From Streptococcus anginosus (lineage in GTDB: Bacteria; Bacillota; Bacilli; Lactobacillales; Streptococcaceae): 64,000 nucleotides of DNA. The position numbers and the translations under genes were made by a program. Of the stretch, positions 1 to 64,000 are shown in pieces. Below the pieces are notes generated by a model. It did no database searches. It was not told the origin of the DNA and worked only from the letters and a program-made list of their open reading frames with translations. How positions within the stretch are numbered: position 1 is the stretch's first letter; each line of letters begins with the position of its first letter. The stretch is from assembly GCF_900636475.1 (NCBI RefSeq), contig NZ_LR134283.1, positions 310,001 to 374,000 on the forward strand. The letters are read 5' to 3'.

Positions 1-2
1 TA

Positions 3-56
3 CAGGTACAAGAAAAACAACTATCACAGGTAAAGCGGAATGAGTTAGACCTATAA
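3..56 (+). CDS. possible 3' end of a gene running in from the left edge
   Basis: Frame 3 is open from the window edge to a TAA at 54-56 and gives 17 charged residues ending NELDL. Frame 2 is also open, to a TGA at 41-43. Either may be the tail of a gene of the element that interrupts virD4. The product is not recognisable from so little. Confidence 0.2.
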   Translation, partial: QVQEKQLSQVKRNELDL

Positions 57-127
57 AACTAAGTGAAAAAAGTATATAATATTAACTAGTGAAGACAAAA
101 AATAAAATTTGAAGGAGGCGTTTACAT

Positions 128-946
128 TTGGGGAAAATAGAAATGCAAGAGAAAATAAAACCTGTTTTGAACGGCACTGCAGAAACTATGCTTCAAAGTT
201 TTTATGCACGTGCAGAGTATTCACAGAGAAAGAAGCATAAATTCTATGATGCAAAAGCAGTAGAACTTGTAAATAAGATTGATTATGACTTTTCAACTGC
301 AGCAAAAGATCGTACCATGAGTAGTGGTGTAATCGCACGCACACTCGTCTTTGACGAACTGGTCAAAGAATTTATTGGGCGAAACCCGACTGCTACAATA
401 GTGAACATTGCCTGTGGACTGGACACAAGATTTTATCGTGTGGATAATGGTACTATCACTTGGTATAATCTGGATCTGCCTGATGTTATAAATCTCAGAG
501 ATCAGATTTTTTTAGAAAGCGGGAGAGTTTCATCTATCAGTGCGTCTGCTTTAGATCCAAATTGGTTCAAGGAAGTAAAAAACAGAGAGAATGTACTTTT
601 TATTATAGAAGGACTGTCCATGTATCTCACTGCTGAAGAAAATGCCAAGATACTTTCTATCATTCATAAAAACTTTGACACCGCTACGGTCATAATGGAA
701 TGTATTGCAAAGATGTGGGTAAAACGAGAAGGGGTTGAAAAATCCATTCAGCAAACCGGAGCCAGATTCGTTTTCGGTGCAGACAGCTTTGATGATATAA
801 AGAATATTGCTCAGGGGTTTCATAAGATTAAAGATGACAACATATTACGTGGTATGCGTGTTCTTATGCCTACATTAAAGCTAATCGACTGGCTTCCGAT
901 TGCGAGGAAGATCACGCAGAAGATTCTTGTTTTTAGTAAAGATTAA
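128..946 (+). CDS. class I SAM-dependent methyltransferase, TcmP/leucine carboxyl methyltransferase type
   Basis: The 272-residue protein has the features of the PF04072 (LCM/TcmP/PPM1) methyltransferases: a SAM-binding loop NIACGLDTRFYR near residue 95, an acidic NLDLPDV strand about 25 residues later, and IIEGLSMYL near residue 155. It probably transfers a methyl group from SAM to a carboxyl or hydroxyl group of a small molecule; the substrate cannot be told. The start is TTG at 128 behind GGAGG (113-117); an ATG at 143 is an alternative. A TATAAT at 75-80 is a likely -10. It stands alone between that promoter and a terminator at 996, so it looks like single-gene cargo of the nested element. 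Confidence 0.75.
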   Translation: MGKIEMQEKIKPVLNGTAETMLQSFYARAEYSQRKKHKFYDAKAVELVNKIDYDFSTAAKDRTMSSGVIARTLVFDELVKEFIGRNPTATIVNIACGLDTRFYRVDNGTITWYNLDLPDVINLRDQIFLESGRVSSISASALDPNWFKEVKNRENVLFIIEGLSMYLTAEENAKILSIIHKNFDTATVIMECIAKMWVKREGVEKSIQQTGARFVFGADSFDDIKNIAQGFHKIKDDNILRGMRVLMPTLKLIDWLPIARKITQKILVFSKD

Positions 947-995
947 AGCAAACCACAGTTCGCATAACTAACAATTTAATAAAAACTAACACAGA

Positions 996-1026
996 ACAGT
1001 AAATCATAAAAGGTTTACTGTTTTTT
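996..1026 (+). terminator. rho-independent terminator after the methyltransferase
   Basis: A perfect 8-bp stem (ACAGTAAA at 996-1003 with TTTACTGT at 1014-1021) is followed directly by a run of T. It ends the methyltransferase transcript. Confidence 0.75.
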
Positions 1027-1054
1027 CTTTGTCTAAAATCGGAAAGGAGGACTT

Positions 1055-1219
1055 ATGAAAGAAGAAAAAAGAGAAATACAAGCATCACCCAATAAACAGT
1101 TAATAATGGATATTGGAAAGACAAAATATACTGTAAACCTACATTTCAAACAAGGTACAGGAGAAACATACAAGGATAAAATACTGAAGTTAATCAAGAG
1201 AGAAACAGAAAAGATATAA
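1055..1219 (+). CDS. TnpW-like small transposon-encoded protein
   Basis: This 54-codon ORF starts with ATG at 1055 behind a strong AGGAGG and ends at TAA 1217-1219. The basic product reads MKEEKREIQASPNKQ, then LIMDIGKTKYTVNLHFKQ, and resembles the small proteins annotated TnpW in clostridial and streptococcal elements that use large serine recombinases. The function of TnpW is not known. Its position next to a virD4 remnant suggests it lies at the right end of a mobilisable element inserted in virD4. The family assignment is from memory of the pattern, so it is moderate. Confidence 0.55.
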   Translation: MKEEKREIQASPNKQLIMDIGKTKYTVNLHFKQGTGETYKDKILKLIKRETEKI

Positions 1220-1220
1220 A

Positions 1221-1255
1221 TTTGTCAAAGAAATTTTGTTTATGTCCTTGACAAA
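1221..1255. repeat. inverted repeat at the junction of the nested element and virD4
   Basis: TTTGTCAA (1221-1228) and TTGACAAA (1248-1255) are perfect inverted 8-mers with a 19-base spacer. They lie between the tnpW-like stop and the first codon of virD4 homology at 1264, where a recombinase site or element end would be expected. It could also be a hairpin. Confidence 0.4.
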
Positions 1256-1263
1256 TCTTCACA

Positions 1264-2493
1264 AAAGGAACGATAGTCCTTGAGTGTGGTAAGATGCTTG
1301 AGGATAACGGATATGAGATAAAAATCTTAAATACCATCAACTTCAAAAAAAGTATGAAATACAATCCATTTGCCTATATTCGTTCTGAGAAAGATATTCT
1401 GAAATTGGTACAGACAATCATTACAAATACGAAAGGAGAGGGAGAAAAAGCAGGTGAGGACTTTTGGGTCAAAGCCGAAAAACTCTACTATACAGCTCTT
1501 ATTGGTTACATTTGGTATGAAGCTCCAAGAGAAGAAAAGAATTTTGCAACACTCCTTGATATGATAGATGCTTCAGAAGTCAGAGAAGATGATGAAACCT
1601 ATATGAATCCGATAGACAGACTCTTTGAGGCACTGGAAAAGAAAGAGCCTACACACTTTGCAGTGAAGCAATATAAAAAGTACAAATTGGCTGCGGGAAA
1701 AACAGCAAAGTCTATTTTAATTTCTTGCGGTGCAAGGCTTGCTTCCTTTGACATTCAGGAACTACGGGACTTGATGAAAGAAGATGAACTGGAGCTTGAT
1801 ACACTTGGAGATAGAAAGACAGCACTCTTTGTTATTATCTCCGATACAGATGATACCTTTAACTTTGTTGTATCTATTATGTACTCACAATTATTTAACC
1901 TACTTTGTGATAAAGCAGATGATGTGTATGGCGGACGATTACCTGTCCATGTGAGATGTTTGCTTGATGAGTTTGCGAACATCGGCTTAATTCCAAAATT
2001 TGAGAAATTGATTGCAACGATTCGTTCAAGAGAAATATCAGCAAGCATTATATTACAGGCACAATCTCAGTTAAAGGCAATCTATAAAGATAACGCCGAT
2101 ACAATTGTAGGTAACTGTGATAGTACCTTGTTTCTTGGTGGTAAGGAAAAGACAACATTAAAGGAACTTTCTGAAACACTTGGAAAAGAAACAATAGACC
2201 TTTACAATACATCAGAAACAAGAAGTAATCAAAAGAGCTTTGGCTTAAATTATCAAAAGACTGGTAAGGAACTGATGAGTCAAGATGAAATTACTGTAAT
2301 GGACGGTGGTAAATGTATCTTTCAGCTTAGAGGTGTCAGACCTTTTCTTTCAGATAAATTCGATATTACAAAGCACAAGAATTATAGATTACTTGAGGAC
2401 TATGATAAGAAGAATTTGTTTGACATAGAAAGCTATATGAAGCGAAAAGGAAAAGCAAAATTGACATCAAATACAAGAATATTTAGGGTATAA
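1264..2493 (+). pseudogene. virD4: VirD4/TraG type IV coupling protein, 5' part missing
   Basis: VirD4 is the hexameric ATPase that brings the relaxase-DNA complex to the mating channel. Only the C-terminal two thirds are here. Homology begins with KGTIVLECGKMLEDNGYEI; the KGT codons at 1264-1272 correspond to the DPKGT segment after the Walker A region, and the codons upstream no longer match. The Walker B region CLLDEFANIGLIPKFEK and the following IRSREISASIILQAQSQ are intact. The first in-frame ATG is 1294, which would give 399 residues without a Walker A motif. The rest of the gene may lie beyond the left edge on the other side of an inserted element, so the gene is interrupted or truncated. 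The downstream transfer genes look intact. Confidence 0.8.
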
Positions 2494-2533
2494 TATATGT
2501 ATATATAAAGTAAAAAAGAGAGGAGGAAAGATA

Positions 2534-2842
2534 TTGGTAGATTATTTATTTAATTCATCTGGAGAATGGATTTGCTTTAAAGTTAATAAATTTATTTGGG
2601 ATACGAATGGGAATATAATTGGCTGGCTACCATGGGGGGATAATGATGTTGTTACTATGGAAGGCGATTATTTAGGAACTATTGTAGACAAAGATAGAAT
2701 TTATTATTTTTCAAATCATCCATATAGAGGCTATCCGGGTTATCCAGGTTACCCGGGTTATCCGGGCTATCCAGGCTACCCAGGATTTGCTGGTTATAAG
2801 TCTTTGCCATCGGGTGCAAAAGATATAGTTATAAAAAAATAA
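2534..2842 (+). CDS. small protein with tandem Tyr-Pro-Gly repeats (4-fold beta flower type)
   Basis: The 102-residue product starts at TTG 2534 behind AGGAGG. The N-terminal 60 residues show repeated short beta-strand/turn units (NSSGEWICF, DTNGNIIGWL, MEGDYLGTIV, KDRIYYF), a pattern I associate with proteins annotated 4-fold beta flower. It is followed by six GYP units (residues about 66-84) and a short tail, SLPSGAKDIVIKK. No signal peptide or membrane segment is visible. It lies between virD4 and the ssb leader and is not part of the usual core order, so it looks like cargo. The function is unknown. Family confidence is moderate; the reading frame is well supported. Confidence 0.65.
   Translation: MVDYLFNSSGEWICFKVNKFIWDTNGNIIGWLPWGDNDVVTMEGDYLGTIVDKDRIYYFSNHPYRGYPGYPGYPGYPGYPGYPGFAGYKSLPSGAKDIVIKK
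2729..2784 (+). repeat. 9-bp tandem repeat encoding Gly-Tyr-Pro
   Basis: About six copies of a GGYTAYCCR unit lie in frame within the small protein gene. Copies differ mostly in third positions (ccg/cca, tat/tac, ggt/ggc), so the peptide repeat is kept while the DNA diverges. Copy number could vary by slippage. Confidence 0.8.
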
Positions 2843-2867
2843 TATCATTAAGTTATTAAAAACTGAG

Positions 2868-2908
2868 AAAGCAGTAAGTCTAAAGAACATAGATTTGCTG
2901 CTTTTTTA
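2868..2908 (+). terminator. terminator after the repeat-protein gene
   Basis: AAAGCAG (2868-2874) pairs with CTGCTTT (2898-2904), with a further inner stem AGTCTA/TAGATT, and is followed by a T run. Confidence 0.65.
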
Positions 2909-2930
2909 TTACTTAAAATCAGGAGGTAAG

Positions 2931-2957
2931 ATGATAAGGATCAGAAGTCCCACTTAA
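2931..2957 (+). CDS. possible 8-residue leader peptide upstream of ssb
   Basis: ATG at 2931 has an ideal AGGAGG at 2921-2926 and is followed by seven sense codons and TAA (MIRIRSPT). A terminator hairpin follows at 2983. A translated leader before a terminator and the next gene is the arrangement of attenuation-controlled genes in other mobile elements. There is no direct proof of translation. Confidence 0.35.
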   Translation: MIRIRSPT

Positions 2958-2982
2958 ACGAAAACTAAATAGTAAGAGTATC

Positions 2983-3020
2983 AGCGATTGGAAAAGTAAT
3001 ACTTCTGGTCGCTTTTTTTA
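2983..3020 (+). terminator. terminator or attenuator in the ssb leader
   Basis: An 11-bp stem with three G-U pairs (2983-2993 with 3003-3013) precedes TTTTTTT. A competing pairing, AGTAT upstream with ATACT (2999-3003), overlaps the 3' arm, so the stem may be conditional. It ends 26 bases before the ssb start codon. Confidence 0.6.
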
Positions 3021-3045
3021 TTGAAATGAAAAGGAGAAATTTTTA

Positions 3046-3357
3046 ATGAAGCAGGAAATGATTAACATCAACGCCAACTTATTGGCAGAGCCTACTTTCT
3101 CAAGTTTTGAAAATGAAGGAGAGAAAGTGGAAGTTGCAAACTTCACGCTTGTAAAAAAGTACGGAAAGGGTAAGGAGTACATCAACTGTGCAGCTTATGG
3201 AGAAAAGACAGAAATAGCAAAAGCCTTTGAGAAAGGCGATTTAATTCATATCTTTGGTTACTTTAAGAAGCGTGAAAAAGAGGGAAAGACTTACAAAAAC
3301 TTTGTAGTGAAGTCATATAACAAGATTGAAAAGAAAGAAGAAAACGAGGAGGAATAA
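3046..3357 (+). CDS. ssb: ICE single-stranded DNA-binding protein, short OB-fold
   Basis: The 103-residue protein has the Ssb pattern: INANLLAEPTF, EKVEVANFTLVKKYGKGKEYINCAAYGEKTE and KGDLIHIFGYFKKR, with a charged KKEENEEE tail. It lacks the acidic hydrophobic tip of chromosomal SSB. It would coat the transferred or replicating single strand. AAAAGGAGAAATTTTT places the start at ATG 3046. It opens the transfer operon and is followed by the next gene after three bases, so translational coupling is likely. A second OB-fold protein of the same type is encoded near 23.6 kb. Confidence 0.85.
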   Translation: MKQEMININANLLAEPTFSSFENEGEKVEVANFTLVKKYGKGKEYINCAAYGEKTEIAKAFEKGDLIHIFGYFKKREKEGKTYKNFVVKSYNKIEKKEENEEE

Positions 3358-3360
3358 CTT

Positions 3361-3576
3361 ATGGCATTTTTTACACAGGCAGTTAATGTATTAAAGATTT
3401 TGGTTATGGCAGTAGGTGCAGGACTTGGAGCATGGGGCGTTATCAACTTGATGGAAGGATATGGTAATGACAATCCCGGTGCTAAGAGCCAGGGTATTAA
3501 GCAGCTTATGGCTGGAGGAGGTATCGTTCTTATCGGACTTAAGCTCATTCCACTACTTGCCAATGTACTCAATTAA
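3361..3576 (+). CDS. Maff2-family small membrane protein of the conjugation channel
   Basis: The 71-residue protein consists mainly of two hydrophobic segments (residues about 8-29 and 48-68) joined by a loop, EGYGNDNPGAKSQGIKQ. This is the Maff2 family pattern of Tn1549-like ICEs, found next to TrbL-like genes. It resembles a VirB2/TrbC pilin-like subunit in size and topology, but that role is inferred. It lies between ssb and the trbL-like gene with 3- and 19-base gaps. Confidence 0.8.
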   Translation: MAFFTQAVNVLKILVMAVGAGLGAWGVINLMEGYGNDNPGAKSQGIKQLMAGGGIVLIGLKLIPLLANVLN

Positions 3577-3595
3577 GAAGAAAAGGAGAGCTTAG

Positions 3596-4459
3596 ATGTT
3601 TGGAATATTCGACAAGATAGAAGAATTCTTTAAGGAGCTTCTACTGGGCGGTATTCAAGCAAACTTAGAGTCCATGTTTCTTGACATCAACGATAAAGTT
3701 GGTGCAGTTGCAACAGATGTAGGTAAAACGCCTATGGGGTGGAACGGAGATGTATTTGCCTTTATCAAAAACATTAACGATTCCGTTATCATTCCAATAG
3801 CAGGACTAATCATCACAGCAGTTCTTTGTATCGAGCTTATCAATATGGTAATGCAAAAGAACAATATGCACGATACAGATACCTTTGAATTTTTCAAGTA
3901 CATCATCAAGATGTGGATTGCTGTATGGTTAGTATCCCATGCCTTTGAGTTTTCAATGGCAGTTTTTGATGTGGCACAGCACGTGGTAAATAAGGCGGCG
4001 GGGGTGATAAATACCTCTGCCACCGTTTCCGGAGATCAGATAGTGGCAATGATGGATACCCTAAAAGAAAAGGGGCTTGGAGAACTTGTTATGATTCTCT
4101 TTGAAACCTCCCTCATCAAGGTTGCTATACAGGTAATATCCGTTGTGATTATGCTTGTAGTTTACGGAAGAATGTTTGAGATTTATGTTTACTCATCGGT
4201 TTCAGCCATTCCATTTGCCACAATGGGAAACAAAGAGTGGGGACAGATTGGAACAAATTACATCAAAGGACTATTTGCACTTGGACTACAAGGACTCTTT
4301 TTAATGGTTTGTCTTGGAATTTACGCAGTTTTAGTTAAGACGATTAAGATAACAGATATACACACAAGTACCATGACGATACTTGGCTATGCGGTTTTGC
4401 TGGGGTTAATGATGCTAAAGAGCGGAACACTGGCCAAAAGCGTATTAAATGCACACTAA
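3596..4459 (+). CDS. TrbL/VirB6-like polytopic membrane protein
   Basis: This 287-residue protein has an amphipathic N-terminus and about five to six membrane segments (for example VIIPIAGLIITAVLCIELI, LIKVAIQVISVVIMLVVY and TMTILGYAVLLGLMML). In type IV secretion systems the VirB6/TrbL protein forms the inner-membrane pore. The order Maff2, this gene, a small gene, PrgI, VirB4 is standard for the family. An AAAGGAG precedes ATG 3596. Confidence 0.8.
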   Translation: MFGIFDKIEEFFKELLLGGIQANLESMFLDINDKVGAVATDVGKTPMGWNGDVFAFIKNINDSVIIPIAGLIITAVLCIELINMVMQKNNMHDTDTFEFFKYIIKMWIAVWLVSHAFEFSMAVFDVAQHVVNKAAGVINTSATVSGDQIVAMMDTLKEKGLGELVMILFETSLIKVAIQVISVVIMLVVYGRMFEIYVYSSVSAIPFATMGNKEWGQIGTNYIKGLFALGLQGLFLMVCLGIYAVLVKTIKITDIHTSTMTILGYAVLLGLMMLKSGTLAKSVLNAH

Positions 4460-4476
4460 AAGAAAGGAAAGATAGT

Positions 4477-4740
4477 ATGGATAAAAGAAAAACAGTATTT
4501 ACAACAGTAGTAATTGGAGCAGGCATTATGGCGATAATTGATAGAATCAGGCTTCATAACAGGCTTGAGGATTTGGAAGAAAGAACAGATGACATCGGTC
4601 GCTGCCATAATGATTTTTACCTAATGCAGGAAAGATATAACAAAAGTACGAATGAACAGATAGAGAGTATTCAGGAAGAAATCGGCTCTGTATATGAACA
4701 CTTTGAGGAGCTGTCAAAGGGTAAAGAAGATGGGAGGTAA
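4477..4740 (+). CDS. conserved small ICE protein, one membrane segment plus coiled coil
   Basis: The 87-residue protein has one N-terminal hydrophobic segment (TVFTTVVIGAGIMAIID) and then a heptad-like charged region (LEDLEERTDD, YNKSTNEQIESIQEEIGS). It is preceded by GAAAGGAAAG and lies 17 bases after the TrbL-like gene and three before PrgI. No family name is recognised. It is probably an anchored accessory subunit of the channel, by position only. Confidence 0.65.
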   Translation: MDKRKTVFTTVVIGAGIMAIIDRIRLHNRLEDLEERTDDIGRCHNDFYLMQERYNKSTNEQIESIQEEIGSVYEHFEELSKGKEDGR

Positions 4741-4743
4741 GAT

Positions 4744-5133
4744 ATGGCATATGTACCAATCCCTAAAGACTTAAATAGGGTAAAGACAAAGGTTGCTTTT
4801 AACCTAACGAAAAGGCAGCTCATAGGCTTCACACTTGCAGGACTGGTTGGAATACCAGTCTATTTATTTATGAGGAAGTTTGTGCCAAATGACATAGCTG
4901 TCATATTTCTCATTGTGTCAACGCTTCCTATCTTTTTCATCACACTATTTGAAAAGGACGGACTGATCTTTGAGAAATATTTTAAGCACATCTACCTTCA
5001 TAAGTTTTATCAGCCCAAAAAGAGAGTGAGAAAGGAGGTTTACCTTGAACAAGAAAAGAAAAATTCAGCAAATAAAACTCATGCAAAACGAAAAGGCATT
5101 GAGAAGTCAAAAGCGGAACTTAAAGAAAAGTAA
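4744..5133 (+). CDS. prgI: PrgI-family conjugation membrane protein (VirB3-like)
   Basis: The 129-residue protein begins MAYVPIPKDLNRVKTKV, typical of PrgI, then has two adjacent membrane segments (residues about 29-47 and 52-70) and a basic C-terminus. PrgI/VirB3 proteins pair with the VirB4 ATPase in the channel base. Its last 89 bases overlap the start of virB4, so the two are probably translationally coupled. Confidence 0.85.
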   Translation: MAYVPIPKDLNRVKTKVAFNLTKRQLIGFTLAGLVGIPVYLFMRKFVPNDIAVIFLIVSTLPIFFITLFEKDGLIFEKYFKHIYLHKFYQPKKRVRKEVYLEQEKKNSANKTHAKRKGIEKSKAELKEK

Positions 5134-7474
5134 TGGCAAGTCAAAAGAAGATAAGGGAGGAATCCTTGACCTTATCTTTAAGAAAGAACCGAAAAGATAT
5201 ACGGTAGAAGATACCATTCCCTATCTAAGGCTTTTAAAAAGCGGAATATGCCAGCTTGATGAAAAGCACTTCAGTAAAAGTATAGCCTTTCAGGACATTA
5301 ACTATCAGCTTGCCTTAGATGAAGATAGGGACTTGATTTTTAATCAGTTTGCAAACTTCCTAAACTCTTTTGATCCAAGTATCAGCATTGAGTTTTCGTA
5401 TATCAATCAGCTCGGACGAAACGAAGAAATGAAGTCGGCAATTCAGATACCGGATAAAAAGGACGGTTTCGACGATATACGCTTTGAATTTAGAGAGATG
5501 CTTAAAAGCCAGATTGTAAAGGGAAATAACGGACTTAAAAAATCAAAGTATGTAACCTTTACAGTGGAAGCGGATAATTTAGAGCAGGCAACATCAAAAC
5601 TTGAAAGACTGGAGATAGATATATTATCTAATCTAAAGAGCATGGGTGTGAGAGCAGAAAGCCTAAACGGAGAAGAAAGGCTAAAGATACTTCATGATGT
5701 TTTAAATCCAAATAAAACATTTGAATTTTCCTACAAAGACCTAAAGAAAAGGGAAAGCACAAAGACATATATTGTGCCTGATGAGTTTAACTTTACACCG
5801 AGTAGATACTTTAAGTTCGGCAAATTCATCGGAGCAACAAGTCATTTTCAAATCCTTGCCAGTGAGCTTTCAGATAGGATGTTATCCGAGTTTTTGGATA
5901 TTGACGATAACATCAATATTTCCTTTCATATTAGGGCAATCGACCAATCGGAAGCCATTAAGATGGTAAAACGAAAAAACACTGATATTGATAAGATGAA
6001 GATTGAGGAAAATAAGAAGGCTGTTAGAAGTGGCTATGATATGGATATTCTTCCAAGTGATTTAATTACCTATGGAGAAGATGTAAAAAGCCTCCTAAAA
6101 GATTTGCAAACAAGAGATGAGAGAATGTTTGTTGTAAGCATTGTCTTTATGAACTTTGCAAAGACAGTGCAAAAACTTGATAACACCATTGCTCAGATAA
6201 GCTCTATTGCCAATAAGCATAACTGTAAGATTAAAAGACTTGACCATACGCAGGAGCAGGGCTTAGTGAGTGTACTTCCTTTAGGTGTGAACAAGATAGA
6301 AATTGACAGAGGACTAACAAGTTCCTCAACAGCAGTCTTTATGCCATTTACTACTGAGGAGCTTTTTATCAACTCAAGTAACAGTCTGTACTATGGACTA
6401 AATGCACTAAGCCATAACCTTATTATGGCGGATAGGAAGAAACTGAAGAACCCAAACGGTCTAATCCTCGGAACTCCGGGCAGTGGTAAATCCTTTAGTG
6501 CCAAAAGAGAAATGGCAAATGCAATTTTGGTAACAGATGATGATGTGATTATCTGTGATCCGGAAGGAGAGTATGGAAACCTCGTAAGGCAGTTTAAGGG
6601 AGAAGTCATTAAGGTCAGCAGTAAGTCAAAGGATTACCTGAATCCCCTTGATATAAACATGAACTACGGTGATGGGGATGCACCGCTGAAAGACAAGGCA
6701 AACTTTATCATGAGTATGCTTGAGCTTGTAGTAGGCGGTAGTGGTCTTACAGCAGAAGAAAAGTCTGTAATAGACAGATGCCTGCCAAAGATTTATGAAA
6801 AGTATTTTGAAAACCCAGAGCCTTATAATATGCCAATACTACAAGACCTATACGATATGTTAAAAGGACAGGAAGAAAAGGTTGGTAAGAAGCTGGCAAC
6901 AGAGATGGAAATCTATGTATCGGGTTCTCTTAATGTTTTTAATCACAGGTCAAATGTAGATTTGAATAAGAAGCTCCTTTGCTTTGATATTAAAGAACTT
7001 GGAAGTCAGCTAAAGAAAATAGGAATGCTTGTTATTCAGGATCAGGTGTGGAATAAGGTGTCACAAAACAGAGGAAACAAGGCTACAAGGTACTATATCG
7101 ACGAGTTCCATTTGCTTTTAAAAGATGAGCAGACAGCATCCTATTCCGTAGAGATTTGGAAAAGATTTCGTAAATGGGGAGGTATTCCAACAGGTATTAC
7201 GCAGAATGTCAAAGACCTACTTATGAGTAAGGAGATAGAAAATATCTTTGACAATACAGACTTTGTCTTAATGCTTAATCAAGCATCAGGAGATAGAGAG
7301 ATACTTGCAAGAAAACTTAAAATCTCACTTCCACAGCTCAGATATGTTACTAATTCAAATGAAGGTGAGGGACTACTTTTCTTTGGAAATACCATTGTGC
7401 CTTTCATTGATAAGTTTCCGAAAGATACGATTCTTTATCAGAAGATGACTACCAAGCCGGAAGAAGTGAGGTAG
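5045..7474 (+). CDS. virB4: VirB4-type conjugation ATPase
   Basis: The 809-residue protein is the energy-supplying ATPase of the type IV secretion channel. The Walker A motif GTPGSGKS lies near residue 476 and Walker B YYIDEFHLLL near 681, followed by GGIPTGITQNVKDLL and an NTDFVLMLNQ segment, all typical of VirB4/TraC. The start is TTG 5045 behind AAGGAGG (5033-5039), inside prgI. The N-terminal 40 residues are very lysine-rich. The next gene follows after three bases. Confidence 0.9.
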   Translation: MNKKRKIQQIKLMQNEKALRSQKRNLKKSNGKSKEDKGGILDLIFKKEPKRYTVEDTIPYLRLLKSGICQLDEKHFSKSIAFQDINYQLALDEDRDLIFNQFANFLNSFDPSISIEFSYINQLGRNEEMKSAIQIPDKKDGFDDIRFEFREMLKSQIVKGNNGLKKSKYVTFTVEADNLEQATSKLERLEIDILSNLKSMGVRAESLNGEERLKILHDVLNPNKTFEFSYKDLKKRESTKTYIVPDEFNFTPSRYFKFGKFIGATSHFQILASELSDRMLSEFLDIDDNINISFHIRAIDQSEAIKMVKRKNTDIDKMKIEENKKAVRSGYDMDILPSDLITYGEDVKSLLKDLQTRDERMFVVSIVFMNFAKTVQKLDNTIAQISSIANKHNCKIKRLDHTQEQGLVSVLPLGVNKIEIDRGLTSSSTAVFMPFTTEELFINSSNSLYYGLNALSHNLIMADRKKLKNPNGLILGTPGSGKSFSAKREMANAILVTDDDVIICDPEGEYGNLVRQFKGEVIKVSSKSKDYLNPLDINMNYGDGDAPLKDKANFIMSMLELVVGGSGLTAEEKSVIDRCLPKIYEKYFENPEPYNMPILQDLYDMLKGQEEKVGKKLATEMEIYVSGSLNVFNHRSNVDLNKKLLCFDIKELGSQLKKIGMLVIQDQVWNKVSQNRGNKATRYYIDEFHLLLKDEQTASYSVEIWKRFRKWGGIPTGITQNVKDLLMSKEIENIFDNTDFVLMLNQASGDREILARKLKISLPQLRYVTNSNEGEGLLFFGNTIVPFIDKFPKDTILYQKMTTKPEEVR

Positions 7475-7477
7475 CCT

Positions 7478-9610
7478 ATGGGAAAGAAGCTGAAAAAGGA
7501 TTTTAAGGAAAGGCATAAGGCAAGCCTTGAAAGAGAGATGTTTCATAGTAAAACAGATACGATACCTGAAGAAAGTAAGCTAAAACATAACGATGATTAC
7601 AGAGGTAAAATCGTTCATGAGAAAGAACGGTTTCAGGATAAAGTGCATGAAAAAACAAGTAAGGTAAGCGCTGATAATGAAAAGTCTTATGGAAATTCCA
7701 AGAGAAACGCAAAATATAGAGTTTCAGATAAGGGGAGCATAACTTCTGTAACTGAAACTGGAAGAGCGGATTATGTTACAGAGGTTAAGGATGGGAAAAT
7801 CTATGATCCTTTAGGAAAAGACCTTGATAATGATGGGATTATAGACAGATACGACAATGACTTTAGGGATAGCGATTATTTTGAGTCAACCTATGATGTC
7901 GAGGATAATCTTCATCATAAAGCAGAAAATACAAATAGCTTCTTAAAAAGCCAAAAAGCTCAAAAGAAAAATTATAAGAGAAAAAACTATACCGAAAGCC
8001 TTTATACAAGGAAAAAGGATGATGTGTTAAAGGAGAATAAGCCTGAAGATAAAAAGACTGGAAAAGATACTGCAAGCAAAAAAGTTCATAGCAGTATTTA
8101 TAAAGAGCAGAAGAAAAAGCTAAAGAAAGATATGGTAAAAGTATCTGCACTTTCTGGACTTGCCAAAGGAAGTGAAACTGTAAGAGATTACCTTTCTCAT
8201 GGAAGTGATGAAAATCAAGGAGTGGAAGCAGGAGAAAAGACAGCAGATACAAGCTCCAAGCTCATTCATGGCATAAAGAAGTATTCTGATAAGAAAAGAG
8301 CTAAAAGAGGCTATGACCTTACAAATAAGGACTATAAAATCAGAAAGCGTAAGTCAAAGTTGGAATTTCGTGATGCCAAAAAGGAACTGAAAAAGACGGA
8401 TGAGTATAAAAGAGCAAGTGCATATAAAAGATTTCAAAAGAAAAATCAGGTAAAGGCAGCAATTTCTCGTGAGAATAAGTCAAGGCTTAGAGATCGAATT
8501 AAAGAGGGACTTATCGGAACACTGAAAAGCTCAAAGGATATGATTATCCGAAAAGCAAAAGGACTAATGCTTATTTTCATAGGTATCATTATCTTAGGGA
8601 CTTTTGTGATTAACTTTGCAGGAACGGGAATGACGGGCTTTATGAACTCTACAAGCTCTGTGCTTACAACAAGCTATTTATCAAAGCCAAATGTCCTAAG
8701 TGAAATCAATCAGAAATTTTCAGATATGGAGGGTGAGCTTCAAAGTGAAGTTGACCATGTGAAAGAAAATTATCCCGGATATGATGAATATATCTTAAAT
8801 AATACAGAATACATCGGTCATAATGTCCATGAGCTTTTATCCTACATTACATCAAGGTGTGGAGAGGTAAAGAGTGTATCGGAAGTAGAATCCATATTAA
8901 AAGAATTATTTGATTCCATGTATGACCTTGAGTATAGGGAAGAAATTGAAATCAGATACAGGACGGTTACAAAAACCTATACCGATGAAGATGGCAATGA
9001 ATATACCGAAAGCCACGAAGAACCTTATGAGTATAAAAAACTCATCGTAACGCTTCATAAAAAGGAGATGGACAGCATTATCCGAAAGGTCTTTGCAAAT
9101 TATCCCGATAATCTAAAGCACTATGAAGCCTTGTTCCTTGCACAAGGCAATATGGGAGAAGCCTTTGGTAATTCTGACCTTATCAGTGCAAATGGAGGTA
9201 TCGGTGGTGGAAAAGAGTATGAGGCATCTACGGAGGTTCAAAAGAAGATTGTTAATGCTGCATACATTACGCCATCTCCGGGTGCAGGCTGGTGTGCCAT
9301 GTGGGTATCACAGGTCTATCAAAATGCAGGACTTGGATACATAGGCGGGAATGCCTGTGATATGTACCGAAACTATACCTTTACATCAGACAGGTCAAAG
9401 CTCAAGGTCGGAATGCTTGTGGCAGTCGAAAGCAGCAGTAGCGGAAGCAGTGCAGGGCTTACCTATGGTCATGTAGGTATTTACATTGGAGATGGAAAAG
9501 TGATTGATAACATCGGTCGAATAAGAGTAACTACCTTAGATGATTGGATAGCAACATTTTGTAAGCACCATCCCGTAGGATTCGGTTTTCCGCCAAATGT
9601 AAAGAAATAG
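7478..9610 (+). CDS. conjugation peptidoglycan hydrolase with C-terminal CHAP/NlpC domain
   Basis: The 710-residue protein opens holes in the wall for the mating channel. A long lysine-rich cytoplasmic part (1-355) is followed by one membrane segment (about 358-382) and an external part ending in a cysteine peptidase domain (about 590-710). The catalytic Cys is in AGWCAMWVSQVY and the His in YGHVGIYIGDG. The lytic transglycosylase-like domain often found before it is short or absent. Residues about 107-146 contain a DLDNDGIIDRYDND calcium-loop-like motif on the cytoplasmic side; nearly the same 40 residues are at the C-terminus of the giant helicase protein. Start ATG 7478 lies three bases after virB4. 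Confidence 0.85.
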   Translation: MGKKLKKDFKERHKASLEREMFHSKTDTIPEESKLKHNDDYRGKIVHEKERFQDKVHEKTSKVSADNEKSYGNSKRNAKYRVSDKGSITSVTETGRADYVTEVKDGKIYDPLGKDLDNDGIIDRYDNDFRDSDYFESTYDVEDNLHHKAENTNSFLKSQKAQKKNYKRKNYTESLYTRKKDDVLKENKPEDKKTGKDTASKKVHSSIYKEQKKKLKKDMVKVSALSGLAKGSETVRDYLSHGSDENQGVEAGEKTADTSSKLIHGIKKYSDKKRAKRGYDLTNKDYKIRKRKSKLEFRDAKKELKKTDEYKRASAYKRFQKKNQVKAAISRENKSRLRDRIKEGLIGTLKSSKDMIIRKAKGLMLIFIGIIILGTFVINFAGTGMTGFMNSTSSVLTTSYLSKPNVLSEINQKFSDMEGELQSEVDHVKENYPGYDEYILNNTEYIGHNVHELLSYITSRCGEVKSVSEVESILKELFDSMYDLEYREEIEIRYRTVTKTYTDEDGNEYTESHEEPYEYKKLIVTLHKKEMDSIIRKVFANYPDNLKHYEALFLAQGNMGEAFGNSDLISANGGIGGGKEYEASTEVQKKIVNAAYITPSPGAGWCAMWVSQVYQNAGLGYIGGNACDMYRNYTFTSDRSKLKVGMLVAVESSSSGSSAGLTYGHVGIYIGDGKVIDNIGRIRVTTLDDWIATFCKHHPVGFGFPPNVKK

Positions 9611-9621
9611 GAGGTAACCAT

Positions 9622-9861
9622 TTGAAAAAGGAACTGATAGCAGTAAAAAACAGAATAAAGAAGTTAAATGATAAAAAGGCTCTGATTAATGAAGAATTGG
9701 AGCCTTTATTCATTCGTGAAGAAGAGCTTGAAAATGAAGAAATCATTGCCATTTGCAGAAAGAATAACATCACAATCAGCGATTTGATGGCAAAGGTAAA
9801 CAGACAAAAAGCAGAAATGAAAAAGGAGAAAACAAATGAAAACCAGTTTGAAAAAGAATAA
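9622..9861 (+). CDS. DUF4315 family small coiled-coil protein
   Basis: The 79-residue charged protein reads as one long coiled coil with a short C-terminal unit, ICRKNNITISDLMAKV. This matches DUF4315, always found between the CHAP peptidase and DUF4366 genes in these ICEs. Start is TTG 9622 behind AGGAGG. Its last 26 bases overlap the next gene. The role is unknown. Confidence 0.8.
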   Translation: MKKELIAVKNRIKKLNDKKALINEELEPLFIREEELENEEIIAICRKNNITISDLMAKVNRQKAEMKKEKTNENQFEKE

Positions 9862-11317
9862 TAAGTTTTGGACGGTAGCACTTGCGGTAATTGTAAGTAT
9901 TAGTTGTATTTTAGGTCTTTGGACGGTTGTTTATGCACAGGAGCAAAAATCTGAAGCTTCAACAAAAAACGAAGCTGTTCAAACGGAAGTGGAAGTAAAT
10001 GTAAGGTATATCTTTGAAGATGAAAAGGTCTTTAAGGAAGAAAAGATAAAGGCTGAGAAAGGACAACTTATTGATAGCGGAGATCTTCCAATGCTTCCTG
10101 ATAATATGAAATTCATTGATGAATTTCTGTTTTATGAGGTAAAGGGAGATGGAAAAGATGAGATTATCCGTAAGGTAGCAAAGATAGAGGTTAAGGATAA
10201 GGGAACGCAGACAGAGCTTTCTAAAGACGATATTTCAAAAATAGAAAAAGAGGCAAAAGAGCTTCAGGATAAACTTGATAAGTTAAATTGCGAACTTAAG
10301 GATAAAGACAAATTAAGTGATAAGCAAAAGAATAAAATTAAAGATCTTGAAGATGAAATTGATAGCCTGAAAGAAAAAATGAAGAAAGATAAGGGAAATA
10401 AGGACTTATCAGAAGATATGAAAAAGGAAATAGATAAGCTGACGGAAAAGGTGAAAGAGCTTGAGAAAAAGGCAACTGAAACAAATAAAGCTCCTGTAAC
10501 ATCACAATCAGTTACACCGATTAGTCCTATTTCCGGAATTAAGACAAGTTCAGGTATTTCTCCTCAAACACCACAGACTTCTGTAAGTAGTACCGGTAAA
10601 GGCTCATCGGATTCGGTAAGCTCAGGTAATACTACAAAGGATACCGGCAAAGGCAAAACGGAAGTAAAGGAGAAAGAAAAGGAAGTTCGCTATCCCAATA
10701 AGTTGACGGCAAAAGCTTCTGTGAATAACAGTCAGGATTCATCAATGGGGTCTGCAAGTAAGAGTGTAAACACCAACAAGGGAGTAGCTTCATCTCCGTC
10801 AAAGGCGAGAGCATCCGTTACGGAGAATAAAGATAATGCAAATAAGGAGTATCCGATTCATCATGGAGATAGCAGCGATAACAAAGAAACGGATCAGTAT
10901 TCGGCAGATGCAAGGCAGTTTATTACCTTTCAAACGAAAAACGGTAAAACCTTTTATTTAATCATCAATCATGATGAAGATAGTGAGAATGTAATGCTTC
11001 TTACGGAAGTATCTGAAGATGATCTCTTAAACATGGTGGAGAAAAAAGAAGCACCAAAGCAGGAAGTAGTAAAAGAAGAACCTGTTAAGGAAGAAGTAAA
11101 GCCTGAGAAGAAAAACGAAAAGGGTAATTTAGGAACCTATATTATTTTGCTTCTTGTAGTAGGTGGTGCATTAGGAGCAGGCTACTATTTTAAGGTTGTG
11201 AAAAAGAAAGAAGATAAAGAACTTGAAGCCTTAGAGGAGGAAGATGATGATTTCTTTTCTGAAGCTGAAAGCGAGGAAGAAATAAATGATGCAGATGAAG
11301 TGGAAGATGAAGAATAA
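9836..11317 (+). CDS. DUF4366 surface-anchored conjugation protein
   Basis: The 493-residue protein has an N-terminal signal or anchor (FWTVALAVIVSISCILGLW, then VYAQE), an extended charged coiled-coil region (about 125-220), a Ser/Thr/Pro-rich stretch (about 225-350), a DUF4366 core (QYSADARQFITFQTKNGKTF, residues about 350-400), and a C-terminal membrane segment (TYIILLLVVGGALGAGYYF) with an acidic cytoplasmic tail. It is probably an external component that spans the wall. AAGGAG lies at 9822. It ends just before the operator-like palindrome at 11320. Confidence 0.8.
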   Translation: MKTSLKKNNKFWTVALAVIVSISCILGLWTVVYAQEQKSEASTKNEAVQTEVEVNVRYIFEDEKVFKEEKIKAEKGQLIDSGDLPMLPDNMKFIDEFLFYEVKGDGKDEIIRKVAKIEVKDKGTQTELSKDDISKIEKEAKELQDKLDKLNCELKDKDKLSDKQKNKIKDLEDEIDSLKEKMKKDKGNKDLSEDMKKEIDKLTEKVKELEKKATETNKAPVTSQSVTPISPISGIKTSSGISPQTPQTSVSSTGKGSSDSVSSGNTTKDTGKGKTEVKEKEKEVRYPNKLTAKASVNNSQDSSMGSASKSVNTNKGVASSPSKARASVTENKDNANKEYPIHHGDSSDNKETDQYSADARQFITFQTKNGKTFYLIINHDEDSENVMLLTEVSEDDLLNMVEKKEAPKQEVVKEEPVKEEVKPEKKNEKGNLGTYIILLLVVGGALGAGYYFKVVKKKEDKELEALEEEDDDFFSEAESEEEINDADEVEDEE

Positions 11318-11319
11318 AC

Positions 11320-11347
11320 GCACCTAAAAACATATTATTTTGGGTGC
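11320..11347. promoter_or_regulatory. palindromic operator upstream of topB, same as at abiE
   Basis: GCACCTAAAA (11320-11329) and TTTTGGGTGC (11338-11347) form an inverted repeat, 9 of 10 positions, with an 8-base centre. The reverse complement of the site at 13150-13177 has exactly the same arms and the same spacer length. A TATTAT at 11333-11338 could be a -10, though no good -35 is seen. It is likely the binding site of the AbiEi-type regulator. Confidence 0.65.
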
Positions 11348-11411
11348 AAAGTTAGGGCGGGAGAGTAATATCTTTCGCTCTATTTTGATTTATAACAGGA
11401 GGAAAACACAG

Positions 11412-13115
11412 ATGAAGTTAGTTATTGCAGAAAAGCCGAGTGTTGCAATCTCTATTGCAAAGGTTATTGGAGCAAATAAAAAGAAAGATGGATATTATGA
11501 GGGAAACGGATATAGTGTGAGCTGGTGCGTAGGACACCTAATTCAAATGGCAAATCCGGATGCTTATGATGAAAAATATGCTAAATGGAATATTACAGAT
11601 TTACCGATTATTCCGAGCGACTACAAGTATGAAGTAGCAAAGGCAACCAAGAAGCAGTTTAACATCCTTAAAAAGCTGATGAATAATAAAGAGATTGATA
11701 TGGTTATCAATGCGTGCGACGCAGGTCGTGAGGGAGAAAGCATTTTTAGACTTGTATATAACGAAGCTAAATGCAAAAAGAAGATGAAACGCCTTTGGAT
11801 TTCTTCAATGGAAGATAGTGCCATTAAAGAGGGTTTTGATAACCTAACAGACGGAAAGGACTATGACAATCTCTTTGAATCGGCACAGGCAAGAGCCATT
11901 TCGGATTGGTTGGTCGGAATGAATATCAGTAGGCTCTATTCTTGCCTATATAAGCAAAATTATTCAGTTGGCAGAGTGCAGACACCGACCCTTTCAATGA
12001 TTGTAGATAGAGATAACGAAATAGCAAATTTTAAGAAAGAAAAATATTACACAGTAGAGCTTTCTATGGACGGTTTTATACTTTCCACAGACAGAATTGA
12101 TGATGAGATTGCTGCTGAACAGCTAATCAATTTAGTTGGTGATAAGATTGAAATCACCAATGTAATCAAAAAAGAAAAGATTACAAAGCCTGAACTGCCT
12201 TTTGACCTGACAACACTTCAAAGAGAGTGCAATAAGTATTTTGGATACTCAGCAAAACAAACTCTTGATTATGCTCAGAGTCTTTATGAGAAAAAGCTGA
12301 TTACCTATCCAAGAACGGATAGCAGATACCTTACAACAGATATGATTACAAGTATGGTAAATAACATATTGGGACAAAATGACTTTGATACAGAGCGTAT
12401 TAAGGTCATTTTTAATTCAAGCAAGGTAACAGACCATCATGCTATTATACCGACAGTAAGTTCAATGAGTGAAGATTTATCGAGTATTCCGAAGAGTGAA
12501 GTAAAAGTGTATAGGCTTATTTTTAATAAGCTTCACGCAAGTGTAGGTTATCCATTAGTGGAAAGCACAACAAAGATTGTGGCTGAATTTGACGGCTTTG
12601 AGTTTACAAGTGCCGGCAAGGTTGTTAAAGATGACGGCTTTACAAAATATCTTAAAGATTACAAGCCTAAGAAAAATGAAGATATAGAGCTTCCTGATGT
12701 AAAAGTAGGCGATGTATTTGAAGTAGAAAATAAAGAGATTAAAGAGAAATTCACCCAACCTCCAAAACACTTTACTGAAGATACGCTTTTAAAGGCTATG
12801 GAGATTACAGGAAATGACGTACTTGAAAAAGGTGTAGAAGTGGAAAGAAAAGGGCTCGGAACACCTGCAACAAGGGCAGGAATTATTGAAAATCTAATAT
12901 TTAAGGGATTTGTAGAAAGAAATAAGAAAAATCTTGTAGCCACACATAAAGGAATTAGTCTTGTAACAATAGTATCTGATACCTTTAAGTCAGCAGAAAC
13001 GACTGCAAAGTGGGAAATGGAGCTATCGGATATTGCAAAAGGCAAGGAAAATAAAGAAGATTTTCTGAAAAAAATTGAGGAAGAAATAAATATTACGATA
13101 AAACAATACAAATAG
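11412..13115 (+). CDS. topB: DNA topoisomerase III (type IA), ICE-encoded
   Basis: The 567-residue protein is a type IA topoisomerase, which relaxes or decatenates DNA through a transient single-strand break. MKLVIAEKPSVA is the classical N-terminus; the TOPRIM acidic motif is INACDAGREGE, and the active-site Tyr is in LITYPRTDSRYL. An upstream in-frame extension (from 11340) is not supported, because AGGAGG at 11398-11403 directs ATG 11412. Such topB genes are standard in Tn1549-like ICEs, where they probably aid strand processing. It is separated from DUF4366 by a palindrome shared with the abiE promoter. Confidence 0.9.
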   Translation: MKLVIAEKPSVAISIAKVIGANKKKDGYYEGNGYSVSWCVGHLIQMANPDAYDEKYAKWNITDLPIIPSDYKYEVAKATKKQFNILKKLMNNKEIDMVINACDAGREGESIFRLVYNEAKCKKKMKRLWISSMEDSAIKEGFDNLTDGKDYDNLFESAQARAISDWLVGMNISRLYSCLYKQNYSVGRVQTPTLSMIVDRDNEIANFKKEKYYTVELSMDGFILSTDRIDDEIAAEQLINLVGDKIEITNVIKKEKITKPELPFDLTTLQRECNKYFGYSAKQTLDYAQSLYEKKLITYPRTDSRYLTTDMITSMVNNILGQNDFDTERIKVIFNSSKVTDHHAIIPTVSSMSEDLSSIPKSEVKVYRLIFNKLHASVGYPLVESTTKIVAEFDGFEFTSAGKVVKDDGFTKYLKDYKPKKNEDIELPDVKVGDVFEVENKEIKEKFTQPPKHFTEDTLLKAMEITGNDVLEKGVEVERKGLGTPATRAGIIENLIFKGFVERNKKNLVATHKGISLVTIVSDTFKSAETTAKWEMELSDIAKGKENKEDFLKKIEEEINITIKQYK

Positions 13116-13139
13116 GAAACTTTTAGAAAAGTTTTAGCA

Positions 13140-13177
13140 TTGACTTTTTGCACCCAAAAGTATATAATTTTAGGTGC
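13140..13177 (+). promoter_or_regulatory. abiE promoter with overlapping palindromic operator
   Basis: TTGACT (13140-13145), 17 bases, TATAAT (13163-13168) is a near-consensus sigma-A promoter. The inverted repeat GCACCCAAAA (13150-13159) / TTTTAGGTGC (13168-13177) with an 8-base centre covers the spacer, the -10 and the start point, so binding would block transcription. AbiEi proteins are known to bind inverted repeats in their own promoters. The site matches the one before topB in reverse orientation. Confidence 0.8.
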
Positions 13178-13192
13178 AAGGAGGTGATTTAT

Positions 13193-13798
13193 ATGATTTC
13201 TATAACGAATCAAATAGAAAAAATTATGTCAGAAAATCAAGGGAAAATTTTTTCTATTAATGATTTCTACAATCTTGGAACAAAAAACACAATTAAATCT
13301 GTCTTATATAGATTAAATGAAGAAAATCAGATTACGAGGCTCATTGATGGATTATATATAAAACCAAAATATAGCGAGATTTTAAAAGAATATTCCTATC
13401 CGGATGCAAGTGAAGTTGCTGAAAAACTTGCAGAAAAATTTTCTTGGACAATAGCTCCCACAGGAGATACAGCTCTAAACTATACAGGATTGTCCACTCA
13501 AATTCCTAATGAGTATATTTATATTTCAGATGGGGCATATAGAGAATATTTGTATAGGGATAAAAAGATCATCTTTAAACACACAACAAATAGAAACATA
13601 ACATCTTATTCCAAAGAATTGTCCATTTTAATACAGGCAATTAAGGCATTAGGCAAAGACAACATCAGTGAAGAAGATATAAAAAAGCTTGCTGTATTTA
13701 CCAAAAGAATTAAAGAAAATTTGAAAGAAGATACTTTAAAACTTCCTTTTTGGATACAGGAAGTTTTAGAAAAGATACAGGAGATCAACTATGAGTAA
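13193..13798 (+). CDS. abiEi: AbiEi-type antitoxin/transcriptional regulator (DUF6088-like)
   Basis: The 201-residue protein has an N-terminal winged-helix segment (QIEKIMSENQGKIFSINDF, then TIKSVLYRLNEENQITRL) and a C-terminal domain with the conserved APTGDTALNYTGLSTQIP and an FKHTTNRN element. AbiEi proteins repress their own operon and neutralise AbiEii in a type IV toxin-antitoxin abortive-infection system. GGAGGTGATTTAT places the start at ATG 13193 rather than an upstream ATG at 13148 that lies in the operator. It overlaps abiEii by 8 bases. Confidence 0.8.
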   Translation: MISITNQIEKIMSENQGKIFSINDFYNLGTKNTIKSVLYRLNEENQITRLIDGLYIKPKYSEILKEYSYPDASEVAEKLAEKFSWTIAPTGDTALNYTGLSTQIPNEYIYISDGAYREYLYRDKKIIFKHTTNRNITSYSKELSILIQAIKALGKDNISEEDIKKLAVFTKRIKENLKEDTLKLPFWIQEVLEKIQEINYE

Positions 13799-14798
13799 AT
13801 TATTAGAAATATCAAGCGAAGAATTAGAGCTTGTTATACAAAACACCGCAGACAAACTCAATATGTCGAAAGCTATTGTAGAAAAAGATTTGTGGGTATG
13901 TGTGATTTTAAAATATCTGTTTAGTAGGTTTAAGTACAGGGATGCTATTGTTTTTAAAGGTGGAACAAGTCTATCTAAAGTTTATAAGTTGATTGAAAGA
14001 TTTTCAGAAGATATAGACCTTGCGTTAGATTGGAAAGTTTTAGGATACGGAAAAATAGAACCTTATGAAGATAGAAGTAATACCAAGCAACTAAAATTCA
14101 ACGATAAAATAAATGATGATACAAAAGTATTTCTGCGTGATGAATTTCTGCCCACTCTACAAAATGATTTTAAAGAAATACTAAAGCACAAAATATATAG
14201 TTTTTATATCGATGAGTTTGACAGACAGACAATATGTTTTGACTATCCTAAAAATCATAAAGATAGCTCGATTCTACAAGTGATAAGATTGGAAATTGGA
14301 AGCTTAGCAGAACCAATTCCTGCAAGCAATCAAAAAATAAAAACTTATATCGAAGAAGTGTATCCGGAAGTATTTGATGAAAATATAGAAGTTGTGGCGG
14401 TAGACAGTTTACGAACCTTTTTTGAAAAGATTACTATACTTCATAGAGAAGCAAATCGAGTGAATGGAAATTATCCGACAAGATATTCAAGACATTTTTA
14501 CGATGTTTATAAAATGATACTAACGGATATTAGAGAAAAGAGTTTTGAAAACATCGAACTATTAAAAATAGTTATTCACTTTAAGAAAAAATTCTACGCA
14601 AGTAATTGGGCGAAATATGATGACATCATGAATGGTAATTTAAAGTTAATACCATCAAAGGAAGGATTAGAAATTTTTTCAAAAGACTATGACCGCATGA
14701 AAAATATGTTGTTTGGAGAAAAGATACCATTTGATAAAATCATTGATACTCTTAAGGAATACGAGAAAGAGTTGAATGGTGTTATAAAAAATAAATAA
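13791..14798 (+). CDS. abiEii: AbiEii-type nucleotidyltransferase toxin
   Basis: The 335-residue protein is a DNA polymerase beta-like nucleotidyltransferase of the AbiEii/AbiGii family. It has the GGTSLSK motif near residues 56-62 and the metal-binding SEDIDLAL near 73-80. A later DSLRTFFEKITILHREANR segment with RYSRHFYDVYKM is also typical. Related toxins modify tRNA 3' ends or other targets and cause growth arrest after phage infection. It is co-transcribed with abiEi (ATGAGTAA overlap) and ends before a terminator at 14815. The pair interrupts the usual topB-helicase neighbourhood and so is a defence insertion. Confidence 0.85.
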   Translation: MSKLLEISSEELELVIQNTADKLNMSKAIVEKDLWVCVILKYLFSRFKYRDAIVFKGGTSLSKVYKLIERFSEDIDLALDWKVLGYGKIEPYEDRSNTKQLKFNDKINDDTKVFLRDEFLPTLQNDFKEILKHKIYSFYIDEFDRQTICFDYPKNHKDSSILQVIRLEIGSLAEPIPASNQKIKTYIEEVYPEVFDENIEVVAVDSLRTFFEKITILHREANRVNGNYPTRYSRHFYDVYKMILTDIREKSFENIELLKIVIHFKKKFYASNWAKYDDIMNGNLKLIPSKEGLEIFSKDYDRMKNMLFGEKIPFDKIIDTLKEYEKELNGVIKNK

Positions 14799-14814
14799 AT
14801 ATAATTTTGGGCAT

Positions 14815-14844
14815 AGACGGTAGAGAACATCTATCGTCTTTTTC
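14815..14844 (+). terminator. terminator after abiEii
   Basis: A 10-bp stem with one G-U pair (14815-14824 with 14830-14839, loop GAACA) is followed by TTTTTC. It separates the abiE operon from the helicase gene. Confidence 0.75.
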
Positions 14845-14867
14845 ATGTAAAAAAGAAGGAGGTAAAA

Positions 14868-17800
14868 ATGCGAATAAATGATTTTCATAATATTTTGGAA
14901 CTTGTAAAACTGGATATTTTGCAAAGTGAAGCAGAATACCTGAAGCTTTTAAAGGTTGTCGGAAACAATCAAAGATACGACTTTAGAAGTCAGTTAAGTA
15001 TCTATGATAGAAATCCTGAAGCGACAGCCTGTGCCAAGTTCGACTATTGGAGGGAACGCTTTAACCGTACCGTTATGAGAGGACAAAAGGGTATCCCAAT
15101 TTTAGAGGACTACGGCACATACAAGAAGGTGACCTATATCTTTGATATAGGTCAGACAGTTTCAAGAAACAGAGATGTCAATGAAGTAAATCTTTGGAAG
15201 TTTGACAAAGAAGTTCATAAGGATGTCCTAAAGGAAATGATAACAAGTGAGGGCTATGAGGAAAGTGAAAGTATCTTAGAAAATATCTTTTCTTTAAGCA
15301 GGCTTTACGGAGATGAAAAGATAGATAGCCTTATGAATGATCTTAGAATAGCGGATGAGGATAGAATATCTTTTACCAAGTTTGTGAGGGACTCAATAAG
15401 CTATGCAGTTGCTTCAAGATTTAAGGTAGACTATCCGATAGATAACGAACTTCTAAGAGAGAATTTTGAAAGACTTGATAGTATTTCCCTTATGAGTCTT
15501 GGCGAAACCATATCGGATATTAGCGGAAAGATTATTGATGCAACCATTCAGAAAAGTAAAGAGCTTGATAAAGAAGTTTTAAGAGGTAAAGAAGCAGGAT
15601 ATAATAAGATTAGAGAAGAAATTGAGGAGGTAGAAGAAAATGTACTTCGACGAGATGATCAGAAAAGAAATGAAAATGAGCGAGTTCTCCGAAATGGAGA
15701 GTACGGACGAGATAATAGAGAAAATCAGGGAGAATACGCTGAACAGCTTGGAGGAACAGACGGACTTCATGAAAGAATTTCCGAATCCGATATACGCAGT
15801 GATGAGGCTCACTTACCTTTCACAGAGCGAGGAGCAGAGCCACTTCGAGATGTTGGTAGATCTATACAAGGAGAAGAAGCTGACAGGACACCTGATGGAT
15901 ATTCAGAAACAAGCGATAGACTTTATGAGAACGGAAAAGCCGAAACTGATGACAGCTTGGAAGATAGAGGACGAGAACAATCCACAGTATGGGGCGATGA
16001 TTTCAGCACTGAAAGAGATGACCGTCAAGGAAATCGTGGAAATCTAAAAGAAAATACTGAAGCAGAGATAAGAGAAGCTGATAAGGCTTCTTTTTCTTTG
16101 CCTGAAAATTCTTATGGACAGATGAGGCTTACTATTCCTCTTAATCAGAAAGACATAGACACTATCCTTATTAACGGAGGAAACCATGATGGTGGTAGGC
16201 TTCCCGTTATATCAGAGTTTTCCAAAGGAAAGAGCAATGAAGAATTAGGAGAATACCTCAAAGATACCTTTGGGGGTGGAAACGGATTTTACATTGATGA
16301 AAGAGAGGCATCTTCCTGGTATTCGGATAAAGGCATTTATTTAGCTTATGGGACTTCAGCAAGAGAAGATGATACGCAAATTTTAAGCTGGAATGATGCA
16401 GCAAGTAGGATAAATGAGCTTTTGGAAACCGGAGAGTTTGCCACAAATGTAGAACTTTCTGAATCCCTTGATTATGAAAGAGATAGAATTTCAGAATCCC
16501 TATGGTATCTATATCACGATTTAAGCGAAGAAGGAAAAGCACAGGGATATTTTGATTTTATAGAAAGAGGTGGTGGCTTTCCGGAAGAAACGAAAAAATT
16601 GTCTGAGGCATTAAAAAATCCTGAGTATCTGAAAGAAACAATCAAAGAATACAGCAGGTTTTTAGCAGGATATAAAGAAAATAGAGATGTACTAAGATTT
16701 CACTACCACAAGGTAGATAGCCTTTATCAGAGATTACAGGAACTTGAGCTGCCACGAAAGGAATATAGTACCAATCTGATAGAGCTTCCTAAAGTAAAGC
16801 CATTTATTACAGATGACGAAGTTCTTTCTACGCTTTCAAGAGGAAGCGGAATAGATAAGGGAAAAGAGCGAATCACCAAATTCTTCAAAGAAAACCATAC
16901 GCTTCAAGAAAAAGCTAATTTCCTAAAAGATGAGTATGGCATCGGGGGAAGCTCTCATGCTGTTTCAGGGGCAATGGGAAGTGATGAATGGCACGATGCT
17001 AAGGGACTTAAATTACAGAAGAAAGATTGCAGTGATGTTTTTCTTACTTGGTCAAGTGTGGCAAAGCATATTGATGAGCTGCTTTCTAAAAATCTTTATC
17101 TTGAGGAAAAAATAGAAGGTAATTCAGAGATAGAAGAAGCAAAAGAACCACAATATTATTCTAAAGATGATCCTGAAAACTTAATGACTGATGAAATGCT
17201 TGAAAGAGTGCCTGAGCTTTATGCACAGGAAGATGTCGCTTTAGCAGATAAAGAGGTTCATGCTGCATATATCATTCCGTTTAGAAGTAATTGGACTTGG
17301 TATATGACGGAGTATGATAGAGAAAGTGGAGATGCCTTTGGACTTGTACTTGGGATTGAACCTGAATGGGGATATTTCAGTATTGAAGAGTTGAAAGAAT
17401 TAAATGCCCAGAGGCTTATTTTAGAAGATTTTCCAAAGACCTTTAGAGAACTTAAAAATACAGAGCTTGTCAAGCAGATGGATGAGCAGGAGCTTCAATC
17501 GGTATTTAACGGAGAACTTAGTTTTGAAGAAGAAACAGAGCTTGAAGCACCTGAAGAAGTAGAAGAAAGAATAGCTGCAACACCTGTTCAAGGAACGCTA
17601 TTTGATTACCTCAAAGAAAGAGAAGAAGTAGAGCTTAATGAAGAAAAGGAAAGCCTTACCGATGAATTTACAGTTAAAGAAGGTGATACAGTCTATTTCA
17701 ACCATGAAGAATACACTGTAAGGGAGATTGCTAAAAATCAAATCACAGGAAGAAATGATTTATGGCTTGATCCGGTAAGAAGTGGAAATCGTCAAATCCC

Positions 17801-20800
17801 GATTATAGCCTTTGAAGATAATGGGGACTTATTAAAGCAGATAAGCCTTGAAAGACCGAATTTTATTGTTGGTGATGAAGTTAAATATAAGGACAAAAAC
17901 TATACCATCACACGCTTTGATGATATGGGAAATAATCTAAAGACAGTAACGGTTAAGGACAATACCGAATATCTTGGCGGTATGATAACAGGCTCCGATG
18001 TAATCCCTTATCATCTTGAAAGCGACCTTGAGAGGGTATTTCAAAATATAACCTATACGAACCCTGAAAAGACTATTGAGGAAGTAGAAATAAAGAAAGC
18101 TGATGCTCATAACTTCAAAATCACAGAAGAAACGCTCCCGGAAAAGTTATCTCCAAGTGAGAGACTGAATAACAACCTTGAAGCAATTTCCATGCTTAAT
18201 CGTGTAGAGAGTGGACAAAGAGAGCTTGACAGTACAGCTCAGGAAGTTTTAGCGAAATATGTAGGCTGGGGCGGACTTGCTGATGTGTTTGATGAAAGTA
18301 AAGAGGGACAATGGGAAGCTGCAAGAAGTTTCTTAAAGGAAAATCTATCACCATCTGAATATGAAGCTGCAAGAGAATCTACCTTAACAGCCTTTTATAC
18401 ACCTAAAACAGTTATTTACATCGTATATAAGACACTTTCCGGTATGGGATTTAAGAGCGGAAATATCTTAGAACCAAGTATGGGAGTTGGAAACTTTATA
18501 GGAAATCTTCCAGATGAAATGAGTAAGTTGAAGTTTTACGGTGTAGAGCTTGACTCAGTAAGCGGTCGAATTGGAAAACTCTTATATCCTGAAAGTGAAG
18601 TGCAAATTAAGGGATTTGAAGAAACTACCTTTTCCAATAACTTCTTTGATGCAGTTATCGGTAATATCCCCTTTGGAGAATATAAGGTAAATGACAGGGA
18701 GTATAACAAAAATAACTTCTTGATTCATGACTACTTCTTTGCGAAATCCATTGATAAAGTAAGAAATGGTGGTGTTATCGCCTTTATTACATCAAGCGGA
18801 ACAATGGATAAAAAGGACGAAAGTGTCAGACGCTACCTTGCAGCAAGAACAGAGTTTTTAGGAGCTATCAGACTTCCAAATGATACCTTTAAGGGTGTTG
18901 CCGGAACGGAAGTAACATCGGACATTATTTTCCTAAAGAAAAGAGATAGTATTAGAGAAAGGGATGAGGACTGGATACATCTATCTGAAGATAAAAACGG
19001 ACTTACCTACAATAAATACTTTGTGGATCATCCTGAGATGGTGCTTGGAAGTATGGAGGAAGTACTCGGAAGATTTGGAAATATGATAGCTTGCCTTCCA
19101 AAAGAAAATGCTAACTTAAAGGAATTACTTACAAAAGCAAGTGAAGAAATCTCTAAAGATGCAAAGTATGAAGAAATAGAGCTACTTGACGATGAAATCA
19201 GCACAATACCTGCAACAGATGATGTCAAGAATTTCTCCTATACCATTATTGATGATGAAGTATATTACAGAGAAAACTCACTTTTCGTAAAGAAGGAAGT
19301 AACGGAGAAAAATAAGGAAAAGATTAAGGATTATCTTGAGTTAAATGATGCTCTAAAAGATGTAATCTACAAGCAAAAGGAAGATTTTTCCGATGATGAA
19401 GTAAGGAAAGCTCAAGAGAAGCTAAATGAAGTCTATGACAGTTTTTCTAAAAAGCATGGGTATGTAAATAACCTTTCTAACACCAGAGCCTTAAAAGAAG
19501 ATAGCAACTTCCCGCTTGTATCTTCAATAGAAATCCTTGATGAAGAAGAAAACTTTAAGGCAAAGGGAGATATTTTTTCAAAAAGAACAATCACAAAGGC
19601 AAAGACAATCGACCATGTAGACACTTCCCTTGAAGCTCTTGTGTTATCTATGTCTGAAAAAGGTTATGTGGATTTTGACTATATGGGAAGTCTTACAGGA
19701 AAAGACAGATCTACTTTGATAGAAGAACTTAGAGGAGAAATTTACTTAAACATCAGGGAAGAACAAAACTTTTATAGACCGTTATCCTTTAACCTCGAAG
19801 ATGGGGATTTACCTTTTGCCTGTGCAAATGACAGCAATTCCTATAAATATGGCTATGTAACAAAAGATGAGTACCTATCAGGAAATATCAGAGAAAAGAT
19901 TGCGATTGTTGACAGTTATCTGTCAAAACTTAGACAAACGGAAAGAGAGCTGCCTCATCTTGGCTATGCGGAAGATGGCAAAGAAAAAGAGCTGATAAGC
20001 TATGAGATGAACCGATTGGAATACCAAAAGGCAGAGCTTACAAAAGTTTTACCAAAGGAGCTTGAAGCAAGTGAAATCAATGTAAGGCTTGGTGCTACTT
20101 GGATACCGATAAAAGATATAGAAAAGTTTATCTTTGAAACACTGAAAACTCCGGGCTGGGCAAGATGGGATATTAAGGTTAAATTTTCAAATCTCACAAG
20201 CGAATGGAATATTGAGGGAAAAAGCAAAGACAGAGGAAATGACCTTGCTGAAATGACTTACGGTACAAGTAGAGTAAGTGCCTATAAGTTGATTGAAGAC
20301 GCCTTAAATCTTAAAGAAACAAAGGTATTTGATCAGATTGTAAATCCTGATGGCTCAAAAACTTCTGTGCTAAATAAAAAAGAAACCTTACTTGCAGGGC
20401 AGAAACAAGAGCTTCTAAAAGAAGAATTTAAGAACTGGATATTTAACGATCAGGAAAGAAGAAACAGACTTGTAAAATTGTATAATGAGCGTTTTAACTC
20501 TATTCGTAACAGAGAATATGACGGAAGCAATTTATCCTTTGAGGGAATGAATACTAAAATAGAGCTTAGACCTCATCAGAAAAATGCTATTGCAAGAAGT
20601 TTGTATGGAGGAAATACGCTTCTTGCCCATGTGGTTGGTAGCGGAAAGACCTTTGAAATGGTGGCTTCCGCAATGGAAAGTAAAAGGCTTGGAATGTGCA
20701 GTAAATCACTCTTTGTTGTACCGAACCATCTAACAGGTCAAATAGGGAGAGAATTTATGCAGCTGTATCCGTCGGCTAATATTATGGTTGCAGATAAAAA

Positions 20801-23588
20801 AGATTTTGAGCCGAAAAATAGAAAAAGGTTCATAGGAAGAATTGCTACTGGTGAATATGATGCGGTTGTAATTGGGCATACGCAATTTGAAAAAATTCCG
20901 ATGAGTAAAGAATATCAGGAAAAACACATTCAGGATCAGATTGATGAAATCATCAACTATGTTGAGGAATATAAGCATGATAGAAATCAGAACTTTACGG
21001 TAAAGCAGCTTGAAAAGACCAAGAAAAAACTGGAAACAAGGCTTGAAAAATTAAATGATGATTTTAAGAAAGACGATGTCATTACTTTTGAGGAATTAGG
21101 CGTTGATAAGCTCTTTATCGATGAAGCACACAATTACAAAAATCTCTATCTCTACACAAAAATGAGAAATGTAGCAGGTATTGGTCAGTCTGAAGCATTT
21201 AAGTCATCCGATATGTTTATGAAGTGTAGATATATGGATGAAATGACGGGTGGAAAAGGTATTGTATTTGCCACAGGAACTCCTGTATCAAATTCCATGA
21301 CGGAACTTTATACAATGCAGCGTTATCTTCAGTATGAAAGTCTTAAAAAGAATAATTTAGAGCATTTTGATAGCTGGGCATCTACATTTGGTGAAACACA
21401 GTCTGCCTTTGAATTATCTCCGGAGGGAACGGGGTACAGAGTTAAGACAAGATTTTCAAAGTTCTATAATCTTCCGGAGCTAATGAGTATGTTTAAGGAA
21501 GTTGCAGATATTCAAACAGCAGATATGCTCAATCTTCCAACACCGGAAGCACAATATGAAGTGATTAAGACTTTGCCAAGTGAGGAGCAAAAGGAAATCC
21601 TAAAGAGCTTATCCGAAAGAGCTGATGATGTCAGAAACAGAGTGGTAGAACCTGATGAAGATAATATGCTGAAAATTACCAATGACGGTAAGAAACTTGC
21701 TTTAGATCAGCGTTTAATCAATCCATTGCTTGCTGACAATCCTGATAGCAAGGTCAATATATGCGTGAAAAATGTGTTTGCCATTTGGGATAAGACAAAA
21801 GAAGATAGGTCAACACAGCTTCTATTTTCCGATATGTCCACACCGAAAGGCGATGGAGAATTTAACATTTACGATGACATCAGAGAAAAACTCGTTGCAA
21901 TGGGAATTCCGAAAGAAGAAATCGCCTTTATCCATGAAGCAGGTTCCGATAAGCAAAAGGACGAGCTATTTGCAAAGGTGCGTAAGGGAGATGTGAGGAT
22001 ATTACTTGGTTCAACTCAGAAAATGGGAGCAGGCACGAATGTGCAGAACAAACTGATTGCACTTCATGACCTCGATGTCCCTTGGCGTCCTGCGGATTTA
22101 GAGCAGCGTGCGGGTAGAATTGTAAGACAGGGAAATGAAAACAAAGAAGTCAGCATATACAGATATGTAACGGAGAATACCTTTGATGCGTACCTTTGGC
22201 AGACCATCGAGAATAAACAGAAGTTCATTTCTCAGATTATGACAAGTAAAACACCTGTAAGAGTGGCGGAAGATGTGGACGAAAGCAGCTTAAACTATGC
22301 AGAGATTAAAGCCCTTGCTACAGGTGATCCGAAAATCAAGGAAAAGATGGATTTGGATAATGAGGTTACAAAACTTAAAATGCTTGAAGCAAACTATAAG
22401 TCCAACCGTTACAGATTAGAGGATAAGGTTGCTAAAAACTATCCGGAAGAAATCGCAAGAACAGAAAAACTAATTGAAGCTGTTAAGAAAGATATAGTAA
22501 GTGTAGAGCCTAAAGCGGAAGGTGAGGAAAAGTTTACTTCCATTACCATTGCGGGAGAAAAGATTACCGATAAGAAATTAGCCAGAGAAAAGCTGCTTGA
22601 AGCTATTTCTAAAGTAAAAATCAATGAAAGCAAGGTTATAGGTAAGTATCGAAATATGGATTTAGAGGTAAGTTACAACTTCTTCACCAATGAGCATAAC
22701 TTCAGCTTAAACGGTGCTGCAAAGCATTCAGGAGAGCTTGGAACAAGTGCAGATGGTAATATCACAAGACTTGATAATGCTCTTGAGAAAATACCTGAGA
22801 AATTAAAGAGACTTGAAGAAAAACTCATCAGCACAAAGGAACAACTGGAAAATGCTAAAGAAGAATTAAAAAAGCCATTTGAAAAAGCGGAAGAATTAAA
22901 GTCTAAGATACTAAGGCTTGCTGAGTTAAATAAGCTCCTTGATATGGGAGAAGTGGAAGAAAAGAGAAATGACAATCCTCTTGTGGAAGATGTAAAAAGA
23001 GCTATCATAGACTTTTGCAACAGAGAATATGAAGAAAACCATAGTTATGATGAGTTTGATACTCTATATCCTGACTTAAAGCACATCGGCATCGCCTATA
23101 CCAATACACCTGACGAAAGACACGGCATCCAATATGAGCTTAATTTAGAAGCTAAAACATGGACACAGTATATTGATGATACTCCAATCAAAACAGAGAG
23201 CTTCGACTATGAAAACAAGGGAGAAAATGAAGCTCTAAGGAATATGAAAAATGAAATAGAGCTATCCTCTTTTGAAGATTTAGTCTATGTGGATTCCGAG
23301 GACTTAAAGGCAGCTCTCGGACTGGACATTGATGATGAAGGAAACTTCTATGATCCGCTTGCAAAAGACCTCGATAATGACGGTATTCCTGATAGATATG
23401 ACAATGACTTTAAGGACAGTGATTATTTTGAGTCAACCTATGATGTGGAGGATAACCTGCATACTAAAGAGGAAGCTACGCAAAAAACAGAGGATAAGCC
23501 ATCTATTTTAGGACAGATAAGAGCTTATCAGGAAGAAAGTAAAACGGAAGAAAAACACACTACAAAAGAACAGGAATTTTTAAGATAA
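14868..23588 (+). CDS. giant ArdC-like / N6 DNA methylase-fold / SNF2 helicase protein
   Basis: The 2906-residue protein is typical of Tn1549-type ICEs. The N-terminus (1-100) is ArdC/LtrC-like ([30 protein letters not shown]). A methyltransferase fold lies near 1100-1500, with motif [17 protein letters not shown] near 1199 and GNIPFGEY near 1264 in place of NPPY. The SNF2-type helicase follows, with Walker A VVGSGKT near 1921, DEAH ([10 protein letters not shown]) near 2081 and motif [13 protein letters not shown] near 2410. A coiled coil comes next (about 2520-2710). The C-terminus has a calcium-loop-like [14 protein letters not shown] block (about 2825-2865). It probably processes or protects incoming DNA. 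Residues about 258-395 are unusually Arg/Glu/Asp/Gly-rich and overlie a second reading frame (15640-16047). The start ATG 14868 follows AGGAGG. Confidence 0.9.
15640..16047 (+). CDS. TnpV-like ORF nested out of frame in the helicase gene
   Basis: The 135-codon ORF lies in another frame of the same strand as the giant gene. It has its own GAGGAGG (15624-15630) nine bases before ATG 15640. The product reads like a natural protein: an acidic N-terminus, then [36 protein letters not shown] and a C-terminal [14 protein letters not shown]. This matches the LY..L.TG.L..HL..I...A....(x)..EIV layout of TnpV, a small protein of such elements with unknown function. In the same interval the helicase frame is low-complexity, as expected when the other frame is constrained. 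The TnpV similarity is judged by eye. Confidence 0.55.
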
Positions 23589-23609
23589 GGGGAGGGTAAA
23601 CCTCCCCTT
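23587..23609 (+). terminator. GC-rich hairpin between helicase and OB-fold genes
   Basis: A perfect 9-bp stem, AAGGGGAGG / CCTCCCCTT with loop GTAAA, begins at the helicase stop codon. Only three T follow, so it may be a weak terminator or an mRNA-processing or stability element. The next gene's ribosome site lies just downstream. Confidence 0.55.
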
Positions 23610-23631
23610 TACCATGAAGGGAGATAAAAAT

Positions 23632-24375
23632 ATGGATTACAAAACAATAAGAGATAAAATTGAAGATATGGTAAATGATAACCACAAGGACTTTATGAAG
23701 GCGATTATAAGCATGGAAAAAGGTATCAATGATGAAAGTGCTTTAGACAAGCTCTATGACGCTTATATGGACAATGACAGCCTTAATTTGCTACATGAGG
23801 AATTTGACTATATGATTGAGGATTTAAGAGAACAGGGACAGATAAAAGACCTACCTTATGTTCAGGAAGAGAAAGATAACCTTATAAATATCGTTGGAAA
23901 TGTTGTCGGCAAGGTTGATGTTATTGAGAGAGAAAACAAAAACGGAGAAGCCTTTAAGGTGGCAAATTTCTCTGTTGTATCCAAAGATGATGAGGGTAAT
24001 AAGGTGTATCACAACTGCTCCGCTTATGGAGAAAAGAGTGATATTCCAAAGGACTTTAAGCAGGGAGATTTTGTTAAGCTCTTTGGACAAATTAGAACTT
24101 CCATTGATGATAACGGTAAGGAGCATAGCAATGTAAGGATACTTTCTTCAAAACTCTTAAAGGCAAAGGAACAAATGAAAGGACAGGAGGAAAAGAAAGA
24201 ATCTGTACTTGGAGCTATCAAAAAATATCAGGCTGAAGATAAGGAAAAGCCAAAAAAAAGAAAGAAGCAAGCAAAGAAGCAGAGAGATAAACTTATGGTT
24301 GGTGTGGTCTTAGGACTGCACCGACTCTTTTTTATTTGCGAGAGTTCGATAAAAGAGAATATATTTATGAAATAA
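23632..24375 (+). CDS. ICE protein with central OB-fold (SSB-like), altered C-terminus
   Basis: The product is 247 residues from ATG 23632, which has GAAGGGAG seven bases upstream; an ATG at 23614 is the alternative. The N-terminal 75 residues are helical and unrecognised. The middle (about 85-180) is SSB-like: NIVGNVVGKVDVIE, FKVANFSVVSKDDEGNKVYH, NCSAYGEKSDIP, GDFVKLFGQIRT, closely parallel to the ssb at 3046. A later VLGAIKKYQ resembles ILGQIRAYQ near the end of the helicase protein. The last 25 residues are encoded by a terminator hairpin (24298) and beyond, so the natural stop has probably been lost by a small indel near the A-rich tract around 24252. Confidence 0.7.
   Translation: MDYKTIRDKIEDMVNDNHKDFMKAIISMEKGINDESALDKLYDAYMDNDSLNLLHEEFDYMIEDLREQGQIKDLPYVQEEKDNLINIVGNVVGKVDVIERENKNGEAFKVANFSVVSKDDEGNKVYHNCSAYGEKSDIPKDFKQGDFVKLFGQIRTSIDDNGKEHSNVRILSSKLLKAKEQMKGQEEKKESVLGAIKKYQAEDKEKPKKRKKQAKKQRDKLMVGVVLGLHRLFFICESSIKENIFMK
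24298..24333 (+). terminator. strong terminator lying inside the OB-fold reading frame
   Basis: A 12-bp stem with four G-U pairs (24298-24309 with 24314-24325, loop TTAG) is followed by TCTTTTTT. It closes the ICE operon before the defence cassette, although the reading frame above runs through it. Confidence 0.7.
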
Positions 24376-24398
24376 GTATATTTTATGGTATAATATAC
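24376..24398 (+). promoter_or_regulatory. promoter and operator of the SIR2-HerA cassette
   Basis: An extended -10 (TGG then TATAAT, 24389-24394) lies inside an inverted repeat, GTATATT (24376-24382) / AATATAC (24392-24398). This is a natural operator for the small XRE regulator encoded two genes downstream. No clear -35 is seen, consistent with an extended -10 promoter. Confidence 0.6.
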
Positions 24399-24430
24399 TA
24401 AATAAAGTTTTCTTGAAAGGAGGTTGTTGA

Positions 24431-25372
24431 ATGAAAAAATTTGATAATGAAAAATATCAAATTTTAGCAAAAGATTTAATGGGGGATATTTTTTATTCGG
24501 AGACATCTAATCGGAATAAAATTGCTACCATTCGCCAGTATGCAGAAGTGATAGTGAGAAAAATTTTAGATATTAACCCAAGCAAAAAGATGACTATTGG
24601 TGCAAATGAAATATCTAAAAAACTTGATGCTCTCAACAATAGTGAATTTTTAAAAGAAGCATTAGAGAATATTAGACAGGATGGTAATAAATTTACACAT
24701 ACTGAGTATTTAGAAGAGGTTACATCTGATGAATTTGATAAAATTGTGGATAAGCTTTTGGATATGCTTTCATTCATGCTTATAAATTATTTTGAAACTT
24801 ATGAATTTGGATCAAGAAGTGATGTTTTACAGTCATTTTCATTATTACCCCCAATAGTACGATATAAGGTGCTAATATTTTTATACAGCAAATATCCAAA
24901 TAACATTCATGTTATTGATAGATTGGCATTAGCTATTGTTAAAGCATTTGATAAAGAAGAAGCAATCAGATGGATTGAAGCTGAAAAAAACAACTTGATT
25001 AATTTAGATGTAATGTCAGATAAAGCATTTAATGAGATTGCAGAAAATAAAGGGATAGAATTTGCAAAGCTAATTAGATTTAATTCGCCTTATAAAAATA
25101 TGTATGAGTTGTGTATTGATAAAATTATGAAAATTGGAAATGAAATAGATTCGAAAGGTCATTTGTATATTGACTTTGAAAGTGCATTGCCGTATTACAA
25201 GCAATATGGAATTATAGATGAGGATAGTGAAGAAATAAAAGAATTTAATGATATTATGGATTTTTTATATCTTGGCAGAAGAACAAAATTAGATAGTTTT
25301 ATTAAACTAAAAGAACCATATGTAACTCTAAATGTAATTACAGGGGATAATAATATAGATGAGAGTATTTAG
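24431..25372 (+). CDS. DUF4145 (HEPN-like) protein of the defence cassette
   Basis: The first 130 of 313 residues match the DUF4145 pattern: RQYAEVIVRKILDINPSKK, EISKKLDALNNSEFLKEAL, then NIRQDGNKFTH, where the Arg and His of the signature are seven residues apart. DUF4145 is a HEPN-related helical domain common in defence systems; the spacing is longer than the Rx4-6H of active HEPN RNases, so nuclease activity is uncertain. The C-terminal 180 residues are helical and unrecognised. Start ATG 24431 has AAAGGAGG. It overlaps the XRE gene by 14 bases, which places it in one operon with SIR2 and HerA. It is visibly more AT-rich than the ICE core. Confidence 0.65.
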   Translation: MKKFDNEKYQILAKDLMGDIFYSETSNRNKIATIRQYAEVIVRKILDINPSKKMTIGANEISKKLDALNNSEFLKEALENIRQDGNKFTHTEYLEEVTSDEFDKIVDKLLDMLSFMLINYFETYEFGSRSDVLQSFSLLPPIVRYKVLIFLYSKYPNNIHVIDRLALAIVKAFDKEEAIRWIEAEKNNLINLDVMSDKAFNEIAENKGIEFAKLIRFNSPYKNMYELCIDKIMKIGNEIDSKGHLYIDFESALPYYKQYGIIDEDSEEIKEFNDIMDFLYLGRRTKLDSFIKLKEPYVTLNVITGDNNIDESI

Positions 25373-25571
25373 CTATAAAAGACTATTCAAAAAACTTATT
25401 GATTTAGATATGACAAATAATGAATTGATGGAAAAGGCAAAAATAAGTAAAAGCACATTTTACAAAATGAAGAATGGGCAGAATATAACGACGGATGTTT
25501 TACTTAGAATTTGCAATACTTTGGATTGTGGTATTGAAGAAATTATGGAGTGTAGTGATGAATATAGATAG
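25359..25571 (+). CDS. small XRE/Cro-type regulator
   Basis: The 70-residue protein is a single helix-turn-helix of the YozG-like type: LIDLDMTNNELMEKAKISKS, TFYKMKNGQNITTDVLLRIC, then NTLDCGIEEIME. It overlaps the genes on both sides by 14 bases, so its synthesis is coupled to theirs. It probably represses the cassette from the palindrome at 24376-24398, to keep the SIR2 enzyme low until infection. That role is inferred. Confidence 0.75.
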   Translation: MRVFSYKRLFKKLIDLDMTNNELMEKAKISKSTFYKMKNGQNITTDVLLRICNTLDCGIEEIMECSDEYR

Positions 25572-26622
25572 TGAAGAATTTGAACCAATATTTATGGATA
25601 TTAAGGAACGATACCTATCAGGTGTAAATTTCCCCAAATTAATAGTTGGAACAGGGCTTTCTATTGCAATGAATATTCCGGGAATGTCAAAATTGGCTGA
25701 AAAATTGGGGGAATCGTTTGAAAGTATCGGTGATTTAGAGTTACAGAAGCAGTGGAACAAATATAAGGGGAAGATCAAAGATGAAGGATTAGAAGCAGCC
25801 TTATTAGATGTTTCAATAAGTGAAGAATCGTTTGTGGAAATAATTCGAGAGATAACGAGTGAATTTATTTTAGATGAAGAATATAATCAGCATCGTGATA
25901 TATTAAATGAAATTTCCGGATTTGAAAAATTATTAAAGTACTTATTGGGAACTGTAAGTGTAAATAATCAAGTAATCGATATAATGACTCCTAATTATGA
26001 CAGAATTATAGAACTAATTTGTGATAAATTAAAACTATCAACTACATTAGGATTTTCGGGGAATATGTATCAAACTTTTAATGAAAATATACTAAAACAA
26101 CCTTATGATTTTTTTTCTAAAAGCGTTCCTTTAGTAAGATTATTTAAGCCACATGGATCAGTTAATTGGATAAAAAAGAATGAGAGAGAATATCAGATTA
26201 ATGATTATAAGTTACTAAAAGATAACAAGTGCTATATAGATATTATTACACCAGGCAGTATGAAATATAAGTCAGGAATGATTAACGGTATTTTTAGATG
26301 TCATAGGGAAATTTTTAATGAATTGATAACAGACTCTAAAAAGAATTTTTCTATATTTATTTATGGATATGGATTCAATGACCAGCATTTTAATACAGTA
26401 TTCGAGGATACTCAAAAGGATGTGGTTGTCTTGACAAGGACTATTAAAAAATCATTTTTAGATAGAGCAATGAAAAACGAAAACTGGACTTTATTTTATA
26501 AATATGAAGATAAAGAAGAAAATACAGAAGAAGGAAATTATATGGTATATAAAGGCAAAAAATATAATATAAATAAGGAATTGTGGGATATAAATGTATT
26601 TTCAGAAACTTTTTTAGGGTAG
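25558..26622 (+). CDS. SIR2-domain NADase, partner of HerA
   Basis: The 354-residue protein has a SIR2-like Rossmann fold with LIVGTGLSIAMNIPGM (GTGLS at 31-35), TPNYDR with the expected catalytic Asn at 146, KPHGSVNW with the expected catalytic His at 199, and IYGYGFNDQHF near 268-276. In known SIR2-HerA (Nezha) systems this protein degrades NAD+ on phage infection and assembles with a HerA hexamer. An upstream start at 25495 would run through the XRE gene; ATG 25558 fits the coupled overlap and has GGAG upstream. Both catalytic residues are present, so it should be active. Confidence 0.85.
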   Translation: MNIDSEEFEPIFMDIKERYLSGVNFPKLIVGTGLSIAMNIPGMSKLAEKLGESFESIGDLELQKQWNKYKGKIKDEGLEAALLDVSISEESFVEIIREITSEFILDEEYNQHRDILNEISGFEKLLKYLLGTVSVNNQVIDIMTPNYDRIIELICDKLKLSTTLGFSGNMYQTFNENILKQPYDFFSKSVPLVRLFKPHGSVNWIKKNEREYQINDYKLLKDNKCYIDIITPGSMKYKSGMINGIFRCHREIFNELITDSKKNFSIFIYGYGFNDQHFNTVFEDTQKDVVVLTRTIKKSFLDRAMKNENWTLFYKYEDKEENTEEGNYMVYKGKKYNINKELWDINVFSETFLG

Positions 26623-26631
26623 GAGGAAATT

Positions 26632-28347
26632 ATGGAAGATATTCAAAATTATTTAAATCAAGAAATTGGAGTTGTTCAAAATGTTGATACCAAGAAAGTA
26701 TCTGTATCAGTAGAAAAGGAAGAAATTTTAAATAGGTTAAAAATAAATGATATAGTTGTTTTATCTGGAAATAATGCAGATGAAAAACTAATTGGAATAG
26801 TAACTAGAGTAAGTAAAAAGAGAATTGACATCGATGATGAAGAAACTGAAGAACAAGAGTATTCATTTAACTTTTGTAATATAACTTTAGTAGGTACCTT
26901 TTATAAAAAACTGTCTTCAACTAAACAAAATATTTTTAAAAGAGCGGTGAATACTTACCCTGAAATCAATAGCAAGGTTTATTTGGCAGATGGTAAAGCA
27001 CTCTCTATTATTATGAACTCTCTTGAAAATGAGATATCTTCAGAAAAAAGATTAATCATTGGCAAATATGCAAGTAATAAAACGGTTGAAGCAATTTTGG
27101 ATGGAAATAGATTTTTTCAAAGACACGCAACCATAGTGGGTAGTACTGGAAGTGGAAAATCTTTTACTGTAGCAAATATTCTTGAGAAGGCGAATGAGTT
27201 GGAACATGCTAATTTAATTGTTTTTGATTTGCATGGTGAATACAATGAATTAAGTTATGCTGAACAAATAAAAATTTGTGACTCTGAGGATGGATTACAT
27301 ATTCCTTTGTGGTTTTTTAATTATGAAGAAATTCATTCTTTATTTATTGAATCTTCGGAAGGGACATCTACAAATCAAAGAGCTGCAGTAATTAAATATA
27401 TTTTAGAGCATAAGAAAAGGTATCTTGAAGACAATATGGCTGGATTTTCTTCTGAAATAATTACAGCAGATACTCCGATTCCTTTTTTAGCAAAAGGGTT
27501 AAAAGACTATTTAGAAGATGAAAATATAAAAGAAGAATTCACAGGTGATATTATTCAAAGTGGTCCAAATAAAGGAAAAGAAAAAACAAAACAGGGGCAA
27601 TATTATGGCAAGCTAACTAATCTCATTACGAGATTACAGACAAAAATAGACGATAAAAAATATGGGTTTGTATTTAATGAGAGTAACACTGGAAGAGCTG
27701 AATATTTGAAAGAATTTATTGATAAAATAATGGGGCTAGATAAAAAAGTAAAAGTAATAGATTTATCAGAAGTCCCATCAGATATGTTACCTATGATAAT
27801 AGGTATTGTAACAAGGTTGGTATATGAAGTTCAATTTTGGATGTCGCCTAAAACAGATGAGACTCGACATCCTATAGCCTTCATTTGCGATGAAGCACAC
27901 TTATACATGCCGAGAGATACAACAAAATTGAAAGCGGTTGAGAACAAATCACTGGAGATATTTGAAAAAATCTCTAAGGAGGGGAGAAAATATGGTGTTT
28001 CATTGGTGATTGTTTCTCAAAGACCTGCAGAACTAAATTCCACTATCATATCTCAATGCAATAATATTATAAGTTTGAAAATTACGAATGATAGAGATAA
28101 ATCGGCAGTAGCAACTATGTTAACTGATTCATTGGTAGGTTTGGTTGAAACATTACCTAATCTTGATGTTGGAGAATGTATTGTTATTGGAGATTCAATT
28201 AAATTACCTACTAAAATTATTTTAGACAAACCTAAGGAAGAGCCCAAAAGTTCAACTATTGATTTTTGGGACAGATGGATAGATGGAAAAGGTACAGTTT
28301 TCAATATTGATGAAGCAATTAAATGTATGATTAAACAGACAAGGTAG
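26632..28347 (+). CDS. herA: HerA-type ATPase of the SIR2-HerA defence system
   Basis: The 571-residue protein has an N-terminal HAS-barrel (IGVVQNVDTKKVSVSVEKEE), then the HerA/FtsK ATPase: Walker A GSTGSGKS near 170-177, Walker B FICDEAH near 417-423, and VSQRPAELNSTIISQC with TNDRDKSAVATML. HerA forms hexamers that move DNA; in SIR2-HerA pairs it activates the NADase and may act as a helicase or nuclease scaffold. It starts nine bases after sir2 with GGAGG. It converges on mobA, with 22 bases between the stops. Confidence 0.85.
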   Translation: MEDIQNYLNQEIGVVQNVDTKKVSVSVEKEEILNRLKINDIVVLSGNNADEKLIGIVTRVSKKRIDIDDEETEEQEYSFNFCNITLVGTFYKKLSSTKQNIFKRAVNTYPEINSKVYLADGKALSIIMNSLENEISSEKRLIIGKYASNKTVEAILDGNRFFQRHATIVGSTGSGKSFTVANILEKANELEHANLIVFDLHGEYNELSYAEQIKICDSEDGLHIPLWFFNYEEIHSLFIESSEGTSTNQRAAVIKYILEHKKRYLEDNMAGFSSEIITADTPIPFLAKGLKDYLEDENIKEEFTGDIIQSGPNKGKEKTKQGQYYGKLTNLITRLQTKIDDKKYGFVFNESNTGRAEYLKEFIDKIMGLDKKVKVIDLSEVPSDMLPMIIGIVTRLVYEVQFWMSPKTDETRHPIAFICDEAHLYMPRDTTKLKAVENKSLEIFEKISKEGRKYGVSLVIVSQRPAELNSTIISQCNNIISLKITNDRDKSAVATMLTDSLVGLVETLPNLDVGECIVIGDSIKLPTKIILDKPKEEPKSSTIDFWDRWIDGKGTVFNIDEAIKCMIKQTR

Positions 28348-28369
28348 GGGGAGAAGAGAATATAGAAAA

Positions 28370-29701
28370 CTATCTCTCCATCTCCTTACCCATATAAATT
28401 CCATAATTTTTTCGTATCTTGTAAAGCTCGTCCATAGTAGATTTTGAGGAAGAATACTCTTGCATTAGGGTATTCTTTTTTTCTTGTAATTTATCAAGCT
28501 CAGCTAAAATATCCTTTGAATTTGGGAGCTTGGAATAGGATTTTTTTAGTTCTGAAAGGGCATTTTCATATAGGGTAATCTGAGCTTTGTACTCTTCAAA
28601 AAATGACTTATCAGACGAATTTGCCTTATATTCCTTGTAGTATGCCCTGTATTTTTTAACGGTATTAACTTGTTCCATAGTGGCAGAAAGCAACAGCATT
28701 TCCTTATCAATAACCTTGATTTTATCCTGTAAATTTTGCCTTTCGTCGGCTGCTTTTTGGATGTACTCATCAAGTTGCTTAACGGATTTAATACCTTGTT
28801 CTCTGAGGAAGATAACAGACTCAGCCATTGTATGAAGGTTATGTTTGGTTGCCCAATATTCATAGCCTTTGCTTTCTTTTACTTTAACATTTGTGTTCAT
28901 ATCAATAACATTGCCAATGCGTTTTTTGACGGCAGGGGTTTTAATAGACGATATTTCTGCAATGTGTTCTTTTAACCTTTCTTCAGTATAATCTTCTCCG
29001 ATTGTTTTAGATCTTGTAAATCTCGGCTTATCTTTCGGTTTAAAAGCAATGTGTTTGCCATACTTAATTTCATAGCCAAGATCAGCCATTGTCTTTATAA
29101 AATCGTCCCAATCCTTAGACTGTTTAATCATTCTATCAATGTCAAATTGAAGCTTACTTTTCCAAGAAGTGCCATGTTTTGCCTGTTCGTTTTCATACCA
29201 AGATTTACCGTTAATCATATATTTTTTCTTATAGCTTTCGTAAAACTCGTCAATGACAGATAGGTTATTTTCTTTGCATAACTTATCGCTCTGATAACGG
29301 ATTCTATGATAGCTTTTCTTGTTAGACTGGTAGCACCTACCTGTTACCATATTTACATTATTAAAGATGATGTGATTGTGGATATGTCCCTTATCTATGT
29401 GAGTAGATAAGACAAATTCGTACTCATCTTTGAGTATCTTTTTACACAGCTCCATACCAATCTGGTGATCCAATTCAGGACTTGTTTCTCCCGGTAAAAA
29501 TGATTGAATGAGATGTCGTGAAAGAACGGTTCCTTTTGTTCCTGCGTCATTTCGTGTCCTTAAAAATTGTGTATGAGCAGTTGATTCGTGGCATTTATGA
29601 GTGCTTACTAATAGCTGCTCGTCTGTTTTATCTCCATTTACAATGTAGTCAATGGCAAGATTAAGCGTTGATTTTATTGGGTGTATTTTTGTAATAGCCA
29701 T
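28370..29701 (-). CDS. mobA: MobA-type conjugative relaxase
   Basis: The 443-residue relaxase nicks oriT and pilots the strand to the recipient. The N-terminal 200 residues carry the relaxase fold: Tyr19 in LAIDYIVNG is a candidate nucleophile, and THIDKGHIHNHIIFNNVN at about 100-117 is the metal-binding three-His motif. The C-terminal half is coiled coil (DKIKVIDKEMLLLSATMEQV). It reads leftward, follows mobC with only two bases between, and converges on herA. Confidence 0.9.
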   Translation of the reverse strand: MAITKIHPIKSTLNLAIDYIVNGDKTDEQLLVSTHKCHESTAHTQFLRTRNDAGTKGTVLSRHLIQSFLPGETSPELDHQIGMELCKKILKDEYEFVLSTHIDKGHIHNHIIFNNVNMVTGRCYQSNKKSYHRIRYQSDKLCKENNLSVIDEFYESYKKKYMINGKSWYENEQAKHGTSWKSKLQFDIDRMIKQSKDWDDFIKTMADLGYEIKYGKHIAFKPKDKPRFTRSKTIGEDYTEERLKEHIAEISSIKTPAVKKRIGNVIDMNTNVKVKESKGYEYWATKHNLHTMAESVIFLREQGIKSVKQLDEYIQKAADERQNLQDKIKVIDKEMLLLSATMEQVNTVKKYRAYYKEYKANSSDKSFFEEYKAQITLYENALSELKKSYSKLPNSKDILAELDKLQEKKNTLMQEYSSSKSTMDELYKIRKNYGIYMGKEMER

Positions 29702-29703
29702 TA

Positions 29704-30060
29704 TTATTCACCTCCCGTTTCAGATGTTCTTTTCAGAAGTAGTGAATGAATTTGCCACAGCTCTTTTGAGAAATGTTCAATCTCTTTTTTTATATCACTG
29801 ATGTCCTCTTTGTAGATTACGCCTGTCGAATTTACTCGCTTTGCAATCTGATTGATGTTGTTTGTTGCATTGGAAAGTAAGCCTTGTAAATCCCGGAAAG
29901 GCTCTAAATCTACCTGATAAATCTCCTTTTCCAAAACGCATTTGCGAATAAAATGGCTCATATTTCTACACTTTGAAAGTTTTCTTTTCTCTTCAAAAAG
30001 AGCCTTTTCTTCTTCAGTTAGTTTAATTTCAAGTCTTTCGTTTCGTATTCTATTTGCCAT
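29704..30060 (-). CDS. mobC: MobC-type relaxosome accessory protein
   Basis: The 118-residue protein has an N-terminal ribbon-helix-helix-like part (ERLEIKLTEEEKALFEEKRK) and the MobC signature (FIRKCVLEKEIYQVDLEPFR, then NATNNINQIAKRVNSTG). MobC binds near oriT and helps the relaxase open DNA. Its AAAGGAGGAAAT ribosome site lies on the minus strand just right of 30060. The upstream leader contains the presumptive oriT and a terminator hairpin, so expression may be limited by attenuation. Confidence 0.85.
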   Translation of the reverse strand: MANRIRNERLEIKLTEEEKALFEEKRKLSKCRNMSHFIRKCVLEKEIYQVDLEPFRDLQGLLSNATNNINQIAKRVNSTGVIYKEDISDIKKEIEHFSKELWQIHSLLLKRTSETGGE

Positions 30061-30093
30061 AGGTATTTCCTCCTTTAGGTGTATTTCGGGGTC

Positions 30094-30109
30094 TTAGGGT
30101 TCTCCCTAA
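30094..30109. repeat. small palindrome in the mobC leader
   Basis: TTAGGG (30094-30099) and CCCTAA (30104-30109) are perfect inverted 6-mers around TTCT. It lies 34 bases before the mobC start, where a MobC or regulator site is plausible. Confidence 0.45.
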
Positions 30110-30132
30110 CAAGCTAAAAATTGATAAAAAAA

Positions 30133-30157
30133 GAAGCAGATCCCAAAGGGCTGCTTC
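30133..30157 (-). terminator. terminator/attenuator between the mobC promoter and mobC
   Basis: GAAGCAG (30133-30139) pairs with CTGCTTC (30151-30157), with an inner CCC/GGG. Read leftward it is followed by TTTTTTT (30126-30132), a full rho-independent terminator. It lies between the minus-strand promoter (30254-30282) and mobC (30060), with no minus-strand gene upstream, so it acts within the mobC leader. Confidence 0.7.
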
Positions 30158-30169
30158 GTCAATTTTTCC

Positions 30170-30226
30170 GTAAGTGTCCGTACACTTACTGTGCTTGCTA
30201 CAAAAGAATGAATTAGATAGCAAGCA
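30170..30226. other. candidate oriT with nic-like palindrome
   Basis: GTAAGTGT (30170-30177) and ACACTTAC (30182-30189) are perfect inverted 8-mers around CCGT. TGCTTGCTA (30192-30200) and TAGCAAGCA (30218-30226) are perfect inverted 9-mers. GTAAGTG resembles the nic-side core of RSF1010/pC221-like origins (TAAGTGCGCCCT). The location directly upstream of mobC-mobA is where oriT is expected. Confidence 0.5.
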
Positions 30227-30253
30227 TTAAGCTAATTTAAAATCTATGATTTA

Positions 30254-30282
30254 ATTATACCAGATAAGAGTGATAATGTCAG
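30254..30282 (-). promoter_or_regulatory. mobC-mobA promoter
   Basis: On the minus strand, CTGACA (30277-30282), 17 bases, then TGG-TATAAT (30254-30259) is a near-consensus promoter with an extended -10. The leader to mobC is about 185 bases. Confidence 0.7.
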
Positions 30283-30355
30283 CATAAAAAATTTTAGAGT
30301 TGCAAAAGAAAAGTAATCATTTTTAAACATGATCGCTCCTACTGATTTTTAAATA

Positions 30356-30411
30356 TTGAACTTATACAACTGTTATGTTATAATAGAAACAGATAGAACA
30401 GAAATAACAGT
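30356..30411 (+). promoter_or_regulatory. promoter and inverted-repeat operator of the GntR-ABC operon
   Basis: TTGAAC (30356-30361), 17 bases, TATAAT (30379-30384). ACTGTTAT (30369-30376) and ATAACAGT (30404-30411) are perfect inverted 8-mers that bracket the -10 and the start point, probably for the GntR product of the first gene. Confidence 0.75.
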
Positions 30412-30426
30412 CGGAGGATATGGAAG

Positions 30427-30807
30427 ATGAATATACAGATTAATAATTCAAGTGATGATCCGATTTATTTGCAGATAAAAAATCAAATAAAGGCACAGAT
30501 TATTTCGGGAGAATTAAAGGTTGGGGAGCAATTGCCATCCATTAGATTTTTAGCTAAAGAACTTCGAGTGAGTATGATTACTGCTAAAAGAGCTTTTGAT
30601 GAACTGGAACTTGATGGTTTCATTAATTCAGTGCAAGGAAAAGGTAATTTTGTTGCGGCTCAGAATAGAGAACTTATTCGTGAAGAATATTTAAAGCGAA
30701 TTGAATCAAAGCTGCAAGAGGTTGTTGAGCTTTCGGAAATTGCAGGTGTATCCAATGATGAATTGGTACAGATGCTTAAGAGTTATGTGGAGGGGAAATA
30801 TGAGTAA
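30427..30807 (+). CDS. GntR regulator, YtrA subfamily
   Basis: The 126-residue protein has the short YtrA-type layout: a GntR winged helix (DPIYLQIKNQIKAQIISGEL, then KVGEQLPSIRFLAKELRVS) and a 40-residue helical tail without a ligand domain. Such regulators repress adjacent ABC transporter genes. It has GGAGG upstream, overlaps the ABC ATPase gene by 8 bases, and its promoter carries a perfect inverted repeat. Confidence 0.85.
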   Translation: MNIQINNSSDDPIYLQIKNQIKAQIISGELKVGEQLPSIRFLAKELRVSMITAKRAFDELELDGFINSVQGKGNFVAAQNRELIREEYLKRIESKLQEVVELSEIAGVSNDELVQMLKSYVEGKYE

Positions 30808-31648
30808 TTATGCTATTGAAATTAAAAACTTGGTTAAAAAGTTTGATGGCTTTACATTAGGGCCGATAGATTTGTCTATTCCTAAAGGGACTATCGTCGG
30901 ATACATTGGTCAAAACGGAGCAGGTAAAAGTACAACAATAAAATTGTTATTAGGATTGCTTAAAATAGATTCAGGAGAAATTAAAATTTTAGGTTGTGAT
31001 AATCCTAACAGTATTGAGTTGAAAGATAAACTTGGAGTCGTGTTCGATGAGTTATTAGTGCCGGAAGAGATGACACTTGTTGATTTGGAAAAATTTTGTT
31101 CAAGGGTCTATTCAAAGTGGGATAGAGAATTGTTCTATCAATTAAAAAAGAAATTTAATTTATCTGAAAAACAGACTATTAAAAATTATTCTCGTGGAAT
31201 GAGAATGAAATTATCTATGGCAGTAGCTTTATCTCATAATGCTGAAATTCTTATATTGGATGAAGCTACAAGTGGATTGGATCCAATTGTAAGGGAGGAA
31301 ATTTTAGATTTGCTTCTTGACTTTATGCAAGAAGAAAATCACACAATTCTAATCTCTTCACATATTCTATCGGATTTAGAGAAGGTGGCAGACTATATCG
31401 CTTTTATCAATGATGGTAAGGTTCTTTTTGTGGAAACAAAGGATGGACTAAAGGAAAACTATGGTATCTGTACTTTATCTAATGAAGAAGTTAAAAATCT
31501 TGATGAAGAAGCCATTATTGGAAGAAGGGTACACTCATTTGGACAAGAGCTGCTTGTTAAAAGAAATCTTATTCCGGATGGAATAACATTACAAAAACCG
31601 TCTATCGAAGATATTATGATTTATTTTGTGAAAGGAGATAAAAGGTAA
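30800..31648 (+). CDS. ABC transporter ATP-binding protein
   Basis: The 282-residue ATPase has Walker A YIGQNGAGKSTT, signature NYSRGMRMKLSMAVALSHN (SRGM in place of LSGGQ, as in YtrB/EcsA-type exporters) and Walker B ILILDEATSGLDP. ATG 30800 behind GAGGGG is the real start; an in-frame start at 30701 would lie inside the GntR gene. It powers the membrane protein that follows (one-base overlap). Peptide, antibiotic or envelope-stress export is likely; the substrate is unknown. Confidence 0.85.
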   Translation: MSNYAIEIKNLVKKFDGFTLGPIDLSIPKGTIVGYIGQNGAGKSTTIKLLLGLLKIDSGEIKILGCDNPNSIELKDKLGVVFDELLVPEEMTLVDLEKFCSRVYSKWDRELFYQLKKKFNLSEKQTIKNYSRGMRMKLSMAVALSHNAEILILDEATSGLDPIVREEILDLLLDFMQEENHTILISSHILSDLEKVADYIAFINDGKVLFVETKDGLKENYGICTLSNEEVKNLDEEAIIGRRVHSFGQELLVKRNLIPDGITLQKPSIEDIMIYFVKGDKR

Positions 31649-32277
31649 TGACTGCATTGATATTAAAAGATATAGCTACTTTAAAAAAGACGCTGCTATT
31701 GACGATTACTATTTGTATTGCACTCGCTGTGTATGGGATATATGAAAATGCGATTTTTATGATTCCACTTATATGTGCAATGATACCGTTAATTTTAACT
31801 GCTATCGCTTTTGGCTATGATACGAAATCGAAGTTTGAACAATTCGCCTTTTCGATGCCTATTAAAAAGAGCAGCTTTGTATTAAGTAAATTGTTTTTTG
31901 CGTTTGTATTTGGGTTAGTCGGTTCAGTATGTTTATTTGTTCTATTTATAGTTAAAAATGAGATGTCGATAGATAACATCGTATTTATCTCACTGATTAC
32001 ATTAGTTGCAAGTGTTTTAATGTCAGCTATTCAACTACCGTTTATCCTAAAATATGGTGCTGAAAAGGGCAGGCTGATTATGGTGATAACCTACTTTGCA
32101 ATATTTGCTCTATCCACTTTTTTAAAAGAAAAATCAGATTTACTTGCGAATATGGTGGAGCTTTTCAGTAAGTATTCAATGGTAATGATTTTTATTGGAA
32201 TAGTCTTGGTAGGACTTGTTACTATAGGGATTGCCATAAAAATATCTATTTCAATTATGGATAAAAAAGAATATTAG
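31648..32277 (+). CDS. ABC-2 type permease
   Basis: The 209-residue protein has six hydrophobic segments (for example TLLLTITICIALAVYGIY, LIMVITYFAIFALSTFL and MIFIGIVLVGLVTIGIAI). It starts at the stop of the ATPase gene (ATG overlapping TAATG), so the pair forms one transporter. It resembles the ABC-2 permeases that accompany YtrA-type GntR regulators. Confidence 0.8.
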   Translation: MTALILKDIATLKKTLLLTITICIALAVYGIYENAIFMIPLICAMIPLILTAIAFGYDTKSKFEQFAFSMPIKKSSFVLSKLFFAFVFGLVGSVCLFVLFIVKNEMSIDNIVFISLITLVASVLMSAIQLPFILKYGAEKGRLIMVITYFAIFALSTFLKEKSDLLANMVELFSKYSMVMIFIGIVLVGLVTIGIAIKISISIMDKKEY

Positions 32278-32498
32278 AGAAAATTAGGATGGATTACAAA
32301 AGAATTTAGCAGGAGTGAATCATAAAAGATATAAGGAGTGGATGGGAAAATGCAAAAAAACATTTATTGCATTATAAAGATTGATAAGATTATGAATAAC
32401 CCTTTTTCTTATATTGCATTCTACAATATCTCATCCTTATGCATATTCCGTTGAACAATTAAAAATATTTCTTAGAAGAAAGTATTTCTTTCATTTTA

Positions 32499-32539
32499 GA
32501 GGACTTCTTATGTTTAGATGCAGGAGTCCTCCTTTTTTT
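32499..32539 (+). terminator. terminator upstream of the sigma-like gene
   Basis: GAGGACT (32499-32505) pairs with AGTCCTC (32525-32531) and is followed by CTTTTTTT. Between the permease stop and this hairpin (32278-32498) I see only short AT-rich ORFs of 11 and 34 codons, without support. Confidence 0.65.
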
Positions 32540-32579
32540 GCCTGAAAACAAGCAGACAAAAAAGAATGGAGGAAACTTT

Positions 32580-32990
32580 ATGGCAAAAGAGTATTACCTT
32601 TATGTCAGAGGACAAAAGGTGAAAGTCAGTGAAGATATTTATAAAGTCTACTGGCAGGAAAAAGAACACGAAAAGTATTTAGAGCAGGTGGACAAGAAAA
32701 ACCACTTGCTCTTTTTTTCATCATTGGATCATGACGGACACTTTGTAGATAATATTGTTGATGAAAGTGTTGATGTAGAAAAGATTGTTGAAACACAGAT
32801 GATGATTGAAGCAGTCAGAAATGCTATATCAAGGCTTAATGCAGAAGAAAGAGATATTATTGAACGTTTGTATTTTAATGATGAAACTGTTCGTTCAGTA
32901 GCAAAGCTCAAAAGTATTACACATCCAGCTTTAATCAAAAGAAGAAACAAAATTCTTGAAAAGCTGAAAAAATTTATCGAAGAACTTTAA
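32580..32990 (+). CDS. sigma-70 region 4-like regulator of the ICE
   Basis: The 136-residue product starts at ATG 32580 behind GGAGG (an upstream start at 32538 overlaps the terminator). The N-terminus (YYLYVRGQKVKVSEDIYKVY) and the C-terminal helix-turn-helix (AISRLNAEERDIIERLYFND, then ETVRSVAKLKSITHPALIKR) match the sigma-like proteins encoded before the recombinase in Tn916/Tn1549-type elements. It lacks region 2 and so is probably an activator or specialised sigma for excision or transfer genes. Confidence 0.75.
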   Translation: MAKEYYLYVRGQKVKVSEDIYKVYWQEKEHEKYLEQVDKKNHLLFFSSLDHDGHFVDNIVDESVDVEKIVETQMMIEAVRNAISRLNAEERDIIERLYFNDETVRSVAKLKSITHPALIKRRNKILEKLKKFIEEL

Positions 32991-33004
32991 AACTTCGGTA
33001 ACCA

Positions 33005-33054
33005 AAGGGGTCAAATTTTCCTTATGTAAAGTGAAGGGGAGTTTGACCTCCTTT
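33005..33054 (+). other. stem-loop after the sigma-like gene
   Basis: AAAGGGGTCAAA (33005 onward) pairs with TTTGACCTCCTTT (33042-33054) with one bulge and a 25-base loop. No strong T run follows, so termination is uncertain; a structured RNA element is possible. Confidence 0.4.
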
Positions 33055-33055
33055 A

Positions 33056-33476
33056 CTTTCTTGAGTAAGAGATACACCTGCTTATGGCAAATAGGAAAAT
33101 GTAAAGAAAACAATCCCTTTCAAATATTGCTCTTTGACAATTGAATAGACCAAGGTAGGACTTTATCTACTTGTGGAGAATTATGACTTACGCCATGACC
33201 TTTCTGCTGAAAGTAATTTCGGTTTTATGAATACTGTGTTAACCAAGGATACAAGAAAGCGAGCGGTAAATAAGAATACATAAAAAACAGAGGTGGCAAT
33301 CTGTTCGATGATACAAGTAGTGATAATGATACTTCAATAGTTTAAGCTGCCTCGTCTGGAACAAGGGGCAGAGGTGAGATTCCTATGTAGCAGCCAATGC
33401 ACCTACCAATGTCATAAAACTTAGTAAGAAAAATAATACTTGATTATAAAGAATTTAAATCGGAGGGGGTGTATTA
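33056..33476 (+). other. gene-free, GC-richer region upstream of the recombinase genes
   Basis: These 420 bases contain no convincing ORF. They are less AT-rich than their surroundings and hold potential stems: CTGCCTC (33347-33353) with GGGGCAG (33365-33371), and AGGTG (33372-33376) with CACCT (33400-33404). They end in GGAGGGGG before a GTG start at 33477. A regulatory leader, a small RNA or recombination sites are possible. No function can be assigned. Confidence 0.4.
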
Positions 33477-33638
33477 GTGGATAATCACTGGAATGGATTG
33501 GCTGATTTGATAGCAAATCTGATTACAAAGTATGCTGGAGTTTTAGATTTAGATAATCTTCCAAATCCAACTCCAGTAAAAAATATTGAAGATAAAAATA
33601 AATTTGACATGGCAAAAACACAGATTGAGAGAAAGTAA
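33477..33638 (+). CDS. 53-residue protein upstream of the recombinase
   Basis: GTG 33477 has a strong CGGAGGGGG upstream. The product has a helical N-terminus (DNHWNGLADLIANLITKYAG), a proline hinge (LPNPTPVKN) and a charged tail. A small gene just before a large serine recombinase could be an excision factor, by position only. The recombinase promoter (33625-33653) starts within its last codons. Confidence 0.55.
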   Translation: MDNHWNGLADLIANLITKYAGVLDLDNLPNPTPVKNIEDKNKFDMAKTQIERK

Positions 33639-33653
33639 TAAAAGTGATATAAT
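33625..33653 (+). promoter_or_regulatory. promoter of the serine recombinase
   Basis: TTGAGA (33625-33630), 17 bases, TATAAT (33648-33653), 77 bases before the recombinase start codon. Confidence 0.65.
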
Positions 33654-33729
33654 ATACTTGAGATATAAGTCCAAACCATAATTGGTAAAAATATAAAGAT
33701 ATAGAAAAAAGAATATTGAGGTTAATGCT

Positions 33730-35415
33730 ATGTCAAAAGAAAAAATAAAAGTATACCTCTATACAAGAGTATCTACATCAATACAGATAGACGGTTATTC
33801 TTTAGAGGCACAAAAATCAAGAATGAAAGCTTTTGCTCTCTATAATGATTATGAGATTATTGGTGAATACGAAGATGCAGGTAAGTCTGGAAAATCTATT
33901 GAGGGAAGAATACAGTTTACTCGCATGATGGAAGATATAAAATCCGGAAAGGATGGAGTATCTTTTGTTCTTGTGTTTAAGCTATCAAGATTTGCAAGAA
34001 ATGCTGCTGATGTTTTATCAACTCTACAAACAATGCAAGATTTTGGAGTCAATTTAATTTGTGTTGAGGATGGGATTGATTCATCCAAAGATGCAGGCAA
34101 ATTGATGATTTCAGTTTTATCAGCTGTGGCTGAAATTGAAAGAGAAAACATTCGTGTTCAAACAATGGAAGGTCGCATTCAAAAGGCAAGAGAGGGAAAA
34201 TGGAACGGAGGGTTTGCCCCGTATGGGTATCAGCTTGTCGATGGAAAACTGTTTATCAATGAAGAAGAAGCTGTAGCTATAAGAACTATTTTCGATCAAT
34301 ATGTTAACACAACCATTGGAGCAAATGGACTTTCTAAATACCTAGAAAATCATGGAATAAGAAAAATTCCAAGACAGAATGGGAAAAATCCATTATTTGA
34401 TGCGGGTCTTATAAGAAAGATATTAAAGAATCCGGTATATAACGGGAAGATAGCCTTTGGAAGAAGAACTTTAGAAAAAGTTCATGGTACAAGAAATGAA
34501 TATAAGCAAGTTGAACAAGATGAATATTTAATAGCTGAAGGTATTCATGAAGCTATAATTTCTGATGAGCTATGGCAAGCAGCTCAAGTTAAGTTAAAAT
34601 CTCAAGCAAAGAAATATGAGCATGTGAATAAAGGGAAAGATACACGCACACATCTGCTTTCAGGAATTGTAAAATGTCCAATATGTGGAGTGGGAATGTT
34701 TGGAAACAAGTGTATTAAGAAAAAGAAAGATGGTACAAAGTATAAAGATTTTTATTACTATGGCTGTAAACATAGGCATATGATAAGAGGTCATAAATGT
34801 ACTTACAATAAACAAATCAGAGAAGAATTGTTAGATGATGCAGTTGCTGAGGTAATTATAAAGATAGTAAGCAATCCCAAATTTGCTTCTATGATGCAAG
34901 AAAAAATTAACATGAAGGTAGATACCTCTGAAATAGAAAAAGAGATAGATAATTACCAGAAAGAATTGAGGAAGAGCCATTCTACGAAATTTAAGCTAAT
35001 TGAGGAAATAGATAATTTAGATGCTGATGATAAGCACTACAAACGAAGAAAACAGGACTTAGACGATAGACTTTATCGTATGTATGATAAGATTGAAGAC
35101 TTAGAATCATTGTTAATTGATGCGAAAGCAAAGAAACAAACTATTGAAGCTGAGAAACTTACAGGAGATAACATATATAAGATTTTGATCTATTTTGATA
35201 AACTTTACAAGGTAATGAATGATGTAGAGCGTAGACAGTTAATTACAGCTTTGATTTCTGAAATTCAAATTTACGAAGAAAAGCAACCGAATGGGCAATG
35301 GCTAAAATCAATTACTTTTAAACTTCCTATCATCGATGGAGATTTAAATATAGGTTTGGACAATGATGAGCATGTTGAGTGTGTTGCTCTGCTAGTCAAG
35401 GAAGATATAAAATAG
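33730..35415 (+). CDS. large serine recombinase (TndX/TnpX type integrase of the ICE)
   Basis: The 561-residue protein catalyses excision and integration. The resolvase domain begins KVYLYTRVSTSIQIDGYSLE with the nucleophilic Ser in RVST, and contains VFKLSRFARNAADVL and AEIERENIRVQTMEGR. Next come the recombinase domain (KWNGGFAPYGYQLVDGKLF), a zinc ribbon with four Cys (KCPICGVGM, YYGCKHRHMIRGHKC) and a C-terminal coiled coil (about 400-480). It is the last clear ICE gene and lies nearest the chromosome, as usual for the element end. Confidence 0.9.
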   Translation: MSKEKIKVYLYTRVSTSIQIDGYSLEAQKSRMKAFALYNDYEIIGEYEDAGKSGKSIEGRIQFTRMMEDIKSGKDGVSFVLVFKLSRFARNAADVLSTLQTMQDFGVNLICVEDGIDSSKDAGKLMISVLSAVAEIERENIRVQTMEGRIQKAREGKWNGGFAPYGYQLVDGKLFINEEEAVAIRTIFDQYVNTTIGANGLSKYLENHGIRKIPRQNGKNPLFDAGLIRKILKNPVYNGKIAFGRRTLEKVHGTRNEYKQVEQDEYLIAEGIHEAIISDELWQAAQVKLKSQAKKYEHVNKGKDTRTHLLSGIVKCPICGVGMFGNKCIKKKKDGTKYKDFYYYGCKHRHMIRGHKCTYNKQIREELLDDAVAEVIIKIVSNPKFASMMQEKINMKVDTSEIEKEIDNYQKELRKSHSTKFKLIEEIDNLDADDKHYKRRKQDLDDRLYRMYDKIEDLESLLIDAKAKKQTIEAEKLTGDNIYKILIYFDKLYKVMNDVERRQLITALISEIQIYEEKQPNGQWLKSITFKLPIIDGDLNIGLDNDEHVECVALLVKEDIK

Positions 35416-35497
35416 TTAGGAGAAAGGTTATAAAAAAGGTTATCTAGAATAAATAAAGTGGTAATTAGAGCGTAATAGTAAAAATGTGGAGGAGAAT

Positions 35498-36133
35498 ATG
35501 GAAAAGAGTACAGAAACTATTGAAGCTATTTTAGAGGCATATCAACAAGCTGATGATGATGCAACAGAAATTTTATCTTATATTAATTCTATTTCTAAAC
35601 CAGTGGAACTAAAAGAATCATCCTTACCCTCATTGGTTAAAAATCTCGAAAATAAGGAATCAGATGTTACAAAAAAATATATGAGTTATGCATCCATAGT
35701 CGGGAGAACGGTCGCAGCAGCAGTAGGAACTTCGGTTACCACAGGAATGTTTTCCAGCGGGCTAGCTACTGGAGGGACAATGGCAGTTGGCGGACTGGGA
35801 TTAGGAATGATTACTGGATTAAATATTTTATCTATTCCAGCATTGGCATTGCCACTCGCATTAAAAATGTTAAGGAATGCAAAAGTAAAAAGATATCAAA
35901 AAGATAACCAAGAATCAATGAGGCAAAAGAAGAAACTTGAAGAAGGAAAAAAGAAACTTACCATTTGGATTTCTAATTTACAACAGCGTGTAACAGAATT
36001 AGATGAAATAATGCATAAAGATATGAGTAATAAATTCACTGAATACAAAGAAAAAACAAAGAAATTTGCACAAGATATTTCAATACAGATTGATGATTTT
36101 CTTAATGTAGATGTAAATAAGAGAATTCTGTAA
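35498..36133 (+). CDS. unknown membrane protein next to the ICE end
   Basis: The 211-residue product starts at ATG 35498 behind GGAGGAG. A charged helical N-terminus (1-60) is followed by a glycine-rich hydrophobic region (about 66-123; VAAAVGTSVTTGMFSSGL, TMAVGGLGLGMITGLNIL, IPALALPLALKML) that could form two or three membrane segments, then a lysine-rich coiled coil (about 125-200). No family is recognised. It lies 31 bases before a decayed gene and probably worked with it. It could be ICE cargo or an older chromosomal accessory gene. Confidence 0.6.
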   Translation: MEKSTETIEAILEAYQQADDDATEILSYINSISKPVELKESSLPSLVKNLENKESDVTKKYMSYASIVGRTVAAAVGTSVTTGMFSSGLATGGTMAVGGLGLGMITGLNILSIPALALPLALKMLRNAKVKRYQKDNQESMRQKKKLEEGKKKLTIWISNLQQRVTELDEIMHKDMSNKFTEYKEKTKKFAQDISIQIDDFLNVDVNKRIL

Positions 36134-36164
36134 TCAATAAGGCCTTGAATGAGGAGACATAAAT

Positions 36165-37559
36165 ATGATTTCATATAAAGAAAAAGAGATGATAATGGTC
36201 ATGAAATTTATGGCTGATCATTCTAGTGATTTTGCAGAACAGCTTATGGATACTCATAAGAAGATGACTGGTAGCGAAGCGGTTGTCGAATCAATTAATA
36301 TACTTCCTGAGATATCGAATTATGCCTCTTTAGTAGAGTATGTTAACAGCCAAGGGTATGATACGATTTTAAGAATGGAAGATTTGTTATCTGAGGAGGA
36401 TCTGGCTCAACTTGAGAAAGAATACGATGATATTGAAAGTGAGTTCAAAAGTCAAACAGGTTTGAATAAAACTGATGCTCTTTTTATTCTTATTGCAGTA
36501 GTATTACAAATGATTCGTCAATTCTTACAACCCTCTGTTAATTTTGATGCGTTCAAAAATAAGAAGGATAGACCGTCACACAATACTACCGCTGATGAGG
36601 CTAAGAAATCTGTATATGATAAAGACAAAGCAAGTACTATGAAGAATAAGGCGGAGAGCGACAAAACAGAGGGTTCAAGATATTATCATGCCTCAGTTCA
36701 AGAAATAGCAGATATAAATCATGTTCCATACGATGTGGTGAGTGGTACAAAAAAATTTAATGTGAAGCTTAGCGGAACGAATCATAGAGCCAAGACATTA
36801 GGACATGATCCTTGATTGGGTTATTTATTGGAAACTTGTAATATTTTAACAAATACTATGTCACTTGGAAAAGACAATGCATTTCGTACATTACATGTAG
36901 GAAAGGACACATCGGGTAAGCCAGCTGCTATAGCTGAGGCAAATCCGATAAAGATGTTTGAATATACGGTAAAAAGATATAAAGAATCAAAGGCAACAAT
37001 AGGTCTAGCATTTATTAAGCAAGCCTACCATATTAAATCTGACGAGTATTCGAAAGAAGGATTAAGCTTACCATTTTTGCAGTTGTTGGTAGATTCGGAT
37101 ATTATCAAGGAATTATGTGAGTCAGGAATAGACTATGCGAAATTGGATTTTTTGGGATCAGTCGGAGTTCAGACAGCATTAGCAGAGATGATTAATTACG
37201 TAATTTCTGTTGCTCATAGAATTACGATTATTTGCAAAGAAAATAAAAAGAATAACGAAACGATAACTTAAGACCAGTTACTTCAATTACTAAAGAAAAA
37301 TGTAACTTTACATGAAGTGAGAACAAGAAAAGTTATTATAATTTCTGAAAGCATAGCGTCTTTGGTAAATGCTGGTATTGCACTTATTACAGTAAAGAGA
37401 GGAACTGGAGATTTGGTGAAAAAGGTTGACATTGGGGGATATATTTCAACTATTTTTCACTTGTTTAATGATATTAGATTTATTACAAAAATAAAAAAAG
37501 ATTTTATTGCAAAAGCTATTGAAGAAAATTATCAAGACAAATTAGCACAAGTTAAGTAG
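36165..37559 (+). pseudogene. 464-codon accessory gene with two in-frame stop codons
   Basis: One reading frame runs from ATG 36165 to TAG 37557-37559, interrupted only by TGA (36813-36815) and TAA (37269-37271). The protein reads continuously across both, for example KTLGHDP, stop, LGYLLETCNILTNTMSLG. A hydrophobic segment TDALFILIAVVLQMIRQFLQ lies near residues 105-125. The GHDP..G....NILTNT element reminds me of a family in bacterial accessory islands, but I cannot name it. No frameshift is present over 1.4 kb, so the damage is recent or the stops are recoded. The first piece alone would be 216 residues. Confidence 0.7.
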
Positions 37560-37607
37560 TTTCTAATATGTCTCCTGTAATATTGCTACCATGATATCAA
37601 GCTTTAG

Positions 37608-37760
37608 CAGGCACCAGACTATGAATTCGAGAAAGTTCATCCTGCAGTCTTGTTTTTACATGCGCATTACGTTAAGTCTGTTGATCTATTATCTAAGCTA
37701 GATGTTGCTTATCAGGATATTCTTGCATTAGATGAGAATGATATTCAATTTATTGATTAA
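37608..37760 (+). pseudogene. 3' fragment of an unknown gene
   Basis: From CAG at 37608 to TAA at 37758-37760 there is an open frame with protein-like composition (PDYEFEKVHPAVLFLHAHYV, then KSVDLLSKLDVAYQDI, LALDENDIQFID). A TAG precedes it, and there is no start codon or ribosome site. It looks like the tail of a gene cut by past recombination. The rest of 37560-37840 is AT-rich, with nothing else recognisable. Confidence 0.4.
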
Positions 37761-37840
37761 AATTTACCTAATCAACAATCACCCACAGAGAGATAAAATC
37801 TGTGAAGTTTACATATAAATAACTGTTTTAAACAAAAAAC

Positions 37841-37902
37841 TGCAAGCGTTTTAAAGAAAAATTGGAAAAAGGATTGATAAAAACAAAAAGGTAGTATAGA
37901 AT
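37841..37902 (+). promoter_or_regulatory. phosphoglucomutase promoter with possible cre site
   Basis: TTGATA (37874-37879), 17 bases, TAGAAT (37897-37902) is the likely promoter. TGCAAGCGTTTTAA at 37841-37854 resembles a CcpA cre box with one mismatch, 20 bases upstream of the -35. The cre call is tentative. Confidence 0.5.
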
Positions 37903-37941
37903 GGAATTATTGAGAAATAACATATTAAAAGGAGTCGTTAT

Positions 37942-39633
37942 ATGAACTACAAAGAAGTTTATGAACAATGGCTAAACAATGATTTCTTCGATGAAGAAAC
38001 GAAAGCTGATTTGCTGTCTATTCAGGATGATGAAGCTGAGATCGAAGATCGATTCTACAAGGGTCTTGAGTTTGGGACCGCTGGTCTTCGTGGGAAATTG
38101 GGTGCTGGTACCAACCGTATGAATAAATACATGGTAGGAAAAGCAGCCCAGGCATTGGCTGAAACCTTGAAAGACCATGGTGAAGAAGCGATTAAAAGAG
38201 GTGTTGCAATCAGCTATGATGTCAGATATAAATCAAAAGAATTTGCTGAGTTGACCTGCTCTATCATGGCTGCTCATGGCATCAAAACTTATATTTACAA
38301 TGGCATTCATCCTACGCCAATGTGCTCGTATGCAATTAGAAAATTGCACTGTAAAGCAGGAGTTATGGTAACGGCTAGCCATAATCCACAAGAATACAAT
38401 GGCTATAAAGCGTATTGGGAAGAAGGTTCACAGATTTTAGATGATATTGCAGGACAAATTGCAGGTCATATGGATGAAATTGTGAATTTTGAAGACATCA
38501 AATCCATTCCTTTTGAAGAAGCCTTGGAAAGCGGTCTTGCAAATTATATTGATCCATCTGTCGAAGAAGATTACTACCAAGAAGTTCTCAATCTAACAAT
38601 CAATGAAGATGTTGATAAATCTATCAAGGTTGGCTATACGCCTTTGAATGGTACAGGAAATATTCCTGTCAGAGAAATTCTGAAAAGAAGAGGATTTGAA
38701 AATATCTTCGTCGTAAAGGAACAAGAATTTCCTGATCCAGATTTTACAACCGTTGGTTATCCCAATCCAGAATTTCCGAAAGCATTTGCTTACTCTGAAA
38801 AGCTTGGAAAAGAAAATAACTGTGATATTTTGATTGCCAATGACCCAGACTGCGATCGTGTTGCGCTGGAAGTAAGAAATGCAAACGGTGATTATGTCTT
38901 TTTAAATGGAAATAAGATTGGTGCTTTGCTTTCTTATTACATTTTCTCACAACGTTCTGCTCTCAATAATTTACCTGAAAATCCTGTCATGGTGAAATCT
39001 ATTGTTACAGGTGATTTATCTAGAGCGATTGCGAAGAAATATGGTATTGAAACAGTAGAAACCCTGACTGGATTTAAAAATATTTGTGGCAAAGCCAACG
39101 AGTATGATCGTACTAAAGAAAAAACGTATGTTTTCGGTTACGAAGAAAGTATCGGTTTCTGTTATGGAACATTTGTTAGAGATAAAGATGCTGTCAGTGC
39201 TTCTATGATGATCGTGGAGATGGCTGCTTACTTTAAGAAACAGGATAAGACTCTGTTAGATGTTTTAAATGATATCTATGCAGAATTTGGTTTCTATAAT
39301 GAAAGACAAGTTTCGCTTGAGTTAGAAGGTGTAGAAGGTCAGGAGCGAATTGGTCGCATGATGGAAGAATTTAGAGAACATCCTTTGACAACAATTGGAG
39401 CAATGGAACTTGAAAAAGTGATTGACTTTAAAGATGGCTACCTTGATTTTCCAAAACAAAACTGTTTGAAATATTACTTTAAAGATAGTTCATGGTATGC
39501 ACTCAGACCGTCAGGGACCGAACCTAAAATCAAACTATACATCTATTCAATTGGTAAAGATGAAAAGGAAAGTGTTGAAAAACTTGACCTCATCGAAAAG
39601 GCTTGCCGAGAAAAAATGGATAGTGTGAAATAA
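37942..39633 (+). CDS. pgm: phosphoglucomutase (alpha-D-phosphohexomutase superfamily)
   Basis: The 563-residue enzyme interconverts glucose 1-phosphate and glucose 6-phosphate, feeding UDP-glucose for capsule and wall polymers. The phosphoserine loop TASHNPQEYNGYK (Ser146), the metal-binding DPDCDR near residue 298, the sugar-binding GYEESIGF and the phosphate-binding RPSGTEPKIKLY are all present. The length matches the firmicute PgcA type. AAAGGAG precedes ATG 37942. It is the first intact chromosomal gene right of the mobile region. Confidence 0.9.
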   Translation: MNYKEVYEQWLNNDFFDEETKADLLSIQDDEAEIEDRFYKGLEFGTAGLRGKLGAGTNRMNKYMVGKAAQALAETLKDHGEEAIKRGVAISYDVRYKSKEFAELTCSIMAAHGIKTYIYNGIHPTPMCSYAIRKLHCKAGVMVTASHNPQEYNGYKAYWEEGSQILDDIAGQIAGHMDEIVNFEDIKSIPFEEALESGLANYIDPSVEEDYYQEVLNLTINEDVDKSIKVGYTPLNGTGNIPVREILKRRGFENIFVVKEQEFPDPDFTTVGYPNPEFPKAFAYSEKLGKENNCDILIANDPDCDRVALEVRNANGDYVFLNGNKIGALLSYYIFSQRSALNNLPENPVMVKSIVTGDLSRAIAKKYGIETVETLTGFKNICGKANEYDRTKEKTYVFGYEESIGFCYGTFVRDKDAVSASMMIVEMAAYFKKQDKTLLDVLNDIYAEFGFYNERQVSLELEGVEGQERIGRMMEEFREHPLTTIGAMELEKVIDFKDGYLDFPKQNCLKYYFKDSSWYALRPSGTEPKIKLYIYSIGKDEKESVEKLDLIEKACREKMDSVK

Positions 39634-39719
39634 GCACATATAAAAGAGTTTGGGACAAAAAGATTTCAATTTTTAAAAATCTTAATTATTAAGACCTTCA
39701 AATCTATAATTAAATGCGA

Positions 39720-39771
39720 AAAGCGAACAAAGCAGAATTCTGATTACCAGAAAACTAGTTTTGTTCGCTTT
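39720..39771. terminator. bidirectional terminator within an intergenic repeat
   Basis: AAAGCGAACAAA (39720-39731) and TTTGTTCGCTTT (39760-39771) are a perfect 12-bp stem, T-rich on both sides, shared by convergent pgm and the reductase gene. Flanking TTTGGGACAAAA near 39652 and TTTTGCCCCAGCT near 39788 are imperfect outer arms, so the whole 39650-39805 looks like a degenerate palindromic repeat element. Confidence 0.7.
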
Positions 39772-39814
39772 TTATATTTGAGGTCGGACTTTTGCCCCAG
39801 CTTCTTTTTGCTTT

Positions 39815-40783
39815 TTAAAGACTGGTCGAATGTTTTGGCTGTATTTTTTGGTCGGGATAGATATAATTCATGGCGTTGTTGATAGCTGTAGGAGCTTCGC
39901 CTAGTCCTGTGGCTATCAAATCAATCTTTCCGTCATAGCTACAGCAATCGCCAGCAGCATAGATACCTGCGACAGAAGTTTCTTGTTTGCTATTGACGAT
40001 AATCTTGTGGCGATTGAGTTCTATTCCCCATTTTTTTAAGTTTCCAACAGATGATTTGAAGCCATAATTGACAAAAAGCTGATCAAGCGGCAAGAGCTCT
40101 GTTTCATTGCTTTTCACTTTAGTAATCTCAAGATGAGTGAGTTTGTTTCCTTCACCTATAAGTTGACTTGGGATAAATGGTGTTTTAATCGTGACAGTAG
40201 AAGCTTTTAGTTCATTGACACTGTGTTCTAAAGCACGGAAGGTGTCTCGACGATGGATGATATGTGTCGGAGCGATTTTATCAAAAGCAAGTGCCCAATC
40301 CACTGCAGAATCACCACCTCCTAGAACCACAATGTTTTGTCCAGCGTATTGATTGATATTGGAAACGTGATAATGAATGTTTTCAAATTGTTCTACATTG
40401 TCCAAATCAAGTGAGCGAGGTTTAAAAGCACCACCTCCCATAGCAATCAAAATGGCTCTTGAAATGTGCTTCCCATTGCTAGTTGTTAAGGTAAATAATT
40501 CATCCTTTTTTTCAATATCTAATACAGTCTCATTGAGATGTATGCTTGTTTCAAATGTTTTTACTTGATCAATCAAACGATTAATCAATTCCTCACCTGT
40601 TAGATTAGTAAAACCAGGAACATCCAGAATTTTCTTTTCAGGATAGAGAATAGCTGGCTGTCCACCGAGCTGAGGTAGCGAATCAATCAAATTCACTTTT
40701 GCTTGACGCATGTGAGCATAAAAAGCAGCAAAAAGACCCACAGGCCCCCCACCAACAATCGTAATATCAAAAATTTCAGACAT
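39815..40783 (-). CDS. ferredoxin/flavodoxin--NADP+ reductase (thioredoxin reductase-like)
   Basis: The 322-residue flavoprotein has FAD-binding ITIVGGGPVGLFAAFYAHMR with LPQLGGQP, NADPH-binding VVLGGGDSAVDWAL with HRRDTFRA, and a C-terminal GIYAAGDCCSYDGK. It lacks the CxxC pair of thioredoxin reductases, which defines the type 2 ferredoxin-NADP+ reductase (YumC) group. It passes electrons between NADPH and ferredoxin or flavodoxin. It is transcribed leftward, divergent from pepN, and ends at the shared terminator. Confidence 0.85.
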   Translation of the reverse strand: MSEIFDITIVGGGPVGLFAAFYAHMRQAKVNLIDSLPQLGGQPAILYPEKKILDVPGFTNLTGEELINRLIDQVKTFETSIHLNETVLDIEKKDELFTLTTSNGKHISRAILIAMGGGAFKPRSLDLDNVEQFENIHYHVSNINQYAGQNIVVLGGGDSAVDWALAFDKIAPTHIIHRRDTFRALEHSVNELKASTVTIKTPFIPSQLIGEGNKLTHLEITKVKSNETELLPLDQLFVNYGFKSSVGNLKKWGIELNRHKIIVNSKQETSVAGIYAAGDCCSYDGKIDLIATGLGEAPTAINNAMNYIYPDQKIQPKHSTSL

Positions 40784-40869
40784 GATTTCTCCTTAAAATA
40801 GTAACGTATTTCTATTTTATCACAAAAAGAGGAAAACGATAGAGAAATTGTGTTAGGGCACGTGAATTA

Positions 40870-40878
40870 TGTTACAAT
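40870..40878 (+). promoter_or_regulatory. pepN extended -10 promoter
   Basis: TG, T, TACAAT at 40870-40878 lies 31 bases upstream of the pepN start codon; no clear -35 is seen. Confidence 0.5.
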
Positions 40879-40909
40879 AGTTACAGATTATATTATTAAG
40901 GAGATATAC

Positions 40910-43453
40910 ATGCAAGCAGTTGCACATTTTATTGAAACATTTGTTCCAGAACATTATGATATTTTTTTAGATTTGAATCGGGAGCAAAAAACGTTCACAG
41001 GTAAGGTCAGCATTAGCGGAGAAGCAAAAGGTGAAAAAATTTCTCTTCATCAGAAGGATTTGACAATCCAGTCCGTTGAGGTAGCTGGCGAAGCTCGTCC
41101 TTTCTCTGTAGATAATGAAAATGAAGCAGTTTACGTTGAGCTTGGTCAAGCAGGAGTTGTTGAAGTAATGCTGACTTATACAGGTAAAATTACAGATAAT
41201 ATGACGGGGATTTATCCTTCTTACTATACTGTTGATGGAGTCAAAAAAGAAGTTCTTTCTACTCAATTTGAAAGTCATTTTGCACGTGAAGCCTTTCCAA
41301 GTGTAGATGAGCCAGAAGCAAAAGCTACGTTTGACCTTTCTTTGAAATTCGATCAAGAAGCAGGAGAAATCGCACTTTCAAACATGCCAGAAGTTGATGT
41401 AGCACATCGAAAAGCAACTGGCATCTGGAAGTTTGCAACAACTCCTCGCATGTCGTCTTATCTTTTAGCGTTCGCAGCTGGTGATTTGCAGGGCGTTACA
41501 GCTAAAACAAAGAATGGCACTTTGGTGGGGGTATACTCTACTAAAGCGCATCCTGCTTCAAACTTAGAGTTTGCCCTAGATATTGCAGTTCGCTCTATTG
41601 ACTTTTATGAAGAATATTATGGGGTGAAGTATCCAATTCCTCAATCCTTACATGTAGCTTTACCAGACTTTTCTGCAGGAGCTATGGAAAATTGGGGCTT
41701 GGTCACTTATCGTGAAGTTTATCTTTTAGTAGATGAAAATTCAACTGTTACAAGCCGTCAGCAAGTAGCTCTTGTGATTGCTCACGAATTGGCTCACCAA
41801 TGGTTTGGTAATTTGGTTACAATGAAATGGTGGGATGACCTTTGGCTCAATGAAAGTTTTGCCAATATGATGGAATATGTCTGTGTGAACGCTATTGAGC
41901 CGACTTGGAACATTTTTGAGGACTTCCAAACAAGTGGCGTTCCTCTGGCTCTAAAACGGGATGCGACTGACGGTGTTCAATCTGTCCATGTGGAAGTAAA
42001 ACATCCAGACGAAATCAATACCTTATTTGATCCTGCGATTGTTTACGCTAAAGGAAGTCGTCTCATGCACATGCTTCGTCGTTGGCTAGGAGATGAAGCT
42101 TTTGCAAAAGGCTTGAATGCTTATTTTGCCAAACATCAATATGGTAATACAATTGGTCGTGACTTATGGAATGCTCTTGGTGCAGCTTCAGGACGTGACG
42201 TAGCAGCCTTTATGGATTCGTGGCTAGAACAACCAGGTTATCCTGTTTTGACAGCGGTTGTGGAAAATGATACTCTCAAAATTTCTCAAAAACAATTCTT
42301 TATTGGAGAAAAAGAAGAAAAAGGCCGTTTATGGGTTGTGCCATTGAATAGCAATTGGACTGGCATTCCAGATACTTTAGAAACCGAAACGCTTGAAATT
42401 CCAAATTATGCAGCTCTGGCAGCGCAAAATGAAGGAGCACTTCGTTTCAATACAGAAAATACGGCGCATTACATTACTGATTATCAAGGGGAATTGTTGG
42501 ATAATATTTTAGCAACTATTACGGACTTGGATAATACAAGTAAGTTACAAGTAGTACAAGAACGTCGTCTGTTGGCGGAAGCTGATTTTGTTTCATTTGC
42601 AGATTTGATTCCAGTGGTTGAAAAGTTAACCAATGAAACATCTTATCTTGTAGTATCTGCTGTGAAGGCTGTTCTAAATGGTTTGAAGACTTTTGTGGAC
42701 GAAGGGACAGAAACAGAGGCAGCCTTTAAAAAATTACTCGTTAAGCTGAATGAAGATAACTTTGACCGACTTGGCTTTGAAGCGAAAGACGGTGAAACAG
42801 ATGAAGATGAATTGGTACGTCAAATTGTTGTGGCAAATATGATTGCAGCTGATGATGAACAAGCGAGCCAAAAAGCAAGCCAAATCTTTGAAGCGCATCA
42901 AAAAAACTTGGAAAAACTTCCAGCAGCCACTCGTTTGCAAATTTTGATTAACCAAATCAAACACCATGAGACAAAAGAATTGACCGCTCAATATCTAGCA
43001 ACCTACATTGCAACGGTTGACGGTAACTTCCAACGTCAATTGGCTTCGACTCTTTCTTATACCAAGGACGAAACAACCCTCACCCATCTTTTAGAAGAAT
43101 GGAAAAATAAGGATGTTGTAAAACCGCAGGATTTAGCAATGAGCTGGTACTTTACTTTCTTGCAACACGATTTCACACAAGGAACTGTCTGGACTTGGGC
43201 ACGTGACAATTGGGATTGGATTAAAGCAGCTCTTGGTGGAGATATGAGTTTTGATAAATTTGTCATTTATCCAGCAAATATCTTTAAAACGCGTGAACGC
43301 TTGGCAGAATACAAGGCCTTCTTTGAGCCACAATTGTCTGATTTAGCTATCAGCCGTAACATTAGTATGGGAATCAAAGAAATTTCCGCTCGTATTGATT
43401 TGATTGACAAAGAAAAAGCAGCTGTTGAAGCAGCAATCAAAGCGACAGTATAA
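40910..43453 (+). CDS. pepN: aminopeptidase N, M1 family
   Basis: The 847-residue zinc metallopeptidase removes N-terminal residues from peptides in the cytoplasm. Exopeptidase motif GAMENWG is followed by zinc-binding HELAHQWFG (His292, His296) and NESFAN (Glu315). ATG 40910 with AAGGAG seven bases upstream is the real start; an upstream ATG at 40850 overlaps the promoter. Monocistronic, ending in a strong hairpin. Confidence 0.93.
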   Translation: MQAVAHFIETFVPEHYDIFLDLNREQKTFTGKVSISGEAKGEKISLHQKDLTIQSVEVAGEARPFSVDNENEAVYVELGQAGVVEVMLTYTGKITDNMTGIYPSYYTVDGVKKEVLSTQFESHFAREAFPSVDEPEAKATFDLSLKFDQEAGEIALSNMPEVDVAHRKATGIWKFATTPRMSSYLLAFAAGDLQGVTAKTKNGTLVGVYSTKAHPASNLEFALDIAVRSIDFYEEYYGVKYPIPQSLHVALPDFSAGAMENWGLVTYREVYLLVDENSTVTSRQQVALVIAHELAHQWFGNLVTMKWWDDLWLNESFANMMEYVCVNAIEPTWNIFEDFQTSGVPLALKRDATDGVQSVHVEVKHPDEINTLFDPAIVYAKGSRLMHMLRRWLGDEAFAKGLNAYFAKHQYGNTIGRDLWNALGAASGRDVAAFMDSWLEQPGYPVLTAVVENDTLKISQKQFFIGEKEEKGRLWVVPLNSNWTGIPDTLETETLEIPNYAALAAQNEGALRFNTENTAHYITDYQGELLDNILATITDLDNTSKLQVVQERRLLAEADFVSFADLIPVVEKLTNETSYLVVSAVKAVLNGLKTFVDEGTETEAAFKKLLVKLNEDNFDRLGFEAKDGETDEDELVRQIVVANMIAADDEQASQKASQIFEAHQKNLEKLPAATRLQILINQIKHHETKELTAQYLATYIATVDGNFQRQLASTLSYTKDETTLTHLLEEWKNKDVVKPQDLAMSWYFTFLQHDFTQGTVWTWARDNWDWIKAALGGDMSFDKFVIYPANIFKTRERLAEYKAFFEPQLSDLAISRNISMGIKEISARIDLIDKEKAAVEAAIKATV

Positions 43454-43463
43454 CAGTATAGAA

Positions 43464-43498
43464 AAGAAAAGGTTGAATGCGAATTTCAGCCTTTTCTT
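43464..43498 (+). terminator. terminator after pepN
   Basis: A 14-bp stem with one G-U pair (43464-43477 with 43485-43498) ends in a TTTTCTT arm and AT-rich sequence. Confidence 0.7.
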
Positions 43499-43549
43499 AT
43501 TGCATTTTGCTGTTTTATTAAAAAAGTGATAGTTTTTGAAAGAAAGTGC

Positions 43550-43596
43550 TTGACTTTGAAATGAATTGGTGTATAATAAATCTGTAAACGATTGCA
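43550..43596 (+). promoter_or_regulatory. fruRKA promoter and CcpA cre site
   Basis: TTGACT (43550-43555), 16 bases, TATAAT (43572-43577). TGTAAACGATTGCA (43583-43596) matches the cre consensus TGWNANCGNTNWCA at all but one position and covers the start point, so carbon catabolite repression is likely. Confidence 0.75.
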
Positions 43597-43603
43597 GGAA
43601 GGG

Positions 43604-44356
43604 GTGAGGTCTATCTTAAAATCAGAGCGCAAACAGGTGATTTTAGAAGAAATCAATCGTCATCAAGTTGTTTCTCTGGATAGCTTAGTTCGTTTGTTAA
43701 ATACGTCTGAATCAACAGTGCGTAGGGATTTAGATGAATTGGAAGATGAAAGAAAGCTGCGCCGGATTCACGGTGGAGCAGAAAGCATTCATTTCCTTCA
43801 AGAGGAAGAAAGCAATCAAGAAAAATCTATCAAAAACGTTCAAGATAAATTGCGAATTGCTCAAAAAGCGGCGGAATTGATACAAGAACAGGATGTTATT
43901 TTTATTGATGCTGGAACGACAAATGAATTGTTAATCAATGAGCTTTCAAGCAAACATATGACGGTTGTAACCAACTCCATTCACCATGCTACAAAGTTAG
44001 TTGAGAAAAACATTCCAACGGTTATTATCGGAGGAGTTGTCAAAAGCTCAACAGATGCTAGTATCGGTGGTGTTGCTTTGAATCAAATTGGTCAGTTGAA
44101 TTTCAACAAAGCCTTTATTGGTATGAATGGAATTGATGAAAATTTCTATACAACGCCTGATATGGAAGAAGGAGCAGTCAAACGAGCGATTCTTGAAAAC
44201 GCCAAGCAGACCTACATCTTAGCTGATGCTTCAAAAATCGGTCATTCCTCTTTCGTGAAAGTCGCCCCTATCAAACGTGCTAGCATTATTACGAGTGCAT
44301 GCGCTAATGAGCAATTGGAAAAGATAAAAGAAAAAACGGAGGTTATTGAAGTATGA
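43604..44356 (+). CDS. fruR: DeoR-family repressor of the fructose operon
   Basis: The protein of about 250 residues has a DeoR helix-turn-helix (KQVILEEINRHQVVSLDSLV, then LLNTSESTVRRDLDELE) with the RIHGGA hinge and a sugar-phosphate sensor domain (FIDAGTTNELLINEL, TVVTNSIHHA). It represses fruKA until fructose 1-phosphate appears. The start is unclear: homologues start at the residue before LKSERK, which here is ATC (43613) with AAGGGGTGAGG upstream; GTG 43604 and TTG 43592 are in frame but poorly spaced. It overlaps fruK by four bases. Confidence 0.85.
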   Translation: MRSILKSERKQVILEEINRHQVVSLDSLVRLLNTSESTVRRDLDELEDERKLRRIHGGAESIHFLQEEESNQEKSIKNVQDKLRIAQKAAELIQEQDVIFIDAGTTNELLINELSSKHMTVVTNSIHHATKLVEKNIPTVIIGGVVKSSTDASIGGVALNQIGQLNFNKAFIGMNGIDENFYTTPDMEEGAVKRAILENAKQTYILADASKIGHSSFVKVAPIKRASIITSACANEQLEKIKEKTEVIEV

Positions 44357-45264
44357 TTTATACTGTTACGCTTAACCCTTCTATTGACTATATTGTCCGT
44401 TTGGATAAGGTCAATGTTGGAAGCGTGAATCGTATGGAGAGCGATGATAAATTTGCTGGTGGAAAAGGCATCAACGTCAGTCGTGTGCTCAAACGTTTGG
44501 GAATTGACAATACAGCGACTGGCTTTATCGGTGGCTTTACTGGAAAATTTATTACTGATACCTTGGAAAATGAAGCGATTGCGACTAAATTTGTCCAAGT
44601 GTCAGAGGATACGCGTATCAACGTTAAGATTAAAGCAGACGCTGAGACAGAAATCAATGGAACGGGTCCGACTGTCTCACCAGAGCAATTGGTAGCCTTA
44701 AAAGATATTCTTTCAGGGCTTTCAGAGAAAGATACAGTTGTCTTTGCAGGGTCAAGCAATAAAAATCTAGGAAATGTCGTCTATAAAGAGTTAATTAGCT
44801 TGACGAGACAAACTGGAGCACAAGTCGTTTGTGATTTCGAGGGACAAACACTTATTGATTCACTAGAGTTTCAACCATTATTGGTAAAACCCAACAATCA
44901 CGAGTTAGGTGATATTTTTGGAGTGAAGCTGGAAAAATTGGATGAGATTGAAAAATACGCTCGTGAAATTCTAGCTAAAGGTGCGCAACATGTCATTATT
45001 TCTATGGCAGGAGACGGTGCGCTTTTGGTAACAAAGGACGGAGCTTATTTTGCAAAACCAATCAAGGGAATCGTAAAAAATTCTGTCGGAGCTGGTGACT
45101 CAATGGTTGCAGGCTTTACTGGCGAATTTGTCTGTTCAGGAAATGCTGTTGAAGCCTTCAAATGGGGAGTAGCTTGCGGGACGGCAACAACTTTCTCTGA
45201 TGACTTGGCAACAGCCGATTTTATTAACGAAACGTATGAAAAAGTAGAGGTAGAAAAAATATGA
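44353..45264 (+). CDS. fruK: 1-phosphofructokinase
   Basis: The 303-residue PfkB-family kinase phosphorylates fructose 1-phosphate to fructose 1,6-bisphosphate. It has the N-terminal TLNPSIDYIVRLD, the substrate loop GGKGINVSRVLKRLG, and the C-terminal catalytic NSVGAGDSMVAGF with the base Asp. It overlaps fruR and fruA by four bases each, so the three genes are translated together. Confidence 0.93.
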   Translation: MIYTVTLNPSIDYIVRLDKVNVGSVNRMESDDKFAGGKGINVSRVLKRLGIDNTATGFIGGFTGKFITDTLENEAIATKFVQVSEDTRINVKIKADAETEINGTGPTVSPEQLVALKDILSGLSEKDTVVFAGSSNKNLGNVVYKELISLTRQTGAQVVCDFEGQTLIDSLEFQPLLVKPNNHELGDIFGVKLEKLDEIEKYAREILAKGAQHVIISMAGDGALLVTKDGAYFAKPIKGIVKNSVGAGDSMVAGFTGEFVCSGNAVEAFKWGVACGTATTFSDDLATADFINETYEKVEVEKI

Positions 45265-47210
45265 AAATTCAGGATTTACTGAGAAAAGATGTGATGTTGC
45301 TTGATTTACAAGCAACTGAAAAAACAGCTGCTATTGATGAAATGATTCGCAGTTTAGTTGACCACGGTTATGTGACAGATTTTGAAACATTCAAAGAAGG
45401 AATCTTGGCTCGTGAAGCTTTAACGTCAACGGGTTTAGGTGACGGGATTGCCATGCCGCACAGTAAAAATGCGGCAGTCAAAGAAGCAACTGTTCTTTTT
45501 GCAAAATCAAACAAGGGTGTGGATTATGAAAGTTTAGACGGGCAACCGACAGATTTGTTCTTCATGATTGCTGCACCAGAAGGAGCGAACGATACTCACT
45601 TGGCTGCACTTGCAGAATTGTCACAGTACCTGATGAAAGATGGATTTGCAGACAAACTTCGTCAAGTAACTTCACCAGATGAAGTGATTGCATTATTTGA
45701 CCAAGCATCTGAAAAAGCGGCAGAACCTACAACGGTAGCACCGGCAACCAAAGATGGTGATTTCCTTGTTGCGGTAACAGCATGTACAACGGGAATTGCA
45801 CATACTTATATGGCGCAAGAAGCTCTTCAAAAGGTAGCCGCCGAAATGGGAGTTGGTATCAAAGTCGAAACCAATGGTGCCAGTGGTATCGGAAACAAAC
45901 TGACAGCAGAAGATATTCAAAAAGCAAAAGCAGTTATTATTGCAGCTGATAAAGCTGTAGAAATGGATCGATTTGATGGGAAACCACTGATTAATCGTCC
46001 GGTTGCTGATGGTATTCGTAAAACAGAAGAATTGATTAACTTGGCATTGTCAGGAAAAGCAGAAGTATATCATGCAGCCAATAAAGCAGCTGTGTCCTCT
46101 TCAACAAATGCAGCAGGTGGATTCTACAAACACTTGATGAGTGGTGTTAGCCAAATGCTTCCATTCGTTATCGGCGGTGGTATCATGATTGCAGTGGCAT
46201 TCTTGATTGACCAAGCAATGGGAGTGCCAAAAGATCAATTGGCAAATCTCGGTACTTATCATGAGTTGGCAGCTATGTTTAAGAATATTGGTGGCTTGGC
46301 CTTTGGCTTTATGCTTCCTGTACTTGCTGGTTATATCGCTTATTCTATTGCTGAAAAGCCAGGTTTAGCGCCAGGTTTTGTAGCAGGTAGTATGGCTTCA
46401 GCAGGTCTTGCTTTTGGTAAAATTCCATTTGCAGCAGGTGGGAAAGCGACTCTTGCACTTGCTGGTGTACCTTCTGGTTTCCTTGGAGCCCTAGTGGGTG
46501 GTTTCCTTGCAGGTTATGTTGTAAACTTCCTTAAAAAAGCCTTGAGTGGTCTTCCAAAATCGCTTGAGGGTATCAAGTCCATTCTACTTTATCCACTGTT
46601 GGGAACCTTGCTAACTGGCTTCTTGATGCTGTTGGTGAATATTCCAATGGCAGCTATCAATACTGGCTTGAATAGTTTCCTAGAAGGCTTATCTGGTAGT
46701 TCAGCTGTCCTTCTTGGACTCGTTGTAGGTGGTATGATGGCTATCGATATGGGTGGTCCTTTCAACAAAGCAGCTTATATCTTTGGTACAGGAACTCTTG
46801 CAGCAACTGTTTCAACAGGTGGTTCAGTTGTAATGGCAGCGGTTATGGCTGGTGGTATGGTTCCACCCCTTGCAGTCTTTGTCGCAACCCTTCTATTCAA
46901 AGATAAATTCACAGAAGAAGAACGCAATTCAGGCTTGACAAACATTGTTATGGGACTATCCTTCATCACTGAAGGTGCTATTCCATTTGGTGCTGCTGAC
47001 CCTGCCCGTGCCATTCCAAGCTTTATGGTTGGTTCAGCTTTAGCAGGCGCACTTGTCGGCATGGCTGGTATTAAACTTATGGCACCACACGGAGGTATCT
47101 TCGTTATTGCACTTACTTCAAATGCTCTTCTCTATATCATCTTCATCTTGATTGGCGCAATTGTAAGTGGTGTGTTATTCGGAGCGCTTCGCAAACCATT
47201 GAATAAATAA
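45261..47210 (+). CDS. fruA: PTS fructose transporter EIIABC
   Basis: The 649-residue permease imports fructose as fructose 1-phosphate. The EIIA domain (1-150) has its phosphorylated His67 in GIAMPHSKN, the EIIB domain (about 165-265) has Cys175 in TACTTGIAHTYMA, and the EIIC domain (about 285-645) has about eight to ten membrane segments. This is the usual streptococcal A-B-C order. A terminator follows. Confidence 0.93.
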   Translation: MKIQDLLRKDVMLLDLQATEKTAAIDEMIRSLVDHGYVTDFETFKEGILAREALTSTGLGDGIAMPHSKNAAVKEATVLFAKSNKGVDYESLDGQPTDLFFMIAAPEGANDTHLAALAELSQYLMKDGFADKLRQVTSPDEVIALFDQASEKAAEPTTVAPATKDGDFLVAVTACTTGIAHTYMAQEALQKVAAEMGVGIKVETNGASGIGNKLTAEDIQKAKAVIIAADKAVEMDRFDGKPLINRPVADGIRKTEELINLALSGKAEVYHAANKAAVSSSTNAAGGFYKHLMSGVSQMLPFVIGGGIMIAVAFLIDQAMGVPKDQLANLGTYHELAAMFKNIGGLAFGFMLPVLAGYIAYSIAEKPGLAPGFVAGSMASAGLAFGKIPFAAGGKATLALAGVPSGFLGALVGGFLAGYVVNFLKKALSGLPKSLEGIKSILLYPLLGTLLTGFLMLLVNIPMAAINTGLNSFLEGLSGSSAVLLGLVVGGMMAIDMGGPFNKAAYIFGTGTLAATVSTGGSVVMAAVMAGGMVPPLAVFVATLLFKDKFTEEERNSGLTNIVMGLSFITEGAIPFGAADPARAIPSFMVGSALAGALVGMAGIKLMAPHGGIFVIALTSNALLYIIFILIGAIVSGVLFGALRKPLNK

Positions 47211-47229
47211 TGATGAGTTTCATCGTTCT

Positions 47230-47263
47230 AGGAGTTGGAGAAAAATTCTCTAGCTCCTTTTTT
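47230..47263 (+). terminator. terminator of the fru operon
   Basis: AGGAG...GAGAA pairs with TTCTC...CTCCT (47230-47258), followed by TTTTT. Confidence 0.7.
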
Positions 47264-47330
47264 AATCTAAAAGAAACATTGAAAGGAGATGATTTTCATA
47301 CTGATTAAAATAGTCAGGCGCTGGAAAATA

Positions 47331-47339
47331 TGTTATAAT
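47331..47339 (+). promoter_or_regulatory. extended -10 promoter of the DUF1149-dapB-cca operon
   Basis: TG, T, TATAAT at 47331-47339 lies 31 bases upstream of the DUF1149 start codon. No strong -35 is visible. Confidence 0.55.
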
Positions 47340-47370
47340 TTTAATAACGCATATTTTGAGGAGAAATGAA

Positions 47371-47745
47371 ATGGAATTACAACGCGAAAAAGAATTTGTC
47401 AGTCAATATCACTATGATGCACGTAATTTAGAGTGGGAAAAAGAAAACGGAACCCCAGAAACAAAAGTGGATGTCAATTTTCAATTGTTAAATCAAGATC
47501 AAGAAGGACAAGTAACTTCTATCGTTGTAATTGTGAGCTTTATGATTGTCTTTGATGCTTTTGTAATTAGTGGAACAATCTCACAAGTCAACCATATCAT
47601 GGGACAAATTGTCAATGAGCCAAGTGAATTTGAGCAGGACGAAGTGGAACAATTAGCTCGTCCAAGTTTGTCCGTCTTAAATCGTTTGACCTATGAAGTA
47701 ACAGAAATCGCCTTGGATTTGCCAGGTATTAATTTGGAGTTTTAA
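47371..47745 (+). CDS. DUF1149 family protein
   Basis: The 124-residue soluble protein (MELQREKEFVSQYHYDARNL) is of the DUF1149 family, found throughout streptococci; the SecB-like fold suggests a chaperone role, but the function is not established. ATG 47371 with GAGGAG is preferred over an upstream in-frame TTG. It starts a tight operon with degV, dapB, cca and an ABC-F gene. Confidence 0.8.
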   Translation: MELQREKEFVSQYHYDARNLEWEKENGTPETKVDVNFQLLNQDQEGQVTSIVVIVSFMIVFDAFVISGTISQVNHIMGQIVNEPSEFEQDEVEQLARPSLSVLNRLTYEVTEIALDLPGINLEF

Positions 47746-47748
47746 TGC

Positions 47749-48597
47749 ATGAAATTAGCCGTAATTACTGATTCGTCAGCATATTTGGATAGCAAAGTCA
47801 TCGAAAATGAGCATTTATTTGTCTTAGATATTCCCGTTAGTATCGACGGGGTTGAGTACATCGAAGGAAAGAATCTTTCTGCTAGCGAATTTTATCAAAA
47901 AATGGCAGCTTCTAGTGAATTGCCAAAGACTAGCCAACCGAGTATTGCCAGCTTAGTGAACACTCTGTCTTTAGTAGAAGGGCAAGGTTATACTTATGTC
48001 ATTGGTCTGTTTTTATCGAGTGGCATTTCTGGCTTTTATCAAAATATCCAGTATTTGAAAGATGAATTTCCAAGTTTAGAAATTGCTTTTCCAGATTCAA
48101 AAATCACAAGTGCGCCGCTTGGAATGATGGTGGAGCATATTTTAAACTGGGCTGAACAAGGGTTAACGTTTGAGCAAATTCTGAGCAATCTTGACGTTCA
48201 AATCAAGGGAATTGGTGCCTTCATCATGGTAGATGACTTAAATCATTTGGTGAAAGGCGGTCGTTTGTCGAATGGCGCTGCAATTCTGGGAAACTTGCTC
48301 AGTATCAAACCGATTCTTTACTTTAATGACGAGGGCGTCATTGAGGTTTATGAAAAGATTCGTACCGAGAAAAAAGCTACGAAACGCCTGATTGAGATTG
48401 TCAAAGAGCAAACTGCACAAGGAAATTACCAAGTGATGATTATTCATGGAAATGCACTGGAAAAAGCAGAACATTTACATCAATTATTGTTAGAAGATGG
48501 TGTTTCCGGAGAGATTCCGATTGCGACATTTGGTAGTGTGATTGGAACTCACTTGGGCGCTGGAAGTATTGCCTTAGCCTATATTCCGATTATTTAA
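47749..48597 (+). CDS. DegV family fatty-acid-binding protein (FakB-like)
   Basis: The 282-residue protein has the DegV pattern: [32 protein letters not shown], then [20 protein letters not shown]. DegV/FakB proteins bind a fatty acid and present it to the kinase FakA for phosphorylation before phospholipid synthesis. Which fatty acid it prefers cannot be told. It starts three bases after DUF1149 and ends ten before dapB. Confidence 0.85.
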
Positions 48598-48607
48598 GGA
48601 GAATTCC

Positions 48608-49375
48608 ATGAGTATAAAGGTCATTATTGCTGGTTTCAAAGGAAAAATGGGACAAGCTGCTTATAACATGGTGACAGAAGATCCTGTATTAGAGCTCGTT
48701 GGATTGCTTGACCCACTTACTCCAGAAAAAGAAGTAGCTGGTGTTCCCGTTTTTAATCAGAAAGAAGATTTGAGTGGTGTAGAAGCGGATGTGTGGGTTG
48801 ATTTTACAACTCCTAAGGTGGCGTATGAAAATACTCGTTTTGCATTAGAGCATGGTTTTGCACCTGTGGTTGGAACGACTGGATTTACATCGGATGAAAT
48901 CAAAGAGTTAGTTGAGTTTTCTCGGCAAAAAGAGCTAGGAGGCTTGATTGCTCCTAATTTTGCTGTAGGAGCGGTTCTTTTGATGCAATTTGCAACGCAA
49001 GCAGCTAAATATTTTCCAGATGTGGAAATCATTGAATTACATCATGATCAGAAAAAGGATGCGCCGAGCGGCACAGCGATTAAAACAGCTGAATTGATTA
49101 GCAAGGTTCGCCCCCAAAAACATCAGGGGGCAATGGACGAAAAAGAGTTATTAAAAGGAGCACGTGGCGCAGAAATGGACGGCATGCGCATTCATTCGGT
49201 TCGTTTACCAGGCTTGGTGGCTCACCAAGAAGTCATCTTTGGTGGTCAAGGTGAGGGACTGACACTTCGTCATGATTCGTACGACCGTAAGTCTTTCATG
49301 ACGGGGGTGAATTTAGGTATTAAGGAAGTGGTCAAGAAAAAAGAGCTTGTCTACGGATTGGAATATTTATTATGA
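48608..49375 (+). CDS. dapB: 4-hydroxy-tetrahydrodipicolinate reductase
   Basis: The 255-residue enzyme reduces hydroxy-tetrahydrodipicolinate in lysine and peptidoglycan precursor synthesis. It has the nucleotide-binding [16 protein letters not shown], the VGTTGF loop, NFAVGAVLL, and the catalytic [19 protein letters not shown] lies before ATG 48608. It overlaps cca by four bases. Confidence 0.92.
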
Positions 49376-50571
49376 GATTAGAAAATCTGCCTTCTGAATT
49401 TCAGGAGGCTTTACCAGTATTAAAGAAGATTAAGAATGCCGGTTTTGAGGCGTATTTTGTTGGCGGTTCAGTTCGCGATGCTTTATTGAATCGACCGATT
49501 CATGATGTGGATATTGCAAGTTCCAGTTATCCAGAAGAAACCAAACGTATTTTTGAGCGAACGATTGATGTCGGAATTGAGCATGGGACGGTTTTAGTCT
49601 TAGAAGACAATCATGAATATGAAGTGACGACTTTTCGGACAGAGGATATCTATGTAGACTATCGCAGACCTAGCCATGTCACGTTTGTTCGTTCTCTAAA
49701 AGAAGATTTAAAACGGCGCGATTTCACGATCAATGCTTTGGCTTTGGATGAAGCAGGGAATGTGATTGATTTATTTGAAGGGTTGGATGATCTGAAACAG
49801 CAGATCTTACGTGCTGTAGGAACACCTTCGGAACGCTTCAACGAAGACGCCTTGCGCATTATGCGAGGATTTCGTTTTCAAGCATCCTTAGGCTTTTCAT
49901 TAGATACAGACACATTTCAGGCTATGAAAATGTGTGCGCCACTATTAAAAAAAATTTCTGTGGAGCGAACTTTCATTGAATTTGACAAACTACTGACAGC
50001 GTCTTATTGGCGTAAAGGATTGAAAAGTCTGCTTGCCAGTGGTGCAACGGACTATTTACCTGACATGCGCAGCAGCCAATCACAATTGAAAACGATGTTT
50101 GATATTAAAGCAGATTTTCAATTTACGAGTTCAGAACAAGCTTGGGCTGCTCTTTTAATGGCTCTTCAAGTAAAAAATGTTAAAAAATTCCTCAAGCATT
50201 GGAAAACTTCAAATGAATTTCAGAAGCGCGTAGAGCAAATTGTCACGATTTATAATATTCGCCAAACGCATTTTCTGGATAAAGAAGAATGCTATCGTTT
50301 TGAATTGGACCTGATGATACAAGCAGAAGAAATTCGTCAAGCACAGGGATTAGCTGTTAATTTTGAAAAGATTCATTCTACTTATGATTCACTAACGATT
50401 CATGATAAACATGAAATTGTCGTCAATGGTGGTCTGTTAATCAAAGAATTTGGCTTTAAGCCGAGTCCTGCTTTAGGACAGCTCTTGACTGAGATTGAGA
50501 CAGCTATTGTGAATGGTACCTTGGACAACTGCCTTGAAGCTATTTTAGCTTTTGTAGAGGAGAGAAGATGA
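49372..50571 (+). CDS. cca: CCA tRNA nucleotidyltransferase
   Basis: The 399-residue class II enzyme adds or repairs the 3' CCA of tRNA. It has [20 protein letters not shown] with the catalytic Dx[12 protein letters not shown], and [15 protein letters not shown] with the nucleotide-selecting EDxxR motif. It lacks a C-terminal HD domain, as in other firmicutes. ATGA overlaps join it to dapB and to the ABC-F gene. Confidence 0.92.
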
Positions 50572-52433
50572 GTGACTTTATTGTTGAAAAGTTGACTAAA
50601 ACGGTGGGAGATAAGACTGTTTTTAAAAATATTTCCTTTATTATTCATAGTTTGGATCGGATTGGCTTGATTGGGGTTAATGGAACTGGAAAAACGACCC
50701 TTTTGAATGTTCTGTCTGGAAAATCTGGATTTGATGGGGACATTAATCCTTTTTCAGCTAAATCGGGCTATAAGATTGGCTACTTAACCCAAGAACCGCA
50801 CTTTGATGACGACAAAACGGTACTAGATACGGTTTTATCAAGCAATCTGCGAGAAATGCAGCTCATTCGTGAGTATGAGTTATTGCTGTCTAACTATGAT
50901 GAAAGCAATCAATCTCGTTTAGAGAAGATTATGGCTGAAATGGATGCTCTTCAAGCATGGGAAATTGAAAGTCAAGTTAAGACCGTTTTGTCTAAGCTGG
51001 GTTTGACCGACTTATCTGCTAAGGTCGGCGACCTGTCAGGTGGTTTGCGACGCCGCGTGCAATTGGCGCAAGTCTTGTTAGGAGACGATGACTTATTGCT
51101 CCTTGATGAGCCGACCAACCATTTGGATATTGATAGCATCGAATGGCTGACGAATTTTTTGAAGAATTCCAAAAAAACGGTTCTCTTCATTACCCATGAC
51201 CGCTATTTTCTAGACCATGTTTCGACGCGAATTTTTGAATTGGACAGCGGAGATTTGCTTGAATATCAAGGAAATTATCAAGATTATGTCCGTTTGAAAG
51301 CAGAACAAGACGAGCGAGATGCTGCCTTTCTCCATAAAAAACAACAGCTTTATAAGCAGGAATTGTCCTGGATGCGTCGCCAGCCACAGGCTAGAGCAAC
51401 CAAGCAGCAAGCACGTATCAATCGTTTTCAAGATTTGAAAAAGGATTTATCTGATCAAACGACTCAGACAGACTTAGAAATGAATTTCGAGACCAGCCGT
51501 ATTGGGAAGAAAGTGATTGAATTTAAAGATGTGGACTTTGCTTATGAAGACAAGAAGATTCTTTCTCATTTCAATTTGTTAGTTCAAAATAAAGATCGGA
51601 TTGGGATTGTGGGGGATAACGGTGTTGGAAAATCCACCTTGCTCAATCTGATTGCTGGGAAATTAGCACCTCAATCTGGTCAACTGATTATTGGTGAGAC
51701 GGTTCGTGTGGCTTATTTCTCACAGCAAATTGAAGGGTTGGATGAGTCCAAACGCGTTATCAATTTCTTGCAGGAGGTCGCAGAAGAAGTTAAGACATCT
51801 GCGGGGACGACATCAATTGCCGAACTCTTGGAACAATTTCTCTTTCCTCGTTCCACTCATGGAACTTTGATTGAAAAATTATCCGGAGGAGAGAAAAAGC
51901 GGCTCTATCTTCTCAAGTTATTGTTGGAAAAGCCGAATGTTTTGCTGTTGGATGAGCCGACTAATGACTTAGATATTGCGACATTAACGGTGCTGGAAAA
52001 CTTTTTGCAAAGCTTTGCCGGCCCAGTTATGACTGTTAGTCACGATCGGTATTTCCTTGATAAAGTAGCAGATAAGATTTTAGCCTTTAAAGAGGGAACT
52101 ATCAGAGAATATTTCGGTAATTATACTGATTATCTGGATGAAAAGGCGTTTGAGCTAGAGAGATCTGCCATTTCCCAAAAGTCGGAAAAGGAAAAAGTAG
52201 CAAAAGTGCGAGAGGAAAAGAAGCGCTTAAGCTACTTTGAAAAACAGGAGTGGGAGTCTATTGAGGGAGATATAGAGAAGATTGAGGAGGACATTGCAGC
52301 TATTGAGCGGGAAATGCAGGAATATGCTTCGGACTTCGGTCGGCTAGCTGAACTCCAAAAAGAGTTGGATAGCAAAAACGATTTACTTTTGGAGAAATAT
52401 GAGCGCTATGAATACTTGAGCGAGTTAGTATAG
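50568..52433 (+). CDS. ABC-F family ATPase, Uup-like
   Basis: The 621-residue protein has two ABC domains without membrane parts. Walker A motifs are GVNGTGKTT and GDNGVGKST; signatures are [10 protein letters not shown] and LSGGEKKRL; Walker B are [12 protein letters not shown] and [12 protein letters not shown]. The linker has [16 protein letters not shown], and the C-terminal coiled coil (about 540-621) is Uup-like. ABC-F proteins act on ribosomes. It is the last gene of the operon. Confidence 0.88.
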
Positions 52434-52490
52434 AATTGACTACTGTTTATAATGTGTGTCGAATACAATTGCATTTTTAAACAAGGTCTA

Positions 52491-52519
52491 TTTACAAGTC
52501 CTATAAAATTTGGTATAAT
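52491..52519 (+). promoter_or_regulatory. promoter of the pheS T-box transcript
   Basis: TTTACA (52491-52496), 17 bases, TATAAT (52514-52519), with TGG before the -10. Confidence 0.75.
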
Positions 52520-52526
52520 ATCAACT

Positions 52527-52737
52527 AATTAAATAAGAATCCGCAAGACTAGTAGCTTAGGGGAAGTTTGACAGGGAGAAGAGCCAGAGCCAGAGACTGA
52601 GAGCTCTTTAGATGAAAACTAGGTGAATTCACTTGCAATAGGATTGAGAATTAAGGTCTGGGAAACCAGATAAAAACGGATGGTACCGCGTGTCAACGCT
52701 CCGCATATGGAGTTTGGCATGCGGTTTTTATATTTGG
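52527..52737 (+). promoter_or_regulatory. T-box leader controlling pheS-GNAT-pheT
   Basis: The leader has the T-box core TGGTACCGCG (52681-52690) and a terminator in which ACCGCGTGTCAA pairs with TTTGGCATGCGGT (to 52732) before TTTTT. Uncharged tRNA-Phe would pair with the TGG bulge and stop the terminator from forming. A TTC at 52628-52630 could be the Phe specifier, but I could not confirm the stem I layout. RNA structure and gene context agree. Confidence 0.85.
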
Positions 52738-52744
52738 AGGAATT

Positions 52745-53791
52745 ATGTCAACCATTGAAGAACAATTAAATAAGCTTAGAGAAGAAACGCTGGCGTCGTT
52801 GAAAAAAATCTCGATTGAAAATGAAAAAGAAATGCAAAATCTACGAGTTTCTGTTCTTGGGAAAAAAGGCTCTTTAACAGAGATTTTAAAAGGCATGAAA
52901 GATGTCTCTGCTGATATGCGTCCAATTATCGGGAAGCATGTCAATGAAGCACGAGATGTGTTGACTGCTGCTTTTGAAGAATCTGCAAAATTATTGGAAG
53001 AACAAAAAGTTGCCAATCAGTTGGCTAGGGAGTCAGTAGATGTCACCCTTCCTGGTCGGAAAATTCCTGCTGGGAATCGTCATGTTCTTAGCCAGACAAG
53101 TGAAGAAATTGAAGATATTTTTATTGGAATGGGCTATCAAGTCGTAGATGGTTTTGAAGTTGAAACAGACTATTACAACTTTGAGCGGATGAATTTACCA
53201 AAAGATCACCCAGCACGTGACATGCAGGATACTTTTTACATTACAGAAGAAATTTTGCTGCGCACTCACACCAGCCCAGTTCAAGCTCGTGCTATGGACG
53301 CTCATGATTTTTCTAAAGGACCTTTGAAGATGATCTCGCCAGGGCGTGTGTTCCGACGGGATACGGACGATGCGACGCATTCTCATCAATTTCATCAAAT
53401 TGAAGGTTTGGTTGTCGGGAAAAATATTTCTATGGCAGACCTTCAAGGAACATTGCAGCTCATTGTGCAAAAAATGTTTGGAGAAGACCGCAGTATTCGT
53501 CTGCGTCCGTCTTATTTTCCATTTACAGAGCCGTCTGTTGAGGTGGATGTTTCTTGCTTTAAATGCGGTGGGCAAGGATGCAATGTCTGCAAAAAGACTG
53601 GCTGGATTGAAATTATGGGAGCTGGAATGGTACACCCACGCGTCCTTGAAATGAGTGGCATTGATGCTGATGTTTATTCTGGTTTTGCTTTTGGGCTGGG
53701 TCAAGAACGGGTGGCTATGTTGCGCTACGGTATCAATGACATTCGTGGCTTCTATCAAGGTGATGTTCGTTTTTCAGAACAATTTAAATAA
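52745..53791 (+). CDS. pheS: phenylalanine--tRNA ligase alpha subunit
   Basis: The 348-residue subunit holds the class II catalytic core of the alpha2-beta2 enzyme. An N-terminal coiled coil (1-85) is followed by [20 protein letters not shown], motif 2 [20 protein letters not shown], and motif 3 [25 protein letters not shown] precedes ATG 52745. Controlled by the T-box leader. Confidence 0.95.
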
Positions 53792-53796
53792 ATGCT

Positions 53797-54324
53797 ATGT
53801 TAGTAAAAGTAAAAGAAGAACAGGCTGAAGTTCTACGAGAACTGGAAGTGCAAACCTATCAAGAAACTTTCGACCCTTATATCAAAGCGGAAGATATGCA
53901 AGATTATTTTACCCATGAACTCTCCCTTGAGCAGATTCAGAAGGATTTGGCGCAAGTAGAGTCGGAGACTTATTTTGCACTAGATGAGAAAGAAAAGATT
54001 GTTGGTTTGCTCAAATTTAACTGGGGGCAAGCACAGACTGAGCCCGTAGAGGCAGAGCACTCAATGGAGAATGCTTTTGAGGTTCATCGGATTTATGTTT
54101 TGAAATCTCATCAAGGACAGGGTTTTGGCAAGGAAATGTTTGATTTTGCCATGCAAGAAGCTACTAAACGAAAGTTTTCGTGGGTTTGGTTAGGTGTTTG
54201 GGAAAAGAATTTTAAGGCACAAAACTTTTACTTTAAATATGGTTTTAAACGTTTTAGTGAGCATGAATATGCGACTGGTGAAACGGTTGATATTGACTGG
54301 CTCATTCGGAAAGAATTAAATTAA
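53797..54324 (+). CDS. GNAT family N-acetyltransferase
   Basis: The 175-residue protein has the GNAT fold, with acetyl-CoA loop KSHQGQGFGKEMFDFAM and WEKNFKAQNFYFKYGFKRF. It lies between pheS and pheT, an order known in pneumococci and relatives; its substrate is unknown. It starts five bases after pheS and is probably read from the same transcript. Confidence 0.88.
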   Translation: MLVKVKEEQAEVLRELEVQTYQETFDPYIKAEDMQDYFTHELSLEQIQKDLAQVESETYFALDEKEKIVGLLKFNWGQAQTEPVEAEHSMENAFEVHRIYVLKSHQGQGFGKEMFDFAMQEATKRKFSWVWLGVWEKNFKAQNFYFKYGFKRFSEHEYATGETVDIDWLIRKELN

Positions 54325-54332
54325 GCGAAAAA

Positions 54333-54365
54333 GCACTTGGCTTGGGCACTTGTCCCAGCCTCAAA
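54333..54365 (+). repeat. hairpin of a degenerate intergenic repeat before pheT
   Basis: GGCTTGGG and CCCAGCC form a hairpin around a short loop, followed by TCAAAAAG. The TTGTCCCAGCCTC side resembles the outer arms of the repeat near 39.65-39.8 kb, so both may be relics of one repeat family. pheT begins 80 bases further on, with no good ribosome site (ATG 54448). Confidence 0.4.
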
Positions 54366-54447
54366 AAGAAAGGAAGTAATATGAGGCAAAATTTTTGAGC
54401 AGAAACAGTAGTTCTCAAAGATTTCTATGCACTCATATAGATGAATT

Positions 54448-56853
54448 ATGCTAGTAAGTTATAAATGGTTAAAAGAACTAGTTGACGTAACTGTTCTGAG
54501 TGAAGAATTAGCTGAAAAAATGTCAACGACAGGGATTGAAGTAGAAGGGGTTAGCTCTCCTGCTGAGGGGTTGTCAAAAATTGTAGTTGGTGAAGTGGTT
54601 AGCTGTGAAGAGGTTCCTGAGACGCACTTACATGTCTGTCAAGTGAATGTTGGCGAAGAAGCGCTTCGACAAATCGTTTGCGGCGCTCCAAATGTACGAA
54701 CGGGAATCAAGGTTATGGTAGCTCTTCCAGGAGCTCGTATTGCAGATAATTACAAGATTAAAAAGGGAAAAATCCGTGGGTTAGAATCCCTTGGAATGAT
54801 TTGTTCCCTTGGAGAATTAGGCATTTCGGACTCGGTTGTTCCAAAAGAATTTTCCGACGGCATTCAAATCCTACCAAAAGAAGCTGTACCGGGGGATTCC
54901 GTTTTTCCTTATCTTGACTTGGATGATGAAATTATTGAGCTTTCTATCACACCGAATCGTGCAGATGCGCTTTCAATGCGTGGAGTAGCGTATGAGGTAG
55001 CAGCTATCTACGACAAGTCGGTTCATTTTAAAGATTTTCCGTTGTTGGAAACACAAGAGCAAGCTGGAGAACAACTTTCTGTTGCGATTGAAACGGACAA
55101 GGCGCCTTTTTATGCAGCGCGTATTTTGGAAAATGTAACCATTGCTCCAAGTCCGCAATGGCTTCAAAATCTGCTTATGAATGCAGGGATTCGTCCTATC
55201 AACAATGTAGTAGATGTGACAAATTATATTTTGCTTTACTTTGGTCAACCAATGCACGCCTTTGATTTAGATACTTTTAAGGGCAATCAAATTGTGGTGC
55301 GCGAAGCGCGTGCGGGTGAAAAACTAGTAACTCTTGATGATGAAGAGCGCGAATTAGAAACGAGCGATCTTGTGATTGCGGTAGCAGATAAGCCAGTCGC
55401 TCTTGCTGGTGTCATGGGTGGAGCGGCAACGGAAATTTCTTCTCAATCAAGCCGTGTAGTGCTTGAAGCAGCAGTTTTTGACGGAACTTCCATTCGTAAG
55501 ACGAGCGGACGTCTCAATCTTCGTTCAGAATCATCCTCTCGCTTTGAAAAAGGAATTAACCTAGCGACAGTAACAGAAGCTCTAGATGCTGCGGCTAGCA
55601 TGATTGCAGATCTTGCAGGTGCAACGGTACAAGCCGGTATCGTCTCAGCGGGTCAATTAGACACATCAGATGTTGAAGTTGTTTCAACATTATCAGATGT
55701 CAATCGTGTACTTGGGACGGAATTAACCTATACAGATATTGAAGATGTTTTCCGTCGCCTTGGTTTTGGTCTTACTGGCGATGCAGAGAAATTCACGGTC
55801 AGCGTACCACGTCGCCGTTGGGATATTCACATTGAAGCAGACCTTTATGAGGAAATTGCGCGTATCTATGGTTATGATAAATTACCAGCAACTCTTCCAA
55901 AAGGTGACGGAACAGCTGGTCAATTGACAGAAACCCAAAAACTTCGTCGCAAAGTTCGTACAGTTGCAGAAGGTGCTGGTCTGACAGAAGTTATCACCTA
56001 TGCTTTGACTACTCCTGAAAAAGCTGTGCAATTTAGCACTAATCCAAGTAACTTGACAGAGCTGATGTGGCCGATGACAGTAGATCGCAGCGTTCTTCGT
56101 CAAAATATGGTAGCTGGCATTTTGGATACTGTTGCCTATAATGTAGCACGTAAAAATAAAGACTTAGCTCTGTATGAAATCGGAAAAGTCTTCGAGCAAA
56201 CGGGGAATCCACAGGAAGAATTGCCAACTGAAATCAACAGCTTTGCCTTTGCTTTGACAGGTTTGGTTACTGAAAAGGATTTTCAAACTCCAGCTGTACC
56301 AGTTGATTTCTTTTATGCAAAAGGAATTTTGGAAGCACTTTTTGACCGTCTGGGTCTAAAAGTAGAGTACACAGCGACACAAGCATTAGCTGGTATGCAC
56401 CCAGGTCGTACAGCGACTATTTCATTAGACGGACAAGTCGTTGGTTTTGTCGGTCAAGTTCATCCAGTAACTGCTAAGGATTATAATATCCCAGAAACGT
56501 ATGTAGCAGAAGTCAACTTGACAGCGATTGAACAAGCTATTCAACCAGCAAAACCATTTGTAGAAATTACCAAATTCCCAGCTGTAACACGTGATATAGC
56601 ACTGCTTCTGAAAGCAGAAATCAGTCACAAAGAAGTCGTTGAAGCTATTGAGGCTGCTGGTGTGAAACGCTTGACAGATATCAAATTATTTGACGTCTTC
56701 TCAGGTGAAAAACTGGGACTCGGCATGAAATCAATGGCTTACACCTTAACTTTCCAAAATCCAGAGGATACTCTGGAAGATGAGGAAGTAGCTCGTTATA
56801 TGGAAAAAATCCAAAAGTCTCTTGAAGTAACGATTGGTGCAGAAGTGCGGTAA
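54448..56853 (+). CDS. pheT: phenylalanine--tRNA ligase beta subunit
   Basis: The 801-residue subunit has an N-terminal tRNA-binding domain (about 40-150), a B3/B4 editing domain with [15 protein letters not shown], a B5 domain with [18 protein letters not shown], and a C-terminal anticodon-binding FDX-ACB domain ([15 protein letters not shown]). The length is normal. Its start lacks a strong Shine-Dalgarno. A terminator follows. Confidence 0.95.
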
Positions 56854-56864
56854 GACATGAAAAG

Positions 56865-56892
56865 CTCCTAAATTGAAGTTTAGGAGTCTTTT
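56865..56892 (+). terminator. terminator after pheT
   Basis: CTCCTAAA (56865-56872) pairs with TTTAGGAG (56879-56886), followed by TCTTTTC. Confidence 0.75.
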
Positions 56893-56943
56893 CTTGTAGT
56901 AATATAATGTATAATAAGGAAAAGTTTTATATCGGAGGAGAAA

Positions 56944-57726
56944 ATGACAGTTTTTACACAACTTTGGAAAGCATTTTCCAATTTACCAGAAGTGACAGCG
57001 ATTGCCTTAGGCGGATCTCGTAGCGGAGAAACTTATGATGAGACTTCGGACTATGATTTATATATTTACTGCACGAGCATTCCAGATGAAGACAGTCGGA
57101 AGTTGATTTTGACCCAATATTGTTCTTATATGGAAATAAGCAATCAATTTTGGGAATTGGAAGACGACTGTACCTTAAATAATGACATTGATATTGATAT
57201 TCTTTATCGGAATATTCGTGATTTTGCGCGAGATATTGAAAATGTCGTCGAAAAGCACCAAGCAGGAAATGGCTACACCACTTGCTTTTGGCACAATTTA
57301 AAAACCTGCAAGATTCTTTATGATGCTAATGGAGAGTTCGGAAAATTGAAAAAACGGTTTGACGTTCCTTTTCCTCCAAAATTAAAAGACAACATCATTT
57401 CACGAAATTTCAGTCTGTTAACCGGGCATTTGCCATCCTATGATACGCAGATTTTAAAAGCGGCAAAACGAAAAGACTTTGTCAGTGTCAATCATCGGGT
57501 AGCAGCCTTTTTAGAATCCTATTTTGACATCATTTTTGCAGTTAATGAATTGACCCACCCCGGCGAGAAGAGAATGATATCATATGCAGCAGCGCATGCG
57601 AACCTTCTTCCTAATCAATTTGAGCAATCTTTAAATACTTTACTAATGAGCATTACTGCTAGCCCTGAAATTCTTGAAAAACAATTAAAAGATATGATTG
57701 CAAATTTAGCAGAAATTTTATCATAA
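56944..57726 (+). CDS. nucleotidyltransferase-fold protein (DUF4037-like)
   Basis: The 260-residue protein has the nucleotidyltransferase motif LGGSRSGETYDETSDYDLYI near residues 22-41, with the expected GS...DYD metal ligands, and a second acidic strand NDIDIDILYR. The C-terminal half (about 140-260) is helical. It resembles kanamycin nucleotidyltransferase-like and DUF4037 proteins; the substrate is unknown and resistance should not be assumed. It has GGAGGAG upstream and stands alone between two terminators. Confidence 0.75.
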   Translation: MTVFTQLWKAFSNLPEVTAIALGGSRSGETYDETSDYDLYIYCTSIPDEDSRKLILTQYCSYMEISNQFWELEDDCTLNNDIDIDILYRNIRDFARDIENVVEKHQAGNGYTTCFWHNLKTCKILYDANGEFGKLKKRFDVPFPPKLKDNIISRNFSLLTGHLPSYDTQILKAAKRKDFVSVNHRVAAFLESYFDIIFAVNELTHPGEKRMISYAAAHANLLPNQFEQSLNTLLMSITASPEILEKQLKDMIANLAEILS

Positions 57727-57756
57727 AATTCTCTGCAAATTGAATTGTTGAGGACT

Positions 57757-57780
57757 AAAAAACGGCTTAAGCCGTTTTTT
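57757..57780. terminator. palindromic terminator
   Basis: AAAAAACGGCTT and AAGCCGTTTTTT are adjacent perfect complements, active in either direction. Confidence 0.8.
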
Positions 57781-57787
57781 AATGCTT

Positions 57788-57816
57788 TTGATTTACAACT
57801 GTAAAAGTGGTATAAT
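57788..57816 (+). promoter_or_regulatory. promoter of the TMEM175-like gene
   Basis: TTGATT (57788-57793), 17 bases, TGG-TATAAT (57811-57816). Confidence 0.7.
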
Positions 57817-57854
57817 GTCACATATTTTAAAGAACTATTTAAAAAGAGAGAAAA

Positions 57855-58432
57855 ATGAATCGTCAAGTAATGGATAAAGAGCGTTTAGGGCTTTTATTGA
57901 TGCGGTGATTGCTATTATTATGACCATTTTGGTATTGAAACTGGAAAAGCCGAGAACCTTTGATTTACAAGGCCTATGGGAGCTCAGAACTAATTTTTTT
58001 GCCTATGGATTGTCCTTTTTCTGGCTCGGTGCCATGTGGGTAAATTTTCACTCTTCATCGCAGGTAGTGGAGAAGATTAGTCAAAAAACAGTCTGGGCTG
58101 CTATAGTCATGCTTTTCTTTTCATCATTTTTCCCTTATATGACAAAATTAGTTGCTTCAAATTTTAACAATGCTACGATGCGAGTATTTTATGGAGTCAT
58201 TGTTCTGTTGATTTCATTCTCAGTCTTTTGGTATTATCACACATTGGTCGAAGTCAATCAAACAGCAGAAATTGAACAATTGAATATCAGTCGTTTGCAT
58301 TGGATGAAGTGGGACATTGCAATTAAAATTTTAGGAATCATTCTTTCGCTGACGATTTTCCCAGCTGCAGAAATTGTTTCAGTGCTTATCACTCTTTGTG
58401 CACTTGTCATTCCAAATCAATTTAGATTATAA
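57855..58432 (+). pseudogene. TMEM175/DUF1211-family channel, frameshifted near the start
   Basis: ATG 57855 with GAGAG upstream reads MNRQVMDKERLG and then meets TGA at 57906 because of a -1 shift at the GGG run 57888-57890. With one more G, the frame joins ERLGAFIDAVIAIIMTILVL, the conserved first helix of TMEM175-type cation channels. The remaining frame is intact to 58432, with hydrophobic helices such as VWAAIVMLFFSSFFPYM and IKILGIILSLTIFPAA. From GTG 57905 the protein would lack the filter start. It may be a real loss, phase variation or a sequencing error. Confidence 0.75.
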
Positions 58433-58582
58433 ATGAAGAGAGTGTTGTTCCAGCTTTTTTCTAATAAGTCCAAAATTTGAAGATGAAGTAGCTGATTATG
58501 AAAAATATTGTTTGTTGGTACTGTATGATATAATAAGTCTTGCAAATTATAACTAGGAATAGTGTGGAAGTTCAAGATAACA

Positions 58583-58921
58583 ATGGAACAAAAGGAAACA
58601 ATTATTGAGCTCTTGGAAAGTAAGTCAATGAAACAACGTGAACTTGCTGAATCTATCTACGGAGAGGAAAATCACACATTGAATATCTTAGATGAATTAA
58701 AAAAACTAGAGACAGAAGAAATTATCATTCGTCATGACGATAGACATACCTATGATTCTTTAACAGATTCTGCTCTTTCTGTTTCACAGACTTCGCAAAG
58801 TACCATGCTTGTGCCTAGACCAACTGTCATGGAAGTTGAACAGTATTTGCAAGGGATAGTTGAAAGCGTTGATACCAAGATTTTTTACATTAAAGAGGGC
58901 AGTATCAAACCTAGAGTATAG
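58583..58921 (+). CDS. unknown protein with winged-helix-like N-terminus
   Basis: The product is 112 residues from ATG 58583, or 119 from GTG 58562, which has AGGA nearby. The first 60 residues look like a winged helix (ETIIELLESKSMKQRELAES, then EENHTLNILDELKKLETEEI), followed by a linker rich in Ser and Thr and a short beta-like C-terminus. It may regulate transcription. No family is recognised. Confidence 0.5.
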   Translation: MEQKETIIELLESKSMKQRELAESIYGEENHTLNILDELKKLETEEIIIRHDDRHTYDSLTDSALSVSQTSQSTMLVPRPTVMEVEQYLQGIVESVDTKIFYIKEGSIKPRV

Positions 58922-59067
58922 CTTGAATGTATAGAAGTGATAGTGAGAAATTGACTGATTCGATTTTCATAGACTCATAGAGGGAGGGATGTTTATTTTC
59001 ATACGAGTAGTGTTTATTGGAATAGAAATGCCCTCCATCTCTTTTAGTTTTACTAGTGCTAAAATTT

Positions 59068-59090
59068 TGTTATAATACATAGTATACAAT
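59068..59090 (+). promoter_or_regulatory. marR promoter with operator half-site
   Basis: TG, T, TATAAT (59068-59076) is an extended -10. ATAGTATACAAT just downstream (59080-59090) repeats the sequence at the left arm of the palindrome before the PTS gene (59634-59644). It is probably bound by the same regulator. Confidence 0.6.
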
Positions 59091-59111
59091 AGAATTGACA
59101 GAAGGTAGCTT

Positions 59112-59561
59112 ATGGGAAATCTGGTTTTACAACATAAAAATATAGGTATCGTTCGAACTTTACATAATCTCGATAAAGTAATTTTTAGACTAATAAATGA
59201 CGAATTAGCTTCTTTGAATGTCAGCCATATCCAAGCGCTCATCTTAATTTTTTTAGCAAATCATCCCAATGAAGAAGTTTTCCAAAAAAATCTAGAAAAA
59301 GAATTTGGATTGAGTAATCCGACAGTGACGGCTTCTGTAAAATCTATGGAAACAAAAGGTTTGGTTAAAAAAATCAAAAGTCAAAAAGATGGTCGGTATT
59401 ATGTTCTTTCCTTGGAAAATAAGGGGAAAGAGTTAGAACCTATGTGTAGTGATATTTATGAAAAAATCGAAACTCAGCTCAAAGGACTGTTGTCTATAGA
59501 ACAGTTTGAACTACTTACTGATTTGAATCAAAAAGTAATGACACTTTCAAATAACAAATGA
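59112..59561 (+). CDS. MarR family regulator
   Basis: The 149-residue protein has the MarR winged helix: LNVSHIQALILIFLANHPNE, EKEFGLSNPTVTASVKSMET, then KGLVKKIKSQKDGRYYVLSL. It probably represses the downstream beta-glucoside PTS/GH1 operon and itself, because both promoters carry the same AGTATAC element. The ligand is unknown. It ends in a terminator 70 bases before the PTS palindrome. Confidence 0.85.
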   Translation: MGNLVLQHKNIGIVRTLHNLDKVIFRLINDELASLNVSHIQALILIFLANHPNEEVFQKNLEKEFGLSNPTVTASVKSMETKGLVKKIKSQKDGRYYVLSLENKGKELEPMCSDIYEKIETQLKGLLSIEQFELLTDLNQKVMTLSNNK

Positions 59562-59563
59562 TG

Positions 59564-59594
59564 AGATATACTATTTTAAGGTATATCTTTTTTT
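59564..59594 (+). terminator. terminator after marR
   Basis: AGATATAC (59564-59571) pairs with GTATATCT (59581-59588), followed by TTTTTT. Confidence 0.65.
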
Positions 59595-59615
59595 AAAATT
59601 TTTTTATGAAAGGGC

Positions 59616-59680
59616 TTTACAAAACAAAATAAATAGTATACAATGTAATTGTAAATGATATATCGTATACTATTTATTTT
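59616..59680 (+). promoter_or_regulatory. PTS promoter with a 16-bp perfect palindromic operator
   Basis: TTTACA (59616-59621), 17 bases, TACAAT (59639-59644) is the likely promoter. Perfect inverted 16-mers at 59626-59641 and 59665-59680, with core AATAGTATAC / GTATACTATT, have a 23-base centre; the left arm overlaps the -10 and spacer. A dimer or tetramer of the MarR protein could bridge them. Confidence 0.8.
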
Positions 59681-59694
59681 TAGAGGTGACTAAA

Positions 59695-61092
59695 ATGGCT
59701 CAAGATTACAAAGAATTTTCTTCAAGAATTATTAATCTAGTGGGTGGTAAAAATAACGTTGCAGATGTATTTCATTGTGCTACTAGACTACGTTTCACTT
59801 TGAAAGATACTTCAAAAGCAGAAGCTAACATTGATGAGATAAAATCTGAAAAAGATGTTTTAGATGTCATTGTGCAAAATGGGCAGTTTCAAGTAGTAAT
59901 CGGCCCTAATGTAAGTAAGGTTTTTGCAGTAGTAAATGAAAATTTAAAACTTGATAAAAATCAAGCTGGCAGTGAACAAGTAGAAGAAGTTGAAAAATCA
60001 ACAATGGATAAATTTTTTGCAGTTGTATCTGGAATTTTTACACCAGTAGTACCAGTATTGATGGCTTCTGGTATGATGGGGGCTGTCATTACTATTGCAA
60101 AATTACTTGGTGTTCCCGAAACGAATAGTACCTTATATTTGTTTAATATTGTTTATGAGGCTGGTTTTTACTTTTTACCATTCTTTATTGCAGCAACATC
60201 GGCAAAGGCGTTCAAAGCTAATCAATTTTTATCAATGCTTGTAGCAGCGATCATGCTGTGGCCAGGGTTCGTTGGTTTTGCAGACAAAGGTATTAAGTCA
60301 CTAGAATTTTTCTCTATCAATGTACAAGCAATTGATTATTCAAAAGCTGTTCTACCTATTATTTTGGGAATTTGGTTGCTCTCTTATCTTGAAAAATTCT
60401 TCAATAAGCTATTACCGGATATCATTCGAGCTTTTATGGCACCATTATTGGTTATGGCCATTATGCTACCAATTCAATTGATTGTCATTGGTCCTCTTGG
60501 TACAAATATTGCTAACGTTCTTGGAACTGGTGTTGTTTGGCTTGGTGACAATTTAGGTTTCTTTGCAGTTGCTCTACTTGCTTTCTTTACACCTGTGATG
60601 ATTGCAACTGGTACACACTCATTCGCTTTCCCCGTTATTGTTGCGACACTAACAACTGTTGGTTATGATCAATTATTGATGCCAAGTATGGTTGCTGAAA
60701 ATTTAGCGATGGCTGGAGCTGCATTTGCAATTGCAATGCTTTCGAAAGATAAGGATAAACGTGCTCAAGGAATCTCTGCCTCATTATCTGCAGTTCTTGG
60801 TATCTCTGAACCAGCAATGTATGGTTTCAACTTACCTTCTAAATATGGATTCTTAGGTTCAATGATTGGTGGTGCAATTGGCGGTTTATTTGCTGGAATA
60901 TTCCAATTTAGAATGTATGCAATCGCTTCATCAAGTGTTGTTGGTATTCCAGCGATGTTTGGTGATAAAGGAGTATTTAATGTAATCATTGGTGTCTTAA
61001 CAATTATTATCTCTTTTGTATCTTCTGCACTTATCACGATTGCACTATCAAAATCAAATATTAAACTTGATAAATTTGGTAAAAGGGGATAA
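59695..61092 (+). CDS. PTS beta-glucoside-type EIIBC
   Basis: The 465-residue permease has an N-terminal EIIB domain with Cys28 in FHCATRLRF and a ten-segment EIIC domain (SGIFTPVVPVLMASGMMGAV, LGISEPAMYGFNLPSKYG). No EIIA is attached or adjacent, so another EIIA must phosphorylate it. AGAGGTG directs ATG 59695. It takes up and phosphorylates a beta-glucoside, cleaved by the next gene, three bases downstream. Confidence 0.9.
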   Translation: MAQDYKEFSSRIINLVGGKNNVADVFHCATRLRFTLKDTSKAEANIDEIKSEKDVLDVIVQNGQFQVVIGPNVSKVFAVVNENLKLDKNQAGSEQVEEVEKSTMDKFFAVVSGIFTPVVPVLMASGMMGAVITIAKLLGVPETNSTLYLFNIVYEAGFYFLPFFIAATSAKAFKANQFLSMLVAAIMLWPGFVGFADKGIKSLEFFSINVQAIDYSKAVLPIILGIWLLSYLEKFFNKLLPDIIRAFMAPLLVMAIMLPIQLIVIGPLGTNIANVLGTGVVWLGDNLGFFAVALLAFFTPVMIATGTHSFAFPVIVATLTTVGYDQLLMPSMVAENLAMAGAAFAIAMLSKDKDKRAQGISASLSAVLGISEPAMYGFNLPSKYGFLGSMIGGAIGGLFAGIFQFRMYAIASSSVVGIPAMFGDKGVFNVIIGVLTIIISFVSSALITIALSKSNIKLDKFGKRG

Positions 61093-61095
61093 CAA

Positions 61096-62466
61096 ATGAA
61101 TAAAAAATTTCTATGGGGAGGTTCCACCTCAGCTTTTCAATTTGAAGGTGGAGGACTACTTGGAAAAAAAGGAAAAAGTATCTATGACATTCGTGAAGAA
61201 AAAACAGGGATTAGATATTCAGAAGCCTCTGATTTTTATCATCACTACAAAGAGGATATTCAATTACTAAAAGAAATGGGATTCAATTCATTTAGAATGT
61301 CCATTGCATGGACTAGGCTCTATCCAACAGGAGTCGAATCGTCTCCAAATGAAGAGGGGATTGCGTTCTATAAGTCAGTTTTCAAAGAACTCAAAAATGC
61401 TGGGATTGAACCAATTGTTACATTATTTCATTGGGATATGCCACAATACTTGGTAGATCATTATAATGGTTTCAAATCTAGAGAGATTGTAGCACATTTT
61501 GAAAGGTATTGTCGTACTTGTTTTGAGGAGTTTGGTCAATATGTCAAATACTGGCTTACACTTAATGAGAACAATCTTAGTTTATTAATCCCAAATATGT
61601 ATCTCAAAGAGAAGGTTGCACCAACAGCTAGTGATTATGAACAAGTAAAATGGGATTGTTATTACCATTCAATGTTATGCCACTTTACAGCTGTAAAACT
61701 GTGCCACGAAATATTACCAGATGCACTTATTGGTAATATGCTAGCAAGTGCTTATGCATATCCGCTTTCTCCTAAACCAGAAGACGTAAAAGCAACATTA
61801 GAGCATAATCAAGCTACGATGTGGGATGATCTTGATTTTATAACCTCTTGCAAGATTGATAATAAATATCGAATGCAGTTAGAGAAAAAGGGAGTTGAAG
61901 TCGCAATTTCGGAAAAAGATATTGAGCTCTTGAAATCTTCTGAATCTAAAATTGACTTTATTTCTTTTAGCTATTATTATTCTCTTTGTATACAGGATGA
62001 AGGCGAAACGAAGGACACAAATGCTGAAACAATGCAAATGCTTTACCAAGGGTACACAAACCCATATTTGGATAAGACCACTTTTGGATGGCAGATTGAT
62101 CCAATCGGATTACGAAATTTTATGAATGATGTTTATTCGCGTTATAAGCTGCCTCTAATGATCGTAGAAAACGGTTGTGGTGTTGAAGATGAAATTTTAA
62201 CTGATGATAAAAAAGTTCATGATGATTATCGTATTGATTACTTGAGAGAGCACATCAGAGAAGTTAAAGCAGCTAGGGATGATGATTTTGTGCCAATCTT
62301 AGGATTCTTACCTTGGGGAGTTATAGATTTATACAGTGCAAGTGGGAATCGAAATAAACGCTATGGTTTTATCTATGTAGATTATGCTGATGGTCTTAAA
62401 CGATATAAGAAAGATAGTTTTACTTGGTATCAGAAAGTGATTGAAAGCAACGGGGAGGTGCTATAA
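61096..62466 (+). CDS. GH1 glycosidase, probable 6-phospho-beta-glucosidase
   Basis: The 456-residue enzyme has the GH1 N-terminus FLWGGSTSAFQFEGG, the acid/base Glu158 in LTLNENN (the usual NEP/NEI is NEN here) and the nucleophile Glu358 in MIVENGCG, with GFLPWGVIDLYSASG. It probably hydrolyses the phosphorylated disaccharide delivered by the PTS. Phospho-specificity is inferred from the operon. Confidence 0.9.
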   Translation: MNKKFLWGGSTSAFQFEGGGLLGKKGKSIYDIREEKTGIRYSEASDFYHHYKEDIQLLKEMGFNSFRMSIAWTRLYPTGVESSPNEEGIAFYKSVFKELKNAGIEPIVTLFHWDMPQYLVDHYNGFKSREIVAHFERYCRTCFEEFGQYVKYWLTLNENNLSLLIPNMYLKEKVAPTASDYEQVKWDCYYHSMLCHFTAVKLCHEILPDALIGNMLASAYAYPLSPKPEDVKATLEHNQATMWDDLDFITSCKIDNKYRMQLEKKGVEVAISEKDIELLKSSESKIDFISFSYYYSLCIQDEGETKDTNAETMQMLYQGYTNPYLDKTTFGWQIDPIGLRNFMNDVYSRYKLPLMIVENGCGVEDEILTDDKKVHDDYRIDYLREHIREVKAARDDDFVPILGFLPWGVIDLYSASGNRNKRYGFIYVDYADGLKRYKKDSFTWYQKVIESNGEVL

Positions 62467-62729
62467 TGCTTCAAATAGTTGAGAATATCTTGAAAGAGGG
62501 TAGAGAATTGGAATATATTTCTATCGCTAAAAAATTTACAAGAGATTTAAGCCAGCTGGGTAGTGTAAATTTTTCTAAAGTTTATCGTAACGATGAGAAA
62601 GTGTATATTGTAACAGATTGGAGTAATTACGACGCAGATGCTGAAATGGAATTATTTTTGAAATATAAAGCAGAAATGAAACCTTTATTTGTGTCTAATG
62701 CTGCAATGCGGTTAATTGAAATAAAATGA
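62466..62729 (+). CDS. small protein of the beta-glucoside operon
   Basis: The 87-residue product starts one base before the end of the GH1 gene, with GGGGAGG upstream. Alternating short helices and strands (IVENILKEGRELEYISIA, KVYIVTDWSNYDADAEM) suggest a ferredoxin-like dimeric alpha-beta barrel of the antibiotic monooxygenase type, but no catalytic residue can be pointed to. It may be a sugar-binding accessory such as a mutarotase-like protein. The function is unknown. Confidence 0.55.
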   Translation: MLQIVENILKEGRELEYISIAKKFTRDLSQLGSVNFSKVYRNDEKVYIVTDWSNYDADAEMELFLKYKAEMKPLFVSNAAMRLIEIK

Positions 62730-62734
62730 TTATT

Positions 62735-62764
62735 AAAGCACTTGGTTTGTAAGTGCTTTTTCTA
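62735..62764 (+). terminator. terminator of the beta-glucoside operon
   Basis: AAAGCACTT (62735-62743) pairs with AAGTGCTTT (62751-62759), followed by TTCT. Confidence 0.75.
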
Positions 62765-62801
62765 TTAACATTAAGAATAAGTAATTGAGAGGAGAGAACC
62801 A

Positions 62802-62894
62802 ATGAAAATTAAATGTATCGTGCTAGACAGAGTAAAAACCACTGATGCCAGAGGCTGTATGAAACGCAAAGAAAACTGTCATAAACTTTGGTAG
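62802..62894 (+). pseudogene. possible remnant ORF of 30 codons
   Basis: ATG 62802 has GGAGAG upstream and runs 30 codons (MKIKCIVLDRVKTTDARG...). The start resembles a HAD hydrolase N-terminus, but the DxD motif is absent. The rest of 62895-62976 is stop-rich, and a strong terminator at 62977 suggests a gene once ended there. Nothing else is seen in 62730-63090 except promoter elements. Confidence 0.3.
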
Positions 62895-62976
62895 CTAGTT
62901 TAAAAGCAGTCAATAAAGACAAATCTAATGATTTTTGTAGAAAGAGAATAGCAGTTGTTCTATATTAAAAGTGGAC

Positions 62977-63006
62977 GATTAGCTGACAAAGCTAATCATT
63001 TTTTCT
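62977..63006 (+). terminator. orphan terminator
   Basis: GATTAGCT (62977-62984) and AGCTAATC (62990-62997) form a perfect stem with loop GACAA, followed by ATTTTTTC. Confidence 0.75.
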
Positions 63007-63014
63007 TTGCTTTG

Positions 63015-63023
63015 TGGTATAAT
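63015..63023 (+). promoter_or_regulatory. extended -10 promoter of the HAD gene
   Basis: TGG followed by TATAAT (63018-63023), 67 bases before the start codon. Confidence 0.5.
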
Positions 63024-63090
63024 AAGATAAATTTAGAATCTGAGTAAAATCATAAAATCTAGCACCTCCCTAGAAAGGAAAACGACAAAA

Positions 63091-63780
63091 TTGCATTACA
63101 AATTTCTACTATTTGACCTTGACCACACCTTGTTAGATTTTGATTTGGCGGAGGATTTGGCTTTGACTGCTTTTCTAAAAGAGCAGGGTGTGGCTGATAT
63201 TCAGGCTTATAAAGACTACTATATTCCTATGAATAAAGCTCTTTGGCGGGACTTGGAACAGGAAAAACTGACCAAATCTGAGCTGATTAACACACGCTTT
63301 TCTCGTCTCTTTAACCACTTTGGTATGGATAAGGACGGTGCCGAGTTGGCTCTCCATTACCAGCAGCATATTGCCCAGCAGGGTCAGACCTATACTGGAG
63401 CTAGTGAGCTCTTGGATATTTTGACAGAGGCAGATTATGAACTTTACGCTGCTACCAATGGTATCGGTTTCATTCAGACTGGTCGACTGGCTCACTCGGA
63501 TATCTCCCCCTATTTTAATCAGATTTTCATCTCTGAGCAACTCCACACGCAAAAACCCGATGCTCTATTTTTTGAAAAAATAGCAGAGCTAATACCAAAT
63601 TTTGACAAAAATCGAACTCTAATGATTGGAGATTCTTTGACAGCAGACATAGCGGGCGGAAACAATGCAGGCATTGATACGGCTTGGTATAACCCTAAAA
63701 GTTTGAGTAATCATACGCAAGCGAAACCGACTTATAATTTTCAGTCCTATCAAGATTTGTTGGATTTGCTGATAAAATAA
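63091..63780 (+). CDS. HAD-superfamily phosphatase, YjjG/YfnB type
   Basis: The 229-residue enzyme has HAD motif I FDLDHTLLDFDLAED, motif II AATNGIGFIQTGRL and motifs III/IV KPDALFFEKI with LMIGDSLTADIAGG and NAGIDTAWYNP. YjjG-like members dephosphorylate nucleoside monophosphates. The start is TTG 63091, with AAAGGAAA at 63074 as a distant ribosome site. Confidence 0.88.
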   Translation: MHYKFLLFDLDHTLLDFDLAEDLALTAFLKEQGVADIQAYKDYYIPMNKALWRDLEQEKLTKSELINTRFSRLFNHFGMDKDGAELALHYQQHIAQQGQTYTGASELLDILTEADYELYAATNGIGFIQTGRLAHSDISPYFNQIFISEQLHTQKPDALFFEKIAELIPNFDKNRTLMIGDSLTADIAGGNNAGIDTAWYNPKSLSNHTQAKPTYNFQSYQDLLDLLIK

Positions 63781-63816
63781 TAAGACAGAGATCATACCAC
63801 CTCTGTCTTATTATTT
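63779..63816. terminator. bidirectional terminator
   Basis: AATAAGACAGAG (63779-63790) and CTCTGTCTTATT (63801-63812) form a perfect 12-bp stem, serving the HAD gene and the convergent gene at the right edge. Confidence 0.8.
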
Positions 63817-63822
63817 TATAGT

Positions 63823-64000
63823 TTATTTTCGTGCTATCCAAGCCATTAGAGTAGAAGCTAGAATGGCTAGAAAATAATGACTACCATGGCTTTAGGAGTG
63901 CCATCTGAAAAAAGAGCGAGGAGCAAGGAAGAAAGGATCCCACTTTCGTATTGGAGAGAGCCAAGGAGAGCGGCTGCTGAACCTGTCATCGAATCCTCTG
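63823..64000 (-). pseudogene. C-terminal part of an MFS drug exporter (Bcr/CflA-like), frameshifted
   Basis: Read leftward, SMTGSAAALLGSLQYESGIL and LALFSDGTPKAMVVI match the last helices of Bcr/CflA-type exporters. The frame then meets TAG, while a neighbouring frame continues LAILASTLMAWIARK to a TAA at 63823-63825. A one-base shift lies near the short T run around 63878. The gene enters from the right edge, so its main part is not visible. Confidence 0.5.

Follow-up and report, generated by a model that had tools for sequence, protein, structure and literature searches.

A SIR2-HerA defence cassette in an exchangeable ICE slot of Streptococcus anginosus, headed by a small XRE gene that is its probable controller

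Introduction

Regulators held in common by different defence systems are already known. Genes of the BrxR family stand ahead of diverse defence systems for 48% of homologues (PMC9122601), and regulators of the BrxR/CapW type, which are wHTH-WYL-WCX proteins, also occur in defence hotspots of SXT ICEs (PMC9122589). Two regulatory genes, CapH with CapP or CapK with CapS ('controller of associated/adjacent pathways'), head diverse immune operons (PMC13373217). RptR is a tiny repressor that precedes type I restriction islands and has sites over the -10; the commonest setting of its homologues is beside type I restriction-modification (RM) genes (54 of 117; PMC12255303). The anti-phage system SIR2-HerA, also named Nezha or Gao19 (PMC12322248), is the effector at the locus described here.

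This locus lies in a window of 64,000 nucleotides from S. anginosus (NZ_LR134283.1, positions 310,001 to 374,000), and its small XRE gene defines a minimal Gram-positive, ICE-slot variant of the shared-regulator arrangement. As with BrxR and CapW, one regulator family fronts diverse defence systems, but the 70-aa XRE protein matches HTH families only (Pfam) and lacks the wHTH-WYL-WCX architecture: it is a bare HTH_26 protein in Gram-positive ICEs, encoded at an invariant slot edge with overlap or close spacing to its cargo. With RptR it shares small size and a position ahead of a defence island, whereas RptR is mostly found with type I RM, the term XRE is absent from PMC12255303, and its passages on RptR mention no exchangeable slot. 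The nearest NCBIfam family is a VanU-type HTH_26 regulator, for which XRE falls below cut-off (56.7 bits against 150) and whose NCBIfam description concerns glycopeptide resistance, not defence. Our literature search, covering papers outside subscription and few preprints, returned no exchangeable defence slot of an ICE with an HTH_26/XRE gene at its head. Compared with SIR2-HerA as described, the adjacent genes and intact motifs are the same; here they are preceded by an optional gene and a putative common controller, and the ICE slot in which they lie also takes unrelated systems.

Results and discussion

The cassette and its SIR2-HerA pair

The slot sits in an ICE between an SSB-like gene and a relaxase gene. 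Its features, in window coordinates, are:

23614-24375, + strand: SSB-like ICE gene, the left slot border, outside the cassette; a homologue stands at that border in the 23 intact slots tallied
24297-24326, + strand: intrinsic terminator ending the upstream ICE operon, also present in the four empty sites
24342-28369 (approximate), + strand: whole inserted defence cassette, from comparison with the natural empty sites L154, L156, L157 and L160
24375-24399, + strand: inverted repeat AGTATATT-N9-AATATACT over the -10, a candidate operator, not conserved
24386-24394, + strand: extended -10 of the head promoter, TGGTATAAT (TG-N-TATAAT), by sequence match
24431-25372, + strand: gene A, 313 aa, all-helical, N-terminally DUF4145/HEPN-like, optional accessory of the head, by profile and homologue comparison
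25359-25571, + strand: XRE/HTH_26 protein, 70 aa, common head gene of the exchangeable slot and its proposed controller, by Pfam and locus comparison
25558-26622, + strand: SIR2 effector gene, 354 aa (PADLOC PDLC04074), with GTGLS, TPNYD and KPHG motifs intact
26632-28347, + strand: HerA ATPase gene, 571 aa (PADLOC PDLC04105), with GSTGSGKS and DEAH intact
28370-29701, - strand: relaxase gene (Pfam PF03432), the right slot border, given for context only

A preliminary description of this DNA had recognised four genes with 14-base overlaps, forming an AT-rich, promoter-led and tightly packed inserted cassette that has a terminator on its left and the relaxase gene on its right, with SIR2 and HerA as a known anti-phage effector pair. 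All of this was borne out. The ORF coordinates place the four genes as described, with overlaps of exactly 14 bases between A and XRE and between XRE and SIR2. SIR2 is counted from its ATG at position 25558; a longer ORF also exists, beginning at 25495. GC content is 0.287 in the unit against 0.372 and 0.347 in its flanks, and the preceding terminator is strong (-20 kcal/mol, z -6.5). Natural empty sites give insertion limits of about 24342-28369, slightly wider than the interval 24376-28347 first proposed. The SSB-like designation of the left border gene is our own reading; a Pfam search with it returned no family above cut-off.

The SIR2 and HerA genes are adjacent, with 9 bases between them, and match their PADLOC profiles over nearly full length (616.9 and 662.6 bits). 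SIR2 carries TPNYD at 144 and KPHG at 197, with the catalytic N and H, and HerA carries its Walker motifs, GSTGSGKS at 170 and AFICDEAH at 416. Solved relatives by sequence are 8w9l and 8j4u for SIR2, and 9c1m, 8wiv and 8xau for HerA. Studied SIR2-HerA homologues respond to phage by depleting NAD+ and attacking DNA.

The XRE head gene

XRE matches Pfam HTH_26 at 58.2 bits (cut-off 22), and its nearest solved chain by sequence, 3tyr, is a transcriptional regulator. We compared 25 loci with a close XRE, a set biased by the XRE-based searching through which most of them were found and giving lower bounds, because locus searches start from peptide patterns. The count leaves out more divergent HTH_26 matches (47-55% identity) in other loci (L117-L119, L121-L125, L149), and the split XRE matches of G552 were kept out of the comparison; no XRE ORF was found in L145 or L120. 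The SIR2-HerA of the window follows XRE in two of the 25 (the window and L033), a different SIR2-HerA stands behind a type IIG restriction system in two more (L108 by profile scan, L147 equated with it by homology), and the remaining 21 hold other cargo or remnants. By profile, the cargos behind close XRE genes are SIR2-HerA, Lamassu, QatABCD, Gabija, PARIS AriA/AriB, type IIG RM with the second SIR2-HerA, HaeIII-type RM, PstI-type RM with Thoeris, LlaJI-type RM, and an EcoRI-methylase/Dcm fusion with a Ppl-like protein. XRE is a first, putatively regulatory gene common to unrelated defence systems. In 20 of the 25 loci the first cargo gene has a possible start codon close to the XRE stop, at a distance of -23 to +22 nt. 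The next ORF starts at least 100 nt away in five: L035, which is truncated; L140, with no defence cargo directly behind XRE; L141 and L144, with methylase-like remnants; and L143, with a restriction remnant ahead of Thoeris.

Our preferred reading, to which we give a probability of roughly 0.6, is that XRE is a controller fronting an exchangeable ICE defence slot, with SIR2-HerA as the effector and gene A as an optional accessory. XRE is under strong purifying selection (median dN/dS 0.10 over 55 pairs, those among 210 in which dS was usable), and because this ratio stays near 0.1 while the cargo changes, it appears to be a system-independent controller. One promoter past the operon terminator would drive A, XRE, SIR2 and HerA, and XRE would stay at the front of the slot while the defence systems behind it are exchanged. 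XRE would bind DNA and act as an autoregulator, most likely of the repressor type, and may hold down the toxic defence genes at rest or during entry into a new host. On a phage trigger SIR2-HerA would then deplete NAD+ and attack DNA, as expected from its studied homologues. Gene A sits between promoter and XRE.

Of 22 heads, 20 have the extended -10, TG-N-TATAAT, and it occurs whether or not gene A is present. Its position within a palindrome, remarked on at the outset, is real in the window, where the arms (24375-24382 and 24392-24399) match at 8/8 positions, but the palindrome is not conserved: it is perfect in four of the 22 heads, across which no conserved operator was found. Because 7 of 300 single-base shuffles equalled the 8/8 repeat, the palindrome alone is only modestly beyond chance. 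The C-box of RM controller (C) proteins, GACT-N3-AGTC, was absent from 24340-24440. Against the controller reading count the scarcity of perfect copies of this obvious operator candidate, the five loci with a distant next ORF, and two filled slots that lack HTH_26 (L158 and L161).

Gene A

The window protein of gene A, DUF4145/HEPN-like at its N terminus, scores 18.9 bits against Pfam DUF4145, below the cut-off of 23.1, but two relatives, P0066 and P0071, carry precomputed PF13643. An RNase effector role, one of those first proposed for it, is not favoured. The HEPN RNase catalytic motif Rx4-6H is absent from the window protein and from 43 of 44 aligned A sequences; the histidine of that position is kept in all 44.

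The homologue search put forward as a check on the preliminary description went against a system of A and XRE with SIR2-HerA. Within the stretches compared, SIR2-HerA was seen at one (L033) of 44 A-homologue loci from genomes and viral contigs, the other 43 being without it. It was also absent beside all 10 A homologues in relatives, some of whose genomes overlap the 44-locus set. Close XRE genes lack gene A in 20 of 25 loci, and gene A lacks a close XRE in 40 of 44. Gene A is an independently travelling gene that neither XRE nor SIR2-HerA nor the slot requires; its most likely role is in solo, accessory defence.

Near-identical A genes lie directly upstream of XRE and overlap it in loci with three kinds of cargo: SIR2-HerA in the window and in L033, Lamassu in L034, and a PHP-like ATPase in L032 with a remnant in L035. 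This recurrence would suit a two-gene controller in which XRE represses until A, having sensed phage or damage, lifts the repression, in the manner of CapP/CapK for CapH/CapS, and such two-gene heads have been described (PMC13373217). We consider this unlikely, since each gene mostly occurs without the other by the counts above. CapP-type peptidase partners carry an HExxH zinc motif, and gene A of the window, which shares with CapH+CapP and CapK+CapS the arrangement of two genes at the operon head, has neither HExxH nor a match to a kinase family in Pfam.

Slot occupancy and cargo exchange

Occupancy was tallied from 33 relaxase places in a sample of one genome per species, with seven places left out (one at a contig end); seven of 17 relaxase regions (L155, L162-L165, L168, L169) did not show the SSB-relaxase order and fall outside the slot count. 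Among 16 intact Streptococcus slots, eight hold a close XRE, two a divergent HTH_26 gene, four are empty without XRE and two are filled without HTH_26. XRE does not belong to the ICE backbone, because all four empty slots lack it. L158 is filled with AAA and subtilase cargo without HTH_26, and therefore the head is not obligatory; L161 holds a TetR gene (TetR_N profile match) and, by eye, transporter-like genes.

Compared with L032, L034 and L035, the window loses homology at 25552-25554, inside the 3' end of XRE; with L032 and L034 it regains homology at 28371-28372, L035 being truncated. Over blastn-aligned pairs from 16 loci, the left break precedes the XRE stop by 0 to 79 nt in all but three pairs, which extend 7 or 231 nt beyond it. 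In pairs with both borders the right break is no more than about 12 nt from the relaxase stop, with one exception (-27/-26). L110 and L112 are 91% identical on the left (6290 nt) and 94% on the right, yet carry different restriction systems. Gene content, exact borders, empty sites and cargo exchange mark the region as a defence cassette that occupies an exchangeable slot in a Gram-positive ICE.

XRE and the relaxase gene form the flanking homology in the exchanges compared, and XRE might accordingly mark the slot edge only as a homology arm or a hitch-hiker, with no part in regulation, the cargo being swapped through recombination in flanking ICE genes. We think this improbable given the absence of XRE from every empty slot, the strong purifying selection on it and the cargo start codons at its stop codon; a mere arm would likewise not explain why two slots carry a divergent HTH_26 gene at this position. 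A toxin-antitoxin pair stabilising the cassette, with A as HEPN toxin and XRE as antitoxin, is more doubtful still: these are small overlapping genes on a mobile element and XRE weakly resembles Pfam Xre antitoxins (17.7 bits, cut-off 25.8), but A and XRE are each usually found without the other and Rx4-6H is nearly always missing. The initial proposal of four genes forming a dedicated SIR2-HerA variant, in which A would be a sensor, effector or brake, is very improbable. In its favour, the operon is compact and the same four genes recur in L033, where the DNA is 94.6% identical across 4377 nt; against it, other systems also stand behind this A-XRE head, and SIR2-HerA is nearly always missing beside A homologues. 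L150 and L033 appear to be one contig.

Building on the controller reading, we tentatively suggest, at a little under even odds, that the minimal HTH_26 gene is a system-agnostic adaptor kept by Gram-positive ICEs, which would bring any toxic defence system inserted between it and the relaxase gene under a common promoter, translational coupling and repression and so permit safe payload exchange; gene A, where present, might add a common sensor or a solo layer of defence. The arrangement bears on the way in which mobile elements bring dangerous defence systems to new cells, and on the silencing of unrelated systems until they are needed. As one tiny gene family fronts at least ten different defence cargos, it offers a direct test in which one mutant reports on many systems. 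The slot, with its exact borders and natural empty sites, also provides a search key by which unidentified genes between XRE and the relaxase gene become defence candidates; two examples are a PHP-like ATPase with a 101-aa partner in L032 and, in L158, a slot without a head gene, a pair made up of an ATPase and a subtilase. The Gardnerella locus L035 matches L032 for 231 nt past XRE and is then truncated.

Conserved XRE gene and exchangeable cargo

Sequence comparison indicates that XRE, the 70-aa HTH_26 gene of the cassette, is the element common to a series of exchangeable ICE slots lying between an SSB-like gene and a relaxase gene. The window DNA matches loci L032, L034 and L035 up to 25552–25554, and the match restarts at 28371–28372 in L032 and L034. 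Behind gene A (313 aa, DUF4145/HEPN-like) and XRE, L034 carries Lamassu (LmuA 534 bits, LmuB 792 bits) and L032 a PHP-like ATPase (PHP-like by eye, AAA_21 by Pfam) with a 101-aa partner. The latter two genes (L032:7187-9758, within the slot; ATPase 757 aa) gave only weak PADLOC matches and thus possibly represent an undescribed defence system. In two Leptotrichia plasmids (L126, L127) the common piece starts within XRE and is followed by PARIS (scanned in L126), with a relaxase-tail fragment after it in L126. Cargo types rest on profile scans of part of the copies, the rest of each type being equated by ORF pattern.

XRE was detected in 40 of 284 same-genus genomes (E ≤ 1e-6), with at least 69% identity in 12 of those 40, our own included, and in 16 of 395 genomes of the order at E ≤ 1e-12. 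The close-XRE set comprises 25 loci from 21 genomes or records: 19 large regions (L106–L116, L140–L144, L146–L148), the two plasmids, L032, L033, L035 and the window; L034 was counted as the identical locus to L107, since both contigs measure 278764. Genome G396 alone has four such loci (L140–L143), of which L142 and L143 bear Thoeris-like cargo by ORF pattern. HTH_26-type genes with 52–55% identity to XRE also occur at other chromosomal sites (L117, L118, L119, L122), where they overlap the ends of genes judged DUF2326-like by eye.

Slot borders and occupancy

Pairwise blastn among 16 loci recovered the same two slot borders with few exceptions. We identified 23 intact slots overall, five of them (L032, L114, L142, L143, L148) known only through XRE or A searches. 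A relaxase-based Streptococcus sample (relaxase identity at least 65%) held 16 intact slots. Close XRE was present in eight (window, L106, L107, L109, L110, L112, L115, L116) and divergent HTH_26 in two, followed by a YobI-like ATPase in L153 and by type III RM and a DncV-like gene in L159. Two more were filled without HTH_26, L158 holding an AAA ATPase and a subtilase and L161 including a TetR gene, and four were empty. The L158 pair (slot between 10781 and 14389, flipped locus) is a candidate defence system. The natural empty sites (L154, L156, L157, L160) retain the terminator, join the relaxase stop within a few tens of bases and gave no XRE match; XRE is therefore not ICE backbone. XRE matches were also absent from the more distant slots L166 and L167 (relaxase 55%).

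SIR2-HerA is an already known system, and ICE and island defence hotspots, like regulators common to unrelated defence systems, are already described in the portions of the literature consulted. The literature searched yielded no case of Gram-positive ICEs in which a minimal HTH_26 head accompanies an exchangeable slot with precise borders.

XRE as a putative controller

We propose that XRE controls the slot cargo. Its protein sequence is kept while the cargo changes completely (median dN/dS 0.10, from 55 usable pairs out of 210). In 20 of 25 loci the first cargo gene has a possible start −23 to +22 nt from the XRE stop, and 20 of 22 heads retain the extended -10 promoter, with or without A. 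Control by XRE is further suggested by the divergent HTH_26 genes that twice occupy the same place and by the lack of XRE in empty slots. Against it, no conserved operator was found among the heads compared, the L158 slot is filled without HTH_26, and in five of the 25 XRE loci cargo does not follow immediately. XRE may repress its cargo to avoid toxicity, in analogy to BrxR, CapW, CapH+CapP, CapK+CapS and RptR.

The window cassette and gene A

The window's genome is a single 1.95 Mb contig. The ICE bearing the cassette encodes a coupling protein, a TraG-like P-loop ATPase, a topoisomerase, a 2,906-aa helicase-methylase-like protein, a relaxase (PF03432) and a large serine recombinase. Immediately preceding the large helicase gene is an AbiE-like pair (13148-14798), a DUF6088 protein (216 aa) and AbiEii (335 aa) overlapping by 8 bases. 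The window's SSB-like gene (23614-24375) terminates in another frame than its compared relatives, at 253 aa versus 225 in L032, L107 and L106, and its longer ORF runs through the terminator into the head promoter.

ORFs re-derived from the window DNA reproduced the four genes and two 14-base overlaps of the preliminary description, and its terminator, extended -10 and inverted repeat were recovered. SIR2 and HerA are full length and defence-type, with intact motifs. The proposal that A belongs with them in one four-gene system did not hold: neither SIR2 nor HerA lay near any of ten A relatives in the stretches fetched from related genomes (10 of 195 genomes, own excluded; identity 31–38%, E 1.8e-54 to 1.7e-27). 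Scans yielded 44 A loci, 38 from genome contigs and six from IMG/VR; SIR2-HerA was present in one of the fetched stretches (L033), close XRE behind A in four (L032, L034 and L035 by profile, L033 as an ORF) and a relaxase relative in ten. Without XRE or SIR2-HerA partners, A occurs in Streptococcus flanked by purK- and purB-like genes or within regions of histidine genes (names by eye), as well as in Gammaproteobacteria and viral contigs; in L025 it adjoins AbiH and an FRG-domain gene. On gene neighbourhood, A is judged no component of SIR2-HerA.

In a separately chosen alignment of 44 A sequences, the HEPN-motif histidine is present in all and the complete Rx4-6H motif in one, versus ~80% conservation in DUF4145 according to the part of PMC3710099 consulted. 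A non-canonical HEPN-like accessory role for A is therefore favoured over an RNase. Leptotrichia locus L060 (5660-8166) encodes two A homologues in tandem, both of 308 aa.
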